From: Sandaracinaceae bacterium
GTDB lineage: Bacteria > Myxococcota_A > Polyangia > Polyangiales > Sandaracinaceae
Assembly (NCBI GenBank): GCA_019637095.1
Contig: JAHBWG010000052.1
Location: 1-64,000 of the forward strand
Reading direction: 5' to 3'
DNA length: 64,000 bases
The translations under genes and the position numbers were made by a program. Positions 1-64,000 of this stretch are shown in pieces. Position 1 is the first letter of the stretch; the number at the start of each line of letters is the position of its first letter. The notes below the pieces were generated by a model, which saw only the letters and a list, made by a program, of their open reading frames with translations, did not search any database and had not been told where the DNA came from.

Positions 1-2
1 AC

Positions 3-296
3 GTGCAGCTCTCGATCGCGGAGCTCGCCGCGACGTACGCGAAGCTCTCGCTCGGGCTCGGCGCGGCGGGCGCCCTGTTCGCGGCGACCGCGTGGGCCGC
101 GTGGCGCTCCGCCGCGGCGGCGAAGGCCGCGGCGGCGCTCGGCGGCGCGCTCGTGCCGGGCGCCCTTCTCCTCGCCGCGCCGCTCACGCCGCCGGACGCG
201 ATCACGCAGCTCACGCTCGCGGTCGTCCTCGTCGCGTCGTGGATCGCCGGCCTCGCCGTCGCGGCGGGGATCGCGGCCGTCCGGCGCGCGCGCTGA
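3..296 (+). CDS. small integral membrane protein, function unknown
   Basis: A 97-residue protein beginning with GTG two bases into the window, so a longer version starting upstream cannot be excluded. It is dominated by hydrophobic Ala/Leu/Val stretches around residues 15-33, 43-60 and 68-93, compatible with three membrane helices, and ends in a short basic tail (RRAR). No catalytic motif is visible and I do not recognise the family. It is followed 28 bases later by the Rieske oxygenase on the same strand. Possible partial gene. Confidence 0.5.
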   Translation: MQLSIAELAATYAKLSLGLGAAGALFAATAWAAWRSAAAAKAAAALGGALVPGALLLAAPLTPPDAITQLTLAVVLVASWIAGLAVAAGIAAVRRAR

Positions 297-324
297 TCGC
301 GCCGGCTCGTAGTACGCTGGCGCG

Positions 325-1467
325 ATGCGGCCCGACGTCCGAGCGCGCGTGCTCGCGCGGCTCATCGCAGCGCTCGACGCGGAGGCGGCAGCGGCGCCGG
401 AGGTGCCGGCGCGCACGACGCGGCTCGACGTGGCGCGCTACCTCGACCCGGGCGAGCTCGCGCGCGAGCGCGCGGCGTTGTTCGGACGCCGACCGATCGT
501 CGTCGCGCACGCGTCCGAGCTCGATCGCGACGGCGCGTTCGTCACCGATCGGCTGGGCGAGGTGCCGATCCTCGTGACGCGCGCCGGCGAGCGCGTGCGC
601 GTGTTCGTCAACGCTTGCCGCCATCGCGGCGCGCGCCTCGCCGACGCGGAGCGCGGGTGCGCGAAGCTCCTCACGTGCCCCTACCACGGCTGGAGCTACC
701 GGACGGACGGTCGCCTCCTGCGCGTCCCCGCCGAGGGCGCGTTCGGGCCGCTGGAGCGAGACGCGCTCGGGCTCGTCGAGCTTCCGTCCGAGGTCCGACA
801 CGGGTTCGTCTGGGCGGTGCGCGAGGGCGCGCTCGACGTGGCGGGCTTCCTCGGTCCGGTGCTCGACGACGACTTCACGGCGTTCGACCTCGCGTCGCAC
901 CGCGTGCTCGGGCGCACCGACCGCGTCGTCGCCGCGAACTGGAAGCTCGTCATGGACGCGTTCGCCGAGGGCTACCACCTCTCCACGCTCCACGCGTCGA
1001 GCCTCGCCCGCTTCTTCCTCGACGTCGCGATCCTCGACGACTGCGCGCCGCACGTCCGCCAGGTCGGCGCGCGCAAGAGCCTGCGCGACGCCGCGGGCGA
1101 GCCGCAGCGCGCGGACCTGCGACGCGACGCCACGGTGTTCTACGACGTGTTCCCGAGCACCGTGCTCGTGTTCCACCCCGACTGGCTCTCGGCGCTCACC
1201 CTCGAGCCGGTCGCCGTCGATCGCGTGCGCGTCGTCCACCGCATGCTCGCGCCGGACCTCGAGCGCGACGAGACCGCCCGCACGAGGCTCGAGCGCAGCT
1301 TCGTCCACATCGACGAGCAGGTGTTCCTGAAGGAGGACCTGCGCATCGCCGAGAGCATCCAGTCCACGCTCGCGTCGGGCGCGAACGACGCCGTGCTGCT
1401 CGGCGCGCTCGAGGAGGGCATGCGCCTCTTCCACGCCGCGCGCGACGCGGCGCTCACGGCGCCGTGA
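325..1467 (+). CDS. Rieske 2Fe-2S ring-hydroxylating oxygenase alpha subunit
   Basis: 380 residues. The Rieske cluster ligands are plain: C98-x-H100 (CRHRG) and C118-x-x-H121 (CPYHGWSY). The C-terminal catalytic domain has the mononuclear-iron signature beginning NWK, with D211, H218 and H223 in the stretch DAFAEGYHLSTLH. Family members are terminal oxygenases that take electrons from a ferredoxin/reductase pair to hydroxylate or demethylate aromatic, sterol-like or quaternary-amine substrates. No reductase or beta subunit lies beside it, so partners must be encoded elsewhere and the substrate cannot be read from context. The ATG start follows the preceding gene by a short gap. Length is normal for the family. 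Confidence 0.9.
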   Translation: MRPDVRARVLARLIAALDAEAAAAPEVPARTTRLDVARYLDPGELARERAALFGRRPIVVAHASELDRDGAFVTDRLGEVPILVTRAGERVRVFVNACRHRGARLADAERGCAKLLTCPYHGWSYRTDGRLLRVPAEGAFGPLERDALGLVELPSEVRHGFVWAVREGALDVAGFLGPVLDDDFTAFDLASHRVLGRTDRVVAANWKLVMDAFAEGYHLSTLHASSLARFFLDVAILDDCAPHVRQVGARKSLRDAAGEPQRADLRRDATVFYDVFPSTVLVFHPDWLSALTLEPVAVDRVRVVHRMLAPDLERDETARTRLERSFVHIDEQVFLKEDLRIAESIQSTLASGANDAVLLGALEEGMRLFHAARDAALTAP

Positions 1468-1500
1468 GCCCGACGACTCGGCCCGCGGGACCGCGCGTGG

Positions 1501-1533
1501 GGCGCTACGCCTCCGGCTCGGCGTCGAGCCGGC
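1501..1533 (-). pseudogene. remnant of the 3' end of an NFACT-R gene
   Basis: About 33 bases here match, with few differences, the last codons and stop of the intact NFACT-R gene (3221-3254), starting ggcgctacgcctccgg. Together with the piece at 2477-2520 it lies in the same order and orientation as in the intact gene, so these look like the two ends of a second, destroyed copy. Confidence 0.55.
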
Positions 1534-1726
1534 GTGCGAGCACGTGTCGCGCGGAGCGGCCGCGCTCGTCATCCGGACCGCGGACCATCCGGCGCCGTCG
1601 AGCGCGCCGTCCTCGTCGTCGCGGACGACGCGCGCGTGGCCGCAGCGTCGCGCGATGAGCACGGCGACGAGCGGCAACGCCGCGGATTCGCGGTGGCGCG
1701 AAACCGATCGGTGACGTGGCCCGCGC

Positions 1727-2176
1727 TCAGGGCGCGACGACCCGGAGGCCCAGGGCCTCGGCGAGCGCCCGCTGGCGCCGGTCGTAGGTCACGAGCGTCG
1801 TTCGCTCGAGCACGATCGCGCACGCGACGTGGAGCACGTCGAGCGTACGCGCGCCCGTCCGCGCGGTGTGCTCGCGGCTCGCCTGCGCGGCGAGCTCGAG
1901 CGCGCGGCGCCACAAGGTGTCCGCGAGGATCAGCCGGCCGGTGCGCAGGTCCTCGTCGAGGTCGGCGACCGCGCCGCTCGCCTCCCCCGGCTCGAGGTCG
2001 CCTCGGAAGATGCCGTGCATGATGGAGTTGACCATCTCGGCGTACCCGTGCCGTGTCAGGACGAGCGCTCCGTCGGTGCGCTTCCTCCACGCGGCGAAGC
2101 GCTTCGAACGATCGTCGTGCACGTACAGGCTGCGGAGCGCGCTCGGGTCGACGTAGACCCGATCAGCGCTCGCCAC
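1727..2176 (-). CDS. PIN-domain toxin (VapC-like ribonuclease)
   Basis: 149 residues from a GTG that overlaps the end of the upstream antitoxin gene by 14 bases. All four acidic PIN positions are visible: D10 (VYVDPSAL), E47 (YAEMVN), D113 (TLDVLHVA) and D132 (TYDRRQ). PIN toxins are Mg-dependent RNases that usually cleave tRNA or rRNA and are neutralised by a cognate antitoxin. A longer reading from 2206 is open, but the GTG chosen gives the normal distance to the first aspartate. The pair sits between two fragments of an NFACT-R gene, which suggests it was inserted there. Confidence 0.88.
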   Translation of the reverse strand: MASADRVYVDPSALRSLYVHDDRSKRFAAWRKRTDGALVLTRHGYAEMVNSIMHGIFRGDLEPGEASGAVADLDEDLRTGRLILADTLWRRALELAAQASREHTARTGARTLDVLHVACAIVLERTTLVTYDRRQRALAEALGLRVVAP

Positions 2177-2408
2177 GATCCGCCTCGTCGAGCGCCCGCC
2201 GCGCACGCGCCGACAGCTTGCGCGGCATCCGCGCGCGCAAGCGGGCGTAGTCGTCGACCTCCGGAGGTTGGACGTCGGTGGGCACGTAGGCGCGGAGCAA
2301 CATCACCGGCCGCCCGTGCTCGGTCACGACCACCTCCCCGTCGCGGTCCACCGCGTCGCGAACCGCGGGGAACCGGGTTCGGAGATCGCGGATCGTCACG
2401 CTCGTCAT
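2163..2408 (-). CDS. Phd/YefM-type antitoxin
   Basis: 81 residues. The N-terminal half (MTSVTIRDLR, then GEVVVTEHGRPVMLL) has the Phd/YefM fold pattern used for DNA binding; the basic, charged C-terminal half would wrap the toxin. The gene precedes and overlaps the PIN toxin, the usual antitoxin-first order. Autoregulation is likely because a 9-bp-arm palindrome lies immediately before its ATG. The promoter position implies a transcript that starts at or next to the ATG. Confidence 0.85.
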   Translation of the reverse strand: MTSVTIRDLRTRFPAVRDAVDRDGEVVVTEHGRPVMLLRAYVPTDVQPPEVDDYARLRARMPRKLSARARRALDEADRGER

Positions 2409-2410
2409 GC

Positions 2411-2443
2411 GTGAACCCTAGAGGGTTCACACCAACGGGTCAA
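2411..2443 (-). promoter_or_regulatory. promoter and palindromic operator of the PIN toxin-antitoxin pair
   Basis: Read on the minus strand: TTGACC (2443-2438), a 17-base spacer, then TAGGGT (2420-2415). The -10 element is part of an inverted repeat at 2411-2430 with arms GTGAACCCT and AGGGTTCAC around a 2-base centre, so a bound antitoxin would block polymerase. Only six bases separate the -10 from the ATG at 2408, predicting a leaderless mRNA. Confidence 0.6.
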
Positions 2444-2476
2444 GCCGCGCGCGACCCGCGTCCGTCGCTCCTTCTC

Positions 2477-2520
2477 GCATCCCGCCCGCGACGTGGAGCC
2501 AGAGGTCGCGCCCCATCGCG
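2477..2520 (-). pseudogene. remnant of the central part of an NFACT-R gene
   Basis: These 44 bases match the intact NFACT-R gene at 3470-3513 at all but two positions; they correspond to the coding region for RDLWLHVAGGMPG. With the piece at 1501-1533 this marks a second copy whose middle has been replaced by the toxin-antitoxin pair. Confidence 0.65.
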
Positions 2521-2669
2521 TCCACGATCTGCGCGACGCTCGGCGGTCATGGACGGGCGGGCCACGCGCTGAATGCTTGGTCAGCCAACCAATAGCGGAC
2601 GAAGCGGTGTGCGCCGGCGCCGCCACCGAGGTATCGAGTCTGCGGACCGGGGCACGAGGGCGACGCACC

Positions 2670-3170
2670 GTGACACGCAAGAAGAAGACGAAGAAGAAGA
2701 AGAGCCAGCCGTTCGTGCCCCGCCGAGGCCGGACGCGCGTCGTCGGAACGTGGGGCATCCAGCTGCCGGATCAGTCGCTGTGGCGCCGCGCCAGCGAGGT
2801 GCCGGACACGCCGCTCACGGATCAGATCGTGGCCCTCGTCGAAGGGCTCGCCCCGTGGCCACCGGATCCCTACGAGATAGGGGACCTCGGCGAGCGTGTC
2901 GCGCTAGCCGCGTTGGTCTGGAACGGCGTCCGCCTGTTCGCGGGGAACGACCTCGCCGCGATGCTCGCGCAGGTGACCAAGCTTTGGGAGGAGAAGATCG
3001 ACTCCGACGAGGGCGAGCCGCCCGCCGAGGACGTCGTGCGCGAGCTCGAGCGTCGCGCGCGCACGACGGTGACGGTTGACGCACGCCTGGTCGTCCAGAT
3101 CCAGGTCTTCGAGCGCGGCGGGCGATGCGACATCGAGACGAAGAGCGCATGGATCCGCTCGGGGAAGTGA
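2670..3170 (+). CDS. hypothetical protein with a very basic N-terminus
   Basis: 166 residues from a GTG chosen because the longer reading (from 2493) would translate the NFACT-R remnant. Starts with an unusual lysine cluster (VTRKKKTKKKKSQPF) that could bind nucleic acid. The remainder is mixed, with an acidic stretch (IDSDEGEPPAEDVV) near residue 118 and no membrane segment or known motif. The segment from about 2570 to 2760 is less GC-rich than its surroundings, in keeping with an acquired piece. I do not recognise the family. Confidence 0.55.
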   Translation: MTRKKKTKKKKSQPFVPRRGRTRVVGTWGIQLPDQSLWRRASEVPDTPLTDQIVALVEGLAPWPPDPYEIGDLGERVALAALVWNGVRLFAGNDLAAMLAQVTKLWEEKIDSDEGEPPAEDVVRELERRARTTVTVDARLVVQIQVFERGGRCDIETKSAWIRSGK

Positions 3171-3224
3171 GCGTGCTCTTCGGGCGAACCGCCGCCTGCA
3201 CCATGAGACGCGGCGCATGCGGCG

Positions 3225-3614
3225 CTACGCCTCCGGTTCGGCGTCGAGGCCGGCGGGGACGACCTTCAGCTTCTTGAAGTTCTTGATCTGCACCTTGCCG
3301 GCCGGCAGGCCGCGCGGCTTGCTCACGTCGGCGGCGCGGCAGACGTGCACCTCGACGCGCGCGGCGTTCTTCGCCTTCGAGTACCAGGCGGCGAGCTGCG
3401 CGGCGCGCTCGACGACCTCGCGCGGGACGTCGACGCCGTCCGGGTTCTTGATGACCACGTGGCTGCCGGGCATCCCGCCCGCGACGTGCAGCCAGAGGTC
3501 GCGCCCCTTCGCGACGCCGAACGTGAGGTGATCGTTGTCCTCTGCGGTGCGCCCCACGAGGATCTCCCAGCCCTCGAAGGCGACGGTGCGGTACGGGCGT
3601 CCCTTGCTTCCCAC
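3225..3614 (-). CDS. NFACT-R (DUF814) RNA-binding domain protein
   Basis: 129 residues from GTG. The sequence WEILVGRTAEDNDHLTF, followed by DLWLHVAGGMPGSHVVIK and later a lysine-rich GKVQIKNFKKLKVV, is the NFACT-R domain found at the C-terminal side of Rqc2/NEMF-type ribosome-quality-control proteins. Here it stands alone. Stand-alone NFACT-R proteins are known in bacteria; an RNA- or ribosome-binding role is inferred from the family, not shown. Two decayed fragments of a second copy lie at 1501-1533 and 2477-2520. Confidence 0.85.
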   Translation of the reverse strand: MGSKGRPYRTVAFEGWEILVGRTAEDNDHLTFGVAKGRDLWLHVAGGMPGSHVVIKNPDGVDVPREVVERAAQLAAWYSKAKNAARVEVHVCRAADVSKPRGLPAGKVQIKNFKKLKVVPAGLDAEPEA

Positions 3615-3687
3615 GCGCGTACTCTGCGCCGCGCGCCGCGCACGGCAACGCGGAATAGCGACCGCGAGCCCGTGCGTCGGGGCGCGC

Positions 3688-4641
3688 ATGGGACGATGCG
3701 CGAGCGGGCTCGCGACGCGGCTGAGGTGCGCCGCGTCGCTGACGATCACGACGATGCTGGGGTGCGCGGGCGCGAGCCCGCCGCCATCGACCGCCGCGCC
3801 GCCGGGGTCCGCGCGGTCCCTGGCGATCGTGGAGGCGGAGCTCGATCGGCTCGTCGCGGACGGCGCGACCCGCGCCGCGATCGTCGTGCTCGATCCGCGC
3901 GACGGCCGCGTGCTCGCGGCCGCGGGCCGCGGCGGCGAGGGCGCGGGCGAGGTCGATCGCGTGCTCGACGTCGGCTCGACGATCAAGCCGCTCGCGATCG
4001 CCGCGGCGCTCGACGCGGGGCTCGATCCGAGCCGGCGCTTCGACGGAGAGGGCGGCACCTGGACGCTCGACGACGGAACCGTCGTGCGCGACCTCCACCC
4101 GCGCGAGTCGTTCGACGCGCGCGACGCGATCGTCGCGTCCTCCAACGTGGGCACCGCAAAGATCGTGGACGCGGTCGGCGAGGCGCCGGTGCGCGCGATG
4201 TTCGAGGCGGTCGGCGTCGAGGCGCTCACGCCCGGCCCGTGGCCGGCGCGCGGGGCGGGCATCGGCACGGGCACGAGCCTGCGCCGGCTCGCCGCGGCGT
4301 ACGCGGCGTTCGCGAACGGAGGAGAGCGCGTCGAGCCGACCGCGGACGGACGGGGCGCGCGCCGCCGCGTGATGAGCGAGGCCACCGCGGCCCGCGTCCT
4401 CGCCATGCTCGAGGACGCGGTCGGCGACGAGGGGACGGGCGGCGCCGCCCGCATCGACGGCCACCGCGTCGCGGGCAAGACCGGCACGACGCGCGCGGGC
4501 GCGGCGCTCTTCGCGGGCATCGCGCCGGTGGAGGGCGCGCGCTACGTGGTCGCCGTGCGCATCGATCGCCCCGAGGGCGGCTGGGGCGGCGCGCTCGCCG
4601 CGCCCTCGTTCGCGCGCGTCGCGGCGGCGCTCCTCGAGTAG
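3688..4641 (+). CDS. penicillin-binding transpeptidase domain lipoprotein
   Basis: 317 residues. All three active-site motifs of penicillin-binding transpeptidases are present: S97-T-I-K100 (GSTIKPL), S151-S-N153 and K264-T-G266. The N-terminus has a hydrophobic stretch ending in LGC, so the protein is probably exported and lipidated. It lacks the N-terminal dimerisation/pedestal domain of class B PBPs and is much shorter than FtsI or PBP2, so it is a minimal transpeptidase, perhaps an accessory enzyme or beta-lactam sensor. Start at ATG 3688 is chosen because it directly precedes the signal sequence; the upstream extension overlaps the divergent NFACT-R gene. Confidence 0.82.
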   Translation: MGRCASGLATRLRCAASLTITTMLGCAGASPPPSTAAPPGSARSLAIVEAELDRLVADGATRAAIVVLDPRDGRVLAAAGRGGEGAGEVDRVLDVGSTIKPLAIAAALDAGLDPSRRFDGEGGTWTLDDGTVVRDLHPRESFDARDAIVASSNVGTAKIVDAVGEAPVRAMFEAVGVEALTPGPWPARGAGIGTGTSLRRLAAAYAAFANGGERVEPTADGRGARRRVMSEATAARVLAMLEDAVGDEGTGGAARIDGHRVAGKTGTTRAGAALFAGIAPVEGARYVVAVRIDRPEGGWGGALAAPSFARVAAALLE

Positions 4642-4648
4642 CTCCGCC

Positions 4649-5680
4649 CTACGGACGGGGCCAGTCGTCGGGGTGGGTCCAGCAGCCGCCGAAGCCGCCG
4701 CCCGAGGTGGCGGGGGCGAGGCGCTCCGCGGGCGTGCGCACCCACGCGTGCAGCACCCAGCCGGCGGCGCGGTCGCGGCCGGGCACGATCCAGCGCGCGA
4801 CGCCGCGCGGCTCGGGCTGGGCGCGGCGACAGCGACCCTCGGCGCAGGCGATCGCGGCGGCGTGCTCGAGCGGCTCGAGGCCGACCGCGTCGCGGGCGAG
4901 GCGCGCGAACGGCCGACGCGCGTCGCGCGTCGCGTAGAGCGCGGTCCCCGCCGGCAGCGTGACGGCGAGCCCCCGGCCGTAGCCGTCGCCGCAGCCCATC
5001 GTCATCGGGGCCTCCGGCGGCACGCCGGCGCAGTCGGGCGGGGCGCCCGCGAGCCAGCCGTGGACGACGAAGCCGTCGACGAAGACGCGCGCCCGCGTGA
5101 AGACGCCGCGCTCGACGCCGAGCGCGAGCGCGGCGCGCGCGCCGTCGAGCCGCCACGCGGGCGCCGCGAGGTCCGGCGCCGCGTAGAGGACGAGCGCGCC
5201 GCACGCCGGGGTGAAGCTCGCGGGGACGCCCGCGTGCGCGAAGGCGGCGCTCGGCGCGTGCGCGCCCGCGGGGACCTGGCTCGCGGCGCCGAGCACGCCG
5301 CTCGCGGCGGGCATGCCGGGGGGCAACGCGACGCGCACGCCGCCCGGCGCGCGGCCGAGGAGCGGCGCCCACGAGAGCGGCCGGAGCTCGACGCGGAACG
5401 CCGTGTCGGTGCGCACCTCGGCGCTCGCGCCGACGCCGACCGCCACGTACGTGCGCGCGTCGGTCAAGCGGACGCGAGCCTCGAGCGTCACTCCCTCGCT
5501 CGCGTACGCGACGCGCGCGACGCGCTCGCCGTCCCAGCCGCGCGGGCGCACGCGCGCGCCGAACAGCTCGCCGACGTCGGCGCCGTCCGCGCGGAGCGGC
5601 GCGTAGAGCACGTGCCAGCTCTGCGCCGCCGCCGTGCTCGGCGCGAGCGCCATCGCCACGAGGAGGACGACGTGCCGCAC
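4649..5680 (-). CDS. secreted protein, function unknown
   Basis: 343 residues from GTG, with a clean signal peptide (RHVVLLVAMALAPSTAAAQ, cleavage after AQ). The mature part has scattered cysteines (for example CGALVLY, CAGVPP, CGDGYG, CAEGRC, CWTH) that could form disulfides, and an alternation of short beta-like segments. No catalytic signature is recognised. It converges with the transpeptidase gene, ending only eight bases after it. About 160 bases separate it from the upstream flavin oxidoreductase. Confidence 0.7.
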   Translation of the reverse strand: MRHVVLLVAMALAPSTAAAQSWHVLYAPLRADGADVGELFGARVRPRGWDGERVARVAYASEGVTLEARVRLTDARTYVAVGVGASAEVRTDTAFRVELRPLSWAPLLGRAPGGVRVALPPGMPAASGVLGAASQVPAGAHAPSAAFAHAGVPASFTPACGALVLYAAPDLAAPAWRLDGARAALALGVERGVFTRARVFVDGFVVHGWLAGAPPDCAGVPPEAPMTMGCGDGYGRGLAVTLPAGTALYATRDARRPFARLARDAVGLEPLEHAAAIACAEGRCRRAQPEPRGVARWIVPGRDRAAGWVLHAWVRTPAERLAPATSGGGFGGCWTHPDDWPRP

Positions 5681-5840
5681 GTCATGCCCGACAGCGCGCG
5701 CGCCGGGAGGTTCCGAGCGGCGGCCCGGCGAGGTCCGAGCTCGGCGAGAGCTCGGGAGCGTCGCGAGGGAGGGCGAGGAGACACGGAGACGCGGAGAGGG
5801 GCGCGCCGCGCGCGCTCGGGCGGGCGGGGAGCTCGGGTGC

Positions 5841-7274
5841 CTACCGGCCGCCGCCCACGGGCTCGCTCCGCGCGCCCGCGTCGGAGACGCCCTCGGCGTG
5901 CGGCATCGCGACGGGTCGGCCGTCGCCCGCGCCGCGCGGCGTGGGGCCGACGAGCCGGCGCACGAGCGCGTGGTGGACGCGGGCGCCGAGCGCGCGCGAG
6001 TCGGGCGTGAGCGCGCCGAGCGCGCTGAGCGCGAGCATCTTCGCCACCGTCGGCCCGACCTCCGCCGCCGCGCGCGGGGCGGTCGCGGCGCGCGCCGCGC
6101 GCGAGAGGATCCAGCGCGCGTCGGGCGCGGGCAGGCGCTGCTCGACGCCGCTCGCGAGCGCGCGCGCGTCGAGCATCCCGCTCTGCATCAGCGCAGCGAG
6201 CGTCTCGCGGTCGAGCCCCTGCGAGAGCCGGCGGAACGCGTCGGCGCCAGCCAAGAGGCCGCCGTGACGCCGGTGGAAGCGGTGCGTGTACGCCTCGAGC
6301 GCGTCGTCGCGGCCGGGATCGTCCTCGCGCGCGAGCGCGTCCGCGAGCGTGCGCGCCGCGATGAGGCCCATGCCGACGCCGCTCCCGTGCGAGCCGTAGA
6401 CCTGGCACGCGCTGTCGCCGACGAGCGCGACGCCGCCGCGCGCGAGCAGGCGGTAGGGCCGGCGCACGGGGATCGCGCCCTGTCCTCCGAAGAGGCGCCG
6501 GCCGAGCCACGCGCGCTCGCGCGCGAAGGCGGCGAGCAGGCGCGGGCCGTTCGGCGCGCCCGCCGCGGGGATCGAGCCGGCGAGCACGCCGACCTCGGAG
6601 AGCGTCGGCTCGCTGAACACAGTGAGCGTCGAGTAGCCGCCGGCGAGCCCGAGGAACGCGACGCTGTCGCCCGGCGCCGCGCCGTGCCGCGCGAGGAACG
6701 CGGACAGGCCCGCCGGGTCGCGCACCTCGAACTGGAACTCGGCCGCGCTGCAGAGGTCCTCCGGCGCGACCTCGGGGCAGCGCACCGCGAGCCACGGCGC
6801 GCGACGCCGGACCGCGCCCGCGAGCCCGGACGCGTCGACGACGAGCCGGGCGCGCACGTCGCCGAGCCCCTCGACCTCCGCGCGCTCGATCCGCCGGCCG
6901 CCGCGCAGCCCCCGGAGGACGCCGCGCGCCTCGCGCGCCCCGGACGCGAGCGCGCGCGCGCGCAGGCGCGCCACGAGCAGGCGCATGTCGATGTGCAACC
7001 CGTCTTGCCCCTCGATCCGCACCGCCGCGCCGGTGCCCGCCGCCCTCAGGTGCGAGGCGCCGTGCGCCCCACCCCAGCGCTCGGGCGGCTCGGGCCGCGG
7101 CACGCGCGCCTCGTCGAAGCACCACCCGGGCACGAGGTTGAGCCAGCGCGCGCCCGCCATCGCCGGGACGCGCCGGTCGACCACGAGCACGTCGCGCCCC
7201 GCGCCGGCGAGCATCCCCGCGACGCCCCACCCCGCGCTGCCTCCGCCGACCACCAGCACGTCCGCCGAGACCAT
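5841..7274 (-). CDS. FAD-dependent oxidoreductase (geranylgeranyl-reductase/halogenase-like)
   Basis: 477 residues. The N-terminal dinucleotide fold VLVVGGGSAGWGVAGML carries the GxGxxG FAD-binding loop. A second conserved block, LVVDASGLAGAVRRR, and a third, ALVGDSACQVYGSHGSGVGMG, match the GD motif of group A flavin monooxygenases and geranylgeranyl reductases. The enzyme would reduce or oxidise a lipid or small molecule in the cytoplasm. ATG 7274 places the Rossmann strand at the usual few residues from the N-terminus. Substrate unknown; no biosynthetic neighbours define it. Confidence 0.8.
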   Translation of the reverse strand: MVSADVLVVGGGSAGWGVAGMLAGAGRDVLVVDRRVPAMAGARWLNLVPGWCFDEARVPRPEPPERWGGAHGASHLRAAGTGAAVRIEGQDGLHIDMRLLVARLRARALASGAREARGVLRGLRGGRRIERAEVEGLGDVRARLVVDASGLAGAVRRRAPWLAVRCPEVAPEDLCSAAEFQFEVRDPAGLSAFLARHGAAPGDSVAFLGLAGGYSTLTVFSEPTLSEVGVLAGSIPAAGAPNGPRLLAAFARERAWLGRRLFGGQGAIPVRRPYRLLARGGVALVGDSACQVYGSHGSGVGMGLIAARTLADALAREDDPGRDDALEAYTHRFHRRHGGLLAGADAFRRLSQGLDRETLAALMQSGMLDARALASGVEQRLPAPDARWILSRAARAATAPRAAAEVGPTVAKMLALSALGALTPDSRALGARVHHALVRRLVGPTPRGAGDGRPVAMPHAEGVSDAGARSEPVGGGR

Positions 7275-7405
7275 CGACGACGTAGAACCACGCCCGCGAG
7301 CCTGGCGCAACCCGCGGGGCGGCCACGCGCGGGCGGGAGGCAGCCGCCCGCCGTGACCGCGTCGCGGCGCTGCGCCCGGCGACAACGCGCGGTCGGTGGT
7401 CCACG

Positions 7406-8260
7406 ATGGCGAGGATGCTCCGCTCGGCCCGGGTCACGCTCGCGCTCGCGCTCCTCGCCGGCTGCGACGCGCCGGCGCCCGCCGACGACGCGGGCGCGAC
7501 GCGGCCGCCCGAGACGATCGGGCCCGCCGGGCGGCCGGCGCGCCTGTTCACGCCGCCCGCGCACGACGGCGCGACGGCGCTGCCGCTCGTGGTGCTGCTG
7601 CACGGCTACACCGTGAACGCGCAGCTCCAAGACCTCTACTTCGGGCTCACGCGCCACGCGCGCCGCGACGGCTACTACGCGCTCTTCCCCGACGGGACGA
7701 TCGACGCCGACGGTGAGCCGCACTGGGACGTGCTCGGCCGCTCCGTCGACGATCACGCGTACCTGCGCGCGCGGATCGAGGAGGCGCGCGCGCTCGTGCC
7801 GGTGGAGCGCGTGTTCGTCCTCGGGCACTCGAACGGCGGGTTCATGGCGTACCGCCTCGCGTGCGACTCGGCCGACCTCGTCGCGGGGATCGCGAGCCTC
7901 GCCGGCTCGGACGCCGTCGCCGACTGCGCGCCGAGCGCCGACGTCGCGGTGCTCCAGATCCACGGCGACGCCGACGCGACGGTGGCGTACGGCGGCGGCA
8001 CGATCGCCGGGCTGGACTACGGCGCGGCCGACGCGACGGTCGCGGCGTGGGCGGCGCGCCTCGGCTGCACCGGCACGGCGGAGGGAGCGCGCCTCGATCT
8101 CGTCACCACCCTCGAGGGCGCCGAGACGCGCGTGCTCGATCACACGGGCTGCCGCGCCGGCGCGTCGCTCTTCACGATGGAGGGCGGCGAGCACATCCCG
8201 TCGCTCGCGCCCGACTTCACGCCGACCGTGATCGGGTGGCTGCGCGCGCACGCGCGCTGA
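7406..8260 (+). CDS. PHB-depolymerase-like esterase lipoprotein
   Basis: 284 residues. Lipoprotein signal with lipobox LLAGC near residue 20. Alpha/beta-hydrolase core: oxyanion region LVVLLHGYT, nucleophile elbow G140-H-S142-N-G (GHSNGG), acid in the HGDADATV segment (D188/D190), and H263 in GGEHIPS. This is the arrangement of the LpqC/poly-3-hydroxybutyrate depolymerase and feruloyl-esterase group. It is expected to act in the periplasm or outer membrane on an ester polymer or feruloylated polysaccharide. It is followed 30 bases later by the PKD/zincin lipoprotein and may be co-expressed. Confidence 0.85.
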   Translation: MARMLRSARVTLALALLAGCDAPAPADDAGATRPPETIGPAGRPARLFTPPAHDGATALPLVVLLHGYTVNAQLQDLYFGLTRHARRDGYYALFPDGTIDADGEPHWDVLGRSVDDHAYLRARIEEARALVPVERVFVLGHSNGGFMAYRLACDSADLVAGIASLAGSDAVADCAPSADVAVLQIHGDADATVAYGGGTIAGLDYGAADATVAAWAARLGCTGTAEGARLDLVTTLEGAETRVLDHTGCRAGASLFTMEGGEHIPSLAPDFTPTVIGWLRAHAR

Positions 8261-8290
8261 ACCGAGGGCGGTGCGCTACGATCGCGCCGG

Positions 8291-10141
8291 ATGCGCGCGC
8301 TCGCCCTCTCGCTCGTGCTGCTCGCCTGCGACGGCGCCCCGGGTCCGCTCGACGCGGCCTCGGACGACGCGTCGCGCGACGGGGCCCGCTGCCTCGACGA
8401 CGCGCGCGTCGAGGTGTGCGCCGGCGGCGCGTGCGAGACGACGCGCTGCCGCGGCGACGCGCTCTGCGTCGAGGCCGCGTGCGTCCCGTGGGCCGAGGCG
8501 GACTTCACCTGCGGGTTCGAGCTCACGCGGAGCGCCGCCGTCCAGCGACAAGTCTTCGTGCAGGTCGACAGGGGAGGCTTCCCGCGCGCGCAGGTCCACT
8601 CGCTGCGCTTCGACTTCGGCGACGGCGTCGCCGGCTGGGGCGAGACGCTGCGCCACACGTACGCCGCGCCCGGCGTCTACCTCGTCACGCTCGACGTGCG
8701 CACGCGCGAGGGCCGCACGTGCCAGCGCCGCGAGCTCGCCGTGATCGATCCGCCCGCCGCCCACGACCCGCTGCGCCTCACGGTGAACGAGATCCCCGAG
8801 CTGCTGAACGGGAGCCTCCCGATCGAGCGGCCGGGCGCGCCGCCCGAGCGCTTCGTGCTCGCGCTGCCGCCCGAGGGCTTCACCGTCGACGTCGCCGCGC
8901 TCGAGGCGCCGGGCGATCCCGTCGAGGGCCTCGCGCTCTTCGCGGGCGAGCGCGCGCTCACCGAGGGCCTGCGCTTCGAGGACGGCCCGATCCGGCGCGG
9001 CACGTGGCGGGCGGACGCGCCGCTCCCGATCGGGGCGCTCACGTTCGCCCTCGAGGCGCGCACGCGGAGCGGCCGCGCGCTGCGGCGCGAGCTCACCGTC
9101 GAGATCGTGCCGTTCGGTCCGAGCCAGCGCCCCGCCGAGCCGCCGATCCTCTGGCTCTTGCGCGGCGACGTCGACGTCTTCACCACGCGGCGCGAGGGGG
9201 ATCGGTTGCTGAGCACGCCAGCCCCGAACGGCCTGCCGGATCTGGCGGAGGAGCTCGCGCTGATCGGCGCGCAGGGGCCCGACGCCGCGGCGAACGCGCG
9301 CTACCTGCGCTGGATCGAGGACGAGATCCGGGCGGAGGTCTACCGGATCTACGGCGTCACGCCGGACGGCACGCCGAGAGACGACATCCCGCTCGCGATC
9401 GCGTGGCACCACGAGCCGGGCGCGCCCGACCCGGCGGCGTTCTCGCCGTCGGGCGCCTTCTCGATGATGCGCTTCGGCGGGACGTTCGACGGCTACGTCG
9501 GCTTCTCGCGCATCTCGCCGTGGTACGCGGAGCGCATCGACGACAGCACCGCCGAGTACGGCGTCGCGACGGCCGGCCTGGTGAGCATCCTGATCTCGAC
9601 GCCGGTGATCTCCGACGTGCTCGCGCCGCTCGCGGCGACGCCGGTCGGCGCGCACCCGCTCGACGCCGCGGCGCTCGATCCGGCGTTCGACGCGTACGCG
9701 CTCGACGCGGACCCCGACGTGCTCGCGCGCCACACGACGCTGAGGACGATCGCGCGCTACCTCGCGCTCGTCGTGTCGTCGGTGACCGCGCACGAGATGG
9801 GGCACGCGATGGGCCTGATGCCGAACGGGATCCCGCCGGCCGGGTTCTTCGGCGACGTGACGGACGTCCCGTTCGTGAGCCCGGCGCGCACGAACCGCTG
9901 GCACGCCGACCTGCCGGGGCTGAACCTGATGCAGGCGGGCGGCGACTACCTCGGCGTGATCGACGACGCGCTGCGCGTGCTCGAGCTGCCGCGCGGCGTG
10001 GACCTGATCCGCATCGCGGAGATCCTCGCGCTCGAGAACCGGCTCTCCGCGTACTCGCGCGCGTACATGCAAGGTCGCTTGACGTACCTGGACGACGGCT
10101 CGGGCGAAGGGACGCTGCGCGTCGGCTGCCGGCATCGATGA
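8291..10141 (+). CDS. PKD-domain lipoprotein with zinc-metalloprotease motif
   Basis: 616 residues. Signal peptide with lipobox LLAC within the first 14 residues, then a cysteine-rich linker. A PKD-like domain follows at about residues 80-150, shown by FDFGDG (107-112) and HTYAAPGVYLVTLDV. The C-terminal half contains H501-E502-M-G-H505-AMGL, the HExxH zinc site of zincin proteases, with a following conserved Gly. A surface protease or adhesin/protease is the likely role; the third ligand cannot be assigned by eye. The gene lies just downstream of the esterase lipoprotein. No pro-region is obvious. Confidence 0.7.
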   Translation: MRALALSLVLLACDGAPGPLDAASDDASRDGARCLDDARVEVCAGGACETTRCRGDALCVEAACVPWAEADFTCGFELTRSAAVQRQVFVQVDRGGFPRAQVHSLRFDFGDGVAGWGETLRHTYAAPGVYLVTLDVRTREGRTCQRRELAVIDPPAAHDPLRLTVNEIPELLNGSLPIERPGAPPERFVLALPPEGFTVDVAALEAPGDPVEGLALFAGERALTEGLRFEDGPIRRGTWRADAPLPIGALTFALEARTRSGRALRRELTVEIVPFGPSQRPAEPPILWLLRGDVDVFTTRREGDRLLSTPAPNGLPDLAEELALIGAQGPDAAANARYLRWIEDEIRAEVYRIYGVTPDGTPRDDIPLAIAWHHEPGAPDPAAFSPSGAFSMMRFGGTFDGYVGFSRISPWYAERIDDSTAEYGVATAGLVSILISTPVISDVLAPLAATPVGAHPLDAAALDPAFDAYALDADPDVLARHTTLRTIARYLALVVSSVTAHEMGHAMGLMPNGIPPAGFFGDVTDVPFVSPARTNRWHADLPGLNLMQAGGDYLGVIDDALRVLELPRGVDLIRIAEILALENRLSAYSRAYMQGRLTYLDDGSGEGTLRVGCRHR

Positions 10142-10192
10142 CGCCCGCGCCTCGGGCTCCTCGCGGCGCGCGCGCGTGCTATCCTGTCGGCC

Positions 10193-11911
10193 GTGAGCGA
10201 CGCGCAGGCGAGCAAGCTCGTCGGGACCCTCGTGGCGGACCGCTTCCGGGTCGAGAGCAAGCTCGCGGCGGGCGGGATGGGCGTCGTCTACCTCGCCGAG
10301 CAGGTGCCGCTCGGGCGGCGCGTGGCGCTGAAGATCCTCGACACGACGCAGCTCGACGAGGACCGCGCCAAGAACTTCGGCGATCGCTTCTTCCTCGAGG
10401 CCGCCGCGGTCGCGAAGCTCCAGCACCCGAACACGATCACCGTCTACGACTTCGGCAAGGCGTCGGACGCGCTCTACTACTACGCGATGGAGTTCGTGGA
10501 CGGCGCGAGCCTCGCGCAGTACGTCCACGACCGGGGCCCGCTCGACGCCGGCGGGGCGATCCACGTGGGCCTGCAGATCTGCGGCTCGCTCCGGGAGGCG
10601 CACCTCGCGGGGCTGATCCACCGCGACCTCAAGCCCGGCAACGTGATGCTCACGTCGCGGCTCGAGGACCCGCTCTTCGTGAAGGTGCTCGACTTCGGGC
10701 TCGTGAAGGTGATGGGCGCCGAGGAGGTCGAGGCGAGCGACCTGACGCAGAGCGGGGTGCTGCTCGGCTCGCCGCGCTACATGGCGCCCGAGCAGGTGCT
10801 GCGCTTCGACCTCGACGCGCGCTGCGACATCTACGCGCTCGGCGGCGTGCTCTATCACGCGCTCACCGGCTACCCGCCGTTCCGGCACGGCTCGCAGTTC
10901 GAGGTGCTGCGCGCCCAAGTCGAAGAGCAGCCGGCGCGGCTCGCGGAGGTCTACCCGTTCTGCAGGGCGACGCCGCGCCTCGAGGCGGTCGTGATGCGCT
11001 GCCTCGCGAAGGAGCGGCGCGACCGCTACCAGGACATGGCGGAGCTCGCCGGCGAGCTCGTCGCGTGCGCGCGCGAGCTCGGCATCGAGGCGAGCCTCGG
11101 CGGCGCGCTGCGCGGGCAGGTCTCGAGCCCGGGCACGACCATCCCGCCCGAGGCGCGCCTCGCGGGCGCGAGCCACCCGGCGGTCGGCTACGCGTCGCAG
11201 CACACGTCGCCCTCGGTCTCGCTCGGCCCGTCCTCGAGCGGCGCGTACGATCCCTCGCACGCGAGCGGGCTGCACACCGCCGCGCTCTCGACGAGCTCGG
11301 TCGCGTCCGTCGTGACGCCGATGGCCGCGCCGACGCCGCCCTCGCGCGGTGGCGCCGCGATCGCGCTCGTCGCGCTCGCCGCGCTCGCGGTCCTCGCCGC
11401 CGGCGCCGGCGTGTTCGCCGTCGTCGCGTTCGGGGCTGGCGACGACGACGTCGTGCGCCCCGTCGAGGTGGCCGAGGCGCCGCCGCCCGCACCAGAGCCC
11501 GCGCCGCCGGTGGTCACGGCGCCGCCCGTCGCGCCGCCCGTGGCGACGCCGGCGACGAGCGCCGTGCGCGTCGAGACCGAGCCGCCGGGAGCGCGCGTGC
11601 GCCGCGGCGACGTGGACCTCGGCGACGCGCCGTTCAGCGTGGACATCCCCGAGGGCGAGCAGTGGGAGCTCACCGTCAGCCTCGACGGACACGAGACGCG
11701 CACCGTGCTCGCGACGCCGGGGCGCGACGTCCTGCACGTCCGGCTCACGCCGACGGCCGCGGAGGCGCCGCGCGCCGGCCCGATCCGCCGCGGGGGCTCC
11801 TCGATCGCGCCGCCCGCGCCCACCCCGCACTCGCTCGCGCCGACCCCGCCGCCGAGCACCACGCCGCGCTACCAGGATCGCGGAGATCTACGCCACCCGT
11901 GGGCGCGCTGA
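10193..11911 (+). CDS. membrane Ser/Thr protein kinase with PEGA domain
   Basis: 572 residues from GTG. Complete Hanks-type kinase: glycine loop AAGGMGVVY (25-33), K47 in VALKIL, catalytic loop H143-R-D145-LKPGN, D167-F-G and MAPEQ. After a Ser/Pro-rich juxtamembrane region comes one membrane helix at about 386-414, then a Pro-rich stalk and a PEGA domain (VETEPPGARV to DGHETRTV, roughly 458-525). The kinase faces the cytoplasm and the PEGA tail the periplasm, the usual myxobacterial receptor-kinase plan. It heads a row with a TPR protein (14 bases later) and a binding-protein lipoprotein, which may provide its signal. Confidence 0.93.
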   Translation: MSDAQASKLVGTLVADRFRVESKLAAGGMGVVYLAEQVPLGRRVALKILDTTQLDEDRAKNFGDRFFLEAAAVAKLQHPNTITVYDFGKASDALYYYAMEFVDGASLAQYVHDRGPLDAGGAIHVGLQICGSLREAHLAGLIHRDLKPGNVMLTSRLEDPLFVKVLDFGLVKVMGAEEVEASDLTQSGVLLGSPRYMAPEQVLRFDLDARCDIYALGGVLYHALTGYPPFRHGSQFEVLRAQVEEQPARLAEVYPFCRATPRLEAVVMRCLAKERRDRYQDMAELAGELVACARELGIEASLGGALRGQVSSPGTTIPPEARLAGASHPAVGYASQHTSPSVSLGPSSSGAYDPSHASGLHTAALSTSSVASVVTPMAAPTPPSRGGAAIALVALAALAVLAAGAGVFAVVAFGAGDDDVVRPVEVAEAPPPAPEPAPPVVTAPPVAPPVATPATSAVRVETEPPGARVRRGDVDLGDAPFSVDIPEGEQWELTVSLDGHETRTVLATPGRDVLHVRLTPTAAEAPRAGPIRRGGSSIAPPAPTPHSLAPTPPPSTTPRYQDRGDLRHPWAR

Positions 11912-11925
11912 GGTAGCCTCCCGCC

Positions 11926-12678
11926 GTGGCCGTACGGCAAGCGCTCGCGGTCTTCGTCTTGTCCCTCGCCCTCGCCGGCGTGACGCGCGCCGGCGCGCAG
12001 GCCAACACGGCCGCCGACCAGCGCGCGCTCGCGCTCTACGAGCAGGGCTCGAGCGCCTACACCGAGGGGCGCTACGAGGACGCCATCCGCCTCTTCACCG
12101 AGGCCTACGAGCTCAGCCCGCGCCCGCTGCTGCTCTACAACCTCGCGAACGCGTACGAGCGCGTGGGCCGCTACGCCGACGCGGTGCAGATGCTCGAGTA
12201 CTTCCAGCCGCACGCGCCGTACGCCGAGCGCGCGGTGATCCAGTCGCGCATCACGAACCTGCGCGCCCGCGTCGAGGCGGGCGAGGGGACGAGCGGCGCC
12301 CGCGGCGGCGGCGGCGGCGGCGGCGCGCTCGTGCCGGCGGGGATCGGCGTCGCGGCGGGCGGGCTCGCGCTCGTCGCGGCGGGCGTCGTCTTCGGCGTGC
12401 TCGCGCTCGACGCGCGCGCGAGCGCCGAGGGGCAGTGCCGGGACGCGGGCGATGGCCGCACCGTGTGCACCGGCGCCGCGGACGGCGCGCTCGCGGACGC
12501 CGAGCTGTTCGCGCTGCTCGCCGACGTCGGGCTCATCGGTGGCGGCGTGGTGGCGGCGGCCGGCGTGGTGCTCCTGATCGTCGGCGCCGCGGGCGGCGGC
12601 GGGAGCTCGGCCGCGATCGCGCCCGACGTCAGGATCGGGCTGAGCGGCGGCACGCTCGGCGTGCGGGGGCGGTTCTGA
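11926..12678 (+). CDS. TPR protein with signal peptide and membrane helices
   Basis: 250 residues from GTG. Signal-like N-terminus ending AGAQA, then tetratricopeptide repeats (ALYEQGSSAYTEGRYEDAIRL, LLYNLANAYERVGRYADAV). A glycine run precedes two long hydrophobic segments near residues 137-162 and 195-220. This layout (TPR plus C-terminal membrane anchor) accompanies many myxobacterial Ser/Thr kinases. It follows the kinase by 14 bases, and its TGA overlaps the next ATG by one base, so the three genes are probably an operon. Role as a scaffold is inference. Confidence 0.75.
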   Translation: MAVRQALAVFVLSLALAGVTRAGAQANTAADQRALALYEQGSSAYTEGRYEDAIRLFTEAYELSPRPLLLYNLANAYERVGRYADAVQMLEYFQPHAPYAERAVIQSRITNLRARVEAGEGTSGARGGGGGGGALVPAGIGVAAGGLALVAAGVVFGVLALDARASAEGQCRDAGDGRTVCTGAADGALADAELFALLADVGLIGGGVVAAAGVVLLIVGAAGGGGSSAAIAPDVRIGLSGGTLGVRGRF

Positions 12679-14054
12679 TGCGCGCGCTCGCGGCGCTCGC
12701 GGCGCTCGCGCTCGGCGGCTGCTCGCTCGGCAACCCCGCGCGCGACGACTGCCGCTCGAGCGACGAGTGCCGCGCCCTCTTCGGCGGCGGCTTCTACTGC
12801 GAGCCGGACACCGGCCGCTGCGAGAGCGCGCTCACCGACGCGTGCCCGGAGGTCTTCCCCGCGGGCGCGCACGACGCGCCCGGGACGATCCTGCTCGGCA
12901 CGATCTTCGACCGCGCGAGCCCGAACCAGCGCGCGCGCGAGCGCGCGGCGCGCCTCGCCGTCGCCGGCCTCGACGAGCGCGGCGGGATCGACGGCCGCCG
13001 CGTCGCGCTCCTGCACTGCGACACGTCGGTGGCGCCCGCGCTCGAGCTCGCGGCGCACCTCGTGCGCGCCGGCGTCCCCGCGATCGTGGGGCCGTCGAGC
13101 TCGTCGAACGTGGAGGCGGTGTTCAGCGCGCACCGCGCGAGCGGCGTGCTCGTGATCTCTCCGTCCGCGACCGCGCCGCAGCTCGACGCGCTCGACTCCA
13201 GCACGCCCGGCCTGCTCTGGCGGACCGCGCCGCCGGACGACCTCCAGACCGACGTGGTCGTCGCAGAGCTCGTCAGCGCCGGCACGAGCTCGATCGGCAT
13301 CGTCACGCGGCAGAACGACACCTACGCGCAGGCGCTCTCGGTGCGGATCCAGGCGCGCGCGCGCGACGCGGCGATCACCGTCGGGCGCACGCCGCAGTTC
13401 GCGGACGCGGCCGCGATCGCGGGCGCCGCCGCCGACGTGGTCGCGGGCGGCGCGCCGAGCGCGGTGCTCTTCATCTCGGCGCAGGTCGCCGACGCCGCCG
13501 CGTTCCTCGACGCGACCGCGGCGATCGACGCGTACGACGGCGTGACGATCGTGCTCACCGACGCCGCCGCCAACGAGGACCTGTTGTCGCGGACCGACGC
13601 GGGGCGCGCGCGGTTCGGCCAGGTCGTCGCGACGCGGCCGGCGACGCCCGACACGGTCATCACGAGCGAGTTCCGCAGCGCCTACCGCGCCGCCAACGAG
13701 GACGAGGACCCGCTCCTGTTCTCGTTCACCGCGCACGCGTACGACGCGACCGCGCTCGTCCTGCTCGGGACGGGCGCCGCGCTCGGCGCGAGCGACACCG
13801 TCACCGGCGCCGCGATCGCGGAGGGCATCACGCGCACCTACGGCGGCGGCCCGGCCCGCGAGCTCGTCGCCGCGAACTTCCTCGCGATCATCCAGGAGCT
13901 CCGGCGCGACGCGACCGGCGTCGACGTGATCGGCGCGTCCGGCCCGCTCGACTACGGCGAGGACGAGGAGCTCGTCAGCGGCGTCTACGACGTGCTCGCG
14001 ATCGACGCGGGCGGGCCGCGCTTCGTCGTGCTGCGCACCGTCGAAGCGCCCTGA
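12678..14054 (+). CDS. ABC-type substrate-binding lipoprotein (branched-chain amino-acid binding fold)
   Basis: 458 residues. Signal with lipobox LGGC, followed by a short cysteine-rich head (CRSSDECRALFGGGFYCEPDTGRC) and then a periplasmic binding-protein type I domain: ILLGTIFD, LAVAGLDERGGIDGRRV, VPAIVGPSSSSNVEA. The fold is that of Leu/Ile/Val-binding and amide-sensing proteins. No permease or ATPase gene is nearby, so it more likely senses a ligand for the co-transcribed kinase than feeds a transporter. ATG 12678 overlaps the preceding stop (TGATG). Confidence 0.82.
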   Translation: MRALAALAALALGGCSLGNPARDDCRSSDECRALFGGGFYCEPDTGRCESALTDACPEVFPAGAHDAPGTILLGTIFDRASPNQRARERAARLAVAGLDERGGIDGRRVALLHCDTSVAPALELAAHLVRAGVPAIVGPSSSSNVEAVFSAHRASGVLVISPSATAPQLDALDSSTPGLLWRTAPPDDLQTDVVVAELVSAGTSSIGIVTRQNDTYAQALSVRIQARARDAAITVGRTPQFADAAAIAGAAADVVAGGAPSAVLFISAQVADAAAFLDATAAIDAYDGVTIVLTDAAANEDLLSRTDAGRARFGQVVATRPATPDTVITSEFRSAYRAANEDEDPLLFSFTAHAYDATALVLLGTGAALGASDTVTGAAIAEGITRTYGGGPARELVAANFLAIIQELRRDATGVDVIGASGPLDYGEDEELVSGVYDVLAIDAGGPRFVVLRTVEAP

Positions 14055-14122
14055 GAATGACGAAATGACGAGGATCGTCCCCTCGGTCTCCGAGAATGAC
14101 GAAATGACGAGGATCGTCCCCT
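14053..14122. repeat. two tandem copies of a dispersed 31-bp repeat
   Basis: Copies at 14053-14083 and 14092-14122 are identical and include ATGACGAAATGACGAGGATC. The pair overlaps the stop codons of both converging genes. An inverted relative with one mismatch lies at 35453-35481, so this is a dispersed element of this genome. Confidence 0.8.
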
Positions 14123-15161
14123 AGCGTCGGGCGATCCCGGTGTACGGGGGGACGACGTCGATCACGTCGACCTCGGCGCGGCAGGCGCTCGCGCCGAGGT
14201 GGCCGTCGCGGACGACGAGCCAGAGGGCGTAGGTGCCGGGCACTTCGGGCGAGAGCCAGACGGTGTCGCGGACCGGGGCGAGGGAGATCGCCGGGTCGAA
14301 GTCGCCCGCGGTGGAGTACCACGCGTAGTAGGCGTTCTCGCGGCCCTCGACGAGCGCGCCGTCGAGCGCGACGACGGGGAAGGTCTCGAGCCACGCGCCG
14401 TCGTCGGGGTCGGGGCGCAGGTGCACCTCCGCGAGGCCCGAGACGACCGGGCGCTCGCCGCGCTCGGGGACGCAGTCGCGCGGGTCGCCCGCGCGCGCGC
14501 TCATCCAGACGTCGCCGATCGCGAAGCGCGGCGCGGGTGGGTTGGCGCCGAGCGCGGCGCGGCGCGTGACCGCGACGCGCTTGAACGCGCGCTCCGCGAG
14601 CACGCCGTCGACGAGGAGCTCGACGCTCACGGTGATCGGCACGCCGATCTCGTCGACGAGCAGCGCGGCGAGCTCGGGCGGCGCGCCGCTCGACGCGGCG
14701 AGCGCGTCGACGAGCGCGGCGATGCCGCGCGTGCAGGCCCACGGCGCGGCCGGGTCGGCGCACTCGCCCGGGACGATCGCCTCGCCGCCCTCGACCGCGA
14801 GCGCGGTGGTCAGCACCCCGCCCGGCTCGCAGCCGGGATCCACGACGGCGCCGCCGAACTGCTCCGCGCCGCCGACCCCGAACGCACCCGCGCCGACGAA
14901 GCCGGTCCCCATGAGCGCGTCGGCGCTCGGACACATCGACCAGCGCAGCTCGACCGCCCTGCCCTCCGCGCCGCCGATCACCGGCGAGAGGCGCGCCTCC
15001 TCGCCGGGCGCCACCTCCGGGCGGTCCGCGACGATCGCGAGGACGCGCGGGCGGCTCACGCGCGTCGCCGGCTCGAAGTCCGGCTCGACGCAGCCCGCCG
15101 CGAGCGCGGCAGAGAGCGCGGCAGAGAGCGCGAGCGACGCCGCGAGCGCTCCGCGCGTCAC
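14121..15161 (-). CDS. lipoprotein coupled to the TonB-dependent receptor
   Basis: 346 residues from GTG. Signal peptide rich in SAAL repeats with a lipobox cysteine (AAGCVEPDFEP). The mature part alternates beta-like segments with paired cysteines; a C-terminal Ig-like or PKD-like stretch (VPGTYALWLVVRDGHLGASACRAEVDVIDV) is visible. The GTGA start overlaps the stop of the TonB receptor gene by 4 bases, so the two are translationally coupled and this is probably the receptor's surface partner. Its stop codon lies inside the dispersed repeat. Confidence 0.75.
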   Translation of the reverse strand: MTRGALAASLALSAALSAALAAGCVEPDFEPATRVSRPRVLAIVADRPEVAPGEEARLSPVIGGAEGRAVELRWSMCPSADALMGTGFVGAGAFGVGGAEQFGGAVVDPGCEPGGVLTTALAVEGGEAIVPGECADPAAPWACTRGIAALVDALAASSGAPPELAALLVDEIGVPITVSVELLVDGVLAERAFKRVAVTRRAALGANPPAPRFAIGDVWMSARAGDPRDCVPERGERPVVSGLAEVHLRPDPDDGAWLETFPVVALDGALVEGRENAYYAWYSTAGDFDPAISLAPVRDTVWLSPEVPGTYALWLVVRDGHLGASACRAEVDVIDVVPPYTGIARR

Positions 15162-17641
15162 GATCCGGCCTCCGGGCGCGGCGGCGCCGCCTCTTCGCGG
15201 TCGGTGAAGCCGGGCTCGTAGAAGAAGCTCACGCCGACCGTCGGCAGGATCGGGATGCCGGGCAGCGGCTCCGTCGCGCGGAAGTCGTATTGATAGAGCA
15301 CGCCCTCCTGGCTCGGCGCGTTGTAGATGTTCTGGATGTCGACGAAGACCGCGCCGCGGAGCGGCCCGACGCGGAACTCGCGGTCCATCCGGACGTCGAG
15401 CCGGTGATAGAGCGGGAGCCGCTCGCTCAGCCCGCGGCGGTAGGGCGAGTAGGCGCCCGCGTCCGCGTCGAACGCGGCGCCGTCGACGCGCGTCGTCCAC
15501 GCGCCCGTCGCGAGCTGGAAGCGCACGCCGAAGCGCCATCCGTCGAAGCCGTAGCTCGCCGCGAGGTTCAGGACGTGCGTCTGATCGAACTGGAAGGGCA
15601 CGACGCGGCCGCCCTCGAGGAAGCGCTCCGAGCGCGAGAGCGTGTACGAGAGCCAGCCGAACAGGCCGTCGGCGAGGCGGCGGCGCAACAAGACTTCCAG
15701 TCCATAGGCTTGGCCCTGCCCGTCGCCGAGCGCGGTGACGCGGCGCAGCTGTCCGTCCTCGGCCGTCGTGATCGCGTCGGTCGCGCGCGTGAGCTGGAAG
15801 AAGCGCGTGTAGTAGCCGGTGACGCGCGCCTCGATGGACTCGGGCAGCGTCGCCTCGACGCCGAGCGAGCTCTGCCACGACCGCTCGGCGGGGAGCGCGG
15901 GGTTGCCGCCGCGCGGGCTCGCGCTGTAGGGGTTGGGCGGCTGCGAGAAGAGGCCGCTCGCCGCCTTGATCGCGAGCTCGGGCACGACCTGCCAGCGCGC
16001 GACCGCGCGCGGATCCGGGTAGGCGTCGGTGCGGATCGCGTGGTTCATCAGCTCGAAGCGGCCGCCCAGGCTCAGCTCGACCGGCGAGAACAGGAACACC
16101 TGCTCGAGGTAGAGCGCCGCGGTCTGGCTCACGAGCGTCTGGCCGACGGAGAGGAGCCGCGGATCGAAGATGGGGCGCGGGTACTCGCCGAAGCCGGGCG
16201 GCGTCGGCAAGGTCGCGCTCAGCCCGAAGAGGCTCGCGAGCACGTCGAGCCCGAAGCGCGTCTGGACCTCGGGGGACCAGCGCACCGACGCGTCGACGCG
16301 CAGCCCCGCGATGAACGACTCTTGCTCGAAGCGCAGCGACTCGCGCCCTGGCTGCGCGCTGTCGAAGCGGTTGCCGTCGCGGCCGAGCATCCCCGCGATC
16401 GAGAGCGTCGCGCCCTCGTCGAGGCGCACGCGCAGGCGCACGATCGCGCGCTGGAAGTCGATGCCGAGGTTCGTGCGCGCGCCCTCGGACGCGCGGCCGC
16501 CGGCGAGCGAGCCGCGCTGGTCGAACGAGTCCTCCGAGCCCAGCACGAGCACCGACGCGCGCACCCGATCGGAGAGGCGCAGCTCCGCGCGCACCGCGAC
16601 GTCGAGGTAGTAGAACTGGATGCCCGCGAACGGGTTGTGCACGAGGTCCTCCGCGGCGCGCCCGTAGACCTCCTGATAGATGGGGAACACGAGATCGTAG
16701 TAGCTGCGGCGGAACGAGGCGCTGATGCTCCCGAGCCGATCCGGAAGGACCAGCGTCGCGAGCACGCTGCCGCGGTACCCGTCGATCTGCACCTCCGCGC
16801 GGAACTCGCGCTCGAGCACGATCGGCGCCGTCTCGAGCGCGACGATGCCCGCGGTGTAGCGCCCGTACGAGACCGGGTAGCCGCCCGGGTAGAAGTGCAT
16901 CTCCTCGACGAGGCTCCCGTGCAGCACCGCGGGGCCGGCGACGAGGTGGTAGAGGATCGGCACCGGGAAGCCGTCGATGAAGTAGCCGGTGTTCTGGAAG
17001 TTCGCGCCGCGCACGAGGAAGTAGCCGACGCCGAACGGGCTGCGCGCGACGCCGGGCAGCGCGGCGACGACGCGCACCGGATCGCCGAACGTGCCCGGCA
17101 CGGTGGTGAGCTCGGCGCCGCGCAGCGTGATGCGCTCGGCCGCGCCGGTCTCGCGCCGCTCGACCTGGGCGGTGACGCCGAGCTCCGGCGCGTCGGGCGC
17201 GCGCACCTCGAGCGACGGCGCCGGCGCGTCGGGCTCGGCCGGCGCGGGCTCCGCCGCTTCGACCGCCTCCGGCGCTTCCGGCGCTTCCGGCGCTTCTGAC
17301 GCTCCTGGCGCAGGCGCGATCGCGTAGCGGAAGCGCACCCGCGCGCGGACGGGCACCCCGTCGCGCGTCGCCGGCGCGAAGCGGGCGCGCCGCGCCGCCT
17401 CGAGCACGAGCTCGCCGAGCGCCGGCTCCGGCGTCTCGATCACCGTCGCCTCCGCGACGCCGCCGTCCTCGTCGATCGTGAGCTCGACGAGCACCGACGC
17501 GTCCGCGGCGAGCGCCGACCCCGCCGGCGCGCTCACCTCCGGCGCCTCGATCAGCCGCGGCGCGACGAGCACCTGCGCCTGGGCACGCGGCGCCGCGACG
17601 AGCGCGAGCCCCAGCACACCGGCGATGAGAAGCCCCCGCAC
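15158..17641 (-). CDS. TonB-dependent outer-membrane receptor with N-terminal TonB_C-like domain
   Basis: 827 residues. Signal peptide (GLLIAGVLGLALVAAPRAQA) then, unusually for a receptor, a TonB C-terminal-like domain at about 24-110 (VELTIDEDGGVAEATVIE to VPVRARVRFRYAI). A Pro/Glu/Ala linker with EAPEAPEAPEA repeats leads to a plug domain (PGTFGDPVRVVAALPGV, FLVRGANFQNTGYFIDG) and a long beta-barrel ending near FFYEPGF. It should import or sense a large ligand. The start is ATG or GTG at 17641 in front of the signal sequence. The downstream lipoprotein overlaps by 4 bases. Confidence 0.88.
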   Translation of the reverse strand: MRGLLIAGVLGLALVAAPRAQAQVLVAPRLIEAPEVSAPAGSALAADASVLVELTIDEDGGVAEATVIETPEPALGELVLEAARRARFAPATRDGVPVRARVRFRYAIAPAPGASEAPEAPEAPEAVEAAEPAPAEPDAPAPSLEVRAPDAPELGVTAQVERRETGAAERITLRGAELTTVPGTFGDPVRVVAALPGVARSPFGVGYFLVRGANFQNTGYFIDGFPVPILYHLVAGPAVLHGSLVEEMHFYPGGYPVSYGRYTAGIVALETAPIVLEREFRAEVQIDGYRGSVLATLVLPDRLGSISASFRRSYYDLVFPIYQEVYGRAAEDLVHNPFAGIQFYYLDVAVRAELRLSDRVRASVLVLGSEDSFDQRGSLAGGRASEGARTNLGIDFQRAIVRLRVRLDEGATLSIAGMLGRDGNRFDSAQPGRESLRFEQESFIAGLRVDASVRWSPEVQTRFGLDVLASLFGLSATLPTPPGFGEYPRPIFDPRLLSVGQTLVSQTAALYLEQVFLFSPVELSLGGRFELMNHAIRTDAYPDPRAVARWQVVPELAIKAASGLFSQPPNPYSASPRGGNPALPAERSWQSSLGVEATLPESIEARVTGYYTRFFQLTRATDAITTAEDGQLRRVTALGDGQGQAYGLEVLLRRRLADGLFGWLSYTLSRSERFLEGGRVVPFQFDQTHVLNLAASYGFDGWRFGVRFQLATGAWTTRVDGAAFDADAGAYSPYRRGLSERLPLYHRLDVRMDREFRVGPLRGAVFVDIQNIYNAPSQEGVLYQYDFRATEPLPGIPILPTVGVSFFYEPGFTDREEAAPPRPEAGS

Positions 17642-17717
17642 GTCGCCGCGTACGGTACGCCGCCGAGGCCGCGCGCGGCACCTCGGATCGCGGCGGGTCG
17701 CGTGATCGAAGGAGCGA

Positions 17718-19061
17718 CTACGTGCAGCTCCACTGGCTCCGAAGACCGGGCGCGGGGACGGTGCAGCGACACGTCCGGGCCGTGCCTGCGCTGAAGTACG
17801 TGCACCGCTCGTTTCCCACCTCGGACGTGCAGCTGCCGTGGTCCTCGGGCGCCGACTCCGGACACGCGCTGCTCAGGCTCGCCGAGCAGGACCACGTGCT
17901 CGAGGCCCCGCACCGGCACGTCCCCGTGTAGGCCGTCGGCGGGTCGGTCGCGGTGCGCCTCTCGTAGGAGCAGCTCTCGTCCGCGCCGGTGAGGCACGCG
18001 TCGCCGTCCCGCGGGGCGGGCTGCGGGCACACGAGCGGAGTGATGCAGCGCCACCTCCCTCCGTACGCGCCGAGGCACCGGCGACCGAGGTAGTCGCACG
18101 ACGCGGCGCCGCCGGTCGCCCAGTCGGGCAGCTCGACGAGCGAGCCGTCCTCGGGCGGACGGGCGGGGCACGGGTCGCCGTGGCACGCCCAGCGCCCGTC
18201 GGTGCAGCGGCAGCGCGGTCCTTCGCCGAGGTGAACGCTGGGAGCCAGCTCGTCGAGGACTCGGTCGCGCCGACCGTAGTCGCATCGTACTCGGGTCTCG
18301 CACGATGTCCCCGGCGAGGGCGCGACCGTGGGGCACGAGGTGCTCGGGCACTCCGGCCCGGCCGGGACCACCCGAGACCAGACCGAAGGCACACCCTCGC
18401 AGACCAGGATCGTCTCACACCGATCGACGGCGCCGACGAGACAGGGGCTCGTGCAGGGTGACTCGCAGCAACGGGCTCCCTCGACGGCGCCATCGAGAGC
18501 GCACGAGCGAGGAGGCTCGTGGCCCTCGCGGCTCACCCCGCAGCCCTCCGGCCAGGAATAGGCGCAGAGGCCCCGCTCATCGCACGTTGCCGTCACGCAC
18601 GGTAGCGGTGCCGCGCGCAGGGCATCCGCCGTCAAGCAGTCCTCCGCGTGCACGCATCGGTTCGGGTACCGCACGTTGCGGCACACGGTCGTCGTCCCGC
18701 TCGCGTCGAGCTCGCAGGTGTCGTACGTGGTGGGATTGGCGTCGTCGCAGTCGGAATCGAGGCCGCAAGCGCGCCGATGGCACCAGCCGAGCCCGTCCGG
18801 CGCGCCGACGGTGTAACACTGCTCCATGGTGCGCGGGTCGCCGTCGTCGCAGTCCGCGCTCGAGCGGCATCGATCGCCCGAGGCGTCGTCCGGCGAATCG
18901 GCTCCCGAGTCGCGGGACGCGTCCATCACCGCGGCGTCCATCGTCGTCGGTAGCCCCCCATCGGAGGAGACCATGGCGTCGCCATCATGCGCCGTAGGCC
19001 CCGAACAAGCGAGGCAGGCGAGCCCAACCAACGGAGCAAGACGGAGTCGATGTCGCATCAT
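17718..19061 (-). CDS. cysteine-rich secreted lipoprotein
   Basis: 447 residues. Two adjacent ATGs precede a lipoprotein signal (HRLRLAPLVGLACLACSG). The mature protein contains repeated cysteine-spaced modules such as CRSSADCDDGDP, CGLDSDCDDANPTTYDTC, CRCTDGRWACHGDPC and CRCGASSTWSC, typical of disulfide-rich surface proteins of myxobacteria. Function unknown. A longer reading from 19097 exists, but the signal sequence supports 19061. Confidence 0.75.
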   Translation of the reverse strand: MMRHRLRLAPLVGLACLACSGPTAHDGDAMVSSDGGLPTTMDAAVMDASRDSGADSPDDASGDRCRSSADCDDGDPRTMEQCYTVGAPDGLGWCHRRACGLDSDCDDANPTTYDTCELDASGTTTVCRNVRYPNRCVHAEDCLTADALRAAPLPCVTATCDERGLCAYSWPEGCGVSREGHEPPRSCALDGAVEGARCCESPCTSPCLVGAVDRCETILVCEGVPSVWSRVVPAGPECPSTSCPTVAPSPGTSCETRVRCDYGRRDRVLDELAPSVHLGEGPRCRCTDGRWACHGDPCPARPPEDGSLVELPDWATGGAASCDYLGRRCLGAYGGRWRCITPLVCPQPAPRDGDACLTGADESCSYERRTATDPPTAYTGTCRCGASSTWSCSASLSSACPESAPEDHGSCTSEVGNERCTYFSAGTARTCRCTVPAPGLRSQWSCT

Positions 19062-19755
19062 GGGGCCCACGGTTGCAAGCCGCTGCGCGGCATTCACACG
19101 ATCGCGCCCTCATCAGCGCGCTCTCACCACCTGTGCGCCGTGCGCCAGGCGAAGCCTCGAAGCCTCCACTCACCCAGCTCCGGGGCCGCACGGTCGAGAG
19201 CGCAACGGCCGTGCCTGCCTCGCGTACGACGGCTTCCGCCTTCGCAGCGGTGTGCAGGACGGCGCAGTTGAGCAACGCATTGCTCTGACGAGCCAGGTCG
19301 GCTCCGGCGTCGTTCTCGCGCGATGCGGACCTTCGTTCCGACCGGGCCTCGGGTGCCGGGCTCCGGACGTTCCCGCTCGCCCGCACGAGCATCGCGGCCT
19401 GGCACACGTGAGTCGCGCTCGCTCTGCTCTACGGTGCACGCCGGGTCGAGCGCACGCGAGGGCTGAGCGCAGGCCGATGCGCGCGGCCCCGCTTCGACGC
19501 AGGAGCGCCGGCGCATCCGCGCAACGCCACCCTCGACGCGATCGCGCCCGGTACGGCGCTCGACCTCGGCGGATCCTCGCCGACCTCCGCGAGCGACGGA
19601 TCCCGTCGGCTTGCGCGCCGCGCGATCGCCGCCAATGATGACGCGCATGGCCCTCCTCGCGCGCCGCTTCACTTGAGCCCCGGCTCGTCCCTCACGTCGA
19701 GGGTCGAGCCGGACGGTCGTGGTGTGCGTGCAGCGAAACGAACGAGGAGGACGTC
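19062..19755. other. unassigned gap before the release-factor-like gene
   Basis: No convincing gene in about 690 bases. Open readings exist on both strands, but all are Arg/Ala/Ser-rich, without motifs, and they contradict each other. The last 70 bases hold the leader of the next gene. Probably decayed sequence plus promoter. Confidence 0.4.
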
Positions 19756-20443
19756 ATGAAGAGAGAGTCGTGGGTCGTGGAGATCCGCGCCGCCGAGGGT
19801 GGCGCGGACGCGAAGGCGTTGGTGCGCGAGCAGCTCGAGATCTATCTGCGGGTCGCGCTCCGGAGGGGGCTTTGAGGCCGAGGTGGTCGACGAGCGCGCG
19901 GGCTTCGTGGTCCTGCGCGTGCGCGGGCGCGACGCCGAGCGGTGGCTCGGCCGCGAGGGCGGCGGACACCGCTGGCAGCGCGTGCCGCCGAACGAGAAGC
20001 GCGGGCGCGTCCACACCAGCACGGTGACGGTGGTCGTCTTGCCGGAGCCCTCGCCGGTGGAGGTCGTGGTCGACCCGCGCGAGCTCGCGTGGTTCACCTG
20101 CCGCGCGTCCGGCGACGGCGGGCAGCACCTCCAGCGCACGGAGAGCGCCGTGCAGGTGAAGCACCTGCCGACGGGGCTCATGGTGCGCTGCGAGAGCGAG
20201 CGCTCGCAGCACCAGAACCGCGCGACCGCGCTCGCGGTGCTGCGGGCGCGCCTCTTGGCACGCGAGCGGAGCGAGCGGCACGCGGAGCGCGCGTCCGCGC
20301 GGCGCGCGCAGGCGGGCAGCGGGCAGCGCGGTGACAAGCGGCGCACCGTCCGCTGTCAGGACGGCGTGGTGACCGACCACGTCACCGGCCAGCGCTGGAG
20401 CCTGCGCGACTACCTGCGCGGCGACTGGGAGCTGACGGCGTAG
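19756..20443 (+). CDS. release-factor-like protein (GGQ), +1 frame change at CTT TGA
   Basis: Starts at ATG 19756 behind a strong GAGGAGG site. The first 39 codons (VVEIRAAEGGADAKALV..., the RF core) run into TGA at 19873-19875; moving +1 after CTT (19870-19872) continues the RF fold to 20443, about 228 residues in all. The GGQ motif (G121-G-Q123) catalyses peptidyl-tRNA hydrolysis in the family, and SQHQNRATALAVLRARL matches the RF C-terminal core. RF domain 1 is absent, and the codon-reading tripeptide position (PxT in RF1) reads P77-P-N79, so stop-codon specificity is doubtful and a rescue-type factor is possible. The slip site AGGGGG CTT TGA resembles the prfB frameshift site, but a one-base G-run indel explains it equally well. 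Confidence 0.7.
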
Positions 20444-21083
20444 CGCGGCGCGCGGACTTCACTCGGCGAGCCACGTGAGCGTGAGGCCCGCGTCGCTGCC
20501 CGCCGCGCCCGGCGAGAGGTGCAGGGTGCCGGCGCGGCGCAGGCCGCCGGTCTCGAGGTTCGCGAGGGCGCCGCCGAGGATCATGATCGCGCCGAGGCCC
20601 TGGGCGACGGTGGGCAGCGAGCCCAAGAGGACGATGATCTCGGGGGCGTTGTAGTGGGGCTCCCCGCAGGTCACGAGGTGGATGACCCCGATGAGGGGGC
20701 CGAGCACCGGCAAGAGGCTCCAGCCGCCGAACTCGTTGGCGCAAGACGCGTTGCGGCCGGTCTCCGAGAGGCCGGCCGTCGCCATCGCGATCGCGGCGCC
20801 GTAGCCGATGGCCCAGGTGACGATGCCGGCGGCGATCCACCCCCAGTCGGGCGCCGTCTCGGCGACCCAGCCGCGCCCCGCGTAGAGGTCGGCGTCGGCC
20901 CCCATGGTGGGCGCGCGCGAGGACGAGGGCGGCGCGAGCGCGGGCGCCGCCGTCGTGGTCGCCGCGCCGTGGACCGGCGCGACCGGCGCCGCCTGGACCG
21001 GCGCGGCGGCGGGCGGCGCGCCGGTGCTGGTCTCCCAGAACGGGGTGGCCTCCTGCGCCTTCACGGACGCTGCCACGAGCATC
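20014..21083. repeat. 1,070-bp direct repeat, copy A
   Basis: Identical to 22911-23980 in every stretch I compared, apart from one base at 21071 (t here, c at 23968). It spans the 3' two-thirds of the release-factor-like gene and the 3' nine-tenths of the convergent membrane-protein gene. Copy A is joined to the intact 5' end of the release-factor gene. Confidence 0.95.
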
Positions 21084-21085
21084 AC
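20459..21085 (-). pseudogene. 5'-truncated copy of the membrane protein encoded at 23356-24042
   Basis: Same sequence as the intact gene through the repeat, but the repeat ends inside the signal-peptide codons (after MLVAASVKAQ on the protein side), removing the original start, ribosome site and the first 20 or so residues. A GTG/ATG at the junction could start a protein with a damaged export signal; normal function is unlikely. It converges with the release-factor-like gene, leaving 15 bases between the stops. Confidence 0.8.
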
Positions 21086-21086
21086 T

Positions 21087-21401
21087 TCACCTTCGGCGCC
21101 TTCGCGCCGGTGCCCGGTGGATCGCTCGACGCGGCTTGTTCGAGTTGCTCGAGTCGCGACCGAGGAGCTCGCGCAGCTTCGCCAGCTCCGCCTCCAGCTC
21201 CGCGACCCGCTCGAGCTGCCCCAGCACGCGATCGAGCTGCTTCTCGAGCCGCGCGACGTGCGCGTCGCGGACCGCGAGATCGGCGCCCAGGGCCGCCAGC
21301 TGCTCGTCGCGGACGGCGAGAACGGCGTCGCGGGCCGCGAGATCGGCGCCCAGGGCCGCCAACTGCGCCCTCAGCTCGTCGATCTCTGCGACGGCATCCA
21401 C
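21087..21401 (-). pseudogene. N-terminal fragment of an IS66-family transposase
   Basis: The reading contains heptad-like repeats (IDELRAQLAALGADLAARD) and then LRELLGRDSSNSNKP, the N-terminal coiled coil and SSNSSKPPSSD motif of IS66-type TnpC proteins. One base is missing at CCGCG: in the other frame the motif continues as SSDPPGTGAKAPKVK and then meets a stop exactly where the 1,070-bp repeat begins. The catalytic DDE domain is gone. This is a dead end of an element at the repeat junction. Confidence 0.75.
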
Positions 21402-21702
21402 GCCCTCAAGAAATCACAGCCGAAATTCGTTGTCGATCCCGGATCCGTAAGTGATCGACTTGATCCAGATTTTCCAGGGCCTGAACAGTTACGACGACGT
21501 CGACACGACTATCCTTCGCCTGGATGAAAGGGTTTCCCCGACCCCCCCCGGCCCTGCCCAACTACGCTTGGGTCTTGCATATGCCGACTGGCGGTTCGGA
21601 GTTCACCTTCTGGGGATCGGTCGCGACCACGACTGGGCGCCCTTTTCACGTGGCAAACGGCTCGACGCGTGACCTCGAGCTTTTCGTGTTCAGGAACTAG
21701 CC
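21402..21702. other. short AT-richer gap
   Basis: About 300 bases, visibly lower in GC than the flanks. An open reading at 21451-21672 has no recognisable motif and no ribosome site. I see no convincing gene; foreign origin is plausible. Confidence 0.4.
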
Positions 21703-22512
21703 GTGGCGTGGATTGAAGCGAAGTCTCCCTCAGCGAGGTTCGCGGTCGCACTGCTGTTGGTGGCCTGCGACGGAGCCGCGCAATGCACGCTGACCGCCGC
21801 GGAGTGCCGTTTCGGCGTGTTCGATGCGGACTGCGGTGAGCGTACCGAACCGGCCCTCGCCTGCTCGGGGGCCGGGGAGTGTCGCTGGTTCTACGGAGGC
21901 TGCCCGATGGGGTACCACCCCTCACCGTGCCCACCGGAGAATCCCTGCTGTCATGTGACGCCCGACGGGCGCTGGCCCTACGCCGACGGATGGCGCCCGA
22001 CAGAACGTTCGTCGATGCCCCTCTACTTCTCGCAAGTGATGATCTACAACCTCGAGGCGATGGGCCCGGCCGCGGGGCCGGATCAGCCGCCTCGGATCGC
22101 GGTCGAGATCGATCCGAGCCTGGTAGATCGCCTTCCAGCAGTACACGTGGAGTGCAGTGTCGGCAATCCCCTTCGTCTTTGCATGACTCCACCGGCGCTC
22201 CCGCGTTTCACGCGAGCAGGCGTGCACGGCGGGTACGCGACGAACGTAGCGCAGTTCATCGGGGACTCGCCGTTCGGTGAGCAGCTCTGGCTCGAGGTCC
22301 GCGACTCGCCGGACCGCCATGCGCGTGTCTACCTACACCGCTACACCGACCACGTCGCGACGCTCCCTCCGGCGCAGTGCTCCGACCGCACGCAACCCTT
22401 CGTCGGTGGCTCGGTGCGCCTGGGCCGTGAGTTCGTGAGGGGCGCGGACCTCCCGCCCGGTGTCCTCGAGCTGTCGCAGCCGGACGCCCACTGGATCACC
22501 GTCGAGTTCTGA
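21703..22512 (+). CDS. hypothetical cysteine-containing lipoprotein
   Basis: 269 residues from GTG. N-terminal hydrophobic stretch with lipobox LLLVAC (FAVALLLVACDGAAQC). The mature part begins with a cysteine-rich segment (CTLTAAECRFGVFDADCGER, CSGAGECRWFYGGC, CPPENPCC) and continues as a mixed domain with HVECSVGN and CMTPP. No family recognised. Its GC content and codon use are less extreme than the neighbours, and it lies wholly within the unique segment between the two 1,070-bp repeats, so it probably arrived with that insertion. Confidence 0.6.
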   Translation: MAWIEAKSPSARFAVALLLVACDGAAQCTLTAAECRFGVFDADCGERTEPALACSGAGECRWFYGGCPMGYHPSPCPPENPCCHVTPDGRWPYADGWRPTERSSMPLYFSQVMIYNLEAMGPAAGPDQPPRIAVEIDPSLVDRLPAVHVECSVGNPLRLCMTPPALPRFTRAGVHGGYATNVAQFIGDSPFGEQLWLEVRDSPDRHARVYLHRYTDHVATLPPAQCSDRTQPFVGGSVRLGREFVRGADLPPGVLELSQPDAHWITVEF

Positions 22513-22910
22513 GCCCTCCCTATTGCGTTGCGCGCCCGGTGGCCGGCCGGAGGTGTTCCCGTTGCGGCGTATGTGCCGTTGCCGAACATCGTCCACGGAG
22601 ATCGAGGCCTGAAACCCCGGACGGTCTGAGGTTCGGCGCTCGTCTCCACGAGGAGAGCATCCGCCCTCGACGATCGCCGAGCTCCGCGCCGAGGCGCTGC
22701 GCTTCCTGATGAGCCACCCCGGCAGCGCACGGCTCGAGCGCGAGCGCATGCGCTACCACGACTCGTGGCGTGCCTTCGCGATCGCGCTCCACGACAAGCA
22801 CGCCGACGTCCCGCTGCCCGAGCTCGCCGAGCGCCTAGGACATACGAACCGGGGAGACGGTACCGCCCGGAGGCGCGGGTCGCAACCGCAGCCGAATCGC
22901 GGGGCCGAAT
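22513..22910. other. gap with a coding-like fragment
   Basis: No complete gene. In the plus frame around 22670-22850 the translation reads TIAELRAEALRFLMSHPGS, then RYHDSWRAFAIALHDKHADVPL, which looks like protein but has no start context and is cut at the repeat junction (22911). It may be the start or middle of a gene that the rearrangement broke. Confidence 0.4.
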
Positions 22911-23340
22911 CACCAGCACGGTGACGGTGGTCGTCTTGCCGGAGCCCTCGCCGGTGGAGGTCGTGGTCGACCCGCGCGAGCTCGCGTGGTTCACCTGCCG
23001 CGCGTCCGGCGACGGCGGGCAGCACCTCCAGCGCACGGAGAGCGCCGTGCAGGTGAAGCACCTGCCGACGGGGCTCATGGTGCGCTGCGAGAGCGAGCGC
23101 TCGCAGCACCAGAACCGCGCGACCGCGCTCGCGGTGCTGCGGGCGCGCCTCTTGGCACGCGAGCGGAGCGAGCGGCACGCGGAGCGCGCGTCCGCGCGGC
23201 GCGCGCAGGCGGGCAGCGGGCAGCGCGGTGACAAGCGGCGCACCGTCCGCTGTCAGGACGGCGTGGTGACCGACCACGTCACCGGCCAGCGCTGGAGCCT
23301 GCGCGACTACCTGCGCGGCGACTGGGAGCTGACGGCGTAG
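22911..23340 (+). pseudogene. 3' fragment of the release-factor-like gene (includes GGQ)
   Basis: Carries the GGQ loop and C-terminal core of the release-factor-like protein but none of its N-terminal part. An open reading from 22765 fuses unrelated residues to it, without a ribosome site. A free GGQ domain could in principle act like a small rescue factor, but a by-product of the duplication is the simpler reading. Confidence 0.8.
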
Positions 23341-23980
23341 CGCGGCGCGCGGACTTCACTCGGCGAGCCACGTGAGCGTGAGGCCCGCGTCGCTGCCCGC
23401 CGCGCCCGGCGAGAGGTGCAGGGTGCCGGCGCGGCGCAGGCCGCCGGTCTCGAGGTTCGCGAGGGCGCCGCCGAGGATCATGATCGCGCCGAGGCCCTGG
23501 GCGACGGTGGGCAGCGAGCCCAAGAGGACGATGATCTCGGGGGCGTTGTAGTGGGGCTCCCCGCAGGTCACGAGGTGGATGACCCCGATGAGGGGGCCGA
23601 GCACCGGCAAGAGGCTCCAGCCGCCGAACTCGTTGGCGCAAGACGCGTTGCGGCCGGTCTCCGAGAGGCCGGCCGTCGCCATCGCGATCGCGGCGCCGTA
23701 GCCGATGGCCCAGGTGACGATGCCGGCGGCGATCCACCCCCAGTCGGGCGCCGTCTCGGCGACCCAGCCGCGCCCCGCGTAGAGGTCGGCGTCGGCCCCC
23801 ATGGTGGGCGCGCGCGAGGACGAGGGCGGCGCGAGCGCGGGCGCCGCCGTCGTGGTCGCCGCGCCGTGGACCGGCGCGACCGGCGCCGCCTGGACCGGCG
23901 CGGCGGCGGGCGGCGCGCCGGTGCTGGTCTCCCAGAACGGGGTGGCCTCCTGCGCCTTCACGGACGCCGCCACGAGCATC
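22911..23980. repeat. 1,070-bp direct repeat, copy B
   Basis: Second copy of 20014-21083, same orientation, offset 2,897 bases. The left edge joins unrelated sequence (gggccgaat|caccagcacgg) and the right edge continues into the intact 5' part of the membrane-protein gene. Confidence 0.95.
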
Positions 23981-24042
23981 GCCGCGACCGTGACCACCGC
24001 GGCGGCCAGCGCGTCGAGCCGCCGCGATCGCTCCGCTGCCAT
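23356..24042 (-). CDS. exported/membrane protein, function unknown (intact copy)
   Basis: 228 residues from ATG 24042, preceded by GGGAGGGG. The N-terminus (MAAERSRRLDALAAAVVTVAAMLVAAS) is a signal peptide or anchor, followed by an Ala/Pro-rich stretch and three hydrophobic segments: DWGWIAAGIVTWAIGYGAAI, LLPVLGPLIGVIHLV and IIVLLGSLPTVAQGLGAIMI. The C-terminus is hydrophilic. A cysteine pair (NASCANEF, VTCGEPHY) flanks the middle segments. Family not recognised. Its 3' part is duplicated in copy A of the 1,070-bp repeat. Confidence 0.7.
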   Translation of the reverse strand: MAAERSRRLDALAAAVVTVAAMLVAASVKAQEATPFWETSTGAPPAAAPVQAAPVAPVHGAATTTAAPALAPPSSSRAPTMGADADLYAGRGWVAETAPDWGWIAAGIVTWAIGYGAAIAMATAGLSETGRNASCANEFGGWSLLPVLGPLIGVIHLVTCGEPHYNAPEIIVLLGSLPTVAQGLGAIMILGGALANLETGGLRRAGTLHLSPGAAGSDAGLTLTWLAE

Positions 24043-24101
24043 GTCCCCTCCCACGTCCGACCGCACCTCGTGAGCCTGCCCGCCCGACGCGCGCGCGCGA
24101 A

Positions 24102-24117
24102 TCACCCGATCGGGTGA
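24102..24117. promoter_or_regulatory. perfect 16-bp palindrome between divergent genes
   Basis: TCACCCGATCGGGTGA reads the same on both strands. It lies 60 bases upstream of the membrane-protein start (minus) and 120 bases upstream of the outer-membrane protein start (plus), a position suited to an operator serving both. Further right, GCCGCCGCTCGTCGC occurs twice 21 bases apart (24160 and 24181). Confidence 0.4.
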
Positions 24118-24239
24118 GTCCGTCGACGTGACGGGACCCCGGCCGCCCGACCCGGCGCAGCCGCCGCTCGTCGCCGCGAGGCCGCCGCTCGTCGCAGGAC
24201 GCGCGCGAGCGCGCCGGACGCGCCTCACCTTCTGCCGCG

Positions 24240-24806
24240 ATGAACCTCTCGACTCGAATCGCGGCCCTCGCGGCCCTCTCCCTCTTCCTCGTCCCCGAGC
24301 TCGCCCACGCGCAGCTGCGCACGCGCGCCACGACGGGCCGCGCGCGCATGGAGCTCGCCTTCGATCACGGCTACGGCCTCGGGACCGAGGGCGACTACCT
24401 CGAGCTCGGCGTCGACCTGCGCGTCCACGCCGCCGAGGGGATCGGCGCCGTCGTGCGCGGCGGCCTCGCGCTCGCGCCCTTCTCGATCGCGTACGTCGTC
24501 GAGGCGGGCCTGGCCTACCGCCTCGACCTCTTCTCGAGCGAGGCCTTCGGCGTGCAGCTCGCGGTGGCCGCCGGGCCGAGCTTCGCGTACGGGCCGTTCG
24601 ATCGCGGCGAGGTCCCCGCGCTCGGCGGCTGGGCGATGCTCGGGCTCGATCTCTGGCACCGCAACTTCCTCTTCGGGATCGGCGTCGCCGGACACGCGCT
24701 CGGGGTGCTCTCGGACGGCGGCGGCGACAACTACGCCGCGCCGCGCGAGGGTCCGCTCCTCACGATCACGCCGACGCTGCGCGTGGGCGGGGACTGGGGG
24801 CTCTGA
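24240..24806 (+). CDS. outer-membrane beta-barrel-like protein
   Basis: 188 residues. Signal peptide (LSTRIAALAALSLFLVPELAHA) followed by amphipathic alternating segments such as MELAFDHGYGLG, YLELGVDLRVHA, VVRGGLALAPF, AYVVEAGLAYRLDLF and ending in LTITPTLRVGGDWGL. Ends with an uncharged beta-strand-like C-terminus, as small outer-membrane barrels do. Its TGA overlaps the ATG of the next gene by one base, so it heads an operon with the hydrolase-like lipoprotein and the LytS/LytTR pair. Confidence 0.7.
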   Translation: MNLSTRIAALAALSLFLVPELAHAQLRTRATTGRARMELAFDHGYGLGTEGDYLELGVDLRVHAAEGIGAVVRGGLALAPFSIAYVVEAGLAYRLDLFSSEAFGVQLAVAAGPSFAYGPFDRGEVPALGGWAMLGLDLWHRNFLFGIGVAGHALGVLSDGGGDNYAAPREGPLLTITPTLRVGGDWGL

Positions 24807-26713
24807 TGGCGCGCGCGACCGCGCTCTGGGTCACCCTCGCGCTGATCGGCTGCGCCTCGCCGCCGTCGACCTCGCTCTACGCGCACCCGTTCCCCGACGA
24901 GCGGATGCGCGGCGACGACGGCACGATCGAGGCGGACCGCTTCCCGTGGGGCACCGGCGCGCCGCTGCGCGCGGCGAGCGTCGCCGCGCTGCGCGGGACC
25001 GACGGCTTCGGCACCACGGCGGCGATCCTGTTCCCGTTCGAGGCGCCGCTCGACCCCTCGTCGCTGCCGAGCCTCGAAGAGAGCGTGGCGCCGGGCGCGA
25101 GCGTGGCGCTGATCGACGTGGATCCGTCGAGCCCCGAGCGCGGGCGCCACCTGCCGCTCGACGTGCGGTTCCTCGCCGACGCGGGGCCCTTCGGCGGGAC
25201 GAACCTGCTCGTCGCGCTGCCGCTCCCCGGCGTCGCGCTCGCGCCCGAGACGCGCTACGCGGCCGTCGTCACGACGCGCGCGCGCACGCTCGGCGGCGCG
25301 CTCGCGCCGACCGACGAGCGCGGCGAGACCGCGGCGCACGAGGCGGCGCGCGCGGAGCTGGCGCGGCTCGGGATCGACGGCGGCTCGATCGCCGCGCTCG
25401 CCGTGCTCCGCACCGCCGACCCGACGCGCGAGCTGCGACGCGCGCTCGAGCAGGCCCGCGGCGACGCGCGCGCGCTCAGCGAGGCGCCGCGCCTCGTCGA
25501 GGAGCACGACGCGTACTGCGTCTACGCGAGCGAGCTCGCCGTCCCCGTCTACCAACACGGCACGCCGCCCTACCTCACGAGCGGCGGCGCGTGGGCGCGC
25601 GACGCGGACGGCGCGCTGGTGCTCGCGAGGTACGAGCGCGCGCGCGTGTGGATCACCGTCCCGCGCCGGGCCGACCCGAGCCCGCCGCTCGCGGTGTTCG
25701 TGCGCGCGGGCGGCGGCGGCGATCGCCCGCTCGTGGATCGCGGCCCCGGCGCGACGCCGGGAGCGTGGGCGGCGGGTCGCGGCCCGGCCGTCGAGCTCGC
25801 CGAGGCGGGCTGGGTCGGCGTCAGCGTGGACGGCCCGCTCGGCGGCGCGCGCAACCTCGCCGGCTGGGACGAGCAGCTCGCGGTCTTCAACGCGCTGAAC
25901 CTCCCGGCGCTGCGCGACACCGTACGCCAGTCCGCCCTGGAGCTCGCCCTCTTGCCCCACGCCCTCGCCGACACGATCCTCGACACGCGCGGCTGCGCGG
26001 GCGCCGCGCCCGCGACCGCGCTCGCGTCGGACGACCTCGCGCTCGTGGCGCACTCGACGGGCGCGACGATCGCGCCGCTCGCCGCCGCGGTCGAGCCTCG
26101 TTACCGCGCGCTCGTCCTCAGCGGCGCCGGCGCGAGCTGGCTGCGGCAGATCGTGCACAAGCGCAGCCCGGTGCCGATGCGCCCGCTCGCCGAGCACCTG
26201 CTCGGCTATACCGGCCGCGGCGTCACGCTGCGCGAGCACGACCCGATCCTCTCGCTCCTCTCGTGGGCGGGCGAGGTCGCCGACCCGATCGCGTACGCGC
26301 GCGCGCTCGACCCTTCGGTCCACGTGCTCGTGTTCCAAGGGGTGCGCGACACGTACATCCCGCCGCCGATCGCGAACCCGATGGCGCTCGCGTTCGGGCT
26401 CGAGCTCGCGGGCGACGCGCTCGACGCCGAGAGCGAGCGGCCGGTGCTCGGCGACCTCGCGCTCGTCGGACGCGGCGCGCGCGCGCTGCCCGCGTCGCCC
26501 TCGAGCGGCCAGGCGCTGCGCGTCGTCGTCCAGCACCCCGAGGACGGCGTCGAGGACGGCCACGAGGCGCTGTTCCAGCAGCCCGCGGCGCGCCGCCAGC
26601 TCCGCTGCTTCCTCGAGACGCTGCGCGGCGGTGCGCCGGTGCTCGTCGATCCTGTGCCGCTCGACCCCGTGCTGCGAGACGGTGGCGCGTCCTCGCCGGA
26701 GTGCTCGCCGTGA
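24806..26713 (+). CDS. alpha/beta-hydrolase-like lipoprotein
   Basis: 635 residues. Lipoprotein signal with lipobox LIGC (VTLALIGCASPPS). The N-terminal half is a beta-rich domain (LLVALPLPGVALAPETRYAAVV) resembling that of large extracellular lipases. The C-terminal half has a nucleophile elbow AHS417TGAT preceded by LALVAHSTG, and ends with CFLETLRGGAP. The classic GxSxG first glycine is replaced by Ala, so activity is uncertain. Sits in a tight operon upstream of the sensor pair. Confidence 0.65.
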   Translation: MARATALWVTLALIGCASPPSTSLYAHPFPDERMRGDDGTIEADRFPWGTGAPLRAASVAALRGTDGFGTTAAILFPFEAPLDPSSLPSLEESVAPGASVALIDVDPSSPERGRHLPLDVRFLADAGPFGGTNLLVALPLPGVALAPETRYAAVVTTRARTLGGALAPTDERGETAAHEAARAELARLGIDGGSIAALAVLRTADPTRELRRALEQARGDARALSEAPRLVEEHDAYCVYASELAVPVYQHGTPPYLTSGGAWARDADGALVLARYERARVWITVPRRADPSPPLAVFVRAGGGGDRPLVDRGPGATPGAWAAGRGPAVELAEAGWVGVSVDGPLGGARNLAGWDEQLAVFNALNLPALRDTVRQSALELALLPHALADTILDTRGCAGAAPATALASDDLALVAHSTGATIAPLAAAVEPRYRALVLSGAGASWLRQIVHKRSPVPMRPLAEHLLGYTGRGVTLREHDPILSLLSWAGEVADPIAYARALDPSVHVLVFQGVRDTYIPPPIANPMALAFGLELAGDALDAESERPVLGDLALVGRGARALPASPSSGQALRVVVQHPEDGVEDGHEALFQQPAARRQLRCFLETLRGGAPVLVDPVPLDPVLRDGGASSPECSP

Positions 26714-27810
26714 CGCGCCGTGGTATCGACTTCGCGATGCGCGCCCCGGCCAGCGAGGCTCCGGTCCCGCGCGAGCGGGCGCTCCCGCGCGAGGCGATGT
26801 GGTTCTTCGTCGCCGCGCCGCCGGTCCTCGCGTTCCTCTTCGACCCGAGCTGCGTGATGGACCCGCCGCACGTCGCGCGCGCGCTCGTCGCGATCACCTC
26901 CTACACGGTGCTCACCGGCCTCGCCGTGCACCTCAGCTTCGAGTGGGTCGCCGCGCGCGCCGGCGCGCTCAGCCTCGCGCTGCGCGTCCCCCTCCACGCG
27001 CTCGCGTGCGCGCTCGTGGTCACGCTCGTCACGCTGCCGCAGCTCCCGTTCATCGCGCTCGTCTACCCCGAGGCCGCGGGGAGCGAGCTCGACATCCTCT
27101 GGCGCGGCGTGCTCGTGAGCTACGTGTACCTCGCGATCGCGAGCCTCATCGCCCACCTGGCGCGCCAGGCGGTGCGCGAGCGGATGCGCGCGCACCAGGA
27201 GCGCACCGCCGCGCTCGAGGCGCGGCTCGCCGTGCTGCAGGCGCAGATGCAACCTCACTTCCTGTTCAACAGCCTGAACGTGTGCGCCGGGCTCGTGCAC
27301 GAGGACCCCGACGCGGCGGAGGGCACGCTCGATCGCCTCTCGGGGTTCATGCGCTACGCGCTCGAGAGCACCGAGCGCCGGCTCGTGCCGCTGCGCGACG
27401 AGCTCGACGCGGTCGCGAGCTACCTCGAGGTGCAGAAGCAGCGCTTCGGCGAGCGGCTGCGCTACCGGGTCGACGCCGACGAGGCCGCGCTCGGCCGGCT
27501 CGTGCCGCCCATGCTGCTCCAGCCGATCGTCGAGAACGCGCTCCACCACGGGCTGCGCGATCGCGAGGCCGGCGGCGAGGTGCGCGTGCGCGTCACCGAG
27601 CTCGACGACGGCGCGCTGCGCATCGCGATCGAGGACGACGGCGTCGGCCCCGGCGCGTCGCGGCACCGCGGCACCGGCACGGGGGAGCGCAACGTGCGCG
27701 AGCGCCTCGCGATCGTGTACGGCGAGCGCGCCTCCCTCGCGAGCGGCCGCTCCGAGGCGCTCGGCGGCTACGCGTGCACGCTCACGATCCCGGCTACCAT
27801 GCCGGCATGA
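26710..27810 (+). CDS. LytS-type sensor histidine kinase
   Basis: 366 residues from a GTG overlapping the previous stop by 4 bases; ATG 26737 is an alternative. Four hydrophobic segments lie in the first 155 residues. The kinase core is of the LytS/YehU (HPK8) class: MQPH183FLFNSLN with the phospho-acceptor histidine, LLQPIVENALHHG (N276) and EDDGVGPG. It should phosphorylate the LytTR regulator encoded immediately downstream. Signal unknown; the short membrane domain suggests an envelope or membrane cue. Confidence 0.9.
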   Translation: MTRRGIDFAMRAPASEAPVPRERALPREAMWFFVAAPPVLAFLFDPSCVMDPPHVARALVAITSYTVLTGLAVHLSFEWVAARAGALSLALRVPLHALACALVVTLVTLPQLPFIALVYPEAAGSELDILWRGVLVSYVYLAIASLIAHLARQAVRERMRAHQERTAALEARLAVLQAQMQPHFLFNSLNVCAGLVHEDPDAAEGTLDRLSGFMRYALESTERRLVPLRDELDAVASYLEVQKQRFGERLRYRVDADEAALGRLVPPMLLQPIVENALHHGLRDREAGGEVRVRVTELDDGALRIAIEDDGVGPGASRHRGTGTGERNVRERLAIVYGERASLASGRSEALGGYACTLTIPATMPA

Positions 27811-28493
27811 GGCTGCTCCTCGTCGACGACGAGCCGATCGCGCGCGCGCGGCTGCGGCGCCTCGCCGCGCGGCTCGGCGGCGTCGAGGTGGTCGGCGAGG
27901 CCGCGAGCGGCGCCGAGGCCCTGCGCCTCGCGCGCGAGCTCGCGCCGGACGCGCTCCTGCTCGACATCGACATGCCCGGGCTCGACGGGCTCGGCGTCGC
28001 CGAGGCGCTCGAGGGCCCCGCGGTGATCTTCACCACCGCGCACCCGCAGCACGCGCTCGAGGCGTTCGAGGTCGGCGCGCACGACTACCTCCTCAAGCCC
28101 GTCTCGCTCGAGCGCCTCGCGCGCGCGCTCGAGAAGGTGCGCGCGCGCCGCGGCGCGGGCGAGGAGCCGTGGCGCCTCGTGGTCGGCGACGGTTCGCTGC
28201 GCCGCTTCGTCGACGCGCGCGAGGTGAGCTGCTTCGTCGCCGATCAGAAGTACGTCGTCTTCCGCCACGAGGATCGCGAGCTCTTGCTGCGCGAGAGCCT
28301 CGACGCGCTCGAGGGGCGCCTCGCGCCCTACGGCTTCTTGCGCGTGAGCCGCGGCGCGCTCGTCCGCCGCGACGCGGTCGACGCGTGGGACACCGCGGAC
28401 GGCGGCACCGTCGTGCTCGCCGACGGGACGCGCGTCCCCGTCAGCCGCCGCGCCGCGCCTGCCGTGCGCGCCGCCCTCGGCCTCGATCGCTGA
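27807..28493 (+). CDS. LytTR-family response regulator
   Basis: 228 residues; ATG overlaps the kinase stop by 4 bases (ATGA). Receiver domain 1-115 with D7/D8, phospho-acceptor D53 (LLLDIDMPG) and K97 (LLKPVS). The C-terminal LytTR DNA-binding domain runs from about 130 to 228 (ADQKYVVFRHEDRELLLRES, FLRVSRGALV). The pair with the upstream LytS-type kinase is classical; likely targets are envelope or extracellular genes, possibly this same operon. Confidence 0.93.
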   Translation: MRLLLVDDEPIARARLRRLAARLGGVEVVGEAASGAEALRLARELAPDALLLDIDMPGLDGLGVAEALEGPAVIFTTAHPQHALEAFEVGAHDYLLKPVSLERLARALEKVRARRGAGEEPWRLVVGDGSLRRFVDAREVSCFVADQKYVVFRHEDRELLLRESLDALEGRLAPYGFLRVSRGALVRRDAVDAWDTADGGTVVLADGTRVPVSRRAAPAVRAALGLDR

Positions 28494-28556
28494 GCCGCCT
28501 TCCGCGCGGCGCGCCCGCCGGGGAATGGGGAGCGGGCGCTGGCGTGTCCGTCGAGC

Positions 28557-29369
28557 GTGCGCCGCCTCCTCGCCGGGCTCGCCTTCGCGCTCTGGCTGCC
28601 GCTCGTCGCCGTGCGCGCGCAGCCCTCGGCGTCCGTCGAGGGGCTCGTCGTCGAGCGCGTGCGCCTGCCGCGCGCGCCCGAGGTCGCCGCCGGCAACCGC
28701 GTCCTCACCGTCGTTCGCGTGGACCTCTCGCGCTACCGCCTCGCGGTGCTCAGCGCGGTCCGCGATGGCGCGCCGCGCACGCTCGACGCGTGGGTGCGCG
28801 ACCACCGGCTCGCCGGCGGGATCAACGCGGGGATGTTCCTGCCGAGCTACCGCCCCGTCGGCACCCTGCTCGATCGAGGCGAGGCGCTGAGCCTGCGCAA
28901 CCCGGCGCGCTACGACGGCATCGTCGGTTGGGATCCGCGGCCCGGCGCGAGCGCGATCGCCGTCGGCGGCCGAGGCTGTCCGACGAGCCGCGAGGGCCTC
29001 CTCGAGCGCTACCAGTCCGCGGTGCAGGGCTTCCGCATGATGATCGACTGCGCCGGCCGCGCGCGCCCGTGGCCCACGCGCCGCCGCTACAGCGCCGCCG
29101 CGCTCGGACGCGACGCCGAGGGCCGCGCGGTGTTCGTCCACACGCGCACGCCCTACCGCATGGAGGTCCTCAACCAGATGATGGTCGAGCTCGACCTCGG
29201 CATCCGAGGCCTGGTCTACATGGAGGGCGGCCCCGAGGCCTCGCTCGTCGTGCGCGAGGGCGCGACGAGGGTGACCGAGATCGGGAGCTGGGAGGACGGC
29301 TTCTGGGAGAACGACGGCAACGACCGCCTCTGGGACATCCCGGGCGTCATCGGCTTCACCCGCCGCTGA
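28557..29369 (+). CDS. phosphodiester glycosidase (NAGPA) family secreted protein
   Basis: 270 residues from GTG. Signal peptide ending AVRAQ. The core shows AGGINAGMFLPSYRPVGTLL, RMMIDCAGR and VYMEGGPEASLVV, matching the NAGPA/DUF2233 fold (INxxFF..., LDGGxS...) of uncovering-enzyme-like phosphodiester glycosidases. It would act outside the cytoplasm on a phosphoglycan or cell-wall-linked sugar. The usual LDGG is MEGG here. It follows the LytTR regulator by 63 bases on the same strand. Confidence 0.78.
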   Translation: MRRLLAGLAFALWLPLVAVRAQPSASVEGLVVERVRLPRAPEVAAGNRVLTVVRVDLSRYRLAVLSAVRDGAPRTLDAWVRDHRLAGGINAGMFLPSYRPVGTLLDRGEALSLRNPARYDGIVGWDPRPGASAIAVGGRGCPTSREGLLERYQSAVQGFRMMIDCAGRARPWPTRRRYSAAALGRDAEGRAVFVHTRTPYRMEVLNQMMVELDLGIRGLVYMEGGPEASLVVREGATRVTEIGSWEDGFWENDGNDRLWDIPGVIGFTRR

Positions 29370-29430
29370 TCGGCGCGATCGCTCGCCCGACTCGGCGCGC
29401 CGGCGACGCCATGTCTTGCCGACGAGCTTC

Positions 29431-29505
29431 GCGCAGAGGGCGCAGCGGGCGCAGAGCTCGCTCTTCGCGATCGAGCTCGATCTCTGCGTCGCTGCGTCTG
29501 TGCGC
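29431..29505. repeat. imperfect inverted repeat (GCGCAGAGGGCGCAG type)
   Basis: Left arm 29431-29456 (GCGCAGAGGGCGCAGCGGGC...) pairs imperfectly with right arm 29482-29505 (CTCTGCGTCGCTGCGTCTG...), 25 bases apart. Such gcagag-rich palindromes occur between genes in many GC-rich bacteria; they fold as RNA or DNA hairpins. Confidence 0.55.
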
Positions 29506-29657
29506 GAGATCGCGAGACCGCTGCGAAGCTGGTTCGCCTCCGCGATGGGCTCTGGCACCCGACCGCCGGACCGCTGGCCATCGCTATCGGGTATCGGGTG
29601 CAGATCGGCTCATGTCCGTCACCTCGGCGGCACAGACGCTGCGAAGTCATGGAGATT

Positions 29658-29755
29658 CTCAACCGCGGAGGGCCGCAGAGGACCGCAGAGAGATGCGGTA
29701 TTGGCCGGGTCTCGTCGTCCCCTCCGCGGCCCTCGGCGGCCCTCTGCGGTTGGAG
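29658..29755. repeat. second imperfect inverted repeat of the same style
   Basis: Left arm 29658-29692 (CTCAACCGCGGAGGGCCGCA...) and right arm 29721-29755 (...GGCCCTCTGCGGTTGGAG) are near-complementary over some 30 bases, with a 28-base centre. Similar in composition to the pair at 29431-29505. Confidence 0.6.
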
Positions 29756-29924
29756 TTCGGCTCGGTGACCGCCTCCGTCGACGCTGGGCCGCGTCCGGCA
29801 GCCCCGCGCCGACGCCGCCGTCGCAGTTCGGGCGTGCGTCGCAGGCGGCGAGCAGCGCACGTCGGGTTGGTCCACCCGTGAGCTGCGGTGGTCGGCGCGG
29901 GCCGAACCACGTACGATCGACTGC

Positions 29925-30845
29925 ATGGCTCGTCCCCCGTTCGTCATCGGCGCGCGGTTGCCCGGCGCGATCACCGTCACCCCGCGCCCCGAGCCGGTTC
30001 CCAGCACCCCCCCGGTCGCGACCGAGCGGCCGGTGCGGCCGCGCGTCGCCCCGCCCGCGGGCGGCCCCGCGCCGGGGGTGGTCGCGCCGCTTCCCAGCAC
30101 CCTCGAGCCCCCGATCCCCCGCGTTCCGCCCGCCGGTCTCGATTCCCAGCAGCTCACCGACTGGGTGCGCGCGCGGCTCGCCGACCACGAGGGCCTGCGC
30201 GCCCGCTCCTTCTGGGAGACCGGCCACCTCATCGCGCTCTTGCTGCCGCGCGGCCGCAGCGCGGGCGCCAGGGACATCAAGGAGCTCGTCGAGCGCGCCG
30301 AGCTCGGCATCGCGCACATGACCGCGCAGAAGTACGTCATGGTCGCGCGCTCGTTCGAGCGCGAGATCGCCGTGAGGACCGGCATCGAGAAGTGCTACGC
30401 GCTCACCGTCTACGCCAAGGCGATTGGCCGTGAGGGCCAGGCCGCCAAGATCCTCGCCGACGACGAGCTCATCGACGGAAGCGACGACGGCCGCGGCCGG
30501 CGCCTGCGCGCCGCCGCCATCTCCGGCGTGAAGCTGCGCGAGGCGATCCGCACCCTCAAGGGCGCGAGCACCGCGCCGCCGACCGAGGTGCAGCGCGAGC
30601 GCGAGGCCGCCGCGAAGACCGCGCAGGTCTACGCGCGCAAGCTCGGCATGACCAGGGCGGTCGCGCGCCTCGTGCGGCACGGCGGCGAGACCAAGGTCGC
30701 CATCTACCTCCCGCTCGGCGCCGCCGCGAACCTCGAGGCCAAGGCCCCCCTCGCCGCGCTCGAGCTGGTCGCCAGGCTCTCCCGCACCGACACCGCGTTC
30801 GCCGCGCTCGCGCGCGACCGAGGCCTCTTGCGCCGCGCGGCTTGA
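29925..30845 (+). CDS. hypothetical protein with possible HTH (DUF3102-like) segment
   Basis: 306 residues. The first 80 are Pro-rich and low-complexity. From about 85 the sequence LTDWVRARLADHEG, SFWETGHLIALLL, ELGIAHMTAQKYVMVARSF resembles the helix-turn-helix layout of DUF3102/plasmid-type regulators (a FWEIG-like helix, a cross-reading helix, a TAQxYM helix). The C-terminal half is helical and basic (REREAAAKTAQVYARKLG, VARLVRHGGETKVAIYLP). DNA binding is inference; no partner gene clarifies it. Confidence 0.5.
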   Translation: MARPPFVIGARLPGAITVTPRPEPVPSTPPVATERPVRPRVAPPAGGPAPGVVAPLPSTLEPPIPRVPPAGLDSQQLTDWVRARLADHEGLRARSFWETGHLIALLLPRGRSAGARDIKELVERAELGIAHMTAQKYVMVARSFEREIAVRTGIEKCYALTVYAKAIGREGQAAKILADDELIDGSDDGRGRRLRAAAISGVKLREAIRTLKGASTAPPTEVQREREAAAKTAQVYARKLGMTRAVARLVRHGGETKVAIYLPLGAAANLEAKAPLAALELVARLSRTDTAFAALARDRGLLRRAA

Positions 30846-31138
30846 GCCATCGCTGGGACGAGTGGCCCCCCGCGTCGCAGTGGCTCGAGATGAGCGCGGG
30901 AGGCGACGAGACCAGGCGCCTCGGAGGGGACGCGAGACCGCGATCGTTCGCGCGCGCGCCGCGGGCGCGCTCTCCTCGCGCTCCGGCTCTCGCCCGCTCC
31001 CGTGCCGCAGTCCCCTCGTGCAGCACGCGCGGGGTGAGCGTGAACGCCGACCTCGGCGCGGTGCGCTCGACGGGCGGCCGCACCCTCGAGCGTCCGCTCT
31101 GCCGAGCCCGCGCCGACCTCGCGCCGCCGGATCGTCGC

Positions 31139-31849
31139 TCACGCCGGGCGCCAGACCGCGCCGCGGCCGCGACCCGAGGGCACGAGCCCGATGGTGCGCA
31201 GGTCGCTCGCGGCTTGCTGGCGGGAGACTCCGTCGCCGACGAGCTCGAGGTACTCGGTCATCGTGAGCGCGCCCTGCTCTTGGACCAAGCGCTCGGCCAG
31301 GCGCCGGCGCGAGGCCGCGTCGAGCCGGCCCACGGTGCGCTTGCGGAACGCGTCGACGGTGGGTCGCTCGGTTCCGAGGAAGCCCCAGCGCGTGTACGCG
31401 CGCAGGTCGCGGCCGAGCTTCCTGCGCGCCAACCGGCTGCCCGGGACCTCCGCGTCGATGAAGAAGCGCTCGGGCGGCTCGAGGCGGCGGTGCCCCTTGG
31501 CGACGTAGTCGGCCATGTAGTGGACCTCGCGCTCGCGCGTGGCCTCGCGCGCGAGCTCGAAGACCACGAGCAGCGTCTGCGGCCAGCGCATGCTCTGCAT
31601 GCGCGCTCGCAGGCGCCTGGGGTCGAGCTCGGCCTCGTGCTCGACCACCAGCTGGACGAGGATCCCGAGCAGGCGCGGGTCGTAGCGGAGCATCTCGGCG
31701 GCGAGCACGAGGAGGTCCTCGAGCGACTGCGGGTGGTAGGGCCACCCGCGCCGTCGACCGACCGAGGGCGCGCCGTGCCGGGCCAGCTCCCAGTAGAGCC
31801 GCTCGAGGTCCATCGGCGTCGGGACGCGGCTGAGCAGGCCCGAGCTCAC
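31139..31849 (-). CDS. partner of nucleotidyltransferase-like gene; putative toxin-antitoxin component
   Basis: 236 residues from a GTG overlapping the upstream stop by 4 bases (GTGA), so strictly coupled. The first half is helical with LEDLLVLAAEMLRYDPRLLGILVQLVVEHEAELD; the C-terminal third (RRLAERLVQEQGALTMTEYLELVGDGVSRQQAASDLRTIG) looks like a winged-helix DNA-binding domain. No family name is recognised. Order and coupling resemble toxin-antitoxin modules; the C-terminal helix-turn-helix could make this the autoregulator. Confidence 0.6.
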   Translation of the reverse strand: MSSGLLSRVPTPMDLERLYWELARHGAPSVGRRRGWPYHPQSLEDLLVLAAEMLRYDPRLLGILVQLVVEHEAELDPRRLRARMQSMRWPQTLLVVFELAREATREREVHYMADYVAKGHRRLEPPERFFIDAEVPGSRLARRKLGRDLRAYTRWGFLGTERPTVDAFRKRTVGRLDAASRRRLAERLVQEQGALTMTEYLELVGDGVSRQQAASDLRTIGLVPSGRGRGAVWRPA

Positions 31850-32388
31850 GCGTCCTCGGCGTCTCGCAGATCGTCGAAGAAGTCGGCCGCGCTTCGCGCC
31901 TTGGGGACGCGCCGCTCGACGAGCGCGGCGAGGTGCGCGTCCACGAGGTCCAGATCGTCGCACTCGCGGAGCAGGCGCCGCGCGTGCCCGATGTCCTTGT
32001 CGCGGCCGGCGAAGCACTTCATGACGAGCACGTCCTCGGGACCGAGCGCGCGGACCGTCAGGCGCTCGCCCTCGTAGACGGTGCGCAGCCGGCTCGCGTA
32101 GTCGTCGGGCAGGACGGTGGTGTAGGTGACGAAGTGCTCGTTCAGCCAGTCGGGCTCGATGTCGAGCTCCTTCGCGACGCGGTGGGCCGCGCCGTCGAGG
32201 TCGCTCATCGACAGTCCGCCCCGCTGGGCGAAGGCGTCGATGTCCTGGGTCGCGAGCGGGTGGTCGTAGGCGAGCACCATCGCCGCGCCCCCACCGACGA
32301 TCAGCGTCACGGACGCGTCGATGGCCGCGTCGAGCCGCGTGAGTGCTTCGAGCATCAAGCTCCGGTCGAGCGCACGTCGGGCAGGCAT
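31846..32388 (-). CDS. nucleotidyltransferase-like protein (DUF6036 type)
   Basis: 180 residues from ATG 32388. The N-terminus contains TLIVGGGAAMVLAYDHPLATQDIDAF: a glycine pair followed by DxD, the nucleotidyltransferase signature seen in DUF6036/MNT/AbiEii-type proteins. Such enzymes transfer nucleotides to tRNA, protein or antitoxin partners. The first gene of a two-gene operon with its own compact promoter. Whether it is toxin or antitoxin is not determinable from sequence. A reading from 32415 is open but would cover the promoter. Confidence 0.72.
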   Translation of the reverse strand: MPARRALDRSLMLEALTRLDAAIDASVTLIVGGGAAMVLAYDHPLATQDIDAFAQRGGLSMSDLDGAAHRVAKELDIEPDWLNEHFVTYTTVLPDDYASRLRTVYEGERLTVRALGPEDVLVMKCFAGRDKDIGHARRLLRECDDLDLVDAHLAALVERRVPKARSAADFFDDLRDAEDA

Positions 32389-32394
32389 GCGGGC

Positions 32395-32423
32395 TATATG
32401 ACAAGTAAAAGACAAGTAGTCAA
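32395..32423 (-). promoter_or_regulatory. promoter with tandem ACTTGTC repeats, leaderless
   Basis: On the minus strand: TTGACT (32423-32418), 17-base spacer, CATATA (32400-32395), then six bases to the ATG at 32388, so transcription should begin at the start codon. Two ACTTGTC direct repeats, 11 bases apart, fill the spacer and touch the -10: a likely operator. A GACAATGTC palindrome lies just upstream. The segment is far more AT-rich than the genome. Confidence 0.6.
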
Positions 32424-32433
32424 GACATTGTCA

Positions 32434-33624
32434 TTACCGCGGCAGGATCGCCCGCGCGATCCGCGCGCCGACGACGCGGTGCCCCTCGGGCGTGAAGTGC
32501 ACGTGGTCGCTCGCGCCCAGGCCCGCCTCGACCCAGCGGAGCATCGAGAGCGGCCCGCCCATCAGCGCGACGAGGTCGAGGTGCCCGCAGCCGTGGCGCG
32601 CCGCTGCCTCGCGCTGCGCGGCGATCACCTCGGCGGCGCGCGCGCGCGCGATGAACGCGCCCCGACGATCGCGCGCCGGCCAGTCGCTCGGGCCGAGGAT
32701 CAGGCACGACGCGCGCGGCGCGAGCGCGCGGGCGCGACGCAGCGCCTCGTCGAGCTCCGCGCGGTACGCCGCGATCGGCCGCCCTGGCGCGCTCTCGTTC
32801 GTGCCGTAGGAGAGCACGACGAGATCGGGGCGCAGCGCCGCGAGCGGAGCGCGCATCACCTCGTCGTCCCACGCGAGCCGGTCGCCCATCCGCGCGCCTG
32901 GCGCGCCGAGCGCGTCGACGATCACGCCGGGCGCGTCGCGCTCGAGCGAGACGCCGAAGAGGCGCACCGGGCCGTCGCCGTGCGCGACCAGATCGAGCCG
33001 CATCAGACCGCCGTCGGGCGCGACGCGCTCCGAGCGCGCGGCGCGGCGACCACGCGTCGAGAGCTCGCGCGGCGGCGCGCCGTCGACCGAGAGCGTGAGC
33101 CGCCCTCCCCCCGGCTGCGCGAGGTAGAAGACGCGCGCCGAGTCGACGCGCGCGCTCGGGGCGACGAACGCGCGGGCCGGCTCGCGCGCCTCGATCGCGA
33201 AGCCCGCGGGCCCGAACGCGTCGCGCCGCGCCGACCGTCCGCTCACGCGCAGGCCGCGCCAGCGATCCGCCTCGGCGATGGCGACCCGCGCGTGCGCGTA
33301 GAGCGGGAACGGCCGCGCGGGCATGACGAGCCCCGGGCCCGCGTCGCCGTAGCGGCCCTGGAGCGCGACGCGCAGCGGCGCCGTGATGCCGTCCTCGCTG
33401 ACGTGCGACGCGCCCCACACGAGGACGCGCGTGCGCTCGCCGCGCGCGAGCGCGCCGTGGAACGCGCGGAGCGCTCGCCCGCTCGGGTCGTGCACCGCGA
33501 CGTCCGCGCCGGGCGCCTCGGGCGCCTGCGCCCCGACGTCGTCGCCGAGCGCGAGCGCGCCGCACGAGACGACGACGCACGAGACGACGACGAAGAGCGC
33601 ACCGAGCCGGCGGCGAGCGAGCAT
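32434..33624 (-). CDS. SGNH/GDSL-family hydrolase, secreted
   Basis: 396 residues. Hydrophobic N-terminus with a cysteine (VVVSCVVVSCGALA) giving export or lipidation. SGNH landmarks: VLVWGASHVSEDG with nucleophile S73, LVVLSYGTNES (the Gly/Asn blocks) and DHVHFTPEGH (Asp-x-x-His). A middle beta-sandwich segment separates block I from block III, as in peptidoglycan or polysaccharide O-acetyl esterases of the OAT/Ape type. Likely deacetylates an extracellular or periplasmic glycan. Converges with nothing; the upstream neighbour is the cysteine-repeat lipoprotein. Confidence 0.8.
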   Translation of the reverse strand: MLARRRLGALFVVVSCVVVSCGALALGDDVGAQAPEAPGADVAVHDPSGRALRAFHGALARGERTRVLVWGASHVSEDGITAPLRVALQGRYGDAGPGLVMPARPFPLYAHARVAIAEADRWRGLRVSGRSARRDAFGPAGFAIEAREPARAFVAPSARVDSARVFYLAQPGGGRLTLSVDGAPPRELSTRGRRAARSERVAPDGGLMRLDLVAHGDGPVRLFGVSLERDAPGVIVDALGAPGARMGDRLAWDDEVMRAPLAALRPDLVVLSYGTNESAPGRPIAAYRAELDEALRRARALAPRASCLILGPSDWPARDRRGAFIARARAAEVIAAQREAAARHGCGHLDLVALMGGPLSMLRWVEAGLGASDHVHFTPEGHRVVGARIARAILPR

Positions 33625-33684
33625 GCCGCGTCGATCTACGATCGGCGAGGCGCGCGCGCTTCCCGCCGCGCGCGGCTCACGTGG

Positions 33685-35288
33685 TCACATCGCCGCGCGG
33701 CACATCCCGCCGAGGCAGCTCTGACCCTCCGCGCAGACGTTGCCGCAGCCGCCGCAGTTCATGCGGTCCGTGATGGTGTTGACGCACGCGTCACCGCACC
33801 GCGTCTGGCCCATCGCCAGGTGTCGCACGAGCCGCGCAGACACATCGCGCCGGCCGGGCAGACCATCCCGCAGCTGCCGCAGTTCATCGGGTCGATCATC
33901 GTGTTGACGCACATCCCGCCGCACTCGGTCCCGAACGCGCAACCGCAGCTCGAGTCGCGGCAGACCGTGCCGTCGGCGCATGCGGTGCCGCAGCCGCCGC
34001 AGTGGCTCGGATCGCGCGCGGTGTTCACGCAGACGCCCGCGCAGTCCGTGGTCGGCGCGGTGCACGCGCAGGCGCCGGCGACGCAGGTCTTGCCGCCGCT
34101 GCACGCGAGGCCGCAGCCGCCGCAGTGGAGCGCGTCGGTCTGGGTGTCGACGCAGCTCCCCGCGCACGCGGTGGTGCCCGCCGGGCACGACGCGAGGCAC
34201 ATCGAGTCGCCGCACACCTCACCGCTCGGGCAAGACATCATGCAGCTCCCGCAGTTCGTCGCGTCGTTGGTGGTGTCGACGCACACGCCCGCGCAGTCCG
34301 TCGTGCCCATCGGGCAGGCGCACGTCCCGGAGCGGCACTCTTGCCCGCCCGTGCACGTGATCCCGCAGCCCCCGCAGTGACGCGGGTCGCGCGCGGTGTC
34401 GACGCACGCGCCGCCGCACTCGGTGCGGCCGGCGAGGCACGCGTCGCCCGAGAGCATGCACGCGCCCTCGACGCACACCGAGCCCGGGCCGCAGTTGATG
34501 CCGCAGCCCCCGCAGTTGGCCCGGTCGCTCAGGACGTCGGTGCAGCTCCCGCCGCACACGCGCTCGCCCGCCCCGCACGTACACGCGCCGGCGGCGCACG
34601 TCTGCCCGCCGACGCACGCGAGGCCGCAGCCGCCGCAGTGGCTCGCGTCGCTCGACGTGTCGACGCACGCGCCGCTGCAGTCCGTCAGCCCCGCCCCGCA
34701 GCCCTCCGTCGAGCACGTGCCCGCCGAGCAGACCGCGCCCCCGGTGCACGCCGCGTCGCACGCGCCGCAGTGCCGCGGGTCGCTCGCGAGCGAGACGCAC
34801 GCGCCGCCGCACGACGTCGTACCGGCCGGGCACACGCAGCCGCCGCCGCTGCAGATCGCGCCGCCGGTGCACGCCACCCCGCAGCCGCCGCAGTGCAGGG
34901 CGTCCGCGTTCGTGTCGACGCACCCACCGCTGCACTCCGTGAGCCCGGTCGGGCACTCGCCCGCGCACTCGCCGAGCGCGCACACGTCGCCGGCGTCGCA
35001 CGCCATGGCGCAGCCGCCGCAGTGGCGCGGGTCGGTGTCCGTCTCGACGCACTCGGCGCCGCACCGCGTCTGCCCCGCGACCTCGCAGAGCATCACCATG
35101 CCTCCGTCGGTCGTCGCCGCGTCCGCGCCGCCCCCATCCCCCGCCCCCGAGTCGAGCGTGCCCGCGTCCATCGCGCCGCCGTCCCCCGGCCCGGGGTCGT
35201 CGTCGCACCCCGTCGCGAGAAGGGCGAGCGCGAACGCCGCCGTCCCGATCACCCGCGCCCCGCGCGCCCCGACTCGATTCGTTCGCAT
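33685..35288 (-). CDS. long cysteine-repeat lipoprotein with a frame change near its C-terminus
   Basis: Start ATG 35288 follows GGAG; lipobox LLATGC after a signal, then an Asp/Gly-rich linker. About eleven tandem modules of roughly 40 residues follow, each of the type C-x3-TxCxGxCVDTxxDPxHCGGCGxxC. In the open frame the repeats stop at about 33835 and the reading ends at 33759 with unrelated residues. In the next frame the pattern continues (GQTRCGDACVNTITDRMNCGGCG) to a stop at 33685. A one-base indel near GACACCTGG restores the full protein of about 534 residues. Disulfide-rich surface protein, probably structural or adhesive; function unknown. Confidence 0.75.
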
Positions 35289-35420
35289 TCCCAGCTCCAT
35301 CCCGAGGCGCGGACGTCTCCGCGCGTCGCCGACCCACCCGACGGCGCGGGACCCCCGCGCATCCCCACGGTCCCCGCTCGAACCGATTCGGATTCACCCC
35401 TTCTCTCGGCGCTCGAAGAG

Positions 35421-35481
35421 AGGGGACGATCCTGTCGGGCGCTGGAAGAGAGAGGGGACGATCCTCTTCATTTCGTCATTC
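35421..35481. repeat. dispersed repeat, inverted relative of the 14-kb element
   Basis: The segment 35453-35481 (AGGGGACGATCCTCTTCATT...) is the reverse complement of the 31-bp repeat at 14053 and 14092 with one mismatch. A partial copy (AGGGGACGATCCT) starts at 35421, both preceded by GCGCT.GAAGAG, so the unit is itself partly duplicated. Confidence 0.75.
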
Positions 35482-35582
35482 GTGATCGCGCGGGTGATGG
35501 CGCGGGTCGGCGCGGCCGGCGTCGTCGACGAAGCCGGCCGGTCGGCGCCGAGCTCGCCGGGCCTCCGTGGTAGCGTTCGCGG

Positions 35583-35900
35583 ATGGGTTACGGCCGCGCG
35601 CTCGGGCTCGCGCTGGCGCTCGCGGCGTGCAACCCGAGCCGCGGGTGCCGGGACACCTGCGAGCAGGTGATCGCGGACGACTGCGCGCTGCCGGGGATGG
35701 CCGCGTGCGAGCCGCTCTGCGACGGGCTCGCGGCGGACGCGGAGGCGAGCGGCTGCACGGAGGAGTGGCTCGACCTCGAGTACTGCATGGGCCTGAGCCC
35801 CGTGTGCGCCGGACACTCGCGTTGCGGCGCGGAGCGAGGCGTGTACAACGACTGCCTGCGCGCGTGGTGCGCGGCCAACCCCGGGGCGTGCAGCCCCTGA
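35583..35900 (+). CDS. small cysteine-rich lipoprotein
   Basis: 105 residues. Signal with lipobox LAAC, then ten further cysteines (CRDTCEQVIADDC, ACEPLCDGL, CMGLSPVC, CLRAWC). Spacing suggests a compact disulfide-bonded domain. No family recognised. Starts 12 kb from any secretion gene and 20 bases before an acyl-CoA dehydrogenase, with which it has no obvious relation. Confidence 0.65.
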   Translation: MGYGRALGLALALAACNPSRGCRDTCEQVIADDCALPGMAACEPLCDGLAADAEASGCTEEWLDLEYCMGLSPVCAGHSRCGAERGVYNDCLRAWCAANPGACSP

Positions 35901-35920
35901 CGCGCGGACGAGAGGGCACG

Positions 35921-37201
35921 ATGGCGGCGAACCCGGTGTTGAAAGGCGGCTTGCGGCTCTTGAACGCGTTCGCGAGCTCGGGGCTCGCCGAGCGCTACGG
36001 CGTCGAGGAGCAAGCGCGCGAGCTCGTCGAGCGCGCGGCGCGGCTCGGCGTCGATCTGCTCGCGCGCGGCGGCGACAGGGGCGCGTCCGAGCCGAGCGCG
36101 CCCAAGCGGCGCTTCGATCTGACGCCGACCGAGTCGCAGGAGCTGCTGCGCACGACGATGCGCCGGTTCGCCCTCGAGGTCCTGCGCGAGGCGGCCGACG
36201 ACGCCGACGTCGCGCTCGGCCCGCCCGCCGAGGTCCTCGAGATGGCCGGCGAGCTCGGCCTCGTCGAGCTCGCGATCCCCGAGGCGCACGGCGGCGCGGG
36301 CGAGGAGCGCTCGCCCGTCACGACCGCCCTCTTGGCCGAGGAGCTCGGCTACGGCGACATGGCGCTCGGCGCCGCGCTCCTCGCGCCCGTCTCGGTCGCG
36401 CACCTCGCGCTCGACCACGGGACCGACGATCAGCGCCGCGACCTGCTCGCGCGCCTGCGGGCCGAGCCCTTCGTCGCGGCGTCGGCGGCGCTGCTCGAGC
36501 CGCGCCCGCTCTTCGATCCGAGGCGCCCCTCGACGCGCGCGCGGCGGCTCGGCGACGTGTACCGCCTGCGCGGCGAGAAGTCGCTCGTGATCCTCGCCGA
36601 GCGCGCGCGCTTCTTCCTCGTCTCCGCCAAGCTCGGCAAGGAGACGCGCCTCTTCGTCGTCGAGCGCGATCGCCCCGGCGTCTCGGTGCGCCCCGAGCCG
36701 ACGATGGGGCTGCGCGGCGCCGGCCTCGGCCGCCTCGAGCTGTCGGACGTCGAGGTGCCGGCGGGCGCGCTGCTCGGCGAGGCCGACGGCTTCGACCACC
36801 AGCGCGTCGTCGACCTCGGCCGGCTCGCGTGGTCCGCGCTCGCCGTCGGCCAGGGCCGCGCGGTGCTCGACTACGTCAAGACGTATTGCAACGATCGCGT
36901 CGCCTTCGGCGAGCCGATCACCAACCGCCAGTCCGTCGCGTTCATGATCGCCGACATCGCGATCGAGCTCGAGGGCATGCGGCTCTTGGGCTGGCGCGCC
37001 GCCGCGCGGGCCGAGCGCGGCGACCCGTTCACGCGCGAGGCGCACCTCTGCGCCGTACAGAGCGCGGCGTACGCGATGAAGATCGGCACCGACGGCGTCC
37101 AGCTCCTCGGCGGCTCCGGCTACATCCGCGAGCACCCCGTCGAGCGCTGGTACCGGCACCTGCGCGCGGCGGGCGTCATGGAGGGAGGGCTGAGCCTGTG
37201 A
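35921..37201 (+). CDS. acyl-CoA dehydrogenase family protein (first of a pair)
   Basis: 426 residues from ATG 35921. ACAD fold: N-terminal helices, middle domain (ELGYGDMALGAALLAPV, DVYRLRGEKSLVILAERARFF) and C-terminal four-helix domain ending QLLGGSGYIREHPVERWYRHLRAAGVMEGG, where the GGxGY/PVERxYR motif and a late Glu are visible. Oxidises an acyl-CoA using FAD and passes electrons to ETF. The 4-base overlap with the next ACAD gene suggests the two subunits assemble together. Substrate class not deducible. Confidence 0.85.
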   Translation: MAANPVLKGGLRLLNAFASSGLAERYGVEEQARELVERAARLGVDLLARGGDRGASEPSAPKRRFDLTPTESQELLRTTMRRFALEVLREAADDADVALGPPAEVLEMAGELGLVELAIPEAHGGAGEERSPVTTALLAEELGYGDMALGAALLAPVSVAHLALDHGTDDQRRDLLARLRAEPFVAASAALLEPRPLFDPRRPSTRARRLGDVYRLRGEKSLVILAERARFFLVSAKLGKETRLFVVERDRPGVSVRPEPTMGLRGAGLGRLELSDVEVPAGALLGEADGFDHQRVVDLGRLAWSALAVGQGRAVLDYVKTYCNDRVAFGEPITNRQSVAFMIADIAIELEGMRLLGWRAAARAERGDPFTREAHLCAVQSAAYAMKIGTDGVQLLGGSGYIREHPVERWYRHLRAAGVMEGGLSL

Positions 37202-38418
37202 TCGACCTCGAGATCCCGAAGAAGCTCCGGCCGATCGCCGAGCTCGCGAGCGCGGTCGCCGCCGGCTACTTCCGCCCCATCTCGCGCAAGTACGACCGCG
37301 CGGAGCACACCTACCCCAAGGAGCTCGACCTCCTGCAGGCGGCGTTCGCGGGCTTGTCCAACACCGATCGCCTCGGCGGCGCCGGCGCCGCCGCGACCGC
37401 GGGCAGCAAGGACGCGGCGCGCGCGCCGGGCGAGGTCGTCAACGGCGGCAACATGAGCACCGTGCTCGGCATCACCGAGCTCGCGTGGGGCGACGTCGGC
37501 CTCCTGCTCACGATGCCCGGCCAGGGCCTCGGCAACGCCGCCATCGCCGCGGTGGCCAACGAAGAGCAGCGCGCGCGCTTCGGCGGCAAGTGGGCGGCGA
37601 TGGCGATCACCGAGCCCGAGGCCGGCTCGGACTCCGCGGCGATCCGCACCACCGCGCGCCTCGACGGCGAGCACTGGGTGCTCAACGGCGAGAAGATCTA
37701 CGTCACCTGCGGCGAGCGCGCCGACCTGATCGTCGTGTGGGCGAGCATCGCGCCCGACCGCGGCCGCGCCGCGATCAAGAGCTTCGTCGTCGAGCGCGGC
37801 GCGCCCGGCATGCAGCTCCTGCGGCTCGACAAGAAGATGGGGATCCGCGCGTCGGACACCGCGGTCATCGCGTTCGACGACTGCCGCATCCCGCGCGCGA
37901 ACCTCCTGGGCTCGGAGGAGATCGCCTCGGCGACCAAGGGCTTCGCCGGCGTGATGAAGACGTTCGACAACACGCGCCCGATGGTCGCGGCGATGGCGAT
38001 CGGCGTCGCGCGCGCCGCGCTCGAGCGGCTGCGCGAGCTGCTCGCCAAGGCCGACCTCGCCCCCCGGTACGGCGGCGCGATCCACGCCGGCGCGCACGCC
38101 GAGGTCGAGCTCGTGCGCATGGAGGCCGAGCTCGAGGCGGCGCGCCTGATCACGCTGAAGGCGGCGTGGATGGCCGACAACCGCGTGCCCAACTCGCTCG
38201 AGGCATCCATGTCCAAGGCCAAGGCGGCGCGCGTCGGCAACGCGATCACGCTGCGCGCGGTCGAGCTCGCCGGCGCGCTCGGCTACGGCGAGGACGAGCT
38301 GCTCGAGAAGTGGGCGCGCGACTCGAAGATCCTCGACATCTTCGAGGGCACCCAGCAGATCCAGATGCTCGTGGTCGCGCGGCGCCTGCTCGGCAAGCGC
38401 TCGAGCGAGCTGCGTTGA
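37198..38418 (+). CDS. acyl-CoA dehydrogenase (second of a pair)
   Basis: 406 residues from a GTG with an excellent GGAGGGAGG site, overlapping the previous stop. Motifs: MAITEPEAGSDSAAIRTTA (FAD/substrate loop), WVLNGEKIYVTCG, and near the end ILDIFEGTQQIQMLV, whose Glu is at the catalytic-base position of medium-chain ACADs. Thus this partner is clearly catalytic. The paired arrangement resembles heteromeric ACADs (alpha2beta2) described for steroid side-chain degradation. Confidence 0.9.
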   Translation: MIDLEIPKKLRPIAELASAVAAGYFRPISRKYDRAEHTYPKELDLLQAAFAGLSNTDRLGGAGAAATAGSKDAARAPGEVVNGGNMSTVLGITELAWGDVGLLLTMPGQGLGNAAIAAVANEEQRARFGGKWAAMAITEPEAGSDSAAIRTTARLDGEHWVLNGEKIYVTCGERADLIVVWASIAPDRGRAAIKSFVVERGAPGMQLLRLDKKMGIRASDTAVIAFDDCRIPRANLLGSEEIASATKGFAGVMKTFDNTRPMVAAMAIGVARAALERLRELLAKADLAPRYGGAIHAGAHAEVELVRMEAELEAARLITLKAAWMADNRVPNSLEASMSKAKAARVGNAITLRAVELAGALGYGEDELLEKWARDSKILDIFEGTQQIQMLVVARRLLGKRSSELR

Positions 38419-38715
38419 GCTCAGAGGACGTCCGTCCGCGGAGAGGCGCATGATGCTTACCCGCGCTATCGACATTGTCCACCGAGCCGAGGAACTCCTG
38501 CGGTTCAACCCGACCTATAGCGAGCGATACCAGGTTTCCCAGAACCTTGACGTCGCACAGAATCTCCTGCCATGACCGAACCCTTGAGTTTGTGGCCGTG
38601 CATCATCGTACTGCCCGGGCCGCGGCTGGGCCCCTTCCCGCCCGCGAGGTACACAAGTTGTTCGATTTGGGCCTCGGTTAGATCGGCGCCCGCAACCGGC
38701 GGCCGAGAAACTCTA
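38419..38715. other. degenerate intergenic segment
   Basis: About 300 bases, noticeably less GC-rich. On the minus strand one frame reads GADLTEAQIEQLVYLAGG, reminiscent of a pentapeptide-repeat end, but there is no start or stop context that makes a gene. Likely remnant of acquired DNA. Confidence 0.4.
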
Positions 38716-39111
38716 CTACCAGGGCGCTGGAGGCCAGTCGTCGCTCGTGCCGAAGCGACGGTCGGGGCCCGCGCTGTAGACCCGCACCTCTGGCGTCGTG
38801 CAGTCGATCTGGTAGGGGGCACCGTAGGGGGTCGAGGGCCCAATCGGCCGGGTAGTTGAAGTCGACTGCGACACTCCGTGCGCTCGGACACCCAGCATCG
38901 GAGCCATCCAACGTGAGCATCCTCTCGAGCAACCCACTGCGATCTCTGATCTCCTCGAGCTCCTCGCGCGTCGCCGACCCGGGGAGCGTGGCGAACGTGG
39001 GAACCACGACGAGGAACAGCGCCACCAGCGTCCCCCCAGCACGAACAGTCCGCTCATCCCGACCAGGGCGTACCAGAGGAAGTTCGTCGCTGCAGATTGT
39101 CGCTCGGACAC
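38716..39111 (-). pseudogene. pseudopilin/GspG-like C-terminal protein, two frame changes
   Basis: Starts at GTG 39111 with SERQSAATNFLWYALVGMSGLFVLGG (membrane helix), jumps frame at a six-G run to TLVALFLVVVPTFATLPG... REELEEIRDRSGLLERML, then jumps back at a five-C run to PYGAPYQIDCTTPEVRVYSAGPDRRFGTSDDW. The last part is the PWGxPY...YSxGPDxxxGTxDD ending of type II secretion pseudopilins. Both breaks are in homopolymers, so this may be intact in reality. Role: assembly or cargo of a secretion-like system, by family. Confidence 0.65.
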
Positions 39112-39648
39112 CGGCTGCTTCGAGCATGACTCGACGTGCCGCGCGAGGCTGGGGTTCTGCACCGAGGAAGAGCTGCGGGCGGACCTGACGGACCCGACGG
39201 ATGCGCGGCGGGCCGTTGCTGTCGCGCGCCCCGCCGACGCGGCACCGCCACGAGCACGCGGGATCCCCCTGACGGATCCGTCGTCGCGCGCAGCGGCGGC
39301 TCCTCGCCGCGGCTGCCGGCAGATGGGCCGCCTCGGCCACGGCCATCTCTGCGCACGGGCGGAGTCCATGGCGCGCCCGACGGCCCTCGCACGCGGCGCT
39401 CACGGAGGCCGTGCGGAATCGTCGCGCGGGGTCGTCGCCGACTCCTACTCTGCCTCGGTGGACTCCAGCGACATCGAGGCGCTTGCGCAGAGCCGCCAGC
39501 GACGACTCCGAGGCGCCCGGCGTCGAGCTCGCCGTGGTGGTGCTGCCGTTCGTGAGCTCCGGCACCGAACCCCGCGAATGACGCTCCAGAGCCCCCGACG
39601 ATCTCAGTCGCCGTCATCGCTCCATCGCGCGCCACCGCGACGGCGCGC
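39112..39648. other. gap without a supported gene
   Basis: About 540 bases with only Arg/Ser/Pro-rich readings on both strands. No motif or ribosome site stands out. It may hold decayed coding sequence upstream of the pseudopilin remnant. Confidence 0.4.
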
Positions 39649-40767
39649 TCAATCCTCGACGGAGCCGGGGACGGGGAGCCGCACGCGGAACGTGGAGCCG
39701 ACGTCGACCGCGCTCTCGACCTCGATGCGGCCGCCCATGCGGCGCACGAGGTTGCGGACGATCGAGAGCCCGAGCCCCGTGCCGCCCTCGTGGCGCGAGC
39801 GCCCTTTGTCGACGCGGTAGAAGCGCTCGAAGATGCGCTCGCGGTACTTCTCGGGGATGCCGACCCCGCGGTCGCGCACCTCGACGACGACATGGTGCTC
39901 GGCCGCGCGCGCCGCGACGACGACCTCGCCGCCCGCGTGCGAGTACTTGATCGCGTTCTCGATGAGGTTGAGCACGATGTGCTCGAAGGCCCGGCCGCTC
40001 AGCTCGAGCACCAGCGGCTCGTCCGCGAGCTCGAGCGACAAGCGCACGTCGCGCTCCTTCGCGAACGACTCGAGGCTCGCCGCGCACTCGCGGATCGCGC
40101 CGCGCACGTCGAGGGCGACGGGCTCGTCGTCGTCCCCCGGCGCCTCGGCCTGCGCGAGCAGGGTGATGTCCTCGGCGAGCCGCTGCAGGCGCTTGGCGTG
40201 GCGCAGGATCGCGTCGAGGAAGCGCTCGGCGTCCGTGGGGTTCTTGTACGCGCCGTCGCGCAGCGTCTCGGCGAACCCGCGGATCGCGGTCAGCGGCGTG
40301 CGCAGCTCGTGGCTCGCGTTGGTGACGAAGTCGCGGCGGATCCGGTCCGCCTCGCGCAGCCGCGTCACGTCGTGCAGCACGGTGACCACGCCCTCTCCGT
40401 CGGGCAGCGGCGAGACCTGCGCGTGGAAGGAATGGATCTTGTCGCCGATCACGCTCTCGAGCTCGACGTCGGTCGCCTGGTTGCGCTTGCGCGCGCGGCG
40501 GATCGCGCGCTTGAGCTCCTTGCTGCGGATGACGTTCTTGGCGCGCCGGCCGACCACGTCGCGCGCGATGAGCGCCTCGAGCGCGCGGTTCGTGAGCGTC
40601 ACGCGGCCCGTCGCGTCGGTCACGTAGACCGCCTCGACCATCGAGTCGAGGATCGTGCGCAGGCGGGCCTCCTCCACCGTCACCGGCGTCTTGATCGCAG
40701 GCGGCGCGGGCGCGGCCGGCGCAGGCCCAGCGGCCGCGGCGTCGCGCTCGGTCCCGGGCGGGCTCAT
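39649..40767 (-). CDS. PAS-domain sensor histidine kinase (PhoR-like)
   Basis: 372 residues; ATG overlaps the upstream stop (ATGA). PAS domain at about 33-138 (ILDSMVEAVYVTDATGRVTLTN), then H153 in ASHELRTPL, N271 in NLIENAIKYS, and ATP-binding DRGVGIP (299-305) and GGTGLGLSI (328-336). No transmembrane helix, so probably a cytoplasmic kinase. No response regulator lies next to it, making it an orphan whose partner is encoded elsewhere. Co-transcribed with the preceding lipoprotein. Confidence 0.92.
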   Translation of the reverse strand: MSPPGTERDAAAAGPAPAAPAPPAIKTPVTVEEARLRTILDSMVEAVYVTDATGRVTLTNRALEALIARDVVGRRAKNVIRSKELKRAIRRARKRNQATDVELESVIGDKIHSFHAQVSPLPDGEGVVTVLHDVTRLREADRIRRDFVTNASHELRTPLTAIRGFAETLRDGAYKNPTDAERFLDAILRHAKRLQRLAEDITLLAQAEAPGDDDEPVALDVRGAIRECAASLESFAKERDVRLSLELADEPLVLELSGRAFEHIVLNLIENAIKYSHAGGEVVVAARAAEHHVVVEVRDRGVGIPEKYRERIFERFYRVDKGRSRHEGGTGLGLSIVRNLVRRMGGRIEVESAVDVGSTFRVRLPVPGSVED

Positions 40768-41939
40768 CGGATCACCGGCAGGACGGAGACCGCCTCGACC
40801 GTCCGGATCGCGTCGGGCGTGTGGCCGCCCGCCGGCCCGTGCACGAGCACCGCGACGCGATCGGCGTCCGCGCTCGGCACCGACACGGTCGTGCGGCCGT
40901 CGAGCACCGTCGCGCGCCAGCGCTCGACGCCCGCCCGCGCGACCGAGATCGTAGAGAGGCGCCCCGCCGGCAGCGTCAGCGCCATCCCACCGATCCGCAC
41001 GCCCGGCGCGCTCGGCGCGCTCGCGTTGGCGCCCGGCTCGACGACGACGCCCGCGTGCAGCTCGTCCGTCGCGCCCGCGTAGATCACCGCGAGCCACGCG
41101 GTGCCGCCGAGCGCCTCGCCGGGCACGGGCACGAGGTCGGTCGCCGTCGGCGAGCCGAAGAGCAGCACGTCGTCGCCGACGCGCGCGCCCGGCACGCCGA
41201 CGACCACGTCGAGCCCCGCGTCGAGCTCGACCGCGAAGAGCCCTCCGTCGCGGCCCGGGATCGCGAAGCTCGCGGCGCCGTCGACGATCGCGCCGAACGC
41301 GAACGCGGCGACCCGGCGATCCGCGAAGGCGCTCGTCGCGTCGACGACGGTCGCCCCGACGTGCTCGACGCCCTCCTCGACCTCGAGCGTGAAGGCGCAC
41401 TCGTCGCCGGCGAGCGTGCAGTCGACCGGCGCGCCGACCGCGATCCCTTCCGCGAGCCCGAGCGGCGTGAAGCGGCTCGCCGCCCGCACCTCGACCACGC
41501 GGCGGAAGCCGTCGGGCGGGCGCGGCAGCGCGTTGATGCCCGAGACGGTGCCGGTGATCGTGCGCGTGCGCGGCGTCGCGCTCGCGAGCACCACGCCGTA
41601 GCGCCGGCTCCCGACGCCGAGCAGCGTGTGCGGGACGCGGCCCGCGGCCGCGAGCTCGATCGCGCTGCCCGGCGCGAGGTCGACCTCGACGCGCCCGCGC
41701 GCGTCGGTCACGCCCGCCGGCGCGCCGCCGATCGCGACCTCCGCGCCGGCGATCGGCGCCCCCGCCTCGTCGAGCGCGCAGAGCACCGCGCGGTCGGTCG
41801 CCGCGCCGCCGCTCGGCCCCGCGGGCGCGCCCTCGCACGAGCCCGGATCCGATCCGGGCGGCCCGCCATCACAGCCGGCGAAGGAGAAGAGCAGTGCGAA
41901 GCCGAGGATCGCGCCGGCGGTGCGGCGTCCGACGTGCAT
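40764..41939 (-). CDS. lipoprotein with carboxypeptidase-regulatory-like domain, unknown function
   Basis: 391 residues. Signal MHVGRRTAGAILGFALLFSF with lipobox FAGC. The region CALDEAGAPIAGAEVAIGGAPAGVTDARGRVEVDL resembles a carboxypeptidase-regulatory-like fold (surface beta-sandwich). The rest is beta-rich without further motif. It overlaps the start of the PAS kinase gene by 4 bases; an input role for the kinase is unlikely as the kinase is soluble, so co-expression may just reflect compact genes. Confidence 0.65.
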   Translation of the reverse strand: MHVGRRTAGAILGFALLFSFAGCDGGPPGSDPGSCEGAPAGPSGGAATDRAVLCALDEAGAPIAGAEVAIGGAPAGVTDARGRVEVDLAPGSAIELAAAGRVPHTLLGVGSRRYGVVLASATPRTRTITGTVSGINALPRPPDGFRRVVEVRAASRFTPLGLAEGIAVGAPVDCTLAGDECAFTLEVEEGVEHVGATVVDATSAFADRRVAAFAFGAIVDGAASFAIPGRDGGLFAVELDAGLDVVVGVPGARVGDDVLLFGSPTATDLVPVPGEALGGTAWLAVIYAGATDELHAGVVVEPGANASAPSAPGVRIGGMALTLPAGRLSTISVARAGVERWRATVLDGRTTVSVPSADADRVAVLVHGPAGGHTPDAIRTVEAVSVLPVIR

Positions 41940-42006
41940 ATCGGCCAACGATAGCGCAGCCGCCGCGGGAGTCCCGCGACCGCCGCCGGCGTGGTACTCC
42001 ATCGCC

Positions 42007-42780
42007 ATGCGTCGCCAGGGCACGCCGCCGGATCGCGCGCGCCGGATCGCGGCGCTCGCCGGCCTGCCCCTCGCCCTCGCGTGCGCGTGCCCGTCGCTCG
42101 GCGACGGCTCGAGCGAGCTCGCGACGAGCGCGCTGCGGCTCGACGTCGACGCGGTCGACGAGGGCGAGGGCGAGCTGGTCGTGACCGCGCGCGTGAGCAC
42201 GCACCGCGCCCTCGTCCCTGGCACCGGCGCGGCGCCGGTCGGCGTCGCGCTCGACGACGGCGACCGGCTCGAGGTCACCCACGGCGGCGCGACGCAGGCG
42301 CTGCGCCCGGTCCTCGCGAGCCCGGGGGAGCACTCCGCGCGCGTGCCCGCGCGCCCGGGCGAGCCCGTGCGCGTCGCGCTGCGCCGCCGCGATCACGCCG
42401 CCGCGACCGAGAGCGTGGTCACGCTCCCCGAGCGGTTCACGCTGCTCGCGCCCGGGCCCGCGCGCCTCTCGCGCGGCGGCGACGCGCTCGAGGTGCGCTG
42501 GGCGCCGGCCGTCCCGATCGAGCTCGCCCTGCGCCCCGCGATCCCCGGCCCGAGCGGCGCGTGCTTCCGCGCGCTGACGCGCACGTTCCGGGACGGCACC
42601 GCGCGGATCGAGCCGGGCACGCTCCGCGGCGCACCCTACGTCGACGCGGGCCCCGCGCGCGGCTGCCTCGCCACCCTCTCGCTCACCCACACCGTCACCG
42701 GCACGCTCGATCCCGCCCTAGCGGGCGGCGCCATCCGCGCCCGCCAGCGCGCGTCGCGCAACTTGCCCACCGACCCCTGA
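42007..42780 (+). CDS. probable lipoprotein, unknown function
   Basis: 257 residues from ATG 42007. The N-terminus is basic then hydrophobic with LALACACPSLG, a plausible lipobox. The remainder is beta-rich (LVVTARVSTHRALVPG, FTLLAPGPARLSRGG). Two cysteines late (CFRALT, CLATLS) could pair. Divergent from the preceding lipoprotein with a 67-base shared control region. Not recognised. Confidence 0.6.
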   Translation: MRRQGTPPDRARRIAALAGLPLALACACPSLGDGSSELATSALRLDVDAVDEGEGELVVTARVSTHRALVPGTGAAPVGVALDDGDRLEVTHGGATQALRPVLASPGEHSARVPARPGEPVRVALRRRDHAAATESVVTLPERFTLLAPGPARLSRGGDALEVRWAPAVPIELALRPAIPGPSGACFRALTRTFRDGTARIEPGTLRGAPYVDAGPARGCLATLSLTHTVTGTLDPALAGGAIRARQRASRNLPTDP

Positions 42781-42931
42781 GCCGCGCGCGGCGGGCGAGC
42801 TCGTAGTCGAGCCGGAGGCCTCGCGCGAAACCGGCGCGTCTGTCCGCCGATGCGGGGACGTGGAACGATGGCCGACGGGCGACGCGCGAATCCGGACTGG
42901 CGGCTCGGAACCGACTACGCTGACGGACGCG

Positions 42932-44032
42932 ATGCGCCTGGATCGGATCGAGGTAGAGGGCTTCAAGTCGATCGGCTCGATGGGCCTCGAGCTGAGCGCG
43001 ATCAATCTCCTCGTCGGCGCGAACGGCGCGGGCAAGAGCAACTTCGTCGGCGCGCTGTCGCTTCTCGGCGAGCTGGTCGAGGGGCGGCTCCAGCTAGCGG
43101 TCGCCCGCGCCGGGGGCGCGTCCTCGCTGCTGCACCACGGGCCCAAGCGAACGCCGGCGATGCGGATCGAGGTGCGCTCCGGCGCCAACCGATACATGGC
43201 GCGGCTCGCCTACGCGCCACAAGACAAGCTCTTCTTCGAGGACGAGCGGGCCTGGGGCCAGGGGGTTCGGTACTCGGCGCCCTTCGAGGTTCCGATGGGC
43301 AGCGGCCACGACGAGACGAGGCTTCAGGCGGAGGCCCGAGCCCACCCGGGCGGAGTGTGCGCGTGGGTTCTCGCGCGCGTCCGCCAGTGGCGGCTCTACC
43401 ACTTCCACGACACCAGCCCGATGGCGCCGGTGAAGCAGAAGGGCCGCATCGACGACAACGCGCTCCTGCGGCCGGATGCCGGCAACCTCGCCGCGTTCCT
43501 CTACCGCCTCCGGGAGGCATCCGACGGCGCAGGCGCCTATCAGCGCGTCGTGGCGTCCATCCGCCAGGTGGCACCGTTCTTCGACGACTTCGTCTTGCGC
43601 CCAGATCCGGTGCGGCCCGACCTGATTCAGCTCGAGTGGACCGAGCGAGGCTCCGACGCCTACTTCAACGCACACTCGTTCTCGGACGGAACGCTGCGCT
43701 ACGTGTGCCTCGCGACCCTCCTCCTGCAGCCTTCGCCGCCTTCGCTCGTGTTGATCGACGAGCCGGAGATCGGCCTGCACCCCTTCGCGATCACCCAGCT
43801 CGCCGCGATGCTCGAGTCGGCGGCGACCCGGACGCAGCTCTTGGTGGCGACGCAGTCGGTCACGCTGATGAACCAGTTCTCCCCGGACGTCGTGATCGTC
43901 GTCGATCGCCGTGACGGGCAGTCGACGTTCCAGCGGCTCCAGGCGGCCGAGATCGCGTCGTGGACCGATGAGTACTCGCTCGGCGAGCTGTGGGAGAAGA
44001 ACGTCTTGGGCGGCCGACCGCAGCGAGGATGA
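42932..44032 (+). CDS. SMC/RecF-like AAA ATPase (AAA_21), partner of DUF4276
   Basis: 366 residues; ATG precedes MRLDRIEVEGFKSIGSMGLEL, the standard opening of these proteins. Walker A GANGAGKS at 29-36, ABC-type signature region FSDGTLRY at 250-257, Walker B LVLIDEPEIGLHP from 272. The middle carries an insert with no known motif. This ATPase class pairs with nucleases in OLD, Gabija, PARIS and related defence systems. Downstream DUF4276 starts one base after its stop, so the two act together. Confidence 0.9.
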   Translation: MRLDRIEVEGFKSIGSMGLELSAINLLVGANGAGKSNFVGALSLLGELVEGRLQLAVARAGGASSLLHHGPKRTPAMRIEVRSGANRYMARLAYAPQDKLFFEDERAWGQGVRYSAPFEVPMGSGHDETRLQAEARAHPGGVCAWVLARVRQWRLYHFHDTSPMAPVKQKGRIDDNALLRPDAGNLAAFLYRLREASDGAGAYQRVVASIRQVAPFFDDFVLRPDPVRPDLIQLEWTERGSDAYFNAHSFSDGTLRYVCLATLLLQPSPPSLVLIDEPEIGLHPFAITQLAAMLESAATRTQLLVATQSVTLMNQFSPDVVIVVDRRDGQSTFQRLQAAEIASWTDEYSLGELWEKNVLGGRPQRG

Positions 44033-44033
44033 C

Positions 44034-44690
44034 GTGCGCAAGCTCTTCGTTCTCGTGGAAGGACAGACCGAGGAGGCCTTCGTGCGCGACGTGCTGGCGC
44101 CGCACCTCGAGGGACACGGGCTCGCTTCGATCGCGGTGCTCCTCAAGACCAAGCGGGTGAAGTCGGGCGGGCACTTCCGCGGCGGAGTCACGAGCACCGC
44201 ACAGGTCCTCGGTGATCTGCGCCGCCTCCTCGGAGACTCGAGCGCCGTCGCCGTGACCACGCTCCTCGACTACTACGGGCTTCCCGACGACTTCCCAGGC
44301 ATCGGGTCGCGCCCACCCGGCACGCCCCGCGAGCGCGTCGCGCACGTGGAGGCCGAGCTCGCGCGACGGATCGGTGACCGCCGCTTCATCCCACACCTCG
44401 TGCTCCACGAGTACGAAGCCTGGATCTACGCGGAGCCAGCGCGTGCGTGTTGGGTCTTCGACGACGCAGCCGTGGCGGCCCAGCTCGAAGCGATCGCGAC
44501 GACCGCGGGCGGCCCCGAGCTCGTCGACGAGGGACCGGACACCGCGCCGTCGAAGCGTCTGGCGCGGACCTTCCCGCCGTACCGCAAACCCCTTCACGGT
44601 CCGATCGCCGTGGGCGCGATCGGTCTTCCCGCCATCCGGGCGCGCTGTCCCCACATGGCCGCGTGGCTCGAGCGCCTCGAGCACGCGTGA
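44034..44690 (+). CDS. DUF4276 family protein (TOPRIM-like)
   Basis: 218 residues from GTG, one base after the ATPase stop. The N-terminus LFVLVE9GQTEEAFV carries the conserved glutamate and the strand-turn seen in TOPRIM-like folds, followed by TLLDYYGLP (D79) and VLHEYEAWIY (E126, E128). DUF4276 genes typically follow an AAA_21 ATPase; a metal-dependent nuclease role is inferred, not shown. Neighbours do not include a restriction or CRISPR system. The pair is flanked by ordinary genes, so it looks like a small mobile defence cassette. Confidence 0.85.
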   Translation: MRKLFVLVEGQTEEAFVRDVLAPHLEGHGLASIAVLLKTKRVKSGGHFRGGVTSTAQVLGDLRRLLGDSSAVAVTTLLDYYGLPDDFPGIGSRPPGTPRERVAHVEAELARRIGDRRFIPHLVLHEYEAWIYAEPARACWVFDDAAVAAQLEAIATTAGGPELVDEGPDTAPSKRLARTFPPYRKPLHGPIAVGAIGLPAIRARCPHMAAWLERLEHA

Positions 44691-44728
44691 GCGCCCAATG
44701 GCCCTGCCCCGGAGTGCGCCCTCGCCGC

Positions 44729-46726
44729 TCAGCCGGCGAGCGGCTTGCCGAGGAAGCGCACGAGCAGGAAGAGCATCACCGCGCCGACGAGCAACGCGAC
44801 CCACGGGCCGTAGAGGCCGAGCCCCATCGCGAGCTCGCCGGCCACGAGGCTCACCCCGCCGACCGCGAGCGCGTACGGCAGCTGCGTGCGCACGTGGTCC
44901 ACGTGATCGCAGCTCGACGCCATCGAGCTCATGATCGTCGTGTCGCTGATCGGCGAGCAGTGATCGCCCCACACCGACCCGCTCAGGATCGACGCCACCG
45001 AGCCGAGCACGATCGTCGGCTCGTCCGGCGCGAGCGCGTGCGCGAGCGGCACCACGAGCGGGAACAGGATCCCCATCGTCCCCCACGACGTCCCCGTCGC
45101 GAAGCTCACCACCGCCGCGACCACGAACACCGCACCCGAGAGCGCGGCCGGCGGCAGGTGCTCGCCGATCGCCGAGATGATGAAGCGCGCGGTGTGGAGG
45201 TGCGCGCACACCTCGCCGAGCGACCACGCGAGCACGAGGATCATCACCGCGAGCGCGATCGAGCGCACGCCGTGCACCCACGACTCCATCGCGTCTCGCA
45301 GGCGCAGCGTGCGCGTCGCGAGCGCGGTCACGATCGCCGCGAGCCCGCCCAGGAGCGCCGCCCACAGGAGCGCGTTCAGCGAGCTCGCCTTGCCGAACAC
45401 GTTGCGCAGGCTCGGCTCGAGCTGCGCGAGCGCGCGCTCCGCCGCGGCGAGCGCGCTCGCGTCGCCGCCCTCGCGCGCCGCCTCGAGCGCCTCCTCTGCG
45501 CTCGCGCGCGCCGCGTCGAGCGCCTCGCTGCCCGTCACGTACATCCCGATCACCGCCGTGACGATCACCACCGCGATCGGGATCACGGCGTGCGCCCACC
45601 GCGGCGGCCTGCCCTCGGGCGGCGTCAGCTCGTGCGCGTCGAAGTCGCTCGCTGGCTTGCTCCCCGGCCTCACCAGCCCCTCGCCGCGGAGCGCGCGCTG
45701 CTCCGCCGCGTGCATCGGCCCGAAGTCGCGCCGCATCAGGATCACGTAGAGCCCGAACACGAGCATCAGGATCGGATAGAAGCGGTAGGGGATCGTCTCG
45801 AGGAAGACGAGGTAAGGATCGCCCGCGAGGCCGACCGCCGCGTACTGGTCCGCGATGTAGCCGACCTCGACGCCGACCCAGCTCGAGACGAGCGCGAAGC
45901 TCGACACCGGCGCGCTCGTCGCGTCGACGAGGAACGAGAGCTTCTCGCGCGAGATCTTCAGCCGGTCCGTGATCGGCCGCATCGTGGTGCCGACGAGCAA
46001 GGCGTTGGAGTAGTCGTCGAAGAAGATCGCGAGCCCCATGAGCCAGGTCGCGAGCGCGCCGCGAAGCCGGTCCTTCGCGAGCTTGGTGACGACCTCGGCC
46101 ATCCCGAGCGCGCCGCCCGACTTGGCGATGACGCCGATCATCCCGCCGAGCAGCAGGCTGAAGATCGCGATCGACGCGTGGTCGCGGTCCGCGAGCGCGC
46201 CGACCGCGTACGTGTCGGCCGCACGCAAGAGCCCGGCGAGCGGATCGAAGCCGTGCGTGAAGGTCGCGCCGAGCCACACGCCCGCGACCAGCGCGACGAT
46301 CACCTCGCGCACCACGATCGCGAGCACGATCGCGAACAGCGGCGGCAGGATGGAGAGCCACGCCGCGATCACGTCGAGCGAGCCGCGCGCCTCCGCCTGC
46401 CCGACGACGCGCACCACGATCGCGCCGCTCGACGCGGGCGCGCGCACGCCCGAGAGGCTCAGCTCCTCCGTCAGGGCGTGCTCCTGATCGTAGAGCGTCG
46501 CGCCGCCCGGCCCCTCGACGAGCACGCGCCCGCGCTCGGGCCAGCCCGACCCGCGCAGCTTCACCCCGACGGTGAACGACAGCTCGCGCAGCGCCACGCG
46601 CGGCAGCTCGAGCTCGAGCGAGCGCTCGGCGCCCGGCTGCGCGACGACCCGCCGCTCGCCGAGCGCGAACGCGGCGAGCCCGGCGAGGACGAACAGCGAC
46701 AGCACGATCGCGCGCGCGCGCTTCAC
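44729..46726 (-). CDS. NhaC-family Na+/H+ antiporter with N-terminal extracytoplasmic domain
   Basis: 665 residues. About 120 N-terminal residues form a signal/anchor plus beta-rich domain (LSFTVGVKLRGSGWPERGRVL). From residue 122 the antiporter domain has many hydrophobic helices and family motifs: FFDDYSNALLVGTTMRPITD, VSSFALVSSWVGVEVGYI, FATGTSWGTMGILFPLVVPL and SGSVWGDHCSPISDTTIMSS. Between the halves there is a charged helical loop (EALDAARASAEEALEAA). It exchanges Na+ or an organic ion for protons in the inner membrane. Start ATG 46726. Confidence 0.9.
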   Translation of the reverse strand: MKRARAIVLSLFVLAGLAAFALGERRVVAQPGAERSLELELPRVALRELSFTVGVKLRGSGWPERGRVLVEGPGGATLYDQEHALTEELSLSGVRAPASSGAIVVRVVGQAEARGSLDVIAAWLSILPPLFAIVLAIVVREVIVALVAGVWLGATFTHGFDPLAGLLRAADTYAVGALADRDHASIAIFSLLLGGMIGVIAKSGGALGMAEVVTKLAKDRLRGALATWLMGLAIFFDDYSNALLVGTTMRPITDRLKISREKLSFLVDATSAPVSSFALVSSWVGVEVGYIADQYAAVGLAGDPYLVFLETIPYRFYPILMLVFGLYVILMRRDFGPMHAAEQRALRGEGLVRPGSKPASDFDAHELTPPEGRPPRWAHAVIPIAVVIVTAVIGMYVTGSEALDAARASAEEALEAAREGGDASALAAAERALAQLEPSLRNVFGKASSLNALLWAALLGGLAAIVTALATRTLRLRDAMESWVHGVRSIALAVMILVLAWSLGEVCAHLHTARFIISAIGEHLPPAALSGAVFVVAAVVSFATGTSWGTMGILFPLVVPLAHALAPDEPTIVLGSVASILSGSVWGDHCSPISDTTIMSSMASSCDHVDHVRTQLPYALAVGGVSLVAGELAMGLGLYGPWVALLVGAVMLFLLVRFLGKPLAG

Positions 46727-46780
46727 GGGGCGACCGTACTACGCCCGCCGCGCCGTAGGCGCACTCTCCTCGCCTCTGGG

Positions 46781-46818
46781 TCTCCTCGCCTCCCGTTTCT
46801 TCACGGGAGACGAAGAGC
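46781..46818. repeat. imperfect hairpin between two minus-strand genes
   Basis: TCTCCTCGCCTCCCGT (46781-46796) and ACGGGAGACGAAGAGC (46803-46818) pair at 13 of 16 positions around a 6-base loop. It sits in the 142-base gap between the MepA-like gene and the antiporter gene; possible attenuator or processing hairpin, or a dispersed palindrome. Confidence 0.5.
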
Positions 46819-46868
46819 GAAGGGGAGACGAGGAGGGTTGGAAGGGTCGAACGACCCCTGCCACCGGC

Positions 46869-48323
46869 TCACCCCCTGATGCTCACGTGCAGGTGGTGGT
46901 GGTGGAAGCGGAACCAGCCGCGGCCCATGTCGGTCGTCTCGTACGTCACGCTGTGGCGCGTGCACGCGGTGCCGGTGATCCAGCCGCCGGCGCAGAGCTG
47001 CGACATCGCGGACTCGACGAGCGGGCCGACGCGCCCGTCGACGCCGATCACGCGCAGGTTCGGAGTCGCGTGGAGGTGGCCGAGGAAGAGCGCGGTGCGC
47101 CACGGGTCGAGGTAGTTCGGCTCGCCGACGCAGTGGTACTGGTCACGCCCGCCGCTCGTGTGCGGGCAGACCGAGCGCAGGCGGTTGTCGCTCGTGCCGG
47201 TCTGGTAGTAGGCGATGTCCATGTCGTGGCCGTTCACGTGCGTGCCCGCCGGGTGCCCGGGCGAGCCCTCGCGCGTCCCCGGGATCGCGCCGTTCTGCTC
47301 GCTCATGTCGCCGAGGCCGAGGTCGCCCCCGTTGCCCGCCCAGCCGGTCGACTGGCACGCGACCATCGCGGTCGCGTAGCGGACGAGCATCATCACGTCG
47401 CGGCGGACCCACGAGCGGTACTGGTCGGCCTCGGTCTCCCCGTTCAGCGGATAGTCCCAGTAGCCGCTCGCGCGCCGCGGATCGAAGTAGACCAGCCGCG
47501 CGCAGTCGCTCGTGCAGCGCCAGTCCGGCACGCCGCGCGAGCCGACGCGGCAGTCCGCCGGCGCGGGGCCGGTCGGGGGCGTGCCGATGTCGATCACGCA
47601 CTCGCCGCTCGCGCTGCACATCGTCCCGGACGGGCACGAGGTCGCCGTGCACGGCGGGGTGCGGCAGGCGTTGTCGACGCAGACGAGCCCCGCGCCGCAG
47701 TCGGTGTCCATCGTGCACTCGCGCACGCACGCGGTGCGCTCGGCGTTCGGCACGAAGCCCTCGTTGCACACGCAGCTCATCCCGTCGCTCGAGCGGCTCG
47801 CGTTCGGCGGGCAGCCGTCGCCGCCGCCGCCGTCCGAGCAGATCGCGGCGCAAGACGTGTTGCAGCTCGTCGAGTCGTTCGGCACGCAGGAGCCGTCCGA
47901 GTCGCAGGTGCCCGCGCACGAGCCGGCCGCGCAGTCCGGCCAGCAGAGCCCGCCGGTCACGCCCTCGAGCCCCCAGCAGCGCGAGCCCGCCGGGCACTCC
48001 GCCGCGGAGCCCGCCGCGGAGCACGTGCCGGTCGCGCGCGTCATGCAGACGCCCTGCACGCAGACGCCAGGGTTGGCCGCGGTGCCCTCGCACTCCGCGT
48101 CGCAGTCGCACGCGGCGCCGGGGCGGCTGCCGCCCGCGGGCGGGGTGCCGCCGTCGGTGCCGGGCGGCGGGCCGCCGCCGTCCGTCTCGGGCAGCGGGCC
48201 ACCCCCTCCGTCCATGAGCTCGAGGACGCCGCCGTCCGTGCCCGGAGGCGGGGTCATGCCGGCCCCATCACAGCCGGCGAGGATCAGGAGCACACAGAGC
48301 GAGAGTCGTACGCGCGTCATCAT
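46869..48323 (-). CDS. lipoprotein with cysteine-rich region and MepA-like peptidase domain
   Basis: 484 residues; two ATGs behind GAGGGA. Lipobox LILAGC, then a Gly/Pro/Asp linker (TPPPGTDGG repeats), cysteine modules (CDCDAECEG, CTMDTDCGAGLVC) and a C-terminal domain with GTHVNGHDMDIAYY and, near the end, FHHHHLHVSI. The H...D and HxH arrangement is that of penicillin-insensitive murein endopeptidases (LAS metallopeptidases). It may cut peptidoglycan crosslinks of the host or of prey cells. Divergent from the transglutaminase-like gene. Confidence 0.78.
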   Translation of the reverse strand: MMTRVRLSLCVLLILAGCDGAGMTPPPGTDGGVLELMDGGGGPLPETDGGGPPPGTDGGTPPAGGSRPGAACDCDAECEGTAANPGVCVQGVCMTRATGTCSAAGSAAECPAGSRCWGLEGVTGGLCWPDCAAGSCAGTCDSDGSCVPNDSTSCNTSCAAICSDGGGGDGCPPNASRSSDGMSCVCNEGFVPNAERTACVRECTMDTDCGAGLVCVDNACRTPPCTATSCPSGTMCSASGECVIDIGTPPTGPAPADCRVGSRGVPDWRCTSDCARLVYFDPRRASGYWDYPLNGETEADQYRSWVRRDVMMLVRYATAMVACQSTGWAGNGGDLGLGDMSEQNGAIPGTREGSPGHPAGTHVNGHDMDIAYYQTGTSDNRLRSVCPHTSGGRDQYHCVGEPNYLDPWRTALFLGHLHATPNLRVIGVDGRVGPLVESAMSQLCAGGWITGTACTRHSVTYETTDMGRGWFRFHHHHLHVSIRG

Positions 48324-48577
48324 TCCCTCACGAGGGTCTCGAGCGAACGGGACCACCGAGCCGGCGCCCCCGCGCGGCCCGTACTGCAATCCCACGGCCG
48401 CCCGTCTAGCGCGCGGCGACCGCTCGGTCCAGGACCCGAGCGGCCAGTCGATCGGCCACTCGGCTAGCCGGCTACTCGCGCCGAGTGGCGGCCCGAGCAG
48501 CCCCCGGATCTCGCGGTTCGGAGGCCCTCCGGGCGCTGGCACGGGCCATGAAGCTAGGGCGAGCCGGAGGTTCTTCG

Positions 48578-50584
48578 ATGGGAACGAATACCAAGCGGTG
48601 GCTCGGCCTGATGGCCGCGATCCTGATGCTCGGCGGCTGCGCGATGGAGGGCGGCGCCGACGACAAGGGCGACGAGGACGAGGCAGGCAAGGAAGATCGC
48701 TGGAACGCGATCAACAACCCGGCCCGCTTCGAGGGCGAGTTCAACTACCACCTCGCCGACCTGCCGCGCAGCGGCACCGCCGAGCGCGAGGCGTGGCCGT
48801 CGACCTACTGGGCGACCTACGAGGACTCGATCTCGGTCGAGTGGCAGCGCACCGGCGACCGCATGAGCGACCTGTCGCCCGCCGCCAAGTACGACATGGC
48901 CTTCAACGGCTGGCGGCCGAGCGCCGAGTGGCTCGCCCTGCGCCCGTTCCGCCGCAACTCGCCCGTGCCGGGCACGGACTGGGATCCGGCGTACTACGAC
49001 GGCCTCGGCCCGCTCGCGCGCCACGTCTCGCAGAACATGGGCAACCGCCGCGACCGCGAGGCGGCCGTCGCGAACAACGGCCGCCCCTCGGGTGAGTGGC
49101 CGGTCGAGACGTGGTGGGGCCTCTGCCACGCGTGGGCGCCGGCCGCGATCCTCGAGGATCGTCCGCTCCGCGCCGTGACGCACAACGGCGTCCGCTTCGA
49201 GGTCGGCGACCTCGAGGCGCTCATCATCGCGACGTACAACCAGGTGAGCGCGGAGATGATCGGCGGTCGCTGCAACTCCGGCTCGGGCGACAACCAGGTC
49301 GAGCGCGACGAGCACGGCCGCGCGATCGACGTGAACTGCCGCGACAGCAACCCCGGCGCGATGCACGTCATCTTGACGAACTACCTCGGCCTGCGCAGCC
49401 GCGGCTTCCTGTTCGATCGCACCTACGACTACGAGGTCTGGAACCAGCCCGTCTCCGGCTACGAGATCACCCGCCAGGAGGAGATCACGGTCGAGCAGGC
49501 CAACCAGCTCCTCGGGCTGACCGGCGAGACGTACACCTACAACCGCGACGCCGCGAAGCTCTACCGCGTGCACGCGACGGTGAGCTGGCTGACCGAGTCG
49601 CACGCGTCGCGCACCCCCTCCGACGCGAGCCGCTACACGCGCCAGGATCACTACACGTACATCCTCGAGGTCGACGCGAACGATCGCGTCATCGGCGGTG
49701 AGTGGTTCGGCAACAGCCGCCGCCAGCACCCCGACTTCCTCTGGAACCCGCGCCGCGTGACGCGCAGCCCGATCCCGAACCTCAACATCTCGGACGTCCG
49801 CATGCTCATCGCGATGAGCCGCGCGGAGCCCACGACCCCCGGCGGCGGCTCGTCGCTCACCGCCTCGGGCACCGGCAACGTCGCCATCCCGGACAACAAC
49901 CCGACCGGCATCGCGAGCCCCGCGAACGTCTCGGGCACCGGCGTGGTCGCGACCGTGCGCGTCACCGTCGACCTCACGCACACGTACATCGGCGACCTGC
50001 TCGTCGAGCTCGAGCACGACGGCGTGCGCCGCACCCTGCACAACCGCGAGGGGGGCAGCGCGGACGACATCCGCCGCACCTTCAACGTGGTGGGCTTCGA
50101 GGGCGCCGCCGCCGGTGGCACCTGGACGCTCCACGTGTCGGACCGCGCGAGCCGTGACGTCGGCACCCTCAACTCGTGGAGCATCGAGATCGGCGCGGCC
50201 GGCGGCACGCCGACCCCGCCCCCGGCCGACACGACCCGCCGCTTCGACGGCCAGGGCGGCGTCGCCATCCCGGACAACACCCCCGCCGGCATCAGCAGCA
50301 CCGCGACCGTCGCGGGCGTCACCGCCGGCACCGTCTCGATCGACGTCGGCATCACCCACACCTGGGTGGGCGACCTCCTCGTGACCGTCGAGCACAACGG
50401 CCGCACGTGGACGCTGCACGACCGCGCCGGCGGCAACCAGCGCAACCTGGTGCGCACGTTCACGCTCGACGCGACGGGCAACGCCTTCACCGGCGACCCG
50501 AGCGGCACCTGGACGCTGCGCGTCGCGGACACCGCGCGCGCCGACGTCGGCACGCTCGACCGCTGGTCCGTCGTCGTCCGCTGA
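48578..50584 (+). CDS. transglutaminase-elicitor-like lipoprotein with two P-domains
   Basis: 668 residues from ATG 48578 behind GGAGG; lipobox LMLGGC. The core (ETWWGLC183HAWAPAAI, IIATYNQVSAEMIGG, HYTYILEVDANDRVIGGEW) matches the TGase_elicitor family known from oomycete GP42-type transglutaminases; C183 would be the nucleophile. Two P/proprotein-convertase domains follow (each with VAIPDNxPxGI and WTLHVSDRASRDVGTLNSWSIE-type ends), usually stabilising secreted enzymes. Expected to crosslink or modify extracellular protein. The divergent MepA-like gene shares the control region. Confidence 0.82.
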   Translation: MGTNTKRWLGLMAAILMLGGCAMEGGADDKGDEDEAGKEDRWNAINNPARFEGEFNYHLADLPRSGTAEREAWPSTYWATYEDSISVEWQRTGDRMSDLSPAAKYDMAFNGWRPSAEWLALRPFRRNSPVPGTDWDPAYYDGLGPLARHVSQNMGNRRDREAAVANNGRPSGEWPVETWWGLCHAWAPAAILEDRPLRAVTHNGVRFEVGDLEALIIATYNQVSAEMIGGRCNSGSGDNQVERDEHGRAIDVNCRDSNPGAMHVILTNYLGLRSRGFLFDRTYDYEVWNQPVSGYEITRQEEITVEQANQLLGLTGETYTYNRDAAKLYRVHATVSWLTESHASRTPSDASRYTRQDHYTYILEVDANDRVIGGEWFGNSRRQHPDFLWNPRRVTRSPIPNLNISDVRMLIAMSRAEPTTPGGGSSLTASGTGNVAIPDNNPTGIASPANVSGTGVVATVRVTVDLTHTYIGDLLVELEHDGVRRTLHNREGGSADDIRRTFNVVGFEGAAAGGTWTLHVSDRASRDVGTLNSWSIEIGAAGGTPTPPPADTTRRFDGQGGVAIPDNTPAGISSTATVAGVTAGTVSIDVGITHTWVGDLLVTVEHNGRTWTLHDRAGGNQRNLVRTFTLDATGNAFTGDPSGTWTLRVADTARADVGTLDRWSVVVR

Positions 50585-50620
50585 GCGGACGCCCCCACAC
50601 GAAGCATCTCCGATCGAACG

Positions 50621-50645
50621 AGGGCCGCGGCCACGCCGCGGCCCT
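50621..50645 (+). terminator. hairpin terminator after the transglutaminase-like gene
   Basis: AGGGCCGCGGC and GCCGCGGCCCT form a perfect 11-bp stem with a CAC loop, 37 bases after the stop, followed by CTTCGTCTT. The strong stem and trailing pyrimidines suggest termination, though a long U-run is absent. Confidence 0.6.
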
Positions 50646-50677
50646 CTTCGTCTTCGAAGTGCTAGACTTCGATCGCG

Positions 50678-50962
50678 ATGACGGACCTCTCGGTCGAGAT
50701 CCTGAAGCAGATCCCCGACGAGCTGAAGCAGACCCACGCGCGGCTGGAGCAGACCAACGCGCGGCTGGACCAGACCAACGACCGGCTCGGCCGGCTCGAG
50801 CAGCGGCAGACGGCCACCGAGCTCCGCCTCTCGACCGAGCTCGTCGCGGTGGTCTCCGCGGTCCACGAGCTGCGCGACGTCATCCTCGAGGACCGGAAGC
50901 TGCGCGCGACGGTCGACGACCACGAGCACCGCATCCGCGCGCTCGAGCGCCACACCGGCTGA
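50678..50962 (+). CDS. small coiled-coil protein
   Basis: 94 residues. Repeats LEQTNARLDQTNDRLGRLEQRQTATELRL give a heptad coiled coil for about 50 residues, followed by LRDVILEDRKLRATVDDHEHRIRALE. No signal peptide or membrane segment; cytoplasmic oligomeriser or a short structural protein. Function unknown; similar short heptad proteins are common and often unassigned. It ends seven bases before the stop of the convergent gene. Confidence 0.6.
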   Translation: MTDLSVEILKQIPDELKQTHARLEQTNARLDQTNDRLGRLEQRQTATELRLSTELVAVVSAVHELRDVILEDRKLRATVDDHEHRIRALERHTG

Positions 50963-50968
50963 CGCGCC

Positions 50969-52384
50969 TCACTCCATGGGCTCCCAGCCGAGCTCGGGGC
51001 CGCCGAAGCGCAGGTCGAGCGTGCGCTCGAGGCGCACGAGGTCCGTGGCGTCGCAGCCGCAGCGCGTCATCCCACGCAAGATCCCTTGCCGGCTCGCGCG
51101 CGCGCGCTCGGCGGCCGGCAGCGCCTCGGCGGCCTCGAACGCCGCGAGCGCCTCGTCGCAGAGGGCGAGCAGCGCGCGCACCTCCGCGCGCCAGGGCTCG
51201 ATCGAGCCCGCGCCGCGCAGCCGCCGCGCGAGCGCCTCGACCTCGGGCGGCGCCGCCGGCGAGGGCGGGTGCACCTGGCCACGCACCACGCGGCGCAGCT
51301 CGATCCCGGGCGCGACGACCCCGGCGAGCCACCGGCGCAGCTCGCGATCCGCGACCGCCTCGGGCGCCATCACGTACACCGCCACGGTGCGCACGAGGTC
51401 GGCGCCGCCCGCCGCGCCGAGCAGCGTCTCCTCGTCGACGCCGGCGAGCACCGGCCCCGGCTCGTCGATCGGCTCGCCGGTCGGCCGCACCGGCACGGCG
51501 ACGTTCGCCGCGATCGTCGCGTCGAGATCGACCCCGCGCGGCGTGCGCTCGAGCCGCTGCGCCATCGCGGACAGGCGCGCCGCGCACGGGCCCGCGTGCG
51601 CCGCGGCCGGCGCGTGCGTCGACGGAGCGGGCGGCGCGCCGAGCACGCGGACCACGTGGGCCGACTCGCGATCGACGACGCGCCCGACCGCGGTGCGCCG
51701 CGCGAGCTCCGACGTGCTGCGCATCTCCACGATCGCCGCGTCGGCCACGCGCATCCGGAACGACTGCGCGAGCGTCGCCTCGACGTCGATCGCCACCCCC
51801 GCGAGCTCGACGCGCGCGCCGCGGCTCTGGCCCGTCACCTCGACGTGCGCGACCCCGTCGACGACCGCCCCGAGCCGCGCGACGCGCTCGATCGTGATCG
51901 TCGCCTCCCCCGCCGCTCGCGTGACCGGCGGGAGCGGCCACGTCTGCCCCGGCGCGACCGGGTGCTCCGGCAGGACGAGCTCCTCCGCGAGCGCGCGGGC
52001 GAGCGCGTGCGCCGCGTCGTCCCCCTCGACCACGGGCGCCGCGCTCATGCGGCGGCGCGCGTCGAGCGTGAAGCGCGCGCGCGCCTCGCCCGGCGCCTGC
52101 GCGAGGCTCCCGCCCTCGCCCGCGACGTGGACGGGCGACCACTCGACGCTCACGTCGAAGCCCGCGCCCGCGCGCTGCACCGCGACCGTCGACGCGGCGC
52201 TGATCGTGCGGCCCGGCCGCCCCGACGGCTGGAGCACGAGCACGGTGTGGTAGCGCGTCGCCGACAGGCTCGCCGCGTCGTAGCGCGGCTGGATCGCCGC
52301 GCCGCTGCCGCTCCCACCGCACGCGCTCAGCCACAGCGCCAGCGCGCTCACCCACCGCCGCCCAGCTCGCCCTCGAGTCGCCAT
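50969..52384 (-). CDS. large lipoprotein, unknown function
   Basis: 471 residues from ATG 52384. Signal with lipobox LSAC (WVSALALWLSACGGSGSG). A beta-rich first part (YHTVLVLQPSGRPGRTIS, APGQTWPLPPV, ITIERVARLGAVVDGVAHVEV) resembles DUF6263-type domains. The second part is helical with MTRCGCDATDLVRLERTLDL at the end. Converges with the coiled-coil gene, stops 6 bases apart. Not assignable to a pathway. Confidence 0.65.
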   Translation of the reverse strand: MATRGRAGRRWVSALALWLSACGGSGSGAAIQPRYDAASLSATRYHTVLVLQPSGRPGRTISAASTVAVQRAGAGFDVSVEWSPVHVAGEGGSLAQAPGEARARFTLDARRRMSAAPVVEGDDAAHALARALAEELVLPEHPVAPGQTWPLPPVTRAAGEATITIERVARLGAVVDGVAHVEVTGQSRGARVELAGVAIDVEATLAQSFRMRVADAAIVEMRSTSELARRTAVGRVVDRESAHVVRVLGAPPAPSTHAPAAAHAGPCAARLSAMAQRLERTPRGVDLDATIAANVAVPVRPTGEPIDEPGPVLAGVDEETLLGAAGGADLVRTVAVYVMAPEAVADRELRRWLAGVVAPGIELRRVVRGQVHPPSPAAPPEVEALARRLRGAGSIEPWRAEVRALLALCDEALAAFEAAEALPAAERARASRQGILRGMTRCGCDATDLVRLERTLDLRFGGPELGWEPME

Positions 52385-52399
52385 CGACGGCAGCCTACT

Positions 52400-52918
52400 C
52401 CAGAGGTCGATGCCCGCACGAACCCCCATCGCTCTCGCATCGCTCTCGCCTTGCTCGCAGGCTGCTCTGCATCGACGCACGTCGACTGCGACGGGGGCAG
52501 GCCGGCCCCCAGGACGCGAGCGCTTCACTTGCTCGCGCGTGAGGTTCCGCAACACGTTCGCCTCGTCCGGCCTCTCGGTCGACTGGGCGCCCGGCGACCT
52601 GGACGAGCAGTACATCGAGGGCGGTCGGCAGCCCGTGGCGCACGCCGGCGCAACGACGACGCCCGCGTCCTCGGCGCCGGCGAGCCGCGCGCGCACGATC
52701 CAAGCATCCGCACACGCTTCCGAACCGGCGGGCGAAGGCGATCGATGCGCTGGTGTGTACGGCGGGCAGGGTCTCTGGCGCTCGGGCGGCCGCGCGATGA
52801 AGTCCAGCGGATCGAGCGAGGCGGCGTGAGCGCGGACGCGCGGACCCGAGGACGTCTTCGGACGTTGCACGACGCCTCGTCGACGGGAAGCTCCGCCCGC
52901 GCCGCGCGTAGTACTGCC
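52400..52918 (+). other. possible decayed lipoprotein gene and leader
   Basis: One plus frame reads IALALLAGCSASTHVDCDGG near 52440-52500, a lipoprotein signal; the adjacent frame then reads RFTCSRVRFRNTFASSGLSVDW and DEQYIEGG. This fits a small lipoprotein broken by a frame change, but no single reading is convincing. Confidence 0.35.
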
Positions 52919-54304
52919 ATGCGTCGATGGAGCGCCTTCGCGCTGCTCTTCGTCAGCGCCTGCGGGACGCCGGCGACGGCTGCCCCCAAGCTCGAGGCGC
53001 TCGCGCGGCTGTCGCGCTGCGCGGGACCGGAGGGGCTCGACGACTGCTCCCTCGAGCGCTTCGAAGAGACGTTCGCGGACCGGCTCCCGAGGCTGAGGGC
53101 GCATCGGGACGCGGTGGTCGAGCGATGGCGCGCGTCGCTCGAGGCCGGGAGCCACGCCGCCGCGTACGGGCTCGCCTGGGCGGACGACCGCGCGTCGCTG
53201 CCGGCGCTCCGGCGCGGCTTGCTCGAGGAGCGGTACTTCTACGGCTGGGAGTCGAGCGACGCCTTCACGATCGAGGCGCGGATGCGAGACGAGCAGTACC
53301 CGCGCCACCTCGCGCGCGTCCGCGCGATCGAGCACCTGAGCCGAGCGGACCTCGCCACCGCCGTCGGGCTCACGCCGGACGAGCGCGCGGCGCTGGTCCG
53401 CGACGCCTACGCCGAGGGCGAAGCGGGCGGGCCTCACGACGCCGCGCGATGGCTCCTCGCGCGGCTCGCGCCGGACGCGCTCGTCGCCGCCCCGCCGCGT
53501 CGGACCGATGTCGCGCCGCTCGCGATCCCGCCCGCGCTCGACGGCTGGGTGCTCGTCTCGCACGACTCCTTCGGGCACCACGACGTCTTCCCGATCGCCC
53601 GCGCGCACGCCGGCTCGCTCACGTCCTCCGATCCCATCGACGGCTGCGAGGTCCTGCCGGGCCGCGAGGTCACGCTCGACGGACGGTCGGTGACGCTCCC
53701 GACCGAGCTCCTCGACGACGAGGTCAACCGCTGCCTCGCGGAGCCGGAGGGGCTCGCGCGCGGGAGCTCGGTCACCGCGCTCGACCTCGATCTTCGAGGG
53801 CAACCGGTCGAGCTCGACCCCGCACAGCGCGCCCGCGCCGAGGCCCGGGCCTTGGAGGCGCTCGCCCGGAGCACCGGGGCCGACCCCGCGGACTTCGCCG
53901 GCACGGTCGACGAGGTCGTCGCGGTCGGGGACGGGACGCACACCCGCGTCGTGGTCCGCGCGCACGCCACGCCGCGACCGCGAACGATGGACGATCGCAC
54001 GATCCCTTGCGCCTCCGCGCTCTGCGCGGTCGCGCGACAGGGCGACGGCCCCGCCGCGTCGGTGGTCGCCGTGTTGGCCCTCGGCGACGGCCACACGCTC
54101 GATCTCGCGCTCGTCGTCCCGTCCTCCCCGGGCGGCTGCGGCGAGGCCGAGCACGACGAGGTGTCGTTCATCGGCGCGGTGCTCCTCGAGGGCGCCCCGC
54201 CGACCTTCGCGATCGAGCGCCGCTACTGCGACGGGTGGGAGGTCGAGCTCCACGCCGAGGGCGCGAGCCATCTCGTCGGGAACCGCGGCGGGAGCGCGAT
54301 CTGA
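52919..54304 (+). CDS. lipoprotein, unknown function
   Basis: 461 residues from ATG 52919. Signal with lipobox SAC (RRWSAFALLFVSACGTP). The N-terminal half is helical with a conserved-looking WADDRASLPALRRGL; the C-terminal half includes VAVLALGDGHTLDLALVVPSSPGGC and several paired cysteines (PIDGCEVLPG, NRCLAEPEG, DRTIPCASALCAVAR). No enzyme signature identified. The 229 bases after it hold no clear gene; a short minus-frame reading there (GAVTFIQRS) hints at an IS91-type remnant. Confidence 0.65.
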   Translation: MRRWSAFALLFVSACGTPATAAPKLEALARLSRCAGPEGLDDCSLERFEETFADRLPRLRAHRDAVVERWRASLEAGSHAAAYGLAWADDRASLPALRRGLLEERYFYGWESSDAFTIEARMRDEQYPRHLARVRAIEHLSRADLATAVGLTPDERAALVRDAYAEGEAGGPHDAARWLLARLAPDALVAAPPRRTDVAPLAIPPALDGWVLVSHDSFGHHDVFPIARAHAGSLTSSDPIDGCEVLPGREVTLDGRSVTLPTELLDDEVNRCLAEPEGLARGSSVTALDLDLRGQPVELDPAQRARAEARALEALARSTGADPADFAGTVDEVVAVGDGTHTRVVVRAHATPRPRTMDDRTIPCASALCAVARQGDGPAASVVAVLALGDGHTLDLALVVPSSPGGCGEAEHDEVSFIGAVLLEGAPPTFAIERRYCDGWEVELHAEGASHLVGNRGGSAI

Positions 54305-54533
54305 GCTTCGAGGCGGCGAACCGCGTTCGCCGCGCCGCAGATCGCGCTGCGCTGGATGAAGGTCACCGCGCCACGAGGGCGTCCTCGACGCTTCGCAAGC
54401 CAAGCTGACGCTTCGCGCGCCAGCGCAGCGAGCGCGTCGCGCGCCGACACGCCGCGAGCACGTCCGCGCACAGCGCCGGCGCGTAGGCCGAGCGCCCGCG
54501 GCCCGATGTCGCCCTGCGCTCGGGGAGGCCCCT

Positions 54534-55217
54534 TCAGCGGCCCGCGCCCGCGATCCCATACCGGGCGAGGCCCGGCAGGATCGTGGTCTCGACGACGGCG
54601 TCAGCAACGCGGGCCACGTCCCCGGCGCCGAGGATCCCGTAGCAACGCAAGTCGCGTGGCTCCCCTCCTCCGGGGGTCGGCTCCGCGGCCCGCGCAGCCT
54701 CGATCATCGCGGGGATCGACGGCGCGAGCCACGACACGTCCCCGCGCGCGGCCTCGATCGCGAGGTGGGCCCAGCCGAGGCGGCTGTGGCGAACCTCGTC
54801 CCGCAGGATCGCGTCGAGCCCCTCCGAGACCTCCGGCGTGGTCGCGTGCGGGCGCATCTCGATGAGCAGCGCGGTGCTGAGCGACTCGGTGACACACCCG
54901 AGCGCCACGCTCGCGTAGAGGGCGCGGCGCGCCGCGGATGCATCGCGCGGACCCAGCACCACGCCGCGGTCCGGCGAGAGCGGCGGCAGACCCGGCGCGA
55001 GCGCGTCGACGATCCGGCGGCAGTGCGCGGCGTGCCGGACCTCGTCGTCCGCGCAGCGCCGCGCGAGGGCCGCGAGCTCCGGCGAGGCCTCCGCTGCCTC
55101 GAGATCGGCGGCGAGGCGCGCGAAGACGGCGCTCACCTCGTGCTCGGTGCGCTCGCGGATGCGCCAGATCGCGGCGGCGATCGCCTCGTCGGTCAGCAGC
55201 TCGTCCCCCAGCAACAC
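54534..55217 (-). CDS. ferritin-like diiron protein
   Basis: 227 residues from GTG (55217), overlapping the end of the small lipoprotein gene by 25 bases. Four-helix pattern with metal ligands: RTEHEVSAVF, CADDEVRHAAHC (E-x-x-H) and AILRDEVRHSRLGW (second E-x-x-H). This is the diiron site of ferritin-like proteins. The substrate or storage role is unknown; an oxidase or rubrerythrin-type activity is possible. The late position of the second ExxH fits two pairs of helices. Confidence 0.75.
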   Translation of the reverse strand: MLLGDELLTDEAIAAAIWRIRERTEHEVSAVFARLAADLEAAEASPELAALARRCADDEVRHAAHCRRIVDALAPGLPPLSPDRGVVLGPRDASAARRALYASVALGCVTESLSTALLIEMRPHATTPEVSEGLDAILRDEVRHSRLGWAHLAIEAARGDVSWLAPSIPAMIEAARAAEPTPGGGEPRDLRCYGILGAGDVARVADAVVETTILPGLARYGIAGAGR

Positions 55218-55456
55218 ACCATGCCGGGCCGCGTCGCGCGCGTCCCGTCGGGCTGCGCCTCGCAGCACAGTTCGTTCGGGCACAGGCCACAGTCCGTGCC
55301 TTCGCCCGCGTCGACGTCGCTGGCCGCGTCGGTCGCGGCCACCACCGCATCCGTCGGCTCCTCGCCGGCGTCGCTCGCGAGGGTCGAGTCCACGCAGCCG
55401 AGCCCGAGCATCGCGCCCCCGACCACCAGCACCTGAAAGAGCTTCGAAGTGTCCAT
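55193..55456 (-). CDS. small cysteine-rich lipoprotein
   Basis: 87 residues; signal MDTSKLFQVLVVGGAMLGLG with lipobox LGC. Asp/Ala-rich linker then CGLCPNELCCEAQ and a C-terminal CCWGTSC. Overlaps the start of the ferritin-like gene by 25 bases, so the two are co-transcribed. The terminal cysteine cluster could bind metal, which would suit an iron or redox role with the ferritin-like partner; that is inference. Confidence 0.65.
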   Translation of the reverse strand: MDTSKLFQVLVVGGAMLGLGCVDSTLASDAGEEPTDAVVAATDAASDVDAGEGTDCGLCPNELCCEAQPDGTRATRPGMVCCWGTSC

Positions 55457-55710
55457 GCCTCACAGGATGCGCGCCCCGCGGGCCCTCAGGCAGTGCGCCC
55501 TTCGCAATGCGAGCCATTGGCGGAGGCTATGAAGCCGGGAGGTATGGGGCGGGTCGAACCGCTCGCGGACCCCGGTCGGCAGGGCGTCGGGCGCGCGCCG
55601 ATACCTCCGCTCGGTCCCGGCAGCTCGAGGTCTGTCGATGAACCTCCCGTCGCCCCGCGGCCGATGCGGGCCGTCCGCGGCGTTGCTCACCTCGACCCCG
55701 GCGCTCGGTC

Positions 55711-55730
55711 CGATTCGATTCGATTCGATT
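55711..55730. repeat. CGATT microsatellite (four units)
   Basis: Four perfect CGATT repeats downstream of the stop of the next cysteine-rich gene. It lies in a 290-base gap that otherwise shows no gene. Length could vary between isolates. Confidence 0.8.
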
Positions 55731-55748
55731 CAGCGACAGGCCTTCACT

Positions 55749-56243
55749 TCACTCGCAGGCGCCGGGGCCGTCCACCAACGGGCCGCCCGCGCCGCAGCGG
55801 TAGCGGCACGTCGTCCCGCTCTCGCAGGCGACCGTGCACGCGCCGAGGCAGGTGATCTCGCACATGGCGCGGTCGCGACAGTTCATCGCGGAGCGCGCGC
55901 CGATCTCGACGACGCAGGTGCTCGCGGTGCAACGAACGTTGCTGTCGTCGCCCGCGTAGAGCGTGCAGTCGGTGTCCTCGACGCACTCGAGGTTGCAGGC
56001 GTTCCCGCAGGCCGCGGCGCAGGTGGAGTCCTCGCGGCAGTGGAAGCGACAGCCGTCGCCGCACCGGAGCGCGCACTCGGAGCGCGAGGCGCAGGTGCAG
56101 TCGTCCGGGTTGGTGCACGTGCACGCCGGGCCGGGGCACGGCGGCAGGTCGGGCAGGACCGGCCCGGCGCTGCAGCCGGCGACGAGCGCCGCGCCGAGCG
56201 CGACGAGCAAGACGAGGAGGGAGGACGCGGAGGGGGCGTTCAT
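55749..56243 (-). CDS. cysteine-rich lipoprotein
   Basis: 164 residues. Signal with lipobox LVAGC. Dense cysteine pairs throughout (CPGPACTCTNPDDCTCASRSEC, CGDGCRFHCREDSTC, CGNACNLEC). The mature protein is likely a small, heavily disulfide-bonded surface protein. No family name known to me. A short divergent-free gap separates it from the next gene set. Confidence 0.7.
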   Translation of the reverse strand: MNAPSASSLLVLLVALGAALVAGCSAGPVLPDLPPCPGPACTCTNPDDCTCASRSECALRCGDGCRFHCREDSTCAAACGNACNLECVEDTDCTLYAGDDSNVRCTASTCVVEIGARSAMNCRDRAMCEITCLGACTVACESGTTCRYRCGAGGPLVDGPGACE

Positions 56244-56294
56244 GGCCCATGAGTCACCAATGGGCGGCGCCGTGATCAGAAAAAACGGGAGGGG

Positions 56295-56840
56295 TCAGCA
56301 CGCGTCCGCCGCGACACAGACGAGATCGAGGGGGCGGCCCGGGTAACCGCAGCACGCCGACGCGCAGGCGTCGCACGCCTCGACGGGGACGAAGGCGCGG
56401 CAGCGCCCGTCCACGCAGACCTGATCGGACCCGCACGGGCGGCCGCACTCCCCGCAGTGGAGCGGGTGGCGCGAGACGTCGACGCAGCCATCTTCGCACT
56501 CGAGGCGTCCCGCCGCGCACGTCGCGACGCACGCGCCGTCCTCGCAGCGCGCCGGGCAGTCGATCCGGTCGGCGCCGCAGCGATCGCCGTCCGCGTCCAC
56601 GTCGACGCACCGCTCGCCGATCCGCACGAGGCGCTCGCGACACACGCACGCGCCGGCGACGCAGTACTCGTCGTCCTCGCACCGGCGCGCGTCGTCGCCG
56701 CACCGGCGCGGATCGCGCGCCCGCAGATCGGCGCCGGCGTCGCGCGGCGCGCAGGCGTCGCACCCGCCGAACAGGTCGACGCGCTGCTCGCCGCAGCCCG
56801 CGAACAGCACGAGCGCCGCCGCGATCGTCGCGCGCCTCAC
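56295..56840 (-). CDS. cysteine-rich lipoprotein of the first sigma/FecR locus
   Basis: 181 residues from a GTG overlapping the FecR gene stop by 4 bases. Lipobox LFAGC; cysteine modules include CDACAPRDAG, CEDDEYCVAGACVCRE and CEDGCVDVSRHPLHCGECGRPCG, resembling the modules of the long cysteine-repeat lipoprotein at 33.7-35.3 kb. As last gene of the sigma/FecR operon it may be its output or sensory partner on the surface. Confidence 0.75.
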   Translation of the reverse strand: MRRATIAAALVLFAGCGEQRVDLFGGCDACAPRDAGADLRARDPRRCGDDARRCEDDEYCVAGACVCRERLVRIGERCVDVDADGDRCGADRIDCPARCEDGACVATCAAGRLECEDGCVDVSRHPLHCGECGRPCGSDQVCVDGRCRAFVPVEACDACASACCGYPGRPLDLVCVAADAC

Positions 56841-58104
56841 GGCGCCTCGGCCGCCGCGCGCGCCTGCGGCGAGCCCGGGAAGCGCGCCCGCAGGCGCGCG
56901 AGCGCGGCCTCCGCCGCCCGCGGCTCGCCGAGCGCGCGCGCCGCCTCGGCCTCGATCCACAGGGCCTCCGCCGCGAGCCGGCCGTCGGGGAAGCGGCGCT
57001 GGTGGGCGCGCGTCGCCTCGCGCGCGCCGGCGGCGTCTCCGCCGCGGAGCGTGAGCCGCGCGAGCCGGATCCACGCGGCCTCGGCGAGCGCGCCGGAGCC
57101 CGCGCCGACGGACTCGAACAGCGCGCGCGCCTCCGCGCGCTCGCCGGATCGCCACCGCGCCTCGGCGCGCGCGAGGCGCGCGTGCGGGTCCTCGTCCTCG
57201 TCAGCGTGCGGCGCGTCGCGCGCGGCGCGCTTCGACGCGCGCGGACGGCCGTCACTGAGCGCGGGCTCCGGCGCGTCGAGCGCGCGCGGCGCCGGCTCGC
57301 CCGATCCCTCTGCTCCCTCTGCTCCCTCTGCGCGCGCGCTCGTGGGCGCGTCGGCGGCGGCCAGCGGGCCGCCCCGGATCCACCGCTCGCCGGTGCGCAG
57401 GTGCAGCTCGCGCTCCTCGGGCGCGCGCACCACGACGTGCCCGTGCGCGACGCGCACCTCGACGTCGGTCGACGAGCGGCGCACCTCGAAGCGCGTCCCG
57501 CGCACCTCGACGGTGACCTCGCCGGCGCGCACGCGCAGGGTCCCGCCCCCGAGGTCGCGCGCGTGCACGTCCACGGTGCCCTCGCCGAGGACGAGCTCCG
57601 TGGTGCAGCCGTCCGCCGCGCCGAGCGCGAGCGGCGCGTCTGCCGACGCCTCGCCGCGAGGGCCGAGCGCGACGCGATCCTCCACGACGCGCGCGGCCGG
57701 CCACGCGGCGCACGCGGGGAGCGATCCCGGCGCGCGCGGCGGCGCGCTCGGCGGCTCCCCGCGACCGAAGAGCCCCCACGCGACCGCCGCCGCGGCGCGA
57801 CACCGAAACGCCACGCCGAGCGCGAGGGGCGCGCAGGCGCCGCGCGGAACGCCGCCACCGCCTCGGCCTCGACGCGCGCCAAGATCCGCGCCCGCGCGGC
57901 GTCGTCGAGGCGCGGCGCGCCGAGGGTGGCCAGCTCGTGGAGCCGGTCGCGCAGATCGTCCTCGTCCGCGGCCGCGGCGACGAGCGCCGGGCCCTCGGCC
58001 TCGACGCGCGCGAGCGCGCGGGAGCGCGCCTCCGCGCTCAGGCGCGGCGCCGCGTCGTCGGCGAGCGCGGCGAGGCGCCGCCGGAGCGCGTCGTCGTCGC
58101 TCAC
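56837..58104 (-). CDS. FecR-domain/TPR membrane protein (anti-sigma type), frame change
   Basis: The GTGA at 58104 overlaps the sigma-factor stop and begins SDDDALRRRLAALADDAAPRL, then DRLHELATLGAPRLDDAARARIL, an anti-sigma-like cytoplasmic head. Near 57,800 a one-base change in a GC-rich stretch is needed to enter the next frame, where CRAAAAVAWGLFGRG (short membrane helix), a FecR domain (VEVRGTRFEVRRSSTDVEVRV) and a C-terminal TPR region follow, ending at 56837. The second locus encodes the same plan in one frame, which supports a frame error or mutation here. Should bind the ECF sigma factor and relay envelope signals. Confidence 0.72.
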
Positions 58105-58688
58105 CGGTCCTCCAACAGCGCCCGGACGCGCGGGCTCGCCATGAGCTCGTGGCGCGCGGCGTGGATGCGCGAGCGGACCGTGTGGACGGGGGCCTCCGTC
58201 AGCTCGGCGATCTCCTCGGGGCTCATCCCGTCGAGCGCCCAGAGCGTGAAGGCGACCCGCTTCTTGGGCGTGAGCCGGTCGAGCGCGGCGTGCAGCAACC
58301 GGAAGCGCTCCTGCGCGGCGACCCTCGCCTCGGGTCCCACCTCGGGGGACGCGGCGTCCTCGTCCGACAGGGGCGCGCGCCGCGCGTCGAACGCGCTCGG
58401 GCGCAGCGCGCGCCGCGCCACGCGGACCGTGATGCCGCCGACGAACGTCGAGAACCGGCTCTCCTCGCGGAACGCGGGGAGCGCGCGGCACAGCTCCAGG
58501 AACACGCTCTGGACGAGGTCCTCGAAGTCGCGGCGCGGGCCCAGGATGCGGCCGAGCAGCCGCTCGACGCGCGGGAGCTCGCGCTCGGCCAACGCGCGCA
58601 GCGCGGGCCCGTCGCCGGCCTTCGCGCGGCGCACGAGGTCGGCCTCCGAGCCAGCGAGCGCGAGCGACACCGGGGCGGGCACGCTCAT
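58101..58688 (-). CDS. ECF sigma factor (first locus)
   Basis: 195 residues from ATG 58688. Sigma region 2 (LVRRAKAGDGPALRALAE, FEDLVQSVFLELCRALPAF) and region 4 (LDRLTPKKRVAFTLWALDGMSPEEIAELTEAPVHTVRSRIHAAR) are evident. Overlaps the FecR gene. It presumably directs transcription of envelope genes when released by the FecR/anti-sigma protein. Lies 43 bases downstream of the secreted-protein gene on the same strand. Confidence 0.92.
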   Translation of the reverse strand: MSVPAPVSLALAGSEADLVRRAKAGDGPALRALAERELPRVERLLGRILGPRRDFEDLVQSVFLELCRALPAFREESRFSTFVGGITVRVARRALRPSAFDARRAPLSDEDAASPEVGPEARVAAQERFRLLHAALDRLTPKKRVAFTLWALDGMSPEEIAELTEAPVHTVRSRIHAARHELMASPRVRALLEDR

Positions 58689-58731
58689 GAGTCGCCCGAC
58701 GCGCCCGCCGCGATCAGAGAAAACGCCCCGG

Positions 58732-59781
58732 TCACTCGAAGCACCACGCGAGCCCGAGCCGCCCCCCGACCCGCACCGGCCCCTCGGCGAGGACGCGCGC
58801 GCCGTCGGCGACGAGGGTGACCGGCGCCGGCAGCACGTCCGCCCCGAGCTCGAGCGTGAGCTCGAGCCCCGCCACCAGCGGCTGGCGCCCCTCGAGCGAG
58901 ACCCCGAGGTGCCAGCCCGCGCGCGCGTGCTCCCCACCCTGCGTTCCGTCGGCGCGCGAGGCGCTCGCGACGACCGCCGCCGCCCCCGCGCGCGCGTGGC
59001 CGAGGAGGCGCGTGCGCGCCGGCCCGAGCTCGCCGCCGACGCTGATCCGTGCGCCCACCTCGTAGCGCGCGTAGCGCACGTCGAGGCCCTCCGACGTCGC
59101 CGCGTATGCGCCGAGCCCCGACGCGTAGAGCGCGCCGCCGACGACCCACCCCTCGCCGTCGGGACGGCCCACGAGCTCGACGAAGAGCGCCGGCTGCGCG
59201 AGCCACGGCCCGCCCGCGCTCGCCGCTCCCCACACCTCCGCGCCCACGCCCACCGTGACCGCGAGCGCCGCGGGCGCGCTCCGGGCCTCGCGGGTCGTCG
59301 GCGCCGGCGCCGGCTGCGCCGGTGGCTCGGGCGCCGGATCGGGCGCCGGATCCGGCGCGGGCGGCGCTGGCTCGACCGTCGCGCCGACGCTCCGCGGATC
59401 GGCGCCCGTCCGCGCGACCTCGAGGAGCTCGGCGGCCACCACCGCGAGCGCGTAGCCGTCCTCTTGCGCCTCGAAGCGCCGCTCGAGCGTGACGCCGGTG
59501 CGCCGCGACCAGACCCGCACGAGCGGCGCGTCGGCGTCGACGGTGTCGATGGTGACGAGCCAATCGACGTCCGCCGGGATCGTCGGGGGCGCCTCGTCGA
59601 ACCGACGCGCCGCGTCGAGCGCGACGAACGTCGCGAAGGCGCCGGCTGCCTCCGCCGCGCGCGCGCCGCGCGTGACCAGCGCCACCGCGTCGCTCGTCTG
59701 CGCGCGCGCGATCCCGCCGCCGAGCAGCACCACCGCGAGAGCACCGATCCACTTGGAGCGCCGAGAAGCCTCGGAGCGCAA
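58732..59781 (-). CDS. exported beta-rich protein of the first sigma/FecR locus
   Basis: About 349 residues from TTG 59781; only TTG starts are available (also 59865), and the chosen one precedes the signal KWIGALAVVLLGGGIARAQ directly. The N-terminal part (RRTGVTLERRFEAQEDGYALAVVAAELLEVA) matches the protein at 62526 in pattern. A Pro-rich PAPDPAPDPAPEPPAQP linker and a beta-barrel-like C-terminus (RYARYEVGARISVGGEL, GRLGLAWCFE) follow. Likely an outer-membrane component of the signalling module. Confidence 0.65.
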   Translation of the reverse strand: MRSEASRRSKWIGALAVVLLGGGIARAQTSDAVALVTRGARAAEAAGAFATFVALDAARRFDEAPPTIPADVDWLVTIDTVDADAPLVRVWSRRTGVTLERRFEAQEDGYALAVVAAELLEVARTGADPRSVGATVEPAPPAPDPAPDPAPEPPAQPAPAPTTREARSAPAALAVTVGVGAEVWGAASAGGPWLAQPALFVELVGRPDGEGWVVGGALYASGLGAYAATSEGLDVRYARYEVGARISVGGELGPARTRLLGHARAGAAAVVASASRADGTQGGEHARAGWHLGVSLEGRQPLVAGLELTLELGADVLPAPVTLVADGARVLAEGPVRVGGRLGLAWCFE

Positions 59782-59961
59782 CGGGCTTCTGGCGTGGTCC
59801 GACGCGACGAGGAGCGGCGGGCCGCGCCGGGAACCCCTTCCGCCCGCGGATGCCGGCGGTCTCAAAGGAATCGGTACTCTCCTGCCCAGCGCGCCACGCG
59901 CTCGAACCGTAACGCGGCGACGACGCCACGGCAGCCTCGTCGGCGCGCGCCGTGACGCCGG

Positions 59962-60615
59962 TCAGATGCCGTGTGGCTCGGCGCGCAGCGGCGAGAGGAT
60001 GACGAGCGCCCCGTTCGTGCACCACGCGCTGAGGTAGTGGTAGGCGCCGTCCTCCGTGTCCGCCCGGACCCGGCCTTCGCACAAGCTCGCGCCGGTGCAG
60101 GGGTCGCCGGCGAAGCCCGCGGCGAGCGCGGCGTCGCACCCGCCCGGCGCGTCGAGCGACCAGGACGCCGACGACGCGGGGTCGCGCGGCGCGCTCGCGC
60201 CCGGGCACAGGTGCATCCGAACCGAGCTGACCTCGATCTCCCCGGTGTCCGGCGAGACGAAGTGGCTGCAGTTCACCTCGGCGCGGAGGCAGTCGTCCTC
60301 GACCATCCGCGCGGGCTCGGGCGCGACGCACGCGTCCTCGAGGACCATGGTCTCGGTGTGGCGCGTGAGGCGGCCGCTCACGCAGAGCGCCAGCTCGTAG
60401 ACGTAGCTGGTGGGCAGCGGCTCGCCGCAGCCGCCGACCCCTTCGCCGAAGTCGCACGGCTCGTTCGTGCGCCCGTACCGCAGCGCGGCCGTGCAGTCCG
60501 TCCACGGCCCGCCGCGCGCCGACTCGTCCGTCTCGAGCGCGTCGTGCGTGGCGGGCTCGAGGCATCCGTCGACGCCGAGGAGCGCGAGCGCGAAGAGGAG
60601 GGTGTGCTTCATCAT
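59962..60615 (-). CDS. cysteine-containing lipoprotein between the two sigma loci
   Basis: 217 residues; two ATGs at the start (60615). Signal with lipobox DGC (LLFALALLGVDGCLEP). Several cysteines (CTAALRYG, NEPCDFGEGVGGC, NCSHFVSPDTGEIE, CEGRVRADT, YLSAWCTNG). Sits between the two head-to-head sigma/FecR loci and could belong to either. No known family. Confidence 0.65.
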   Translation of the reverse strand: MMKHTLLFALALLGVDGCLEPATHDALETDESARGGPWTDCTAALRYGRTNEPCDFGEGVGGCGEPLPTSYVYELALCVSGRLTRHTETMVLEDACVAPEPARMVEDDCLRAEVNCSHFVSPDTGEIEVSSVRMHLCPGASAPRDPASSASWSLDAPGGCDAALAAGFAGDPCTGASLCEGRVRADTEDGAYHYLSAWCTNGALVILSPLRAEPHGI

Positions 60616-60859
60616 GTTCGTGACCAGGCCTTTCGCATGCCGGGGCGCCGTTCGCCGCGGTCGACGGGCAGGGCCGGCCCAGCGCTCGAGCGGCTCAAGT
60701 CTCTTCATTCGAGCCGGTTGCGGGCGCCCGTGGCCCCATTCCGAGATGACCCACTCGGCGAGCCGCGAACGATCCGCACCGTCCGCGCATCGAGTGGGGC
60801 GTGAGACCGGCGGGCGCGATGGCGAGCCGGTTCGGGGCGCTGGAGGCCCCGACCTCGTG

Positions 60860-61468
60860 ATGAGCACGCGCATCTCCCGGATCCCTGCCGCGCCGCCGCA
60901 GGTCGAGCCGCTGCGGGCGGAGCCGATCACGGACGCGGAGCTCGTGCGCCGCGCGCTCGAAGGCGACCGCTGGGCCGAGGGCGCGATCTACCGCCGCTAC
61001 GCGCCGCTCGTCGCGAACCTCGCGGGGCGTCTGCTCGCGCGGCACGCCGACGCGATGGACGTGCTGCAGGACGTGTTCGTCGGAGCGCTCGGCGAGCTCG
61101 GCGCGCTGCGCGATCCGAACGCGCTCCGGCCCTGGCTGCTGCGTCGCACCGTGCGGCAGGTCCACCGCGTGTTCCGGCGCCGCCGGCTCCGGCGCGTGCT
61201 CGGGCTCGACCGCGGCGAGATCGACCTCCCGCTCGACGCGCTCGCCGACCCGAGCGCCTCGCCCGAGACGCACGCCGAGCTCGCGCGGATCGCGCGCGTG
61301 CTCGCGACGCTCTCCGACCGGCAGCGGATCGCGTGGGTGCTGCACCGGGTCGAGGGCGAGACGCTGCCCGCCGTCGCCGACGCGTGCGGGGTCTCGCTCG
61401 CCACCGTCAAGCGCGAGATCGCCGCGGCGCAGCTCACGCTCGAGGCCCACGCGCGGAGGAGCCGATGA
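60860..61468 (+). CDS. ECF sigma factor (second locus)
   Basis: 202 residues from ATG 60860. Region 2 (LVRRALEGDRWAEGAIYRRYAPLVANLAG, DAMDVLQDVFVGALGELGALRD) and region 4 (LATLSDRQRIAWVLHRVEGETLPAVADACGVSLATVKREIAAAQ) are clear. Its stop overlaps the FecR-type ATG by 4 bases. It is a paralogue of the sigma factor at 58101 in arrangement, though its sequence is quite diverged. Confidence 0.92.
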   Translation: MSTRISRIPAAPPQVEPLRAEPITDAELVRRALEGDRWAEGAIYRRYAPLVANLAGRLLARHADAMDVLQDVFVGALGELGALRDPNALRPWLLRRTVRQVHRVFRRRRLRRVLGLDRGEIDLPLDALADPSASPETHAELARIARVLATLSDRQRIAWVLHRVEGETLPAVADACGVSLATVKREIAAAQLTLEAHARRSR

Positions 61469-62529
61469 AGCCCGAGCGCGACGAAGCGCCGCTCGGCGCC
61501 GCGCTGCGCGACGTGGCGAGCGAGGAGGACCTCGCGACGGCGTGGGACGCGATCGAGCGCGCCCGCGTCCCGGCGCGTCGCCCTCGCCTGCGCGCCGGCG
61601 GGATCGCCCTCGCCGCGCTGGCCGCGGCGGCCGCGCTCGCGCTGTTCGCCGGGCGTCCGACGGGCGCACCGCCCGGCCCGCTCGCGGTCGCCGGCGGCGC
61701 GCCTCTGCGCGCGATCGCGCCGGCGAGCCACGTCGCGCTCGGCGACGGATCGGGCATCGAGACGGGCGACGACGCCGCGCTCGAGGTGCTCGAGAACCAG
61801 GCGGGGCTCCTCGCGCTGCACCTGACGCGCGGCCGCGCCCGCTTTCGGGTGACCCCGGGCACCGGGCGGCGCTGGCGCGTGGAGGCGAGCGGGCTGAGCG
61901 TCGAGGTCGTCGGCACCGTCTTCGTCGTCGAGCGCACGCCCGACGAGGTGCGCGTCGCCGTGGAGCGCGGGGCGGTCGTCGTGCGCGGGGACGGCGTCCC
62001 GGATGGCGTCCGGCGGCTCGCGGCAGGCGAGTCGATCGCGGTGCCGCGCGCGCGCGCGACGACGACGCCCGACACGACGGCGCCCGAGGCGCCGCCGGCG
62101 ATCGCGCGAGCGGCGGAGGCCACGGGGACTCCTGAGACGACGCGCGAGACGGAGGAGGCGGCGCTCGCGCCGCTCCGCGGCGAGCCGCGTGGGAGGGCCG
62201 ACCCGCCCGCTCCCTCGCGATCGCCGCCGGACCTCGCGGCCGGCGCGGAGCCCGCGTGGCAGAGCCCCGCGTCGCTCATGATCGCCGCGGACGCGGCGCG
62301 CGCGCGCGGCGACGCGAGCGAGGCGATCGCCACCTTCGACCGGATCGCGCGCGAGCATCCCTCGAGCGCGGAGGCGCCGCTGGCCGCCTTCACCGCGGCG
62401 AGGCTCCTCGCCCGACGCGGCCGCGCCGAGGCGGCGCGCGCTCGCTATCGACGCGCGCTCGAGCTCGGGTTGCCACCGGAGCTCGCCGAAGATGCGCGGC
62501 GCGCGCTCGAGGAGCCGGACGCGCCTTGA
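61465..62529 (+). CDS. FecR-domain/TPR membrane protein (second locus)
   Basis: 354 residues from ATG with GGAGGA, overlapping the sigma stop. Short cytoplasmic head (DVASEEDLATAWDAIERARV), one membrane helix (IALAALAAAAALALFAG), FecR domain (SVEVVGTVFVVERTPDEVRVAVERGAVVV), a Thr/Pro-rich linker, and a C-terminal TPR-like region (ARARGDASEAIATFDRIAREHPSSAEAP). This is an anti-sigma-type regulator for the adjacent ECF factor. In contrast to classical FecR loci, no TonB-dependent receptor accompanies it. Confidence 0.85.
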   Translation: MKPERDEAPLGAALRDVASEEDLATAWDAIERARVPARRPRLRAGGIALAALAAAAALALFAGRPTGAPPGPLAVAGGAPLRAIAPASHVALGDGSGIETGDDAALEVLENQAGLLALHLTRGRARFRVTPGTGRRWRVEASGLSVEVVGTVFVVERTPDEVRVAVERGAVVVRGDGVPDGVRRLAAGESIAVPRARATTTPDTTAPEAPPAIARAAEATGTPETTRETEEAALAPLRGEPRGRADPPAPSRSPPDLAAGAEPAWQSPASLMIAADAARARGDASEAIATFDRIAREHPSSAEAPLAAFTAARLLARRGRAEAARARYRRALELGLPPELAEDARRALEEPDAP

Positions 62530-63500
62530 GGTCGCTCGCGCTCCTCGCGGCGATCGCCCTCGGCCCGTCGATCGCGAGCGCCCAAGACGATCTTCTCGTC
62601 GTGATCGATCACTGCGATGAGGTCGGGCTCGACGAGGGCGAGCTCGCGCGAGCCGTCACCTTGGAGACGGCGGCCTCGCCGCGATCGGTGCGGTTGGCGA
62701 TCGCGATCGAGTGCGCGCCGACGTCCGCGCGGATCGTCGTCGAGGACGCGAGCGCCGAGGTCCGCATCGAGCGCCGGGTCGGGTTGGCGGAGACCCCCGA
62801 GCACCTGCGCAGTCGCGTGGTCGCGCTCGTCGCGGCGGAGCTCGTCGAGGCGGCGATCCTCGCGGGCGGCGCGGCCGGGCGCGTGGCTCCCCGAGGCGAG
62901 CCGAGCGCGAGCGAGCCGGCGGAGGCGGAGCCCGCCGCGGTCGCGCCGTCCCTCGACGCCGCACCCGTCTCGGGGACGACGCCTGCCGCGCCACCCGCGA
63001 CCGACGACGGCGCGCGCGTCGAGCTCTACGCCCTCGCCGGCGCCCGCACGCTCATCTGGGAGAGCGCGCTCGCGCTCGCGAGCGTCGAGCTCGGCCTCGC
63101 GTGGGACTGGCTCGGCGTCGCCGTACGGGTCGAGGGCGCGCCGCTCGGGCTCGCCGCCGCAGACCTCGACGTCGTCGCCGCGACGGCCTCCGCGGGCGCG
63201 TCGCTCACGCTGCGCGAGGGGCGGTTCGTCGGCGCGCTCGGCCTCTGGCTCGAGGGCGGCGCCGTCATCACCAGCGCTCGCTCCAACACCGCCGGCTACG
63301 TCGGGACCACCGAGGTGAGCCCCGCGCTCGGGGCCCACGTGCGCCTCGGCGGGAGCCTGCGCGTCGATCCGGCGGTCGCGTTCCAGGCCGCGATCGACGC
63401 CGGCGTCTTCTACGGCGTGCGCGTCGAGGCGCTCGACGACGTCGTGCACGTCTACGGCGCGTCGGTGCGCGTCGGGCTCGGCGTCGCGTTCGCGCCCTGA
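62526..63500 (+). CDS. exported beta-rich protein of the second sigma/FecR locus
   Basis: 324 residues from TTG overlapping the FecR stop by 4 bases. Signal SLALLAAIALGPSIASAQ. N-terminal domain (DDLLVVIDHCDEVGL, VRIERRVGLAETPEHLRSRVVALVAAELVEAA), then an Ala/Pro linker, then a beta-barrel-like region (VELYALAGARTLIW, LGLAWDWLGVAVRVEG, SVRVGLGVAFAP). Shares the RRxxxL...VVAAEL pattern and layout with the protein at 58732, so these are paralogues fixed in each module. Confidence 0.72.
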   Translation: MRSLALLAAIALGPSIASAQDDLLVVIDHCDEVGLDEGELARAVTLETAASPRSVRLAIAIECAPTSARIVVEDASAEVRIERRVGLAETPEHLRSRVVALVAAELVEAAILAGGAAGRVAPRGEPSASEPAEAEPAAVAPSLDAAPVSGTTPAAPPATDDGARVELYALAGARTLIWESALALASVELGLAWDWLGVAVRVEGAPLGLAAADLDVVAATASAGASLTLREGRFVGALGLWLEGGAVITSARSNTAGYVGTTEVSPALGAHVRLGGSLRVDPAVAFQAAIDAGVFYGVRVEALDDVVHVYGASVRVGLGVAFAP

Positions 63501-63514
63501 GACGGAGAGCCCTC

Positions 63515-63695
63515 GCCGACCGGCCGGCTCGCGCCCCGCGAGCCACGGCGAGAGCGCGGGCAGGATCACCTGCGTGAGGAGCGTGCTCGTGACGATCCCG
63601 CACCTCGGCGCCGACGCCGGTCGCGAGGTCATCGGCAAGAAGCCGAGGCCCGCGACGAGCGACGTCATCAAGAGCTCGGCGACGATCGACGAGTG
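63515..63695 (-). pseudogene. fragment of an RND (CzcA/CusA-type) efflux permease
   Basis: The minus frame reads SSIVAELLMTSLVAGLGFLPM, a gap, then VTSTLLTQVILPALSPWLAGR, matching the last helices of heavy-metal RND pumps (LLMTALVAxLGFxPM ... ITSTLLTLxVLPxLY). The intervening loop is cut and no upstream part exists, so this is a leftover of a lost pump gene. Confidence 0.7.
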
Positions 63696-63709
63696 CCCTA
63701 CCGAGGGAG

Positions 63710-64000
63710 TCAGAGAGCGGCGCTCATCGCCTCGCGGCCGGCGGCGCGCAGCTCGGCGAGGCACCGCCGCGTGCGCCGCTCCTGGCGGCGGTTGGCGCGG
63801 CGGACGGCCGCGTCCCAGCCGGGCGGCGGCTCATCGCGGCCGTCGTAGTCGATGCCGACCTCCACTCGCTCGAGACAGTCCTCGGAGACCGGCAACCCCA
63901 CGGCCTGCGCGGTCCGGACGAGCGCGCGCATCTGCTCGGGATCGAGGTGGGGGGCGTCCGCGGCGAGTCGCAGGATCGTGGGCCGCGCGCGGGGTCCCGC
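63710..64000 (-). CDS. hypothetical protein (partial, runs off the window)
   Basis: The frame is open to the window edge: TILRLAADAPHLDPEQMRALVRTAQ, then VSEDCLERVEVGIDYDG and an Arg-rich end (RRANRRQERRTRRCLAELRA). No motif recognised. A start at ATG 63931 is possible, but reading continues in frame upstream of it. Confidence 0.5.
   Translation of the reverse strand, partial: AGPRARPTILRLAADAPHLDPEQMRALVRTAQAVGLPVSEDCLERVEVGIDYDGRDEPPPGWDAAVRRANRRQERRTRRCLAELRAAGREAMSAAL

Follow-up and report, generated by a model that had tools for sequence, protein, structure and literature searches.

Results

Organisation of the locus

The window, a stretch of 64,000 nucleotides from a Sandaracinaceae bacterium, carries two divergent (head-to-head) modules at 56295-59781 on the reverse strand and at 60860-63500 on the forward strand, each of which consists of the genes for an ECF sigma factor, an overlapping FecR-TPR protein and an exported protein (Table 1). 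The order of the genes is exported-sigma-FecR-lipoprotein in module 1 and sigma-FecR-exported in module 2, a further lipoprotein gene lies between the two, and the functional unit reaches left to 55749, where there is a predicted target lipoprotein. The earlier note described two sigma/FecR/exported-protein modules without a TonB receptor. This layout proved to be real, as did the divergent placement, the 4-bp overlap of the sigma stop with the FecR start in both loci (GTGA in module 1, ATGA in module 2) and the Cys-rich lipoprotein in the first locus, whereas the single reading frame of FecR1, the gene order, the N-terminal pattern and the left edge had to be corrected. The arrangement is not due to chance because it was seen again in dozens of related loci.

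Table 1. Coordinates of the genes, domains and promoter-like elements of the two modules
Feature	Position	Strand	Basis
Cys-rich lipoprotein, 164 aa, predicted sigma1 target	55749..56243	-	perfect sigma1-type element directly upstream
Promoter-like element TTYTCTGATCRCGGCG-N9-GGYGACTCATG, before the 164-aa lipoprotein gene	56248..56283	-	perfect copy
Cys-rich lipoprotein, operon member after FecR1	56295..56840	-	GTGA overlap with FecR1
FecR1, anti-sigma/sigma regulator	56837..58104	-	PF04773 (E 3.8e-7) and TPR share a frame, the head lies in a second one
ECF sigma factor 1, 195 aa	58101..58688	-	Sigma70_r2 7.8e-14, r4_2 1.2e-13; sigma tree
Promoter-like element TTYTCTGATCRCGGCG-N9-GGYGACTCATG, abutting the sigma1 start codon	58686..58721	-	perfect match
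Exported protein 1, 349 aa	58732..59781	-	sequence; signal peptide, N-domain of about 100 residues, linker, beta-rich C-terminus (putative barrel)
Divergent lipoprotein, 217 aa, predicted sigma2 target	59962..60615	-	homologue L052.3
Type-B promoter-like element TGAGCCGCTC, upstream of the divergent lipoprotein	60688..60697	-	
Type-B element CGAGCCGGTT (degenerate), first of two copies upstream of sigma2	60710..60719	+	sequence; tentative
Type-B element CGAGCCGGTT (degenerate), second of two copies, 27 bp ahead of the sigma2 start	60823..60832	+	sequence; tentative
ECF sigma factor 2, 202 aa	60860..61468	+	Sigma70_r2 2.3e-13, r4_2 1.3e-8; sigma tree
FecR2: head, single helix, FecR domain, TPR tail	61465..62529	+	PF04773 4.6e-11, TPR models
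Exported protein 2, 324 aa, proposed outer-membrane transducer	62526..63500	+	AlphaFold2 model, fold matches
Exported protein 2, N-terminal periplasmic domain (beta-alpha-beta-beta-beta-alpha)	62583..62882	+	AlphaFold2 pLDDT 91.5, pTM 0.84
Exported protein 2, 8-stranded outer-membrane beta-barrel	63006..63497	+	OmpW 8qxp match; barrel pLDDT moderate

Sigma factors and FecR proteins

Both sigma factors contain the sigma-70 regions 2 and 4 that are expected of a FecI/FecR/FecA-type system. In the sigma tree they were placed in two old, deep clades, that of sigma1 with the exported partner upstream and that of sigma2 with the partner downstream. Because of this deep split, the modules are not recent duplicates, and a recent tandem duplication, which was implied when they were said to exist twice side by side, was rejected.

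FecR2 is composed of a cytoplasmic head, only one hydrophobic helix (at about residues 41-63), the FecR domain PF04773 (residues 89-171, E 4.6e-11) and a TPR tail (about residues 266-340). A profile search against the PDB matched the putative anti-sigma factor 4m0h, a match limited to the FecR domain, and TPR proteins beyond it. At the sequence level, the Pfam search found neither STN nor DUF4974 after the FecR domain, where there were TPR models instead, and no C-terminal STN subdomain (CJM+STN as in PupR) was found, the PDB matches being confined to the FecR domain and TPRs. The same plan had been proposed for both loci; it is intact in FecR2, but FecR1 is split over two frames, one with the head and another with the helix, the FecR domain and the TPRs, by a frameshift near 57790-57815, at the membrane helix. 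Hence, a single-pass FecR-domain regulator adjoins the sigma gene intact in module 2 and only across the frameshift in module 1. The orthologues of FecR1 are intact (440-465 aa), and tblastn with them matched both frames. The frameshift in the assembled FecR1 sequence may mean that module 1 is broken in this genome or that it was misassembled.

Exported proteins

In both exported proteins, a signal peptide is followed by an N-terminal domain, a linker rich in Pro and Ala and a C-terminus rich in beta structure, and the TTG start of exported protein 2 overlaps the FecR2 stop. Neither protein fitted a family in the Pfam and NCBIfam searches. A common N-terminal pattern is recognisable by eye in the order of strands and helices, but BLAST gave no match between the two proteins, and a profile comparison, which initially reached 95%, fell to a probability of 11.5% (P 0.0026) without the signal peptide, a weak score that makes their common ancestry no more than a possibility. 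Protein searches of their own genome returned only the query itself in both cases because the exported proteins diverge too fast. Homologues of exported protein 1 were found in three of the nine other family genomes, every one beside sigma and FecR.

AlphaFold2 modelled exported protein 2, from an alignment of only nine sequences, as an alpha/beta domain in the periplasm that a disordered linker joins to an 8-stranded outer-membrane barrel; for the whole model, the mean pLDDT was 69 and the pTM 0.41, and confidence in the barrel was moderate. According to this predicted model, the C-terminal half would be an eight-stranded transmembrane barrel. It matched the crystal structure of OmpW (8qxp) with a Z of 16.9 and an rmsd of 2.3 A over 162 residues as well as NspA, OmpA, OprF and Ail; OmpW, OmpA, NspA and OprF thus have the same barrel fold as the model, although no sequence-family match was obtained. 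In exported protein 2, the periplasmic domain precedes the barrel, whereas in OmpA it follows it. The best fold matches of the N-terminal domain were HPF (Z 9.5) and VtrA (9.1), followed by TolB-N, PqiC, LptE and CsgG. Foldseek found nothing for this domain at E<=0.001, and these matches were taken as a common arrangement rather than a known fold. STN was not among the fold matches listed, which does not rule it out, and a PF07660 (STN) search of the outer-membrane partner, modelled in the order given in Table 1, gave no match.

Lipoproteins and promoter-like elements

The element of module 1 occurs in perfect form at just two places in the 9.25-Mb genome, before sigma1 and before the 164-aa Cys-rich lipoprotein, and a third, weaker copy (three mismatches) precedes a homologous lipoprotein gene elsewhere. 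In L056, L074 and L075, the same module ends with a homologue of this lipoprotein, and module L020 also has one. The Cys-rich lipoprotein that follows FecR1 has orthologues in the same place in L056, L074 and L075; it scored 79.5 bits against NF041328 (MXAN_6577-like Cys-rich proteins), below the curated cut-off of 100. The homologue of the divergent lipoprotein, L052.3 (9e-13), occupies the same divergent position beside a sigma2 orthologue. The type-B element of the module-2 family is repeated before sigma genes and neighbouring lipoproteins, with 26 exact copies in 31 loci compared to three in shuffled loci, and was not found before type-A sigma genes. The single 10-mer TGAGCCGCTC of the window is not significant alone, its significance coming from the family. 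These elements are the part that was not in the earlier note and is new here; we infer that they are promoters.

Conservation of the association

The association with an exported partner is the hallmark of the family: in related genomes, 53 of the 60 sigma-FecR modules that were read have one. Homologues did not lie mostly away from sigma and FecR genes, which the earlier note had named as the outcome that would count against its proposal; in a search of the phylum Myxococcota by the exported profile alone, a sigma gene was nearby in 38 and FecR in 37 of the 40 inspected matches, two of the exceptions being at contig ends. Among the matches listed, nine loci of named Myxococcota genomes were selected by sigma homology alone, and seven of them had the partner. 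A profile search of contigs with the sigma alignment, which was diluted with unrelated ECF factors, gave at least about ten useful myxobacterial loci. In modules L018 and L078, the partner was not seen. There are about ten diverged module copies per genome in this family; their lipoprotein companions differ between loci, and the exported protein is nearly always kept. No TonB plug (PF07715) was found within 5 kb of 68 FecR genes, even though the genomes have PF07715 matches, and the single STN match in this genome was PilQ. The conserved co-occurrence and the absence of a plug nearby agree well with the proposed paralogous FecI/FecR-like family in which an exported partner takes the place of the TonB receptor, with a putative role in signalling. 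Distance correlations (mirror-tree) were 0.80 for sigma-FecR, 0.56 for exported-FecR TPR and 0.33 for exported-FecR domain, values that may reflect only joint inheritance. The proposal had also been presented as not described before; in the open-access literature, we found no paper that joins FecR, a sigma factor and myxobacteria, and this myxobacterial family is apparently large and undescribed.

Discussion

So far, cell-surface signalling through FecR has been seen as an accessory to TonB-dependent transport. The modules of the window share with FecA-FecR-FecI, PupB-PupR-PupI and FoxA-FoxR-FoxI an ECF sigma factor and a FecR-domain membrane regulator encoded in an overlapping operon. As in PupB/PupR (PMC7186176) and FoxA/FoxR (PMC11637429), the outer-membrane partner was modelled with an N-terminal periplasmic domain. 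Unlike these systems, they have no TonB plug or large barrel, STN was found on neither partner, FecR ends in TPRs, the small barrel cannot be a plugged transporter and lipoproteins take the place of iron uptake genes among the predicted targets. A receptor component that is not a TonB-dependent transporter is also present in PUMA3 (VreA-VreR-VreI) of Pseudomonas aeruginosa (PMC2729926). However, VreA has an STN-type signalling domain and a TolA/TonB-like C-terminal domain without a barrel, whereas the exported protein is a predicted barrel with no STN match, and the Pfam search of the window proteins gave no TonB_C match. In Leptospira, the FecR-like regulator of the LIC_12757/LIC_12756 pair controls an ECF sigma factor without a known signalling TonB receptor (PMC12155086), but, in contrast to the modules of the window, no exported barrel partner has been described there.

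We consider it reasonably probable that the modules are FecI/FecR-like cell-surface signalling systems with a small non-TonB barrel as the transducer, and each of the two modules probably serves to detect something at the cell surface and to turn on surface lipoproteins. Such a relay would work like FecA-FecR-FecI without the TonB-dependent transporter. The exported protein would be anchored in the outer membrane by its small barrel (modelled for exported protein 2 only) with the loops facing outward, and the flexible linker would tether the periplasmic N-terminal domain, which may dock on the periplasmic part of FecR, i.e., the FecR domain and the TPR tail, with the TPRs standing in for the STN subdomain. 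A ligand or another surface event at the barrel would alter this contact, FecR might then be cleaved or rearranged, and its cytoplasmic head would release or activate the ECF sigma factor, which would transcribe its own operon together with adjacent or distant surface lipoproteins.

Co-occurrence alone does not make the exported protein the input because the sigma factor of the classical system also controls the receptor gene. The exported barrel protein could be only an output, with FecR-TPR sensing a periplasmic signal and the sigma factor making the barrel protein and the lipoproteins as effectors. The gene does lie within the sigma operon and is thus co-expressed, two modules show no partner, and the Leptospira pair works with no receptor identified (PMC12155086). 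We regard this as rather unlikely, since the lipoprotein companions vary by locus while the exported protein is nearly always retained, and a periplasmic domain joined to an outer-membrane barrel, as modelled, is the layout that a transducer needs.

It is improbable, in our opinion, that the barrel is a sentinel of outer-membrane assembly that reports failed folding or lipid asymmetry, the N-terminal domain occupying FecR until assembly fails, in the logic of sigma-E/RseA. A small barrel from no recognisable ligand-binding family would suit that task, but a general assembly monitor would hardly need some ten diverged copies per genome with different barrels, and individual lipoproteins rather than chaperones or proteases are predicted as targets. 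The exported proteins could also be soluble and secreted, and the barrel an artefact of modelling beta-rich, low-complexity sequence, for which the nine aligned sequences, the moderate pLDDT, a PF13505 (OMP_b-brl) search that touched just one of 22 type-B members (E 0.0022) and none of 16 type-A members, and an amphipathicity scan of both C-termini that was no better than shuffles can be cited. This is very improbable given the eight antiparallel strands of the model and its top Foldseek and VIA matches, which are nearly all outer-membrane barrels.

Here, the sigma/FecR core occurs in many copies per genome together with a small barrel, which is unable to be a TonB-dependent transporter. If the exported barrel signals, outer-membrane sensing would be separable both from transport and from the energy put into it. 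The predicted promoter elements provide a testable regulon, and the modules are candidate contact or polymer sensors of myxobacteria. More speculatively, and as a possibility that we would not yet call likely, the approximately ten modules per genome may be one-signal-one-sigma receptors that combine a non-transport 8-stranded barrel, a new periplasmic domain, FecR-TPR and the control of lipoproteins into an array of sensors for prey, kin or surface polymers.

Results

In both modules the FecR gene overlaps the sigma factor gene by 4 bp, and sigma regions 2 and 4, FecR (PF04773) and the TPR tails are supported by Pfam, which agrees with the overlap and the fused tail described in the earlier note. 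Neither the exported proteins nor the divergent lipoprotein matched any family in Pfam or NCBIfam. The cysteine-rich lipoprotein ascribed to the first locus is present, and a second one was found beyond the limits drawn there. The description of one FecR protein per locus held for FecR2 but not for FecR1 as a single frame, whose head (from 58104) and membrane helix onward lie in different frames, with the break near 57790-57815 inside a GC-rich run. FecR1 relatives are single unbroken proteins (440-465 aa), and as tblastn queries they matched both frames; the break may be an assembly error of one base or a true lesion. The cytoplasmic head of FecR1 (57823-58104, minus strand) carries one helical motif twice (LRxRLxxLAxxxAPRLxxxARxRxLARVEAE), forming a tandem anti-sigma head.

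Genes of the two divergent modules
Feature	Module	Position	Strand
Second Cys-rich lipoprotein	1	55749-56243	-
Cys-rich lipoprotein	1	56295-56840	-
FecR1	1	56837-58104	-
ECF sigma1	1	58101-58688	-
Exported protein 1	1	58732-59781	-
Divergent lipoprotein separating the modules		59962-60615	-
Sigma2	2	60860-61468	+
FecR2	2	61465-62529	+
Exported protein 2	2	62526-63500	+

Across the 197 contigs of the 9.25-Mb source genome there are 16 FecR matches, most of them within sigma-FecR pairs. In 75 stretches from this and five related genomes, in which genes were called by a simple codon-based caller, we found 60 sigma-FecR modules, 40 with the 4-bp overlap. An exported partner of 300-410 aa was present in 49, either directly after FecR as in module 2 (type B, 31) or before sigma as in module 1 (type A, 18), and profile searches added four (L046, L047, L067, L091), giving 53 of the 60. 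Among the partnerless modules, L017 and L087 have a different gene neighbourhood, the FecR of L017 has a zinc-finger-like head, and L088 stops at a contig end. In nine loci retrieved by sigma homology (Polyangia, Sandaracinaceae, Polyangiaceae, Myxococcaceae and other Myxococcota MAGs), the gene after FecR matched the type-B exported profile, built from family sequences only, in seven (E 1e-19 to 1e-36). Used alone against 282 Myxococcota genomes, this profile matched in 26, with per-genome counts that are "at least" values (at most seven candidates scored in each). The association with sigma and FecR genes, which the earlier note had proposed to check, was borne out in the 40 matches inspected: sigma was nearby in 38 and FecR in 37, the exceptions being L234 and L229, broken off by contig ends, and L239, with sigma only. 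Exported1 had homologues in three more genomes of the family, each of them adjoining sigma, FecR and the same cysteine-rich lipoprotein.

Other genes were seen at such loci. Type-A modules L012, L044, L063, L076 and L089 are followed by a recurrent companion, a 390-417 aa lipoprotein with a VWA-like motif (DLLLVVDNSNSM), and type-B modules L013, L079, L095 and L096 have an Asp-rich, calcium-repeat-like lipoprotein of ~660 aa directly upstream of sigma. A second FecR kind of about 1440-1460 aa, with VIT/VWA-like sequence behind the FecR domain, follows an ECF sigma in L016, L039, L058, L077 and L092 and belongs to a different system.

The modules had been claimed to lack a TonB receptor, and none of the 68 FecR genes checked has a TonB plug within 5 kb (closest, 6.8 kb); ten family genomes hold 6-25 plugs each. 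The sole STN match in the source genome is PilQ by sequence and neighbours (aroK/aroB), and therefore no STN-bearing transducer was detected there.

AlphaFold2, given an alignment of exported2 with eight natural relatives, predicted a confident N-domain, a disordered linker and a C-terminus of eight antiparallel strands (mean pLDDT 69, pTM 0.41). The modelled C-terminus grouped with 8-stranded outer-membrane barrels (Foldseek, VIA-align), namely OmpW (Z 16.9; 2.3 A, 162 residues), NspA (15.9), OmpA (15.6) and OprF (14.4). Modelled alone, the N-domain (pLDDT 91.5) has the order b-a-b-b-b-a and weak fold matches to HPF (9.5), VtrA (9.1), TolB (7.6) and PqiC (7.2). Its two cysteines are nearly invariant across type B, a conservation consistent with a disulfide of an exported domain.

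A tree of 59 sigma factors divides (support 100/99) into a side that contains nearly all type-B modules (29 of 32 rows) and a side that contains all type-A modules; the type labels require 7 changes vs 24 in shuffles. A recent duplication of the window modules was rejected because sigma1 and sigma2 fall on opposite sides, in two old clades. The large ECF classification by Casas-Pastor and colleagues may already number these sigma groups.

The sigma1-type promoter-like element, TTYTCTGATCRCGGCG-N9-GGYGACTCATG, is common to the upstream regions of sigma1 and the second cysteine-rich lipoprotein. Genome-wide there are two perfect copies, both in the window and matching by construction since the pattern was derived from them, and one with three mismatches, so that the evidence lies in the rarity and the third site; the reversed pattern had no copy in the whole genome. 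The third copy (G000:C165:25650, locus L252, outside the window) lies just before a cysteine-rich lipoprotein gene (1534-2202) homologous to the second lipoprotein (2e-13), with its closest relatives (4e-58) standing last in the same module of genomes G005 and G006; this lipoprotein is a possible trans target. The type-B element, TGAGCCGNTC, occurred 26 times in 31 type-B loci vs three times when those loci were shuffled once. There it lay within 200 bp upstream of 11/31 sigma and 6/55 lipoprotein genes vs 0/62 FecR or exported genes, and it preceded none of 18 type-A sigma genes. In the window the element precedes the divergent lipoprotein once in exact form and sigma2 twice in degenerate form; for this stretch taken by itself, the number of exact matches, three, does not exceed chance expectation.

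Discussion

We file these modules as a variant that probably works like FecR-type cell-surface signalling, new as judged from open-access PMC papers. They are not claimed as members of that type because two of its defining features, a TonB transducer and an STN on FecR, were looked for and not found. Beyond the anatomy, we infer the mechanism by analogy with PupB/PupR (PMC7186176) and FoxA/FoxR (PMC11637429): the exported N-domain would bind or protect the periplasmic part of FecR, and a signal reaching the predicted barrel would permit FecR processing and sigma activity. Cell-surface signalling with a non-transporter receptor is possible, as PUMA3 showed (PMC2729926), but that receptor has an STN domain and no barrel. 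In Leptospira, LIC_12757/12756 (PMC12155086) form a FecR-like pair for which no signalling TonB receptor is known. Across 22 type-B modules sigma, FecR and the exported protein have correlated distances, and the exported protein tracks the TPR tail (0.56) more closely than the FecR domain (0.33), which is only a hint that the TPRs may be its docking site.
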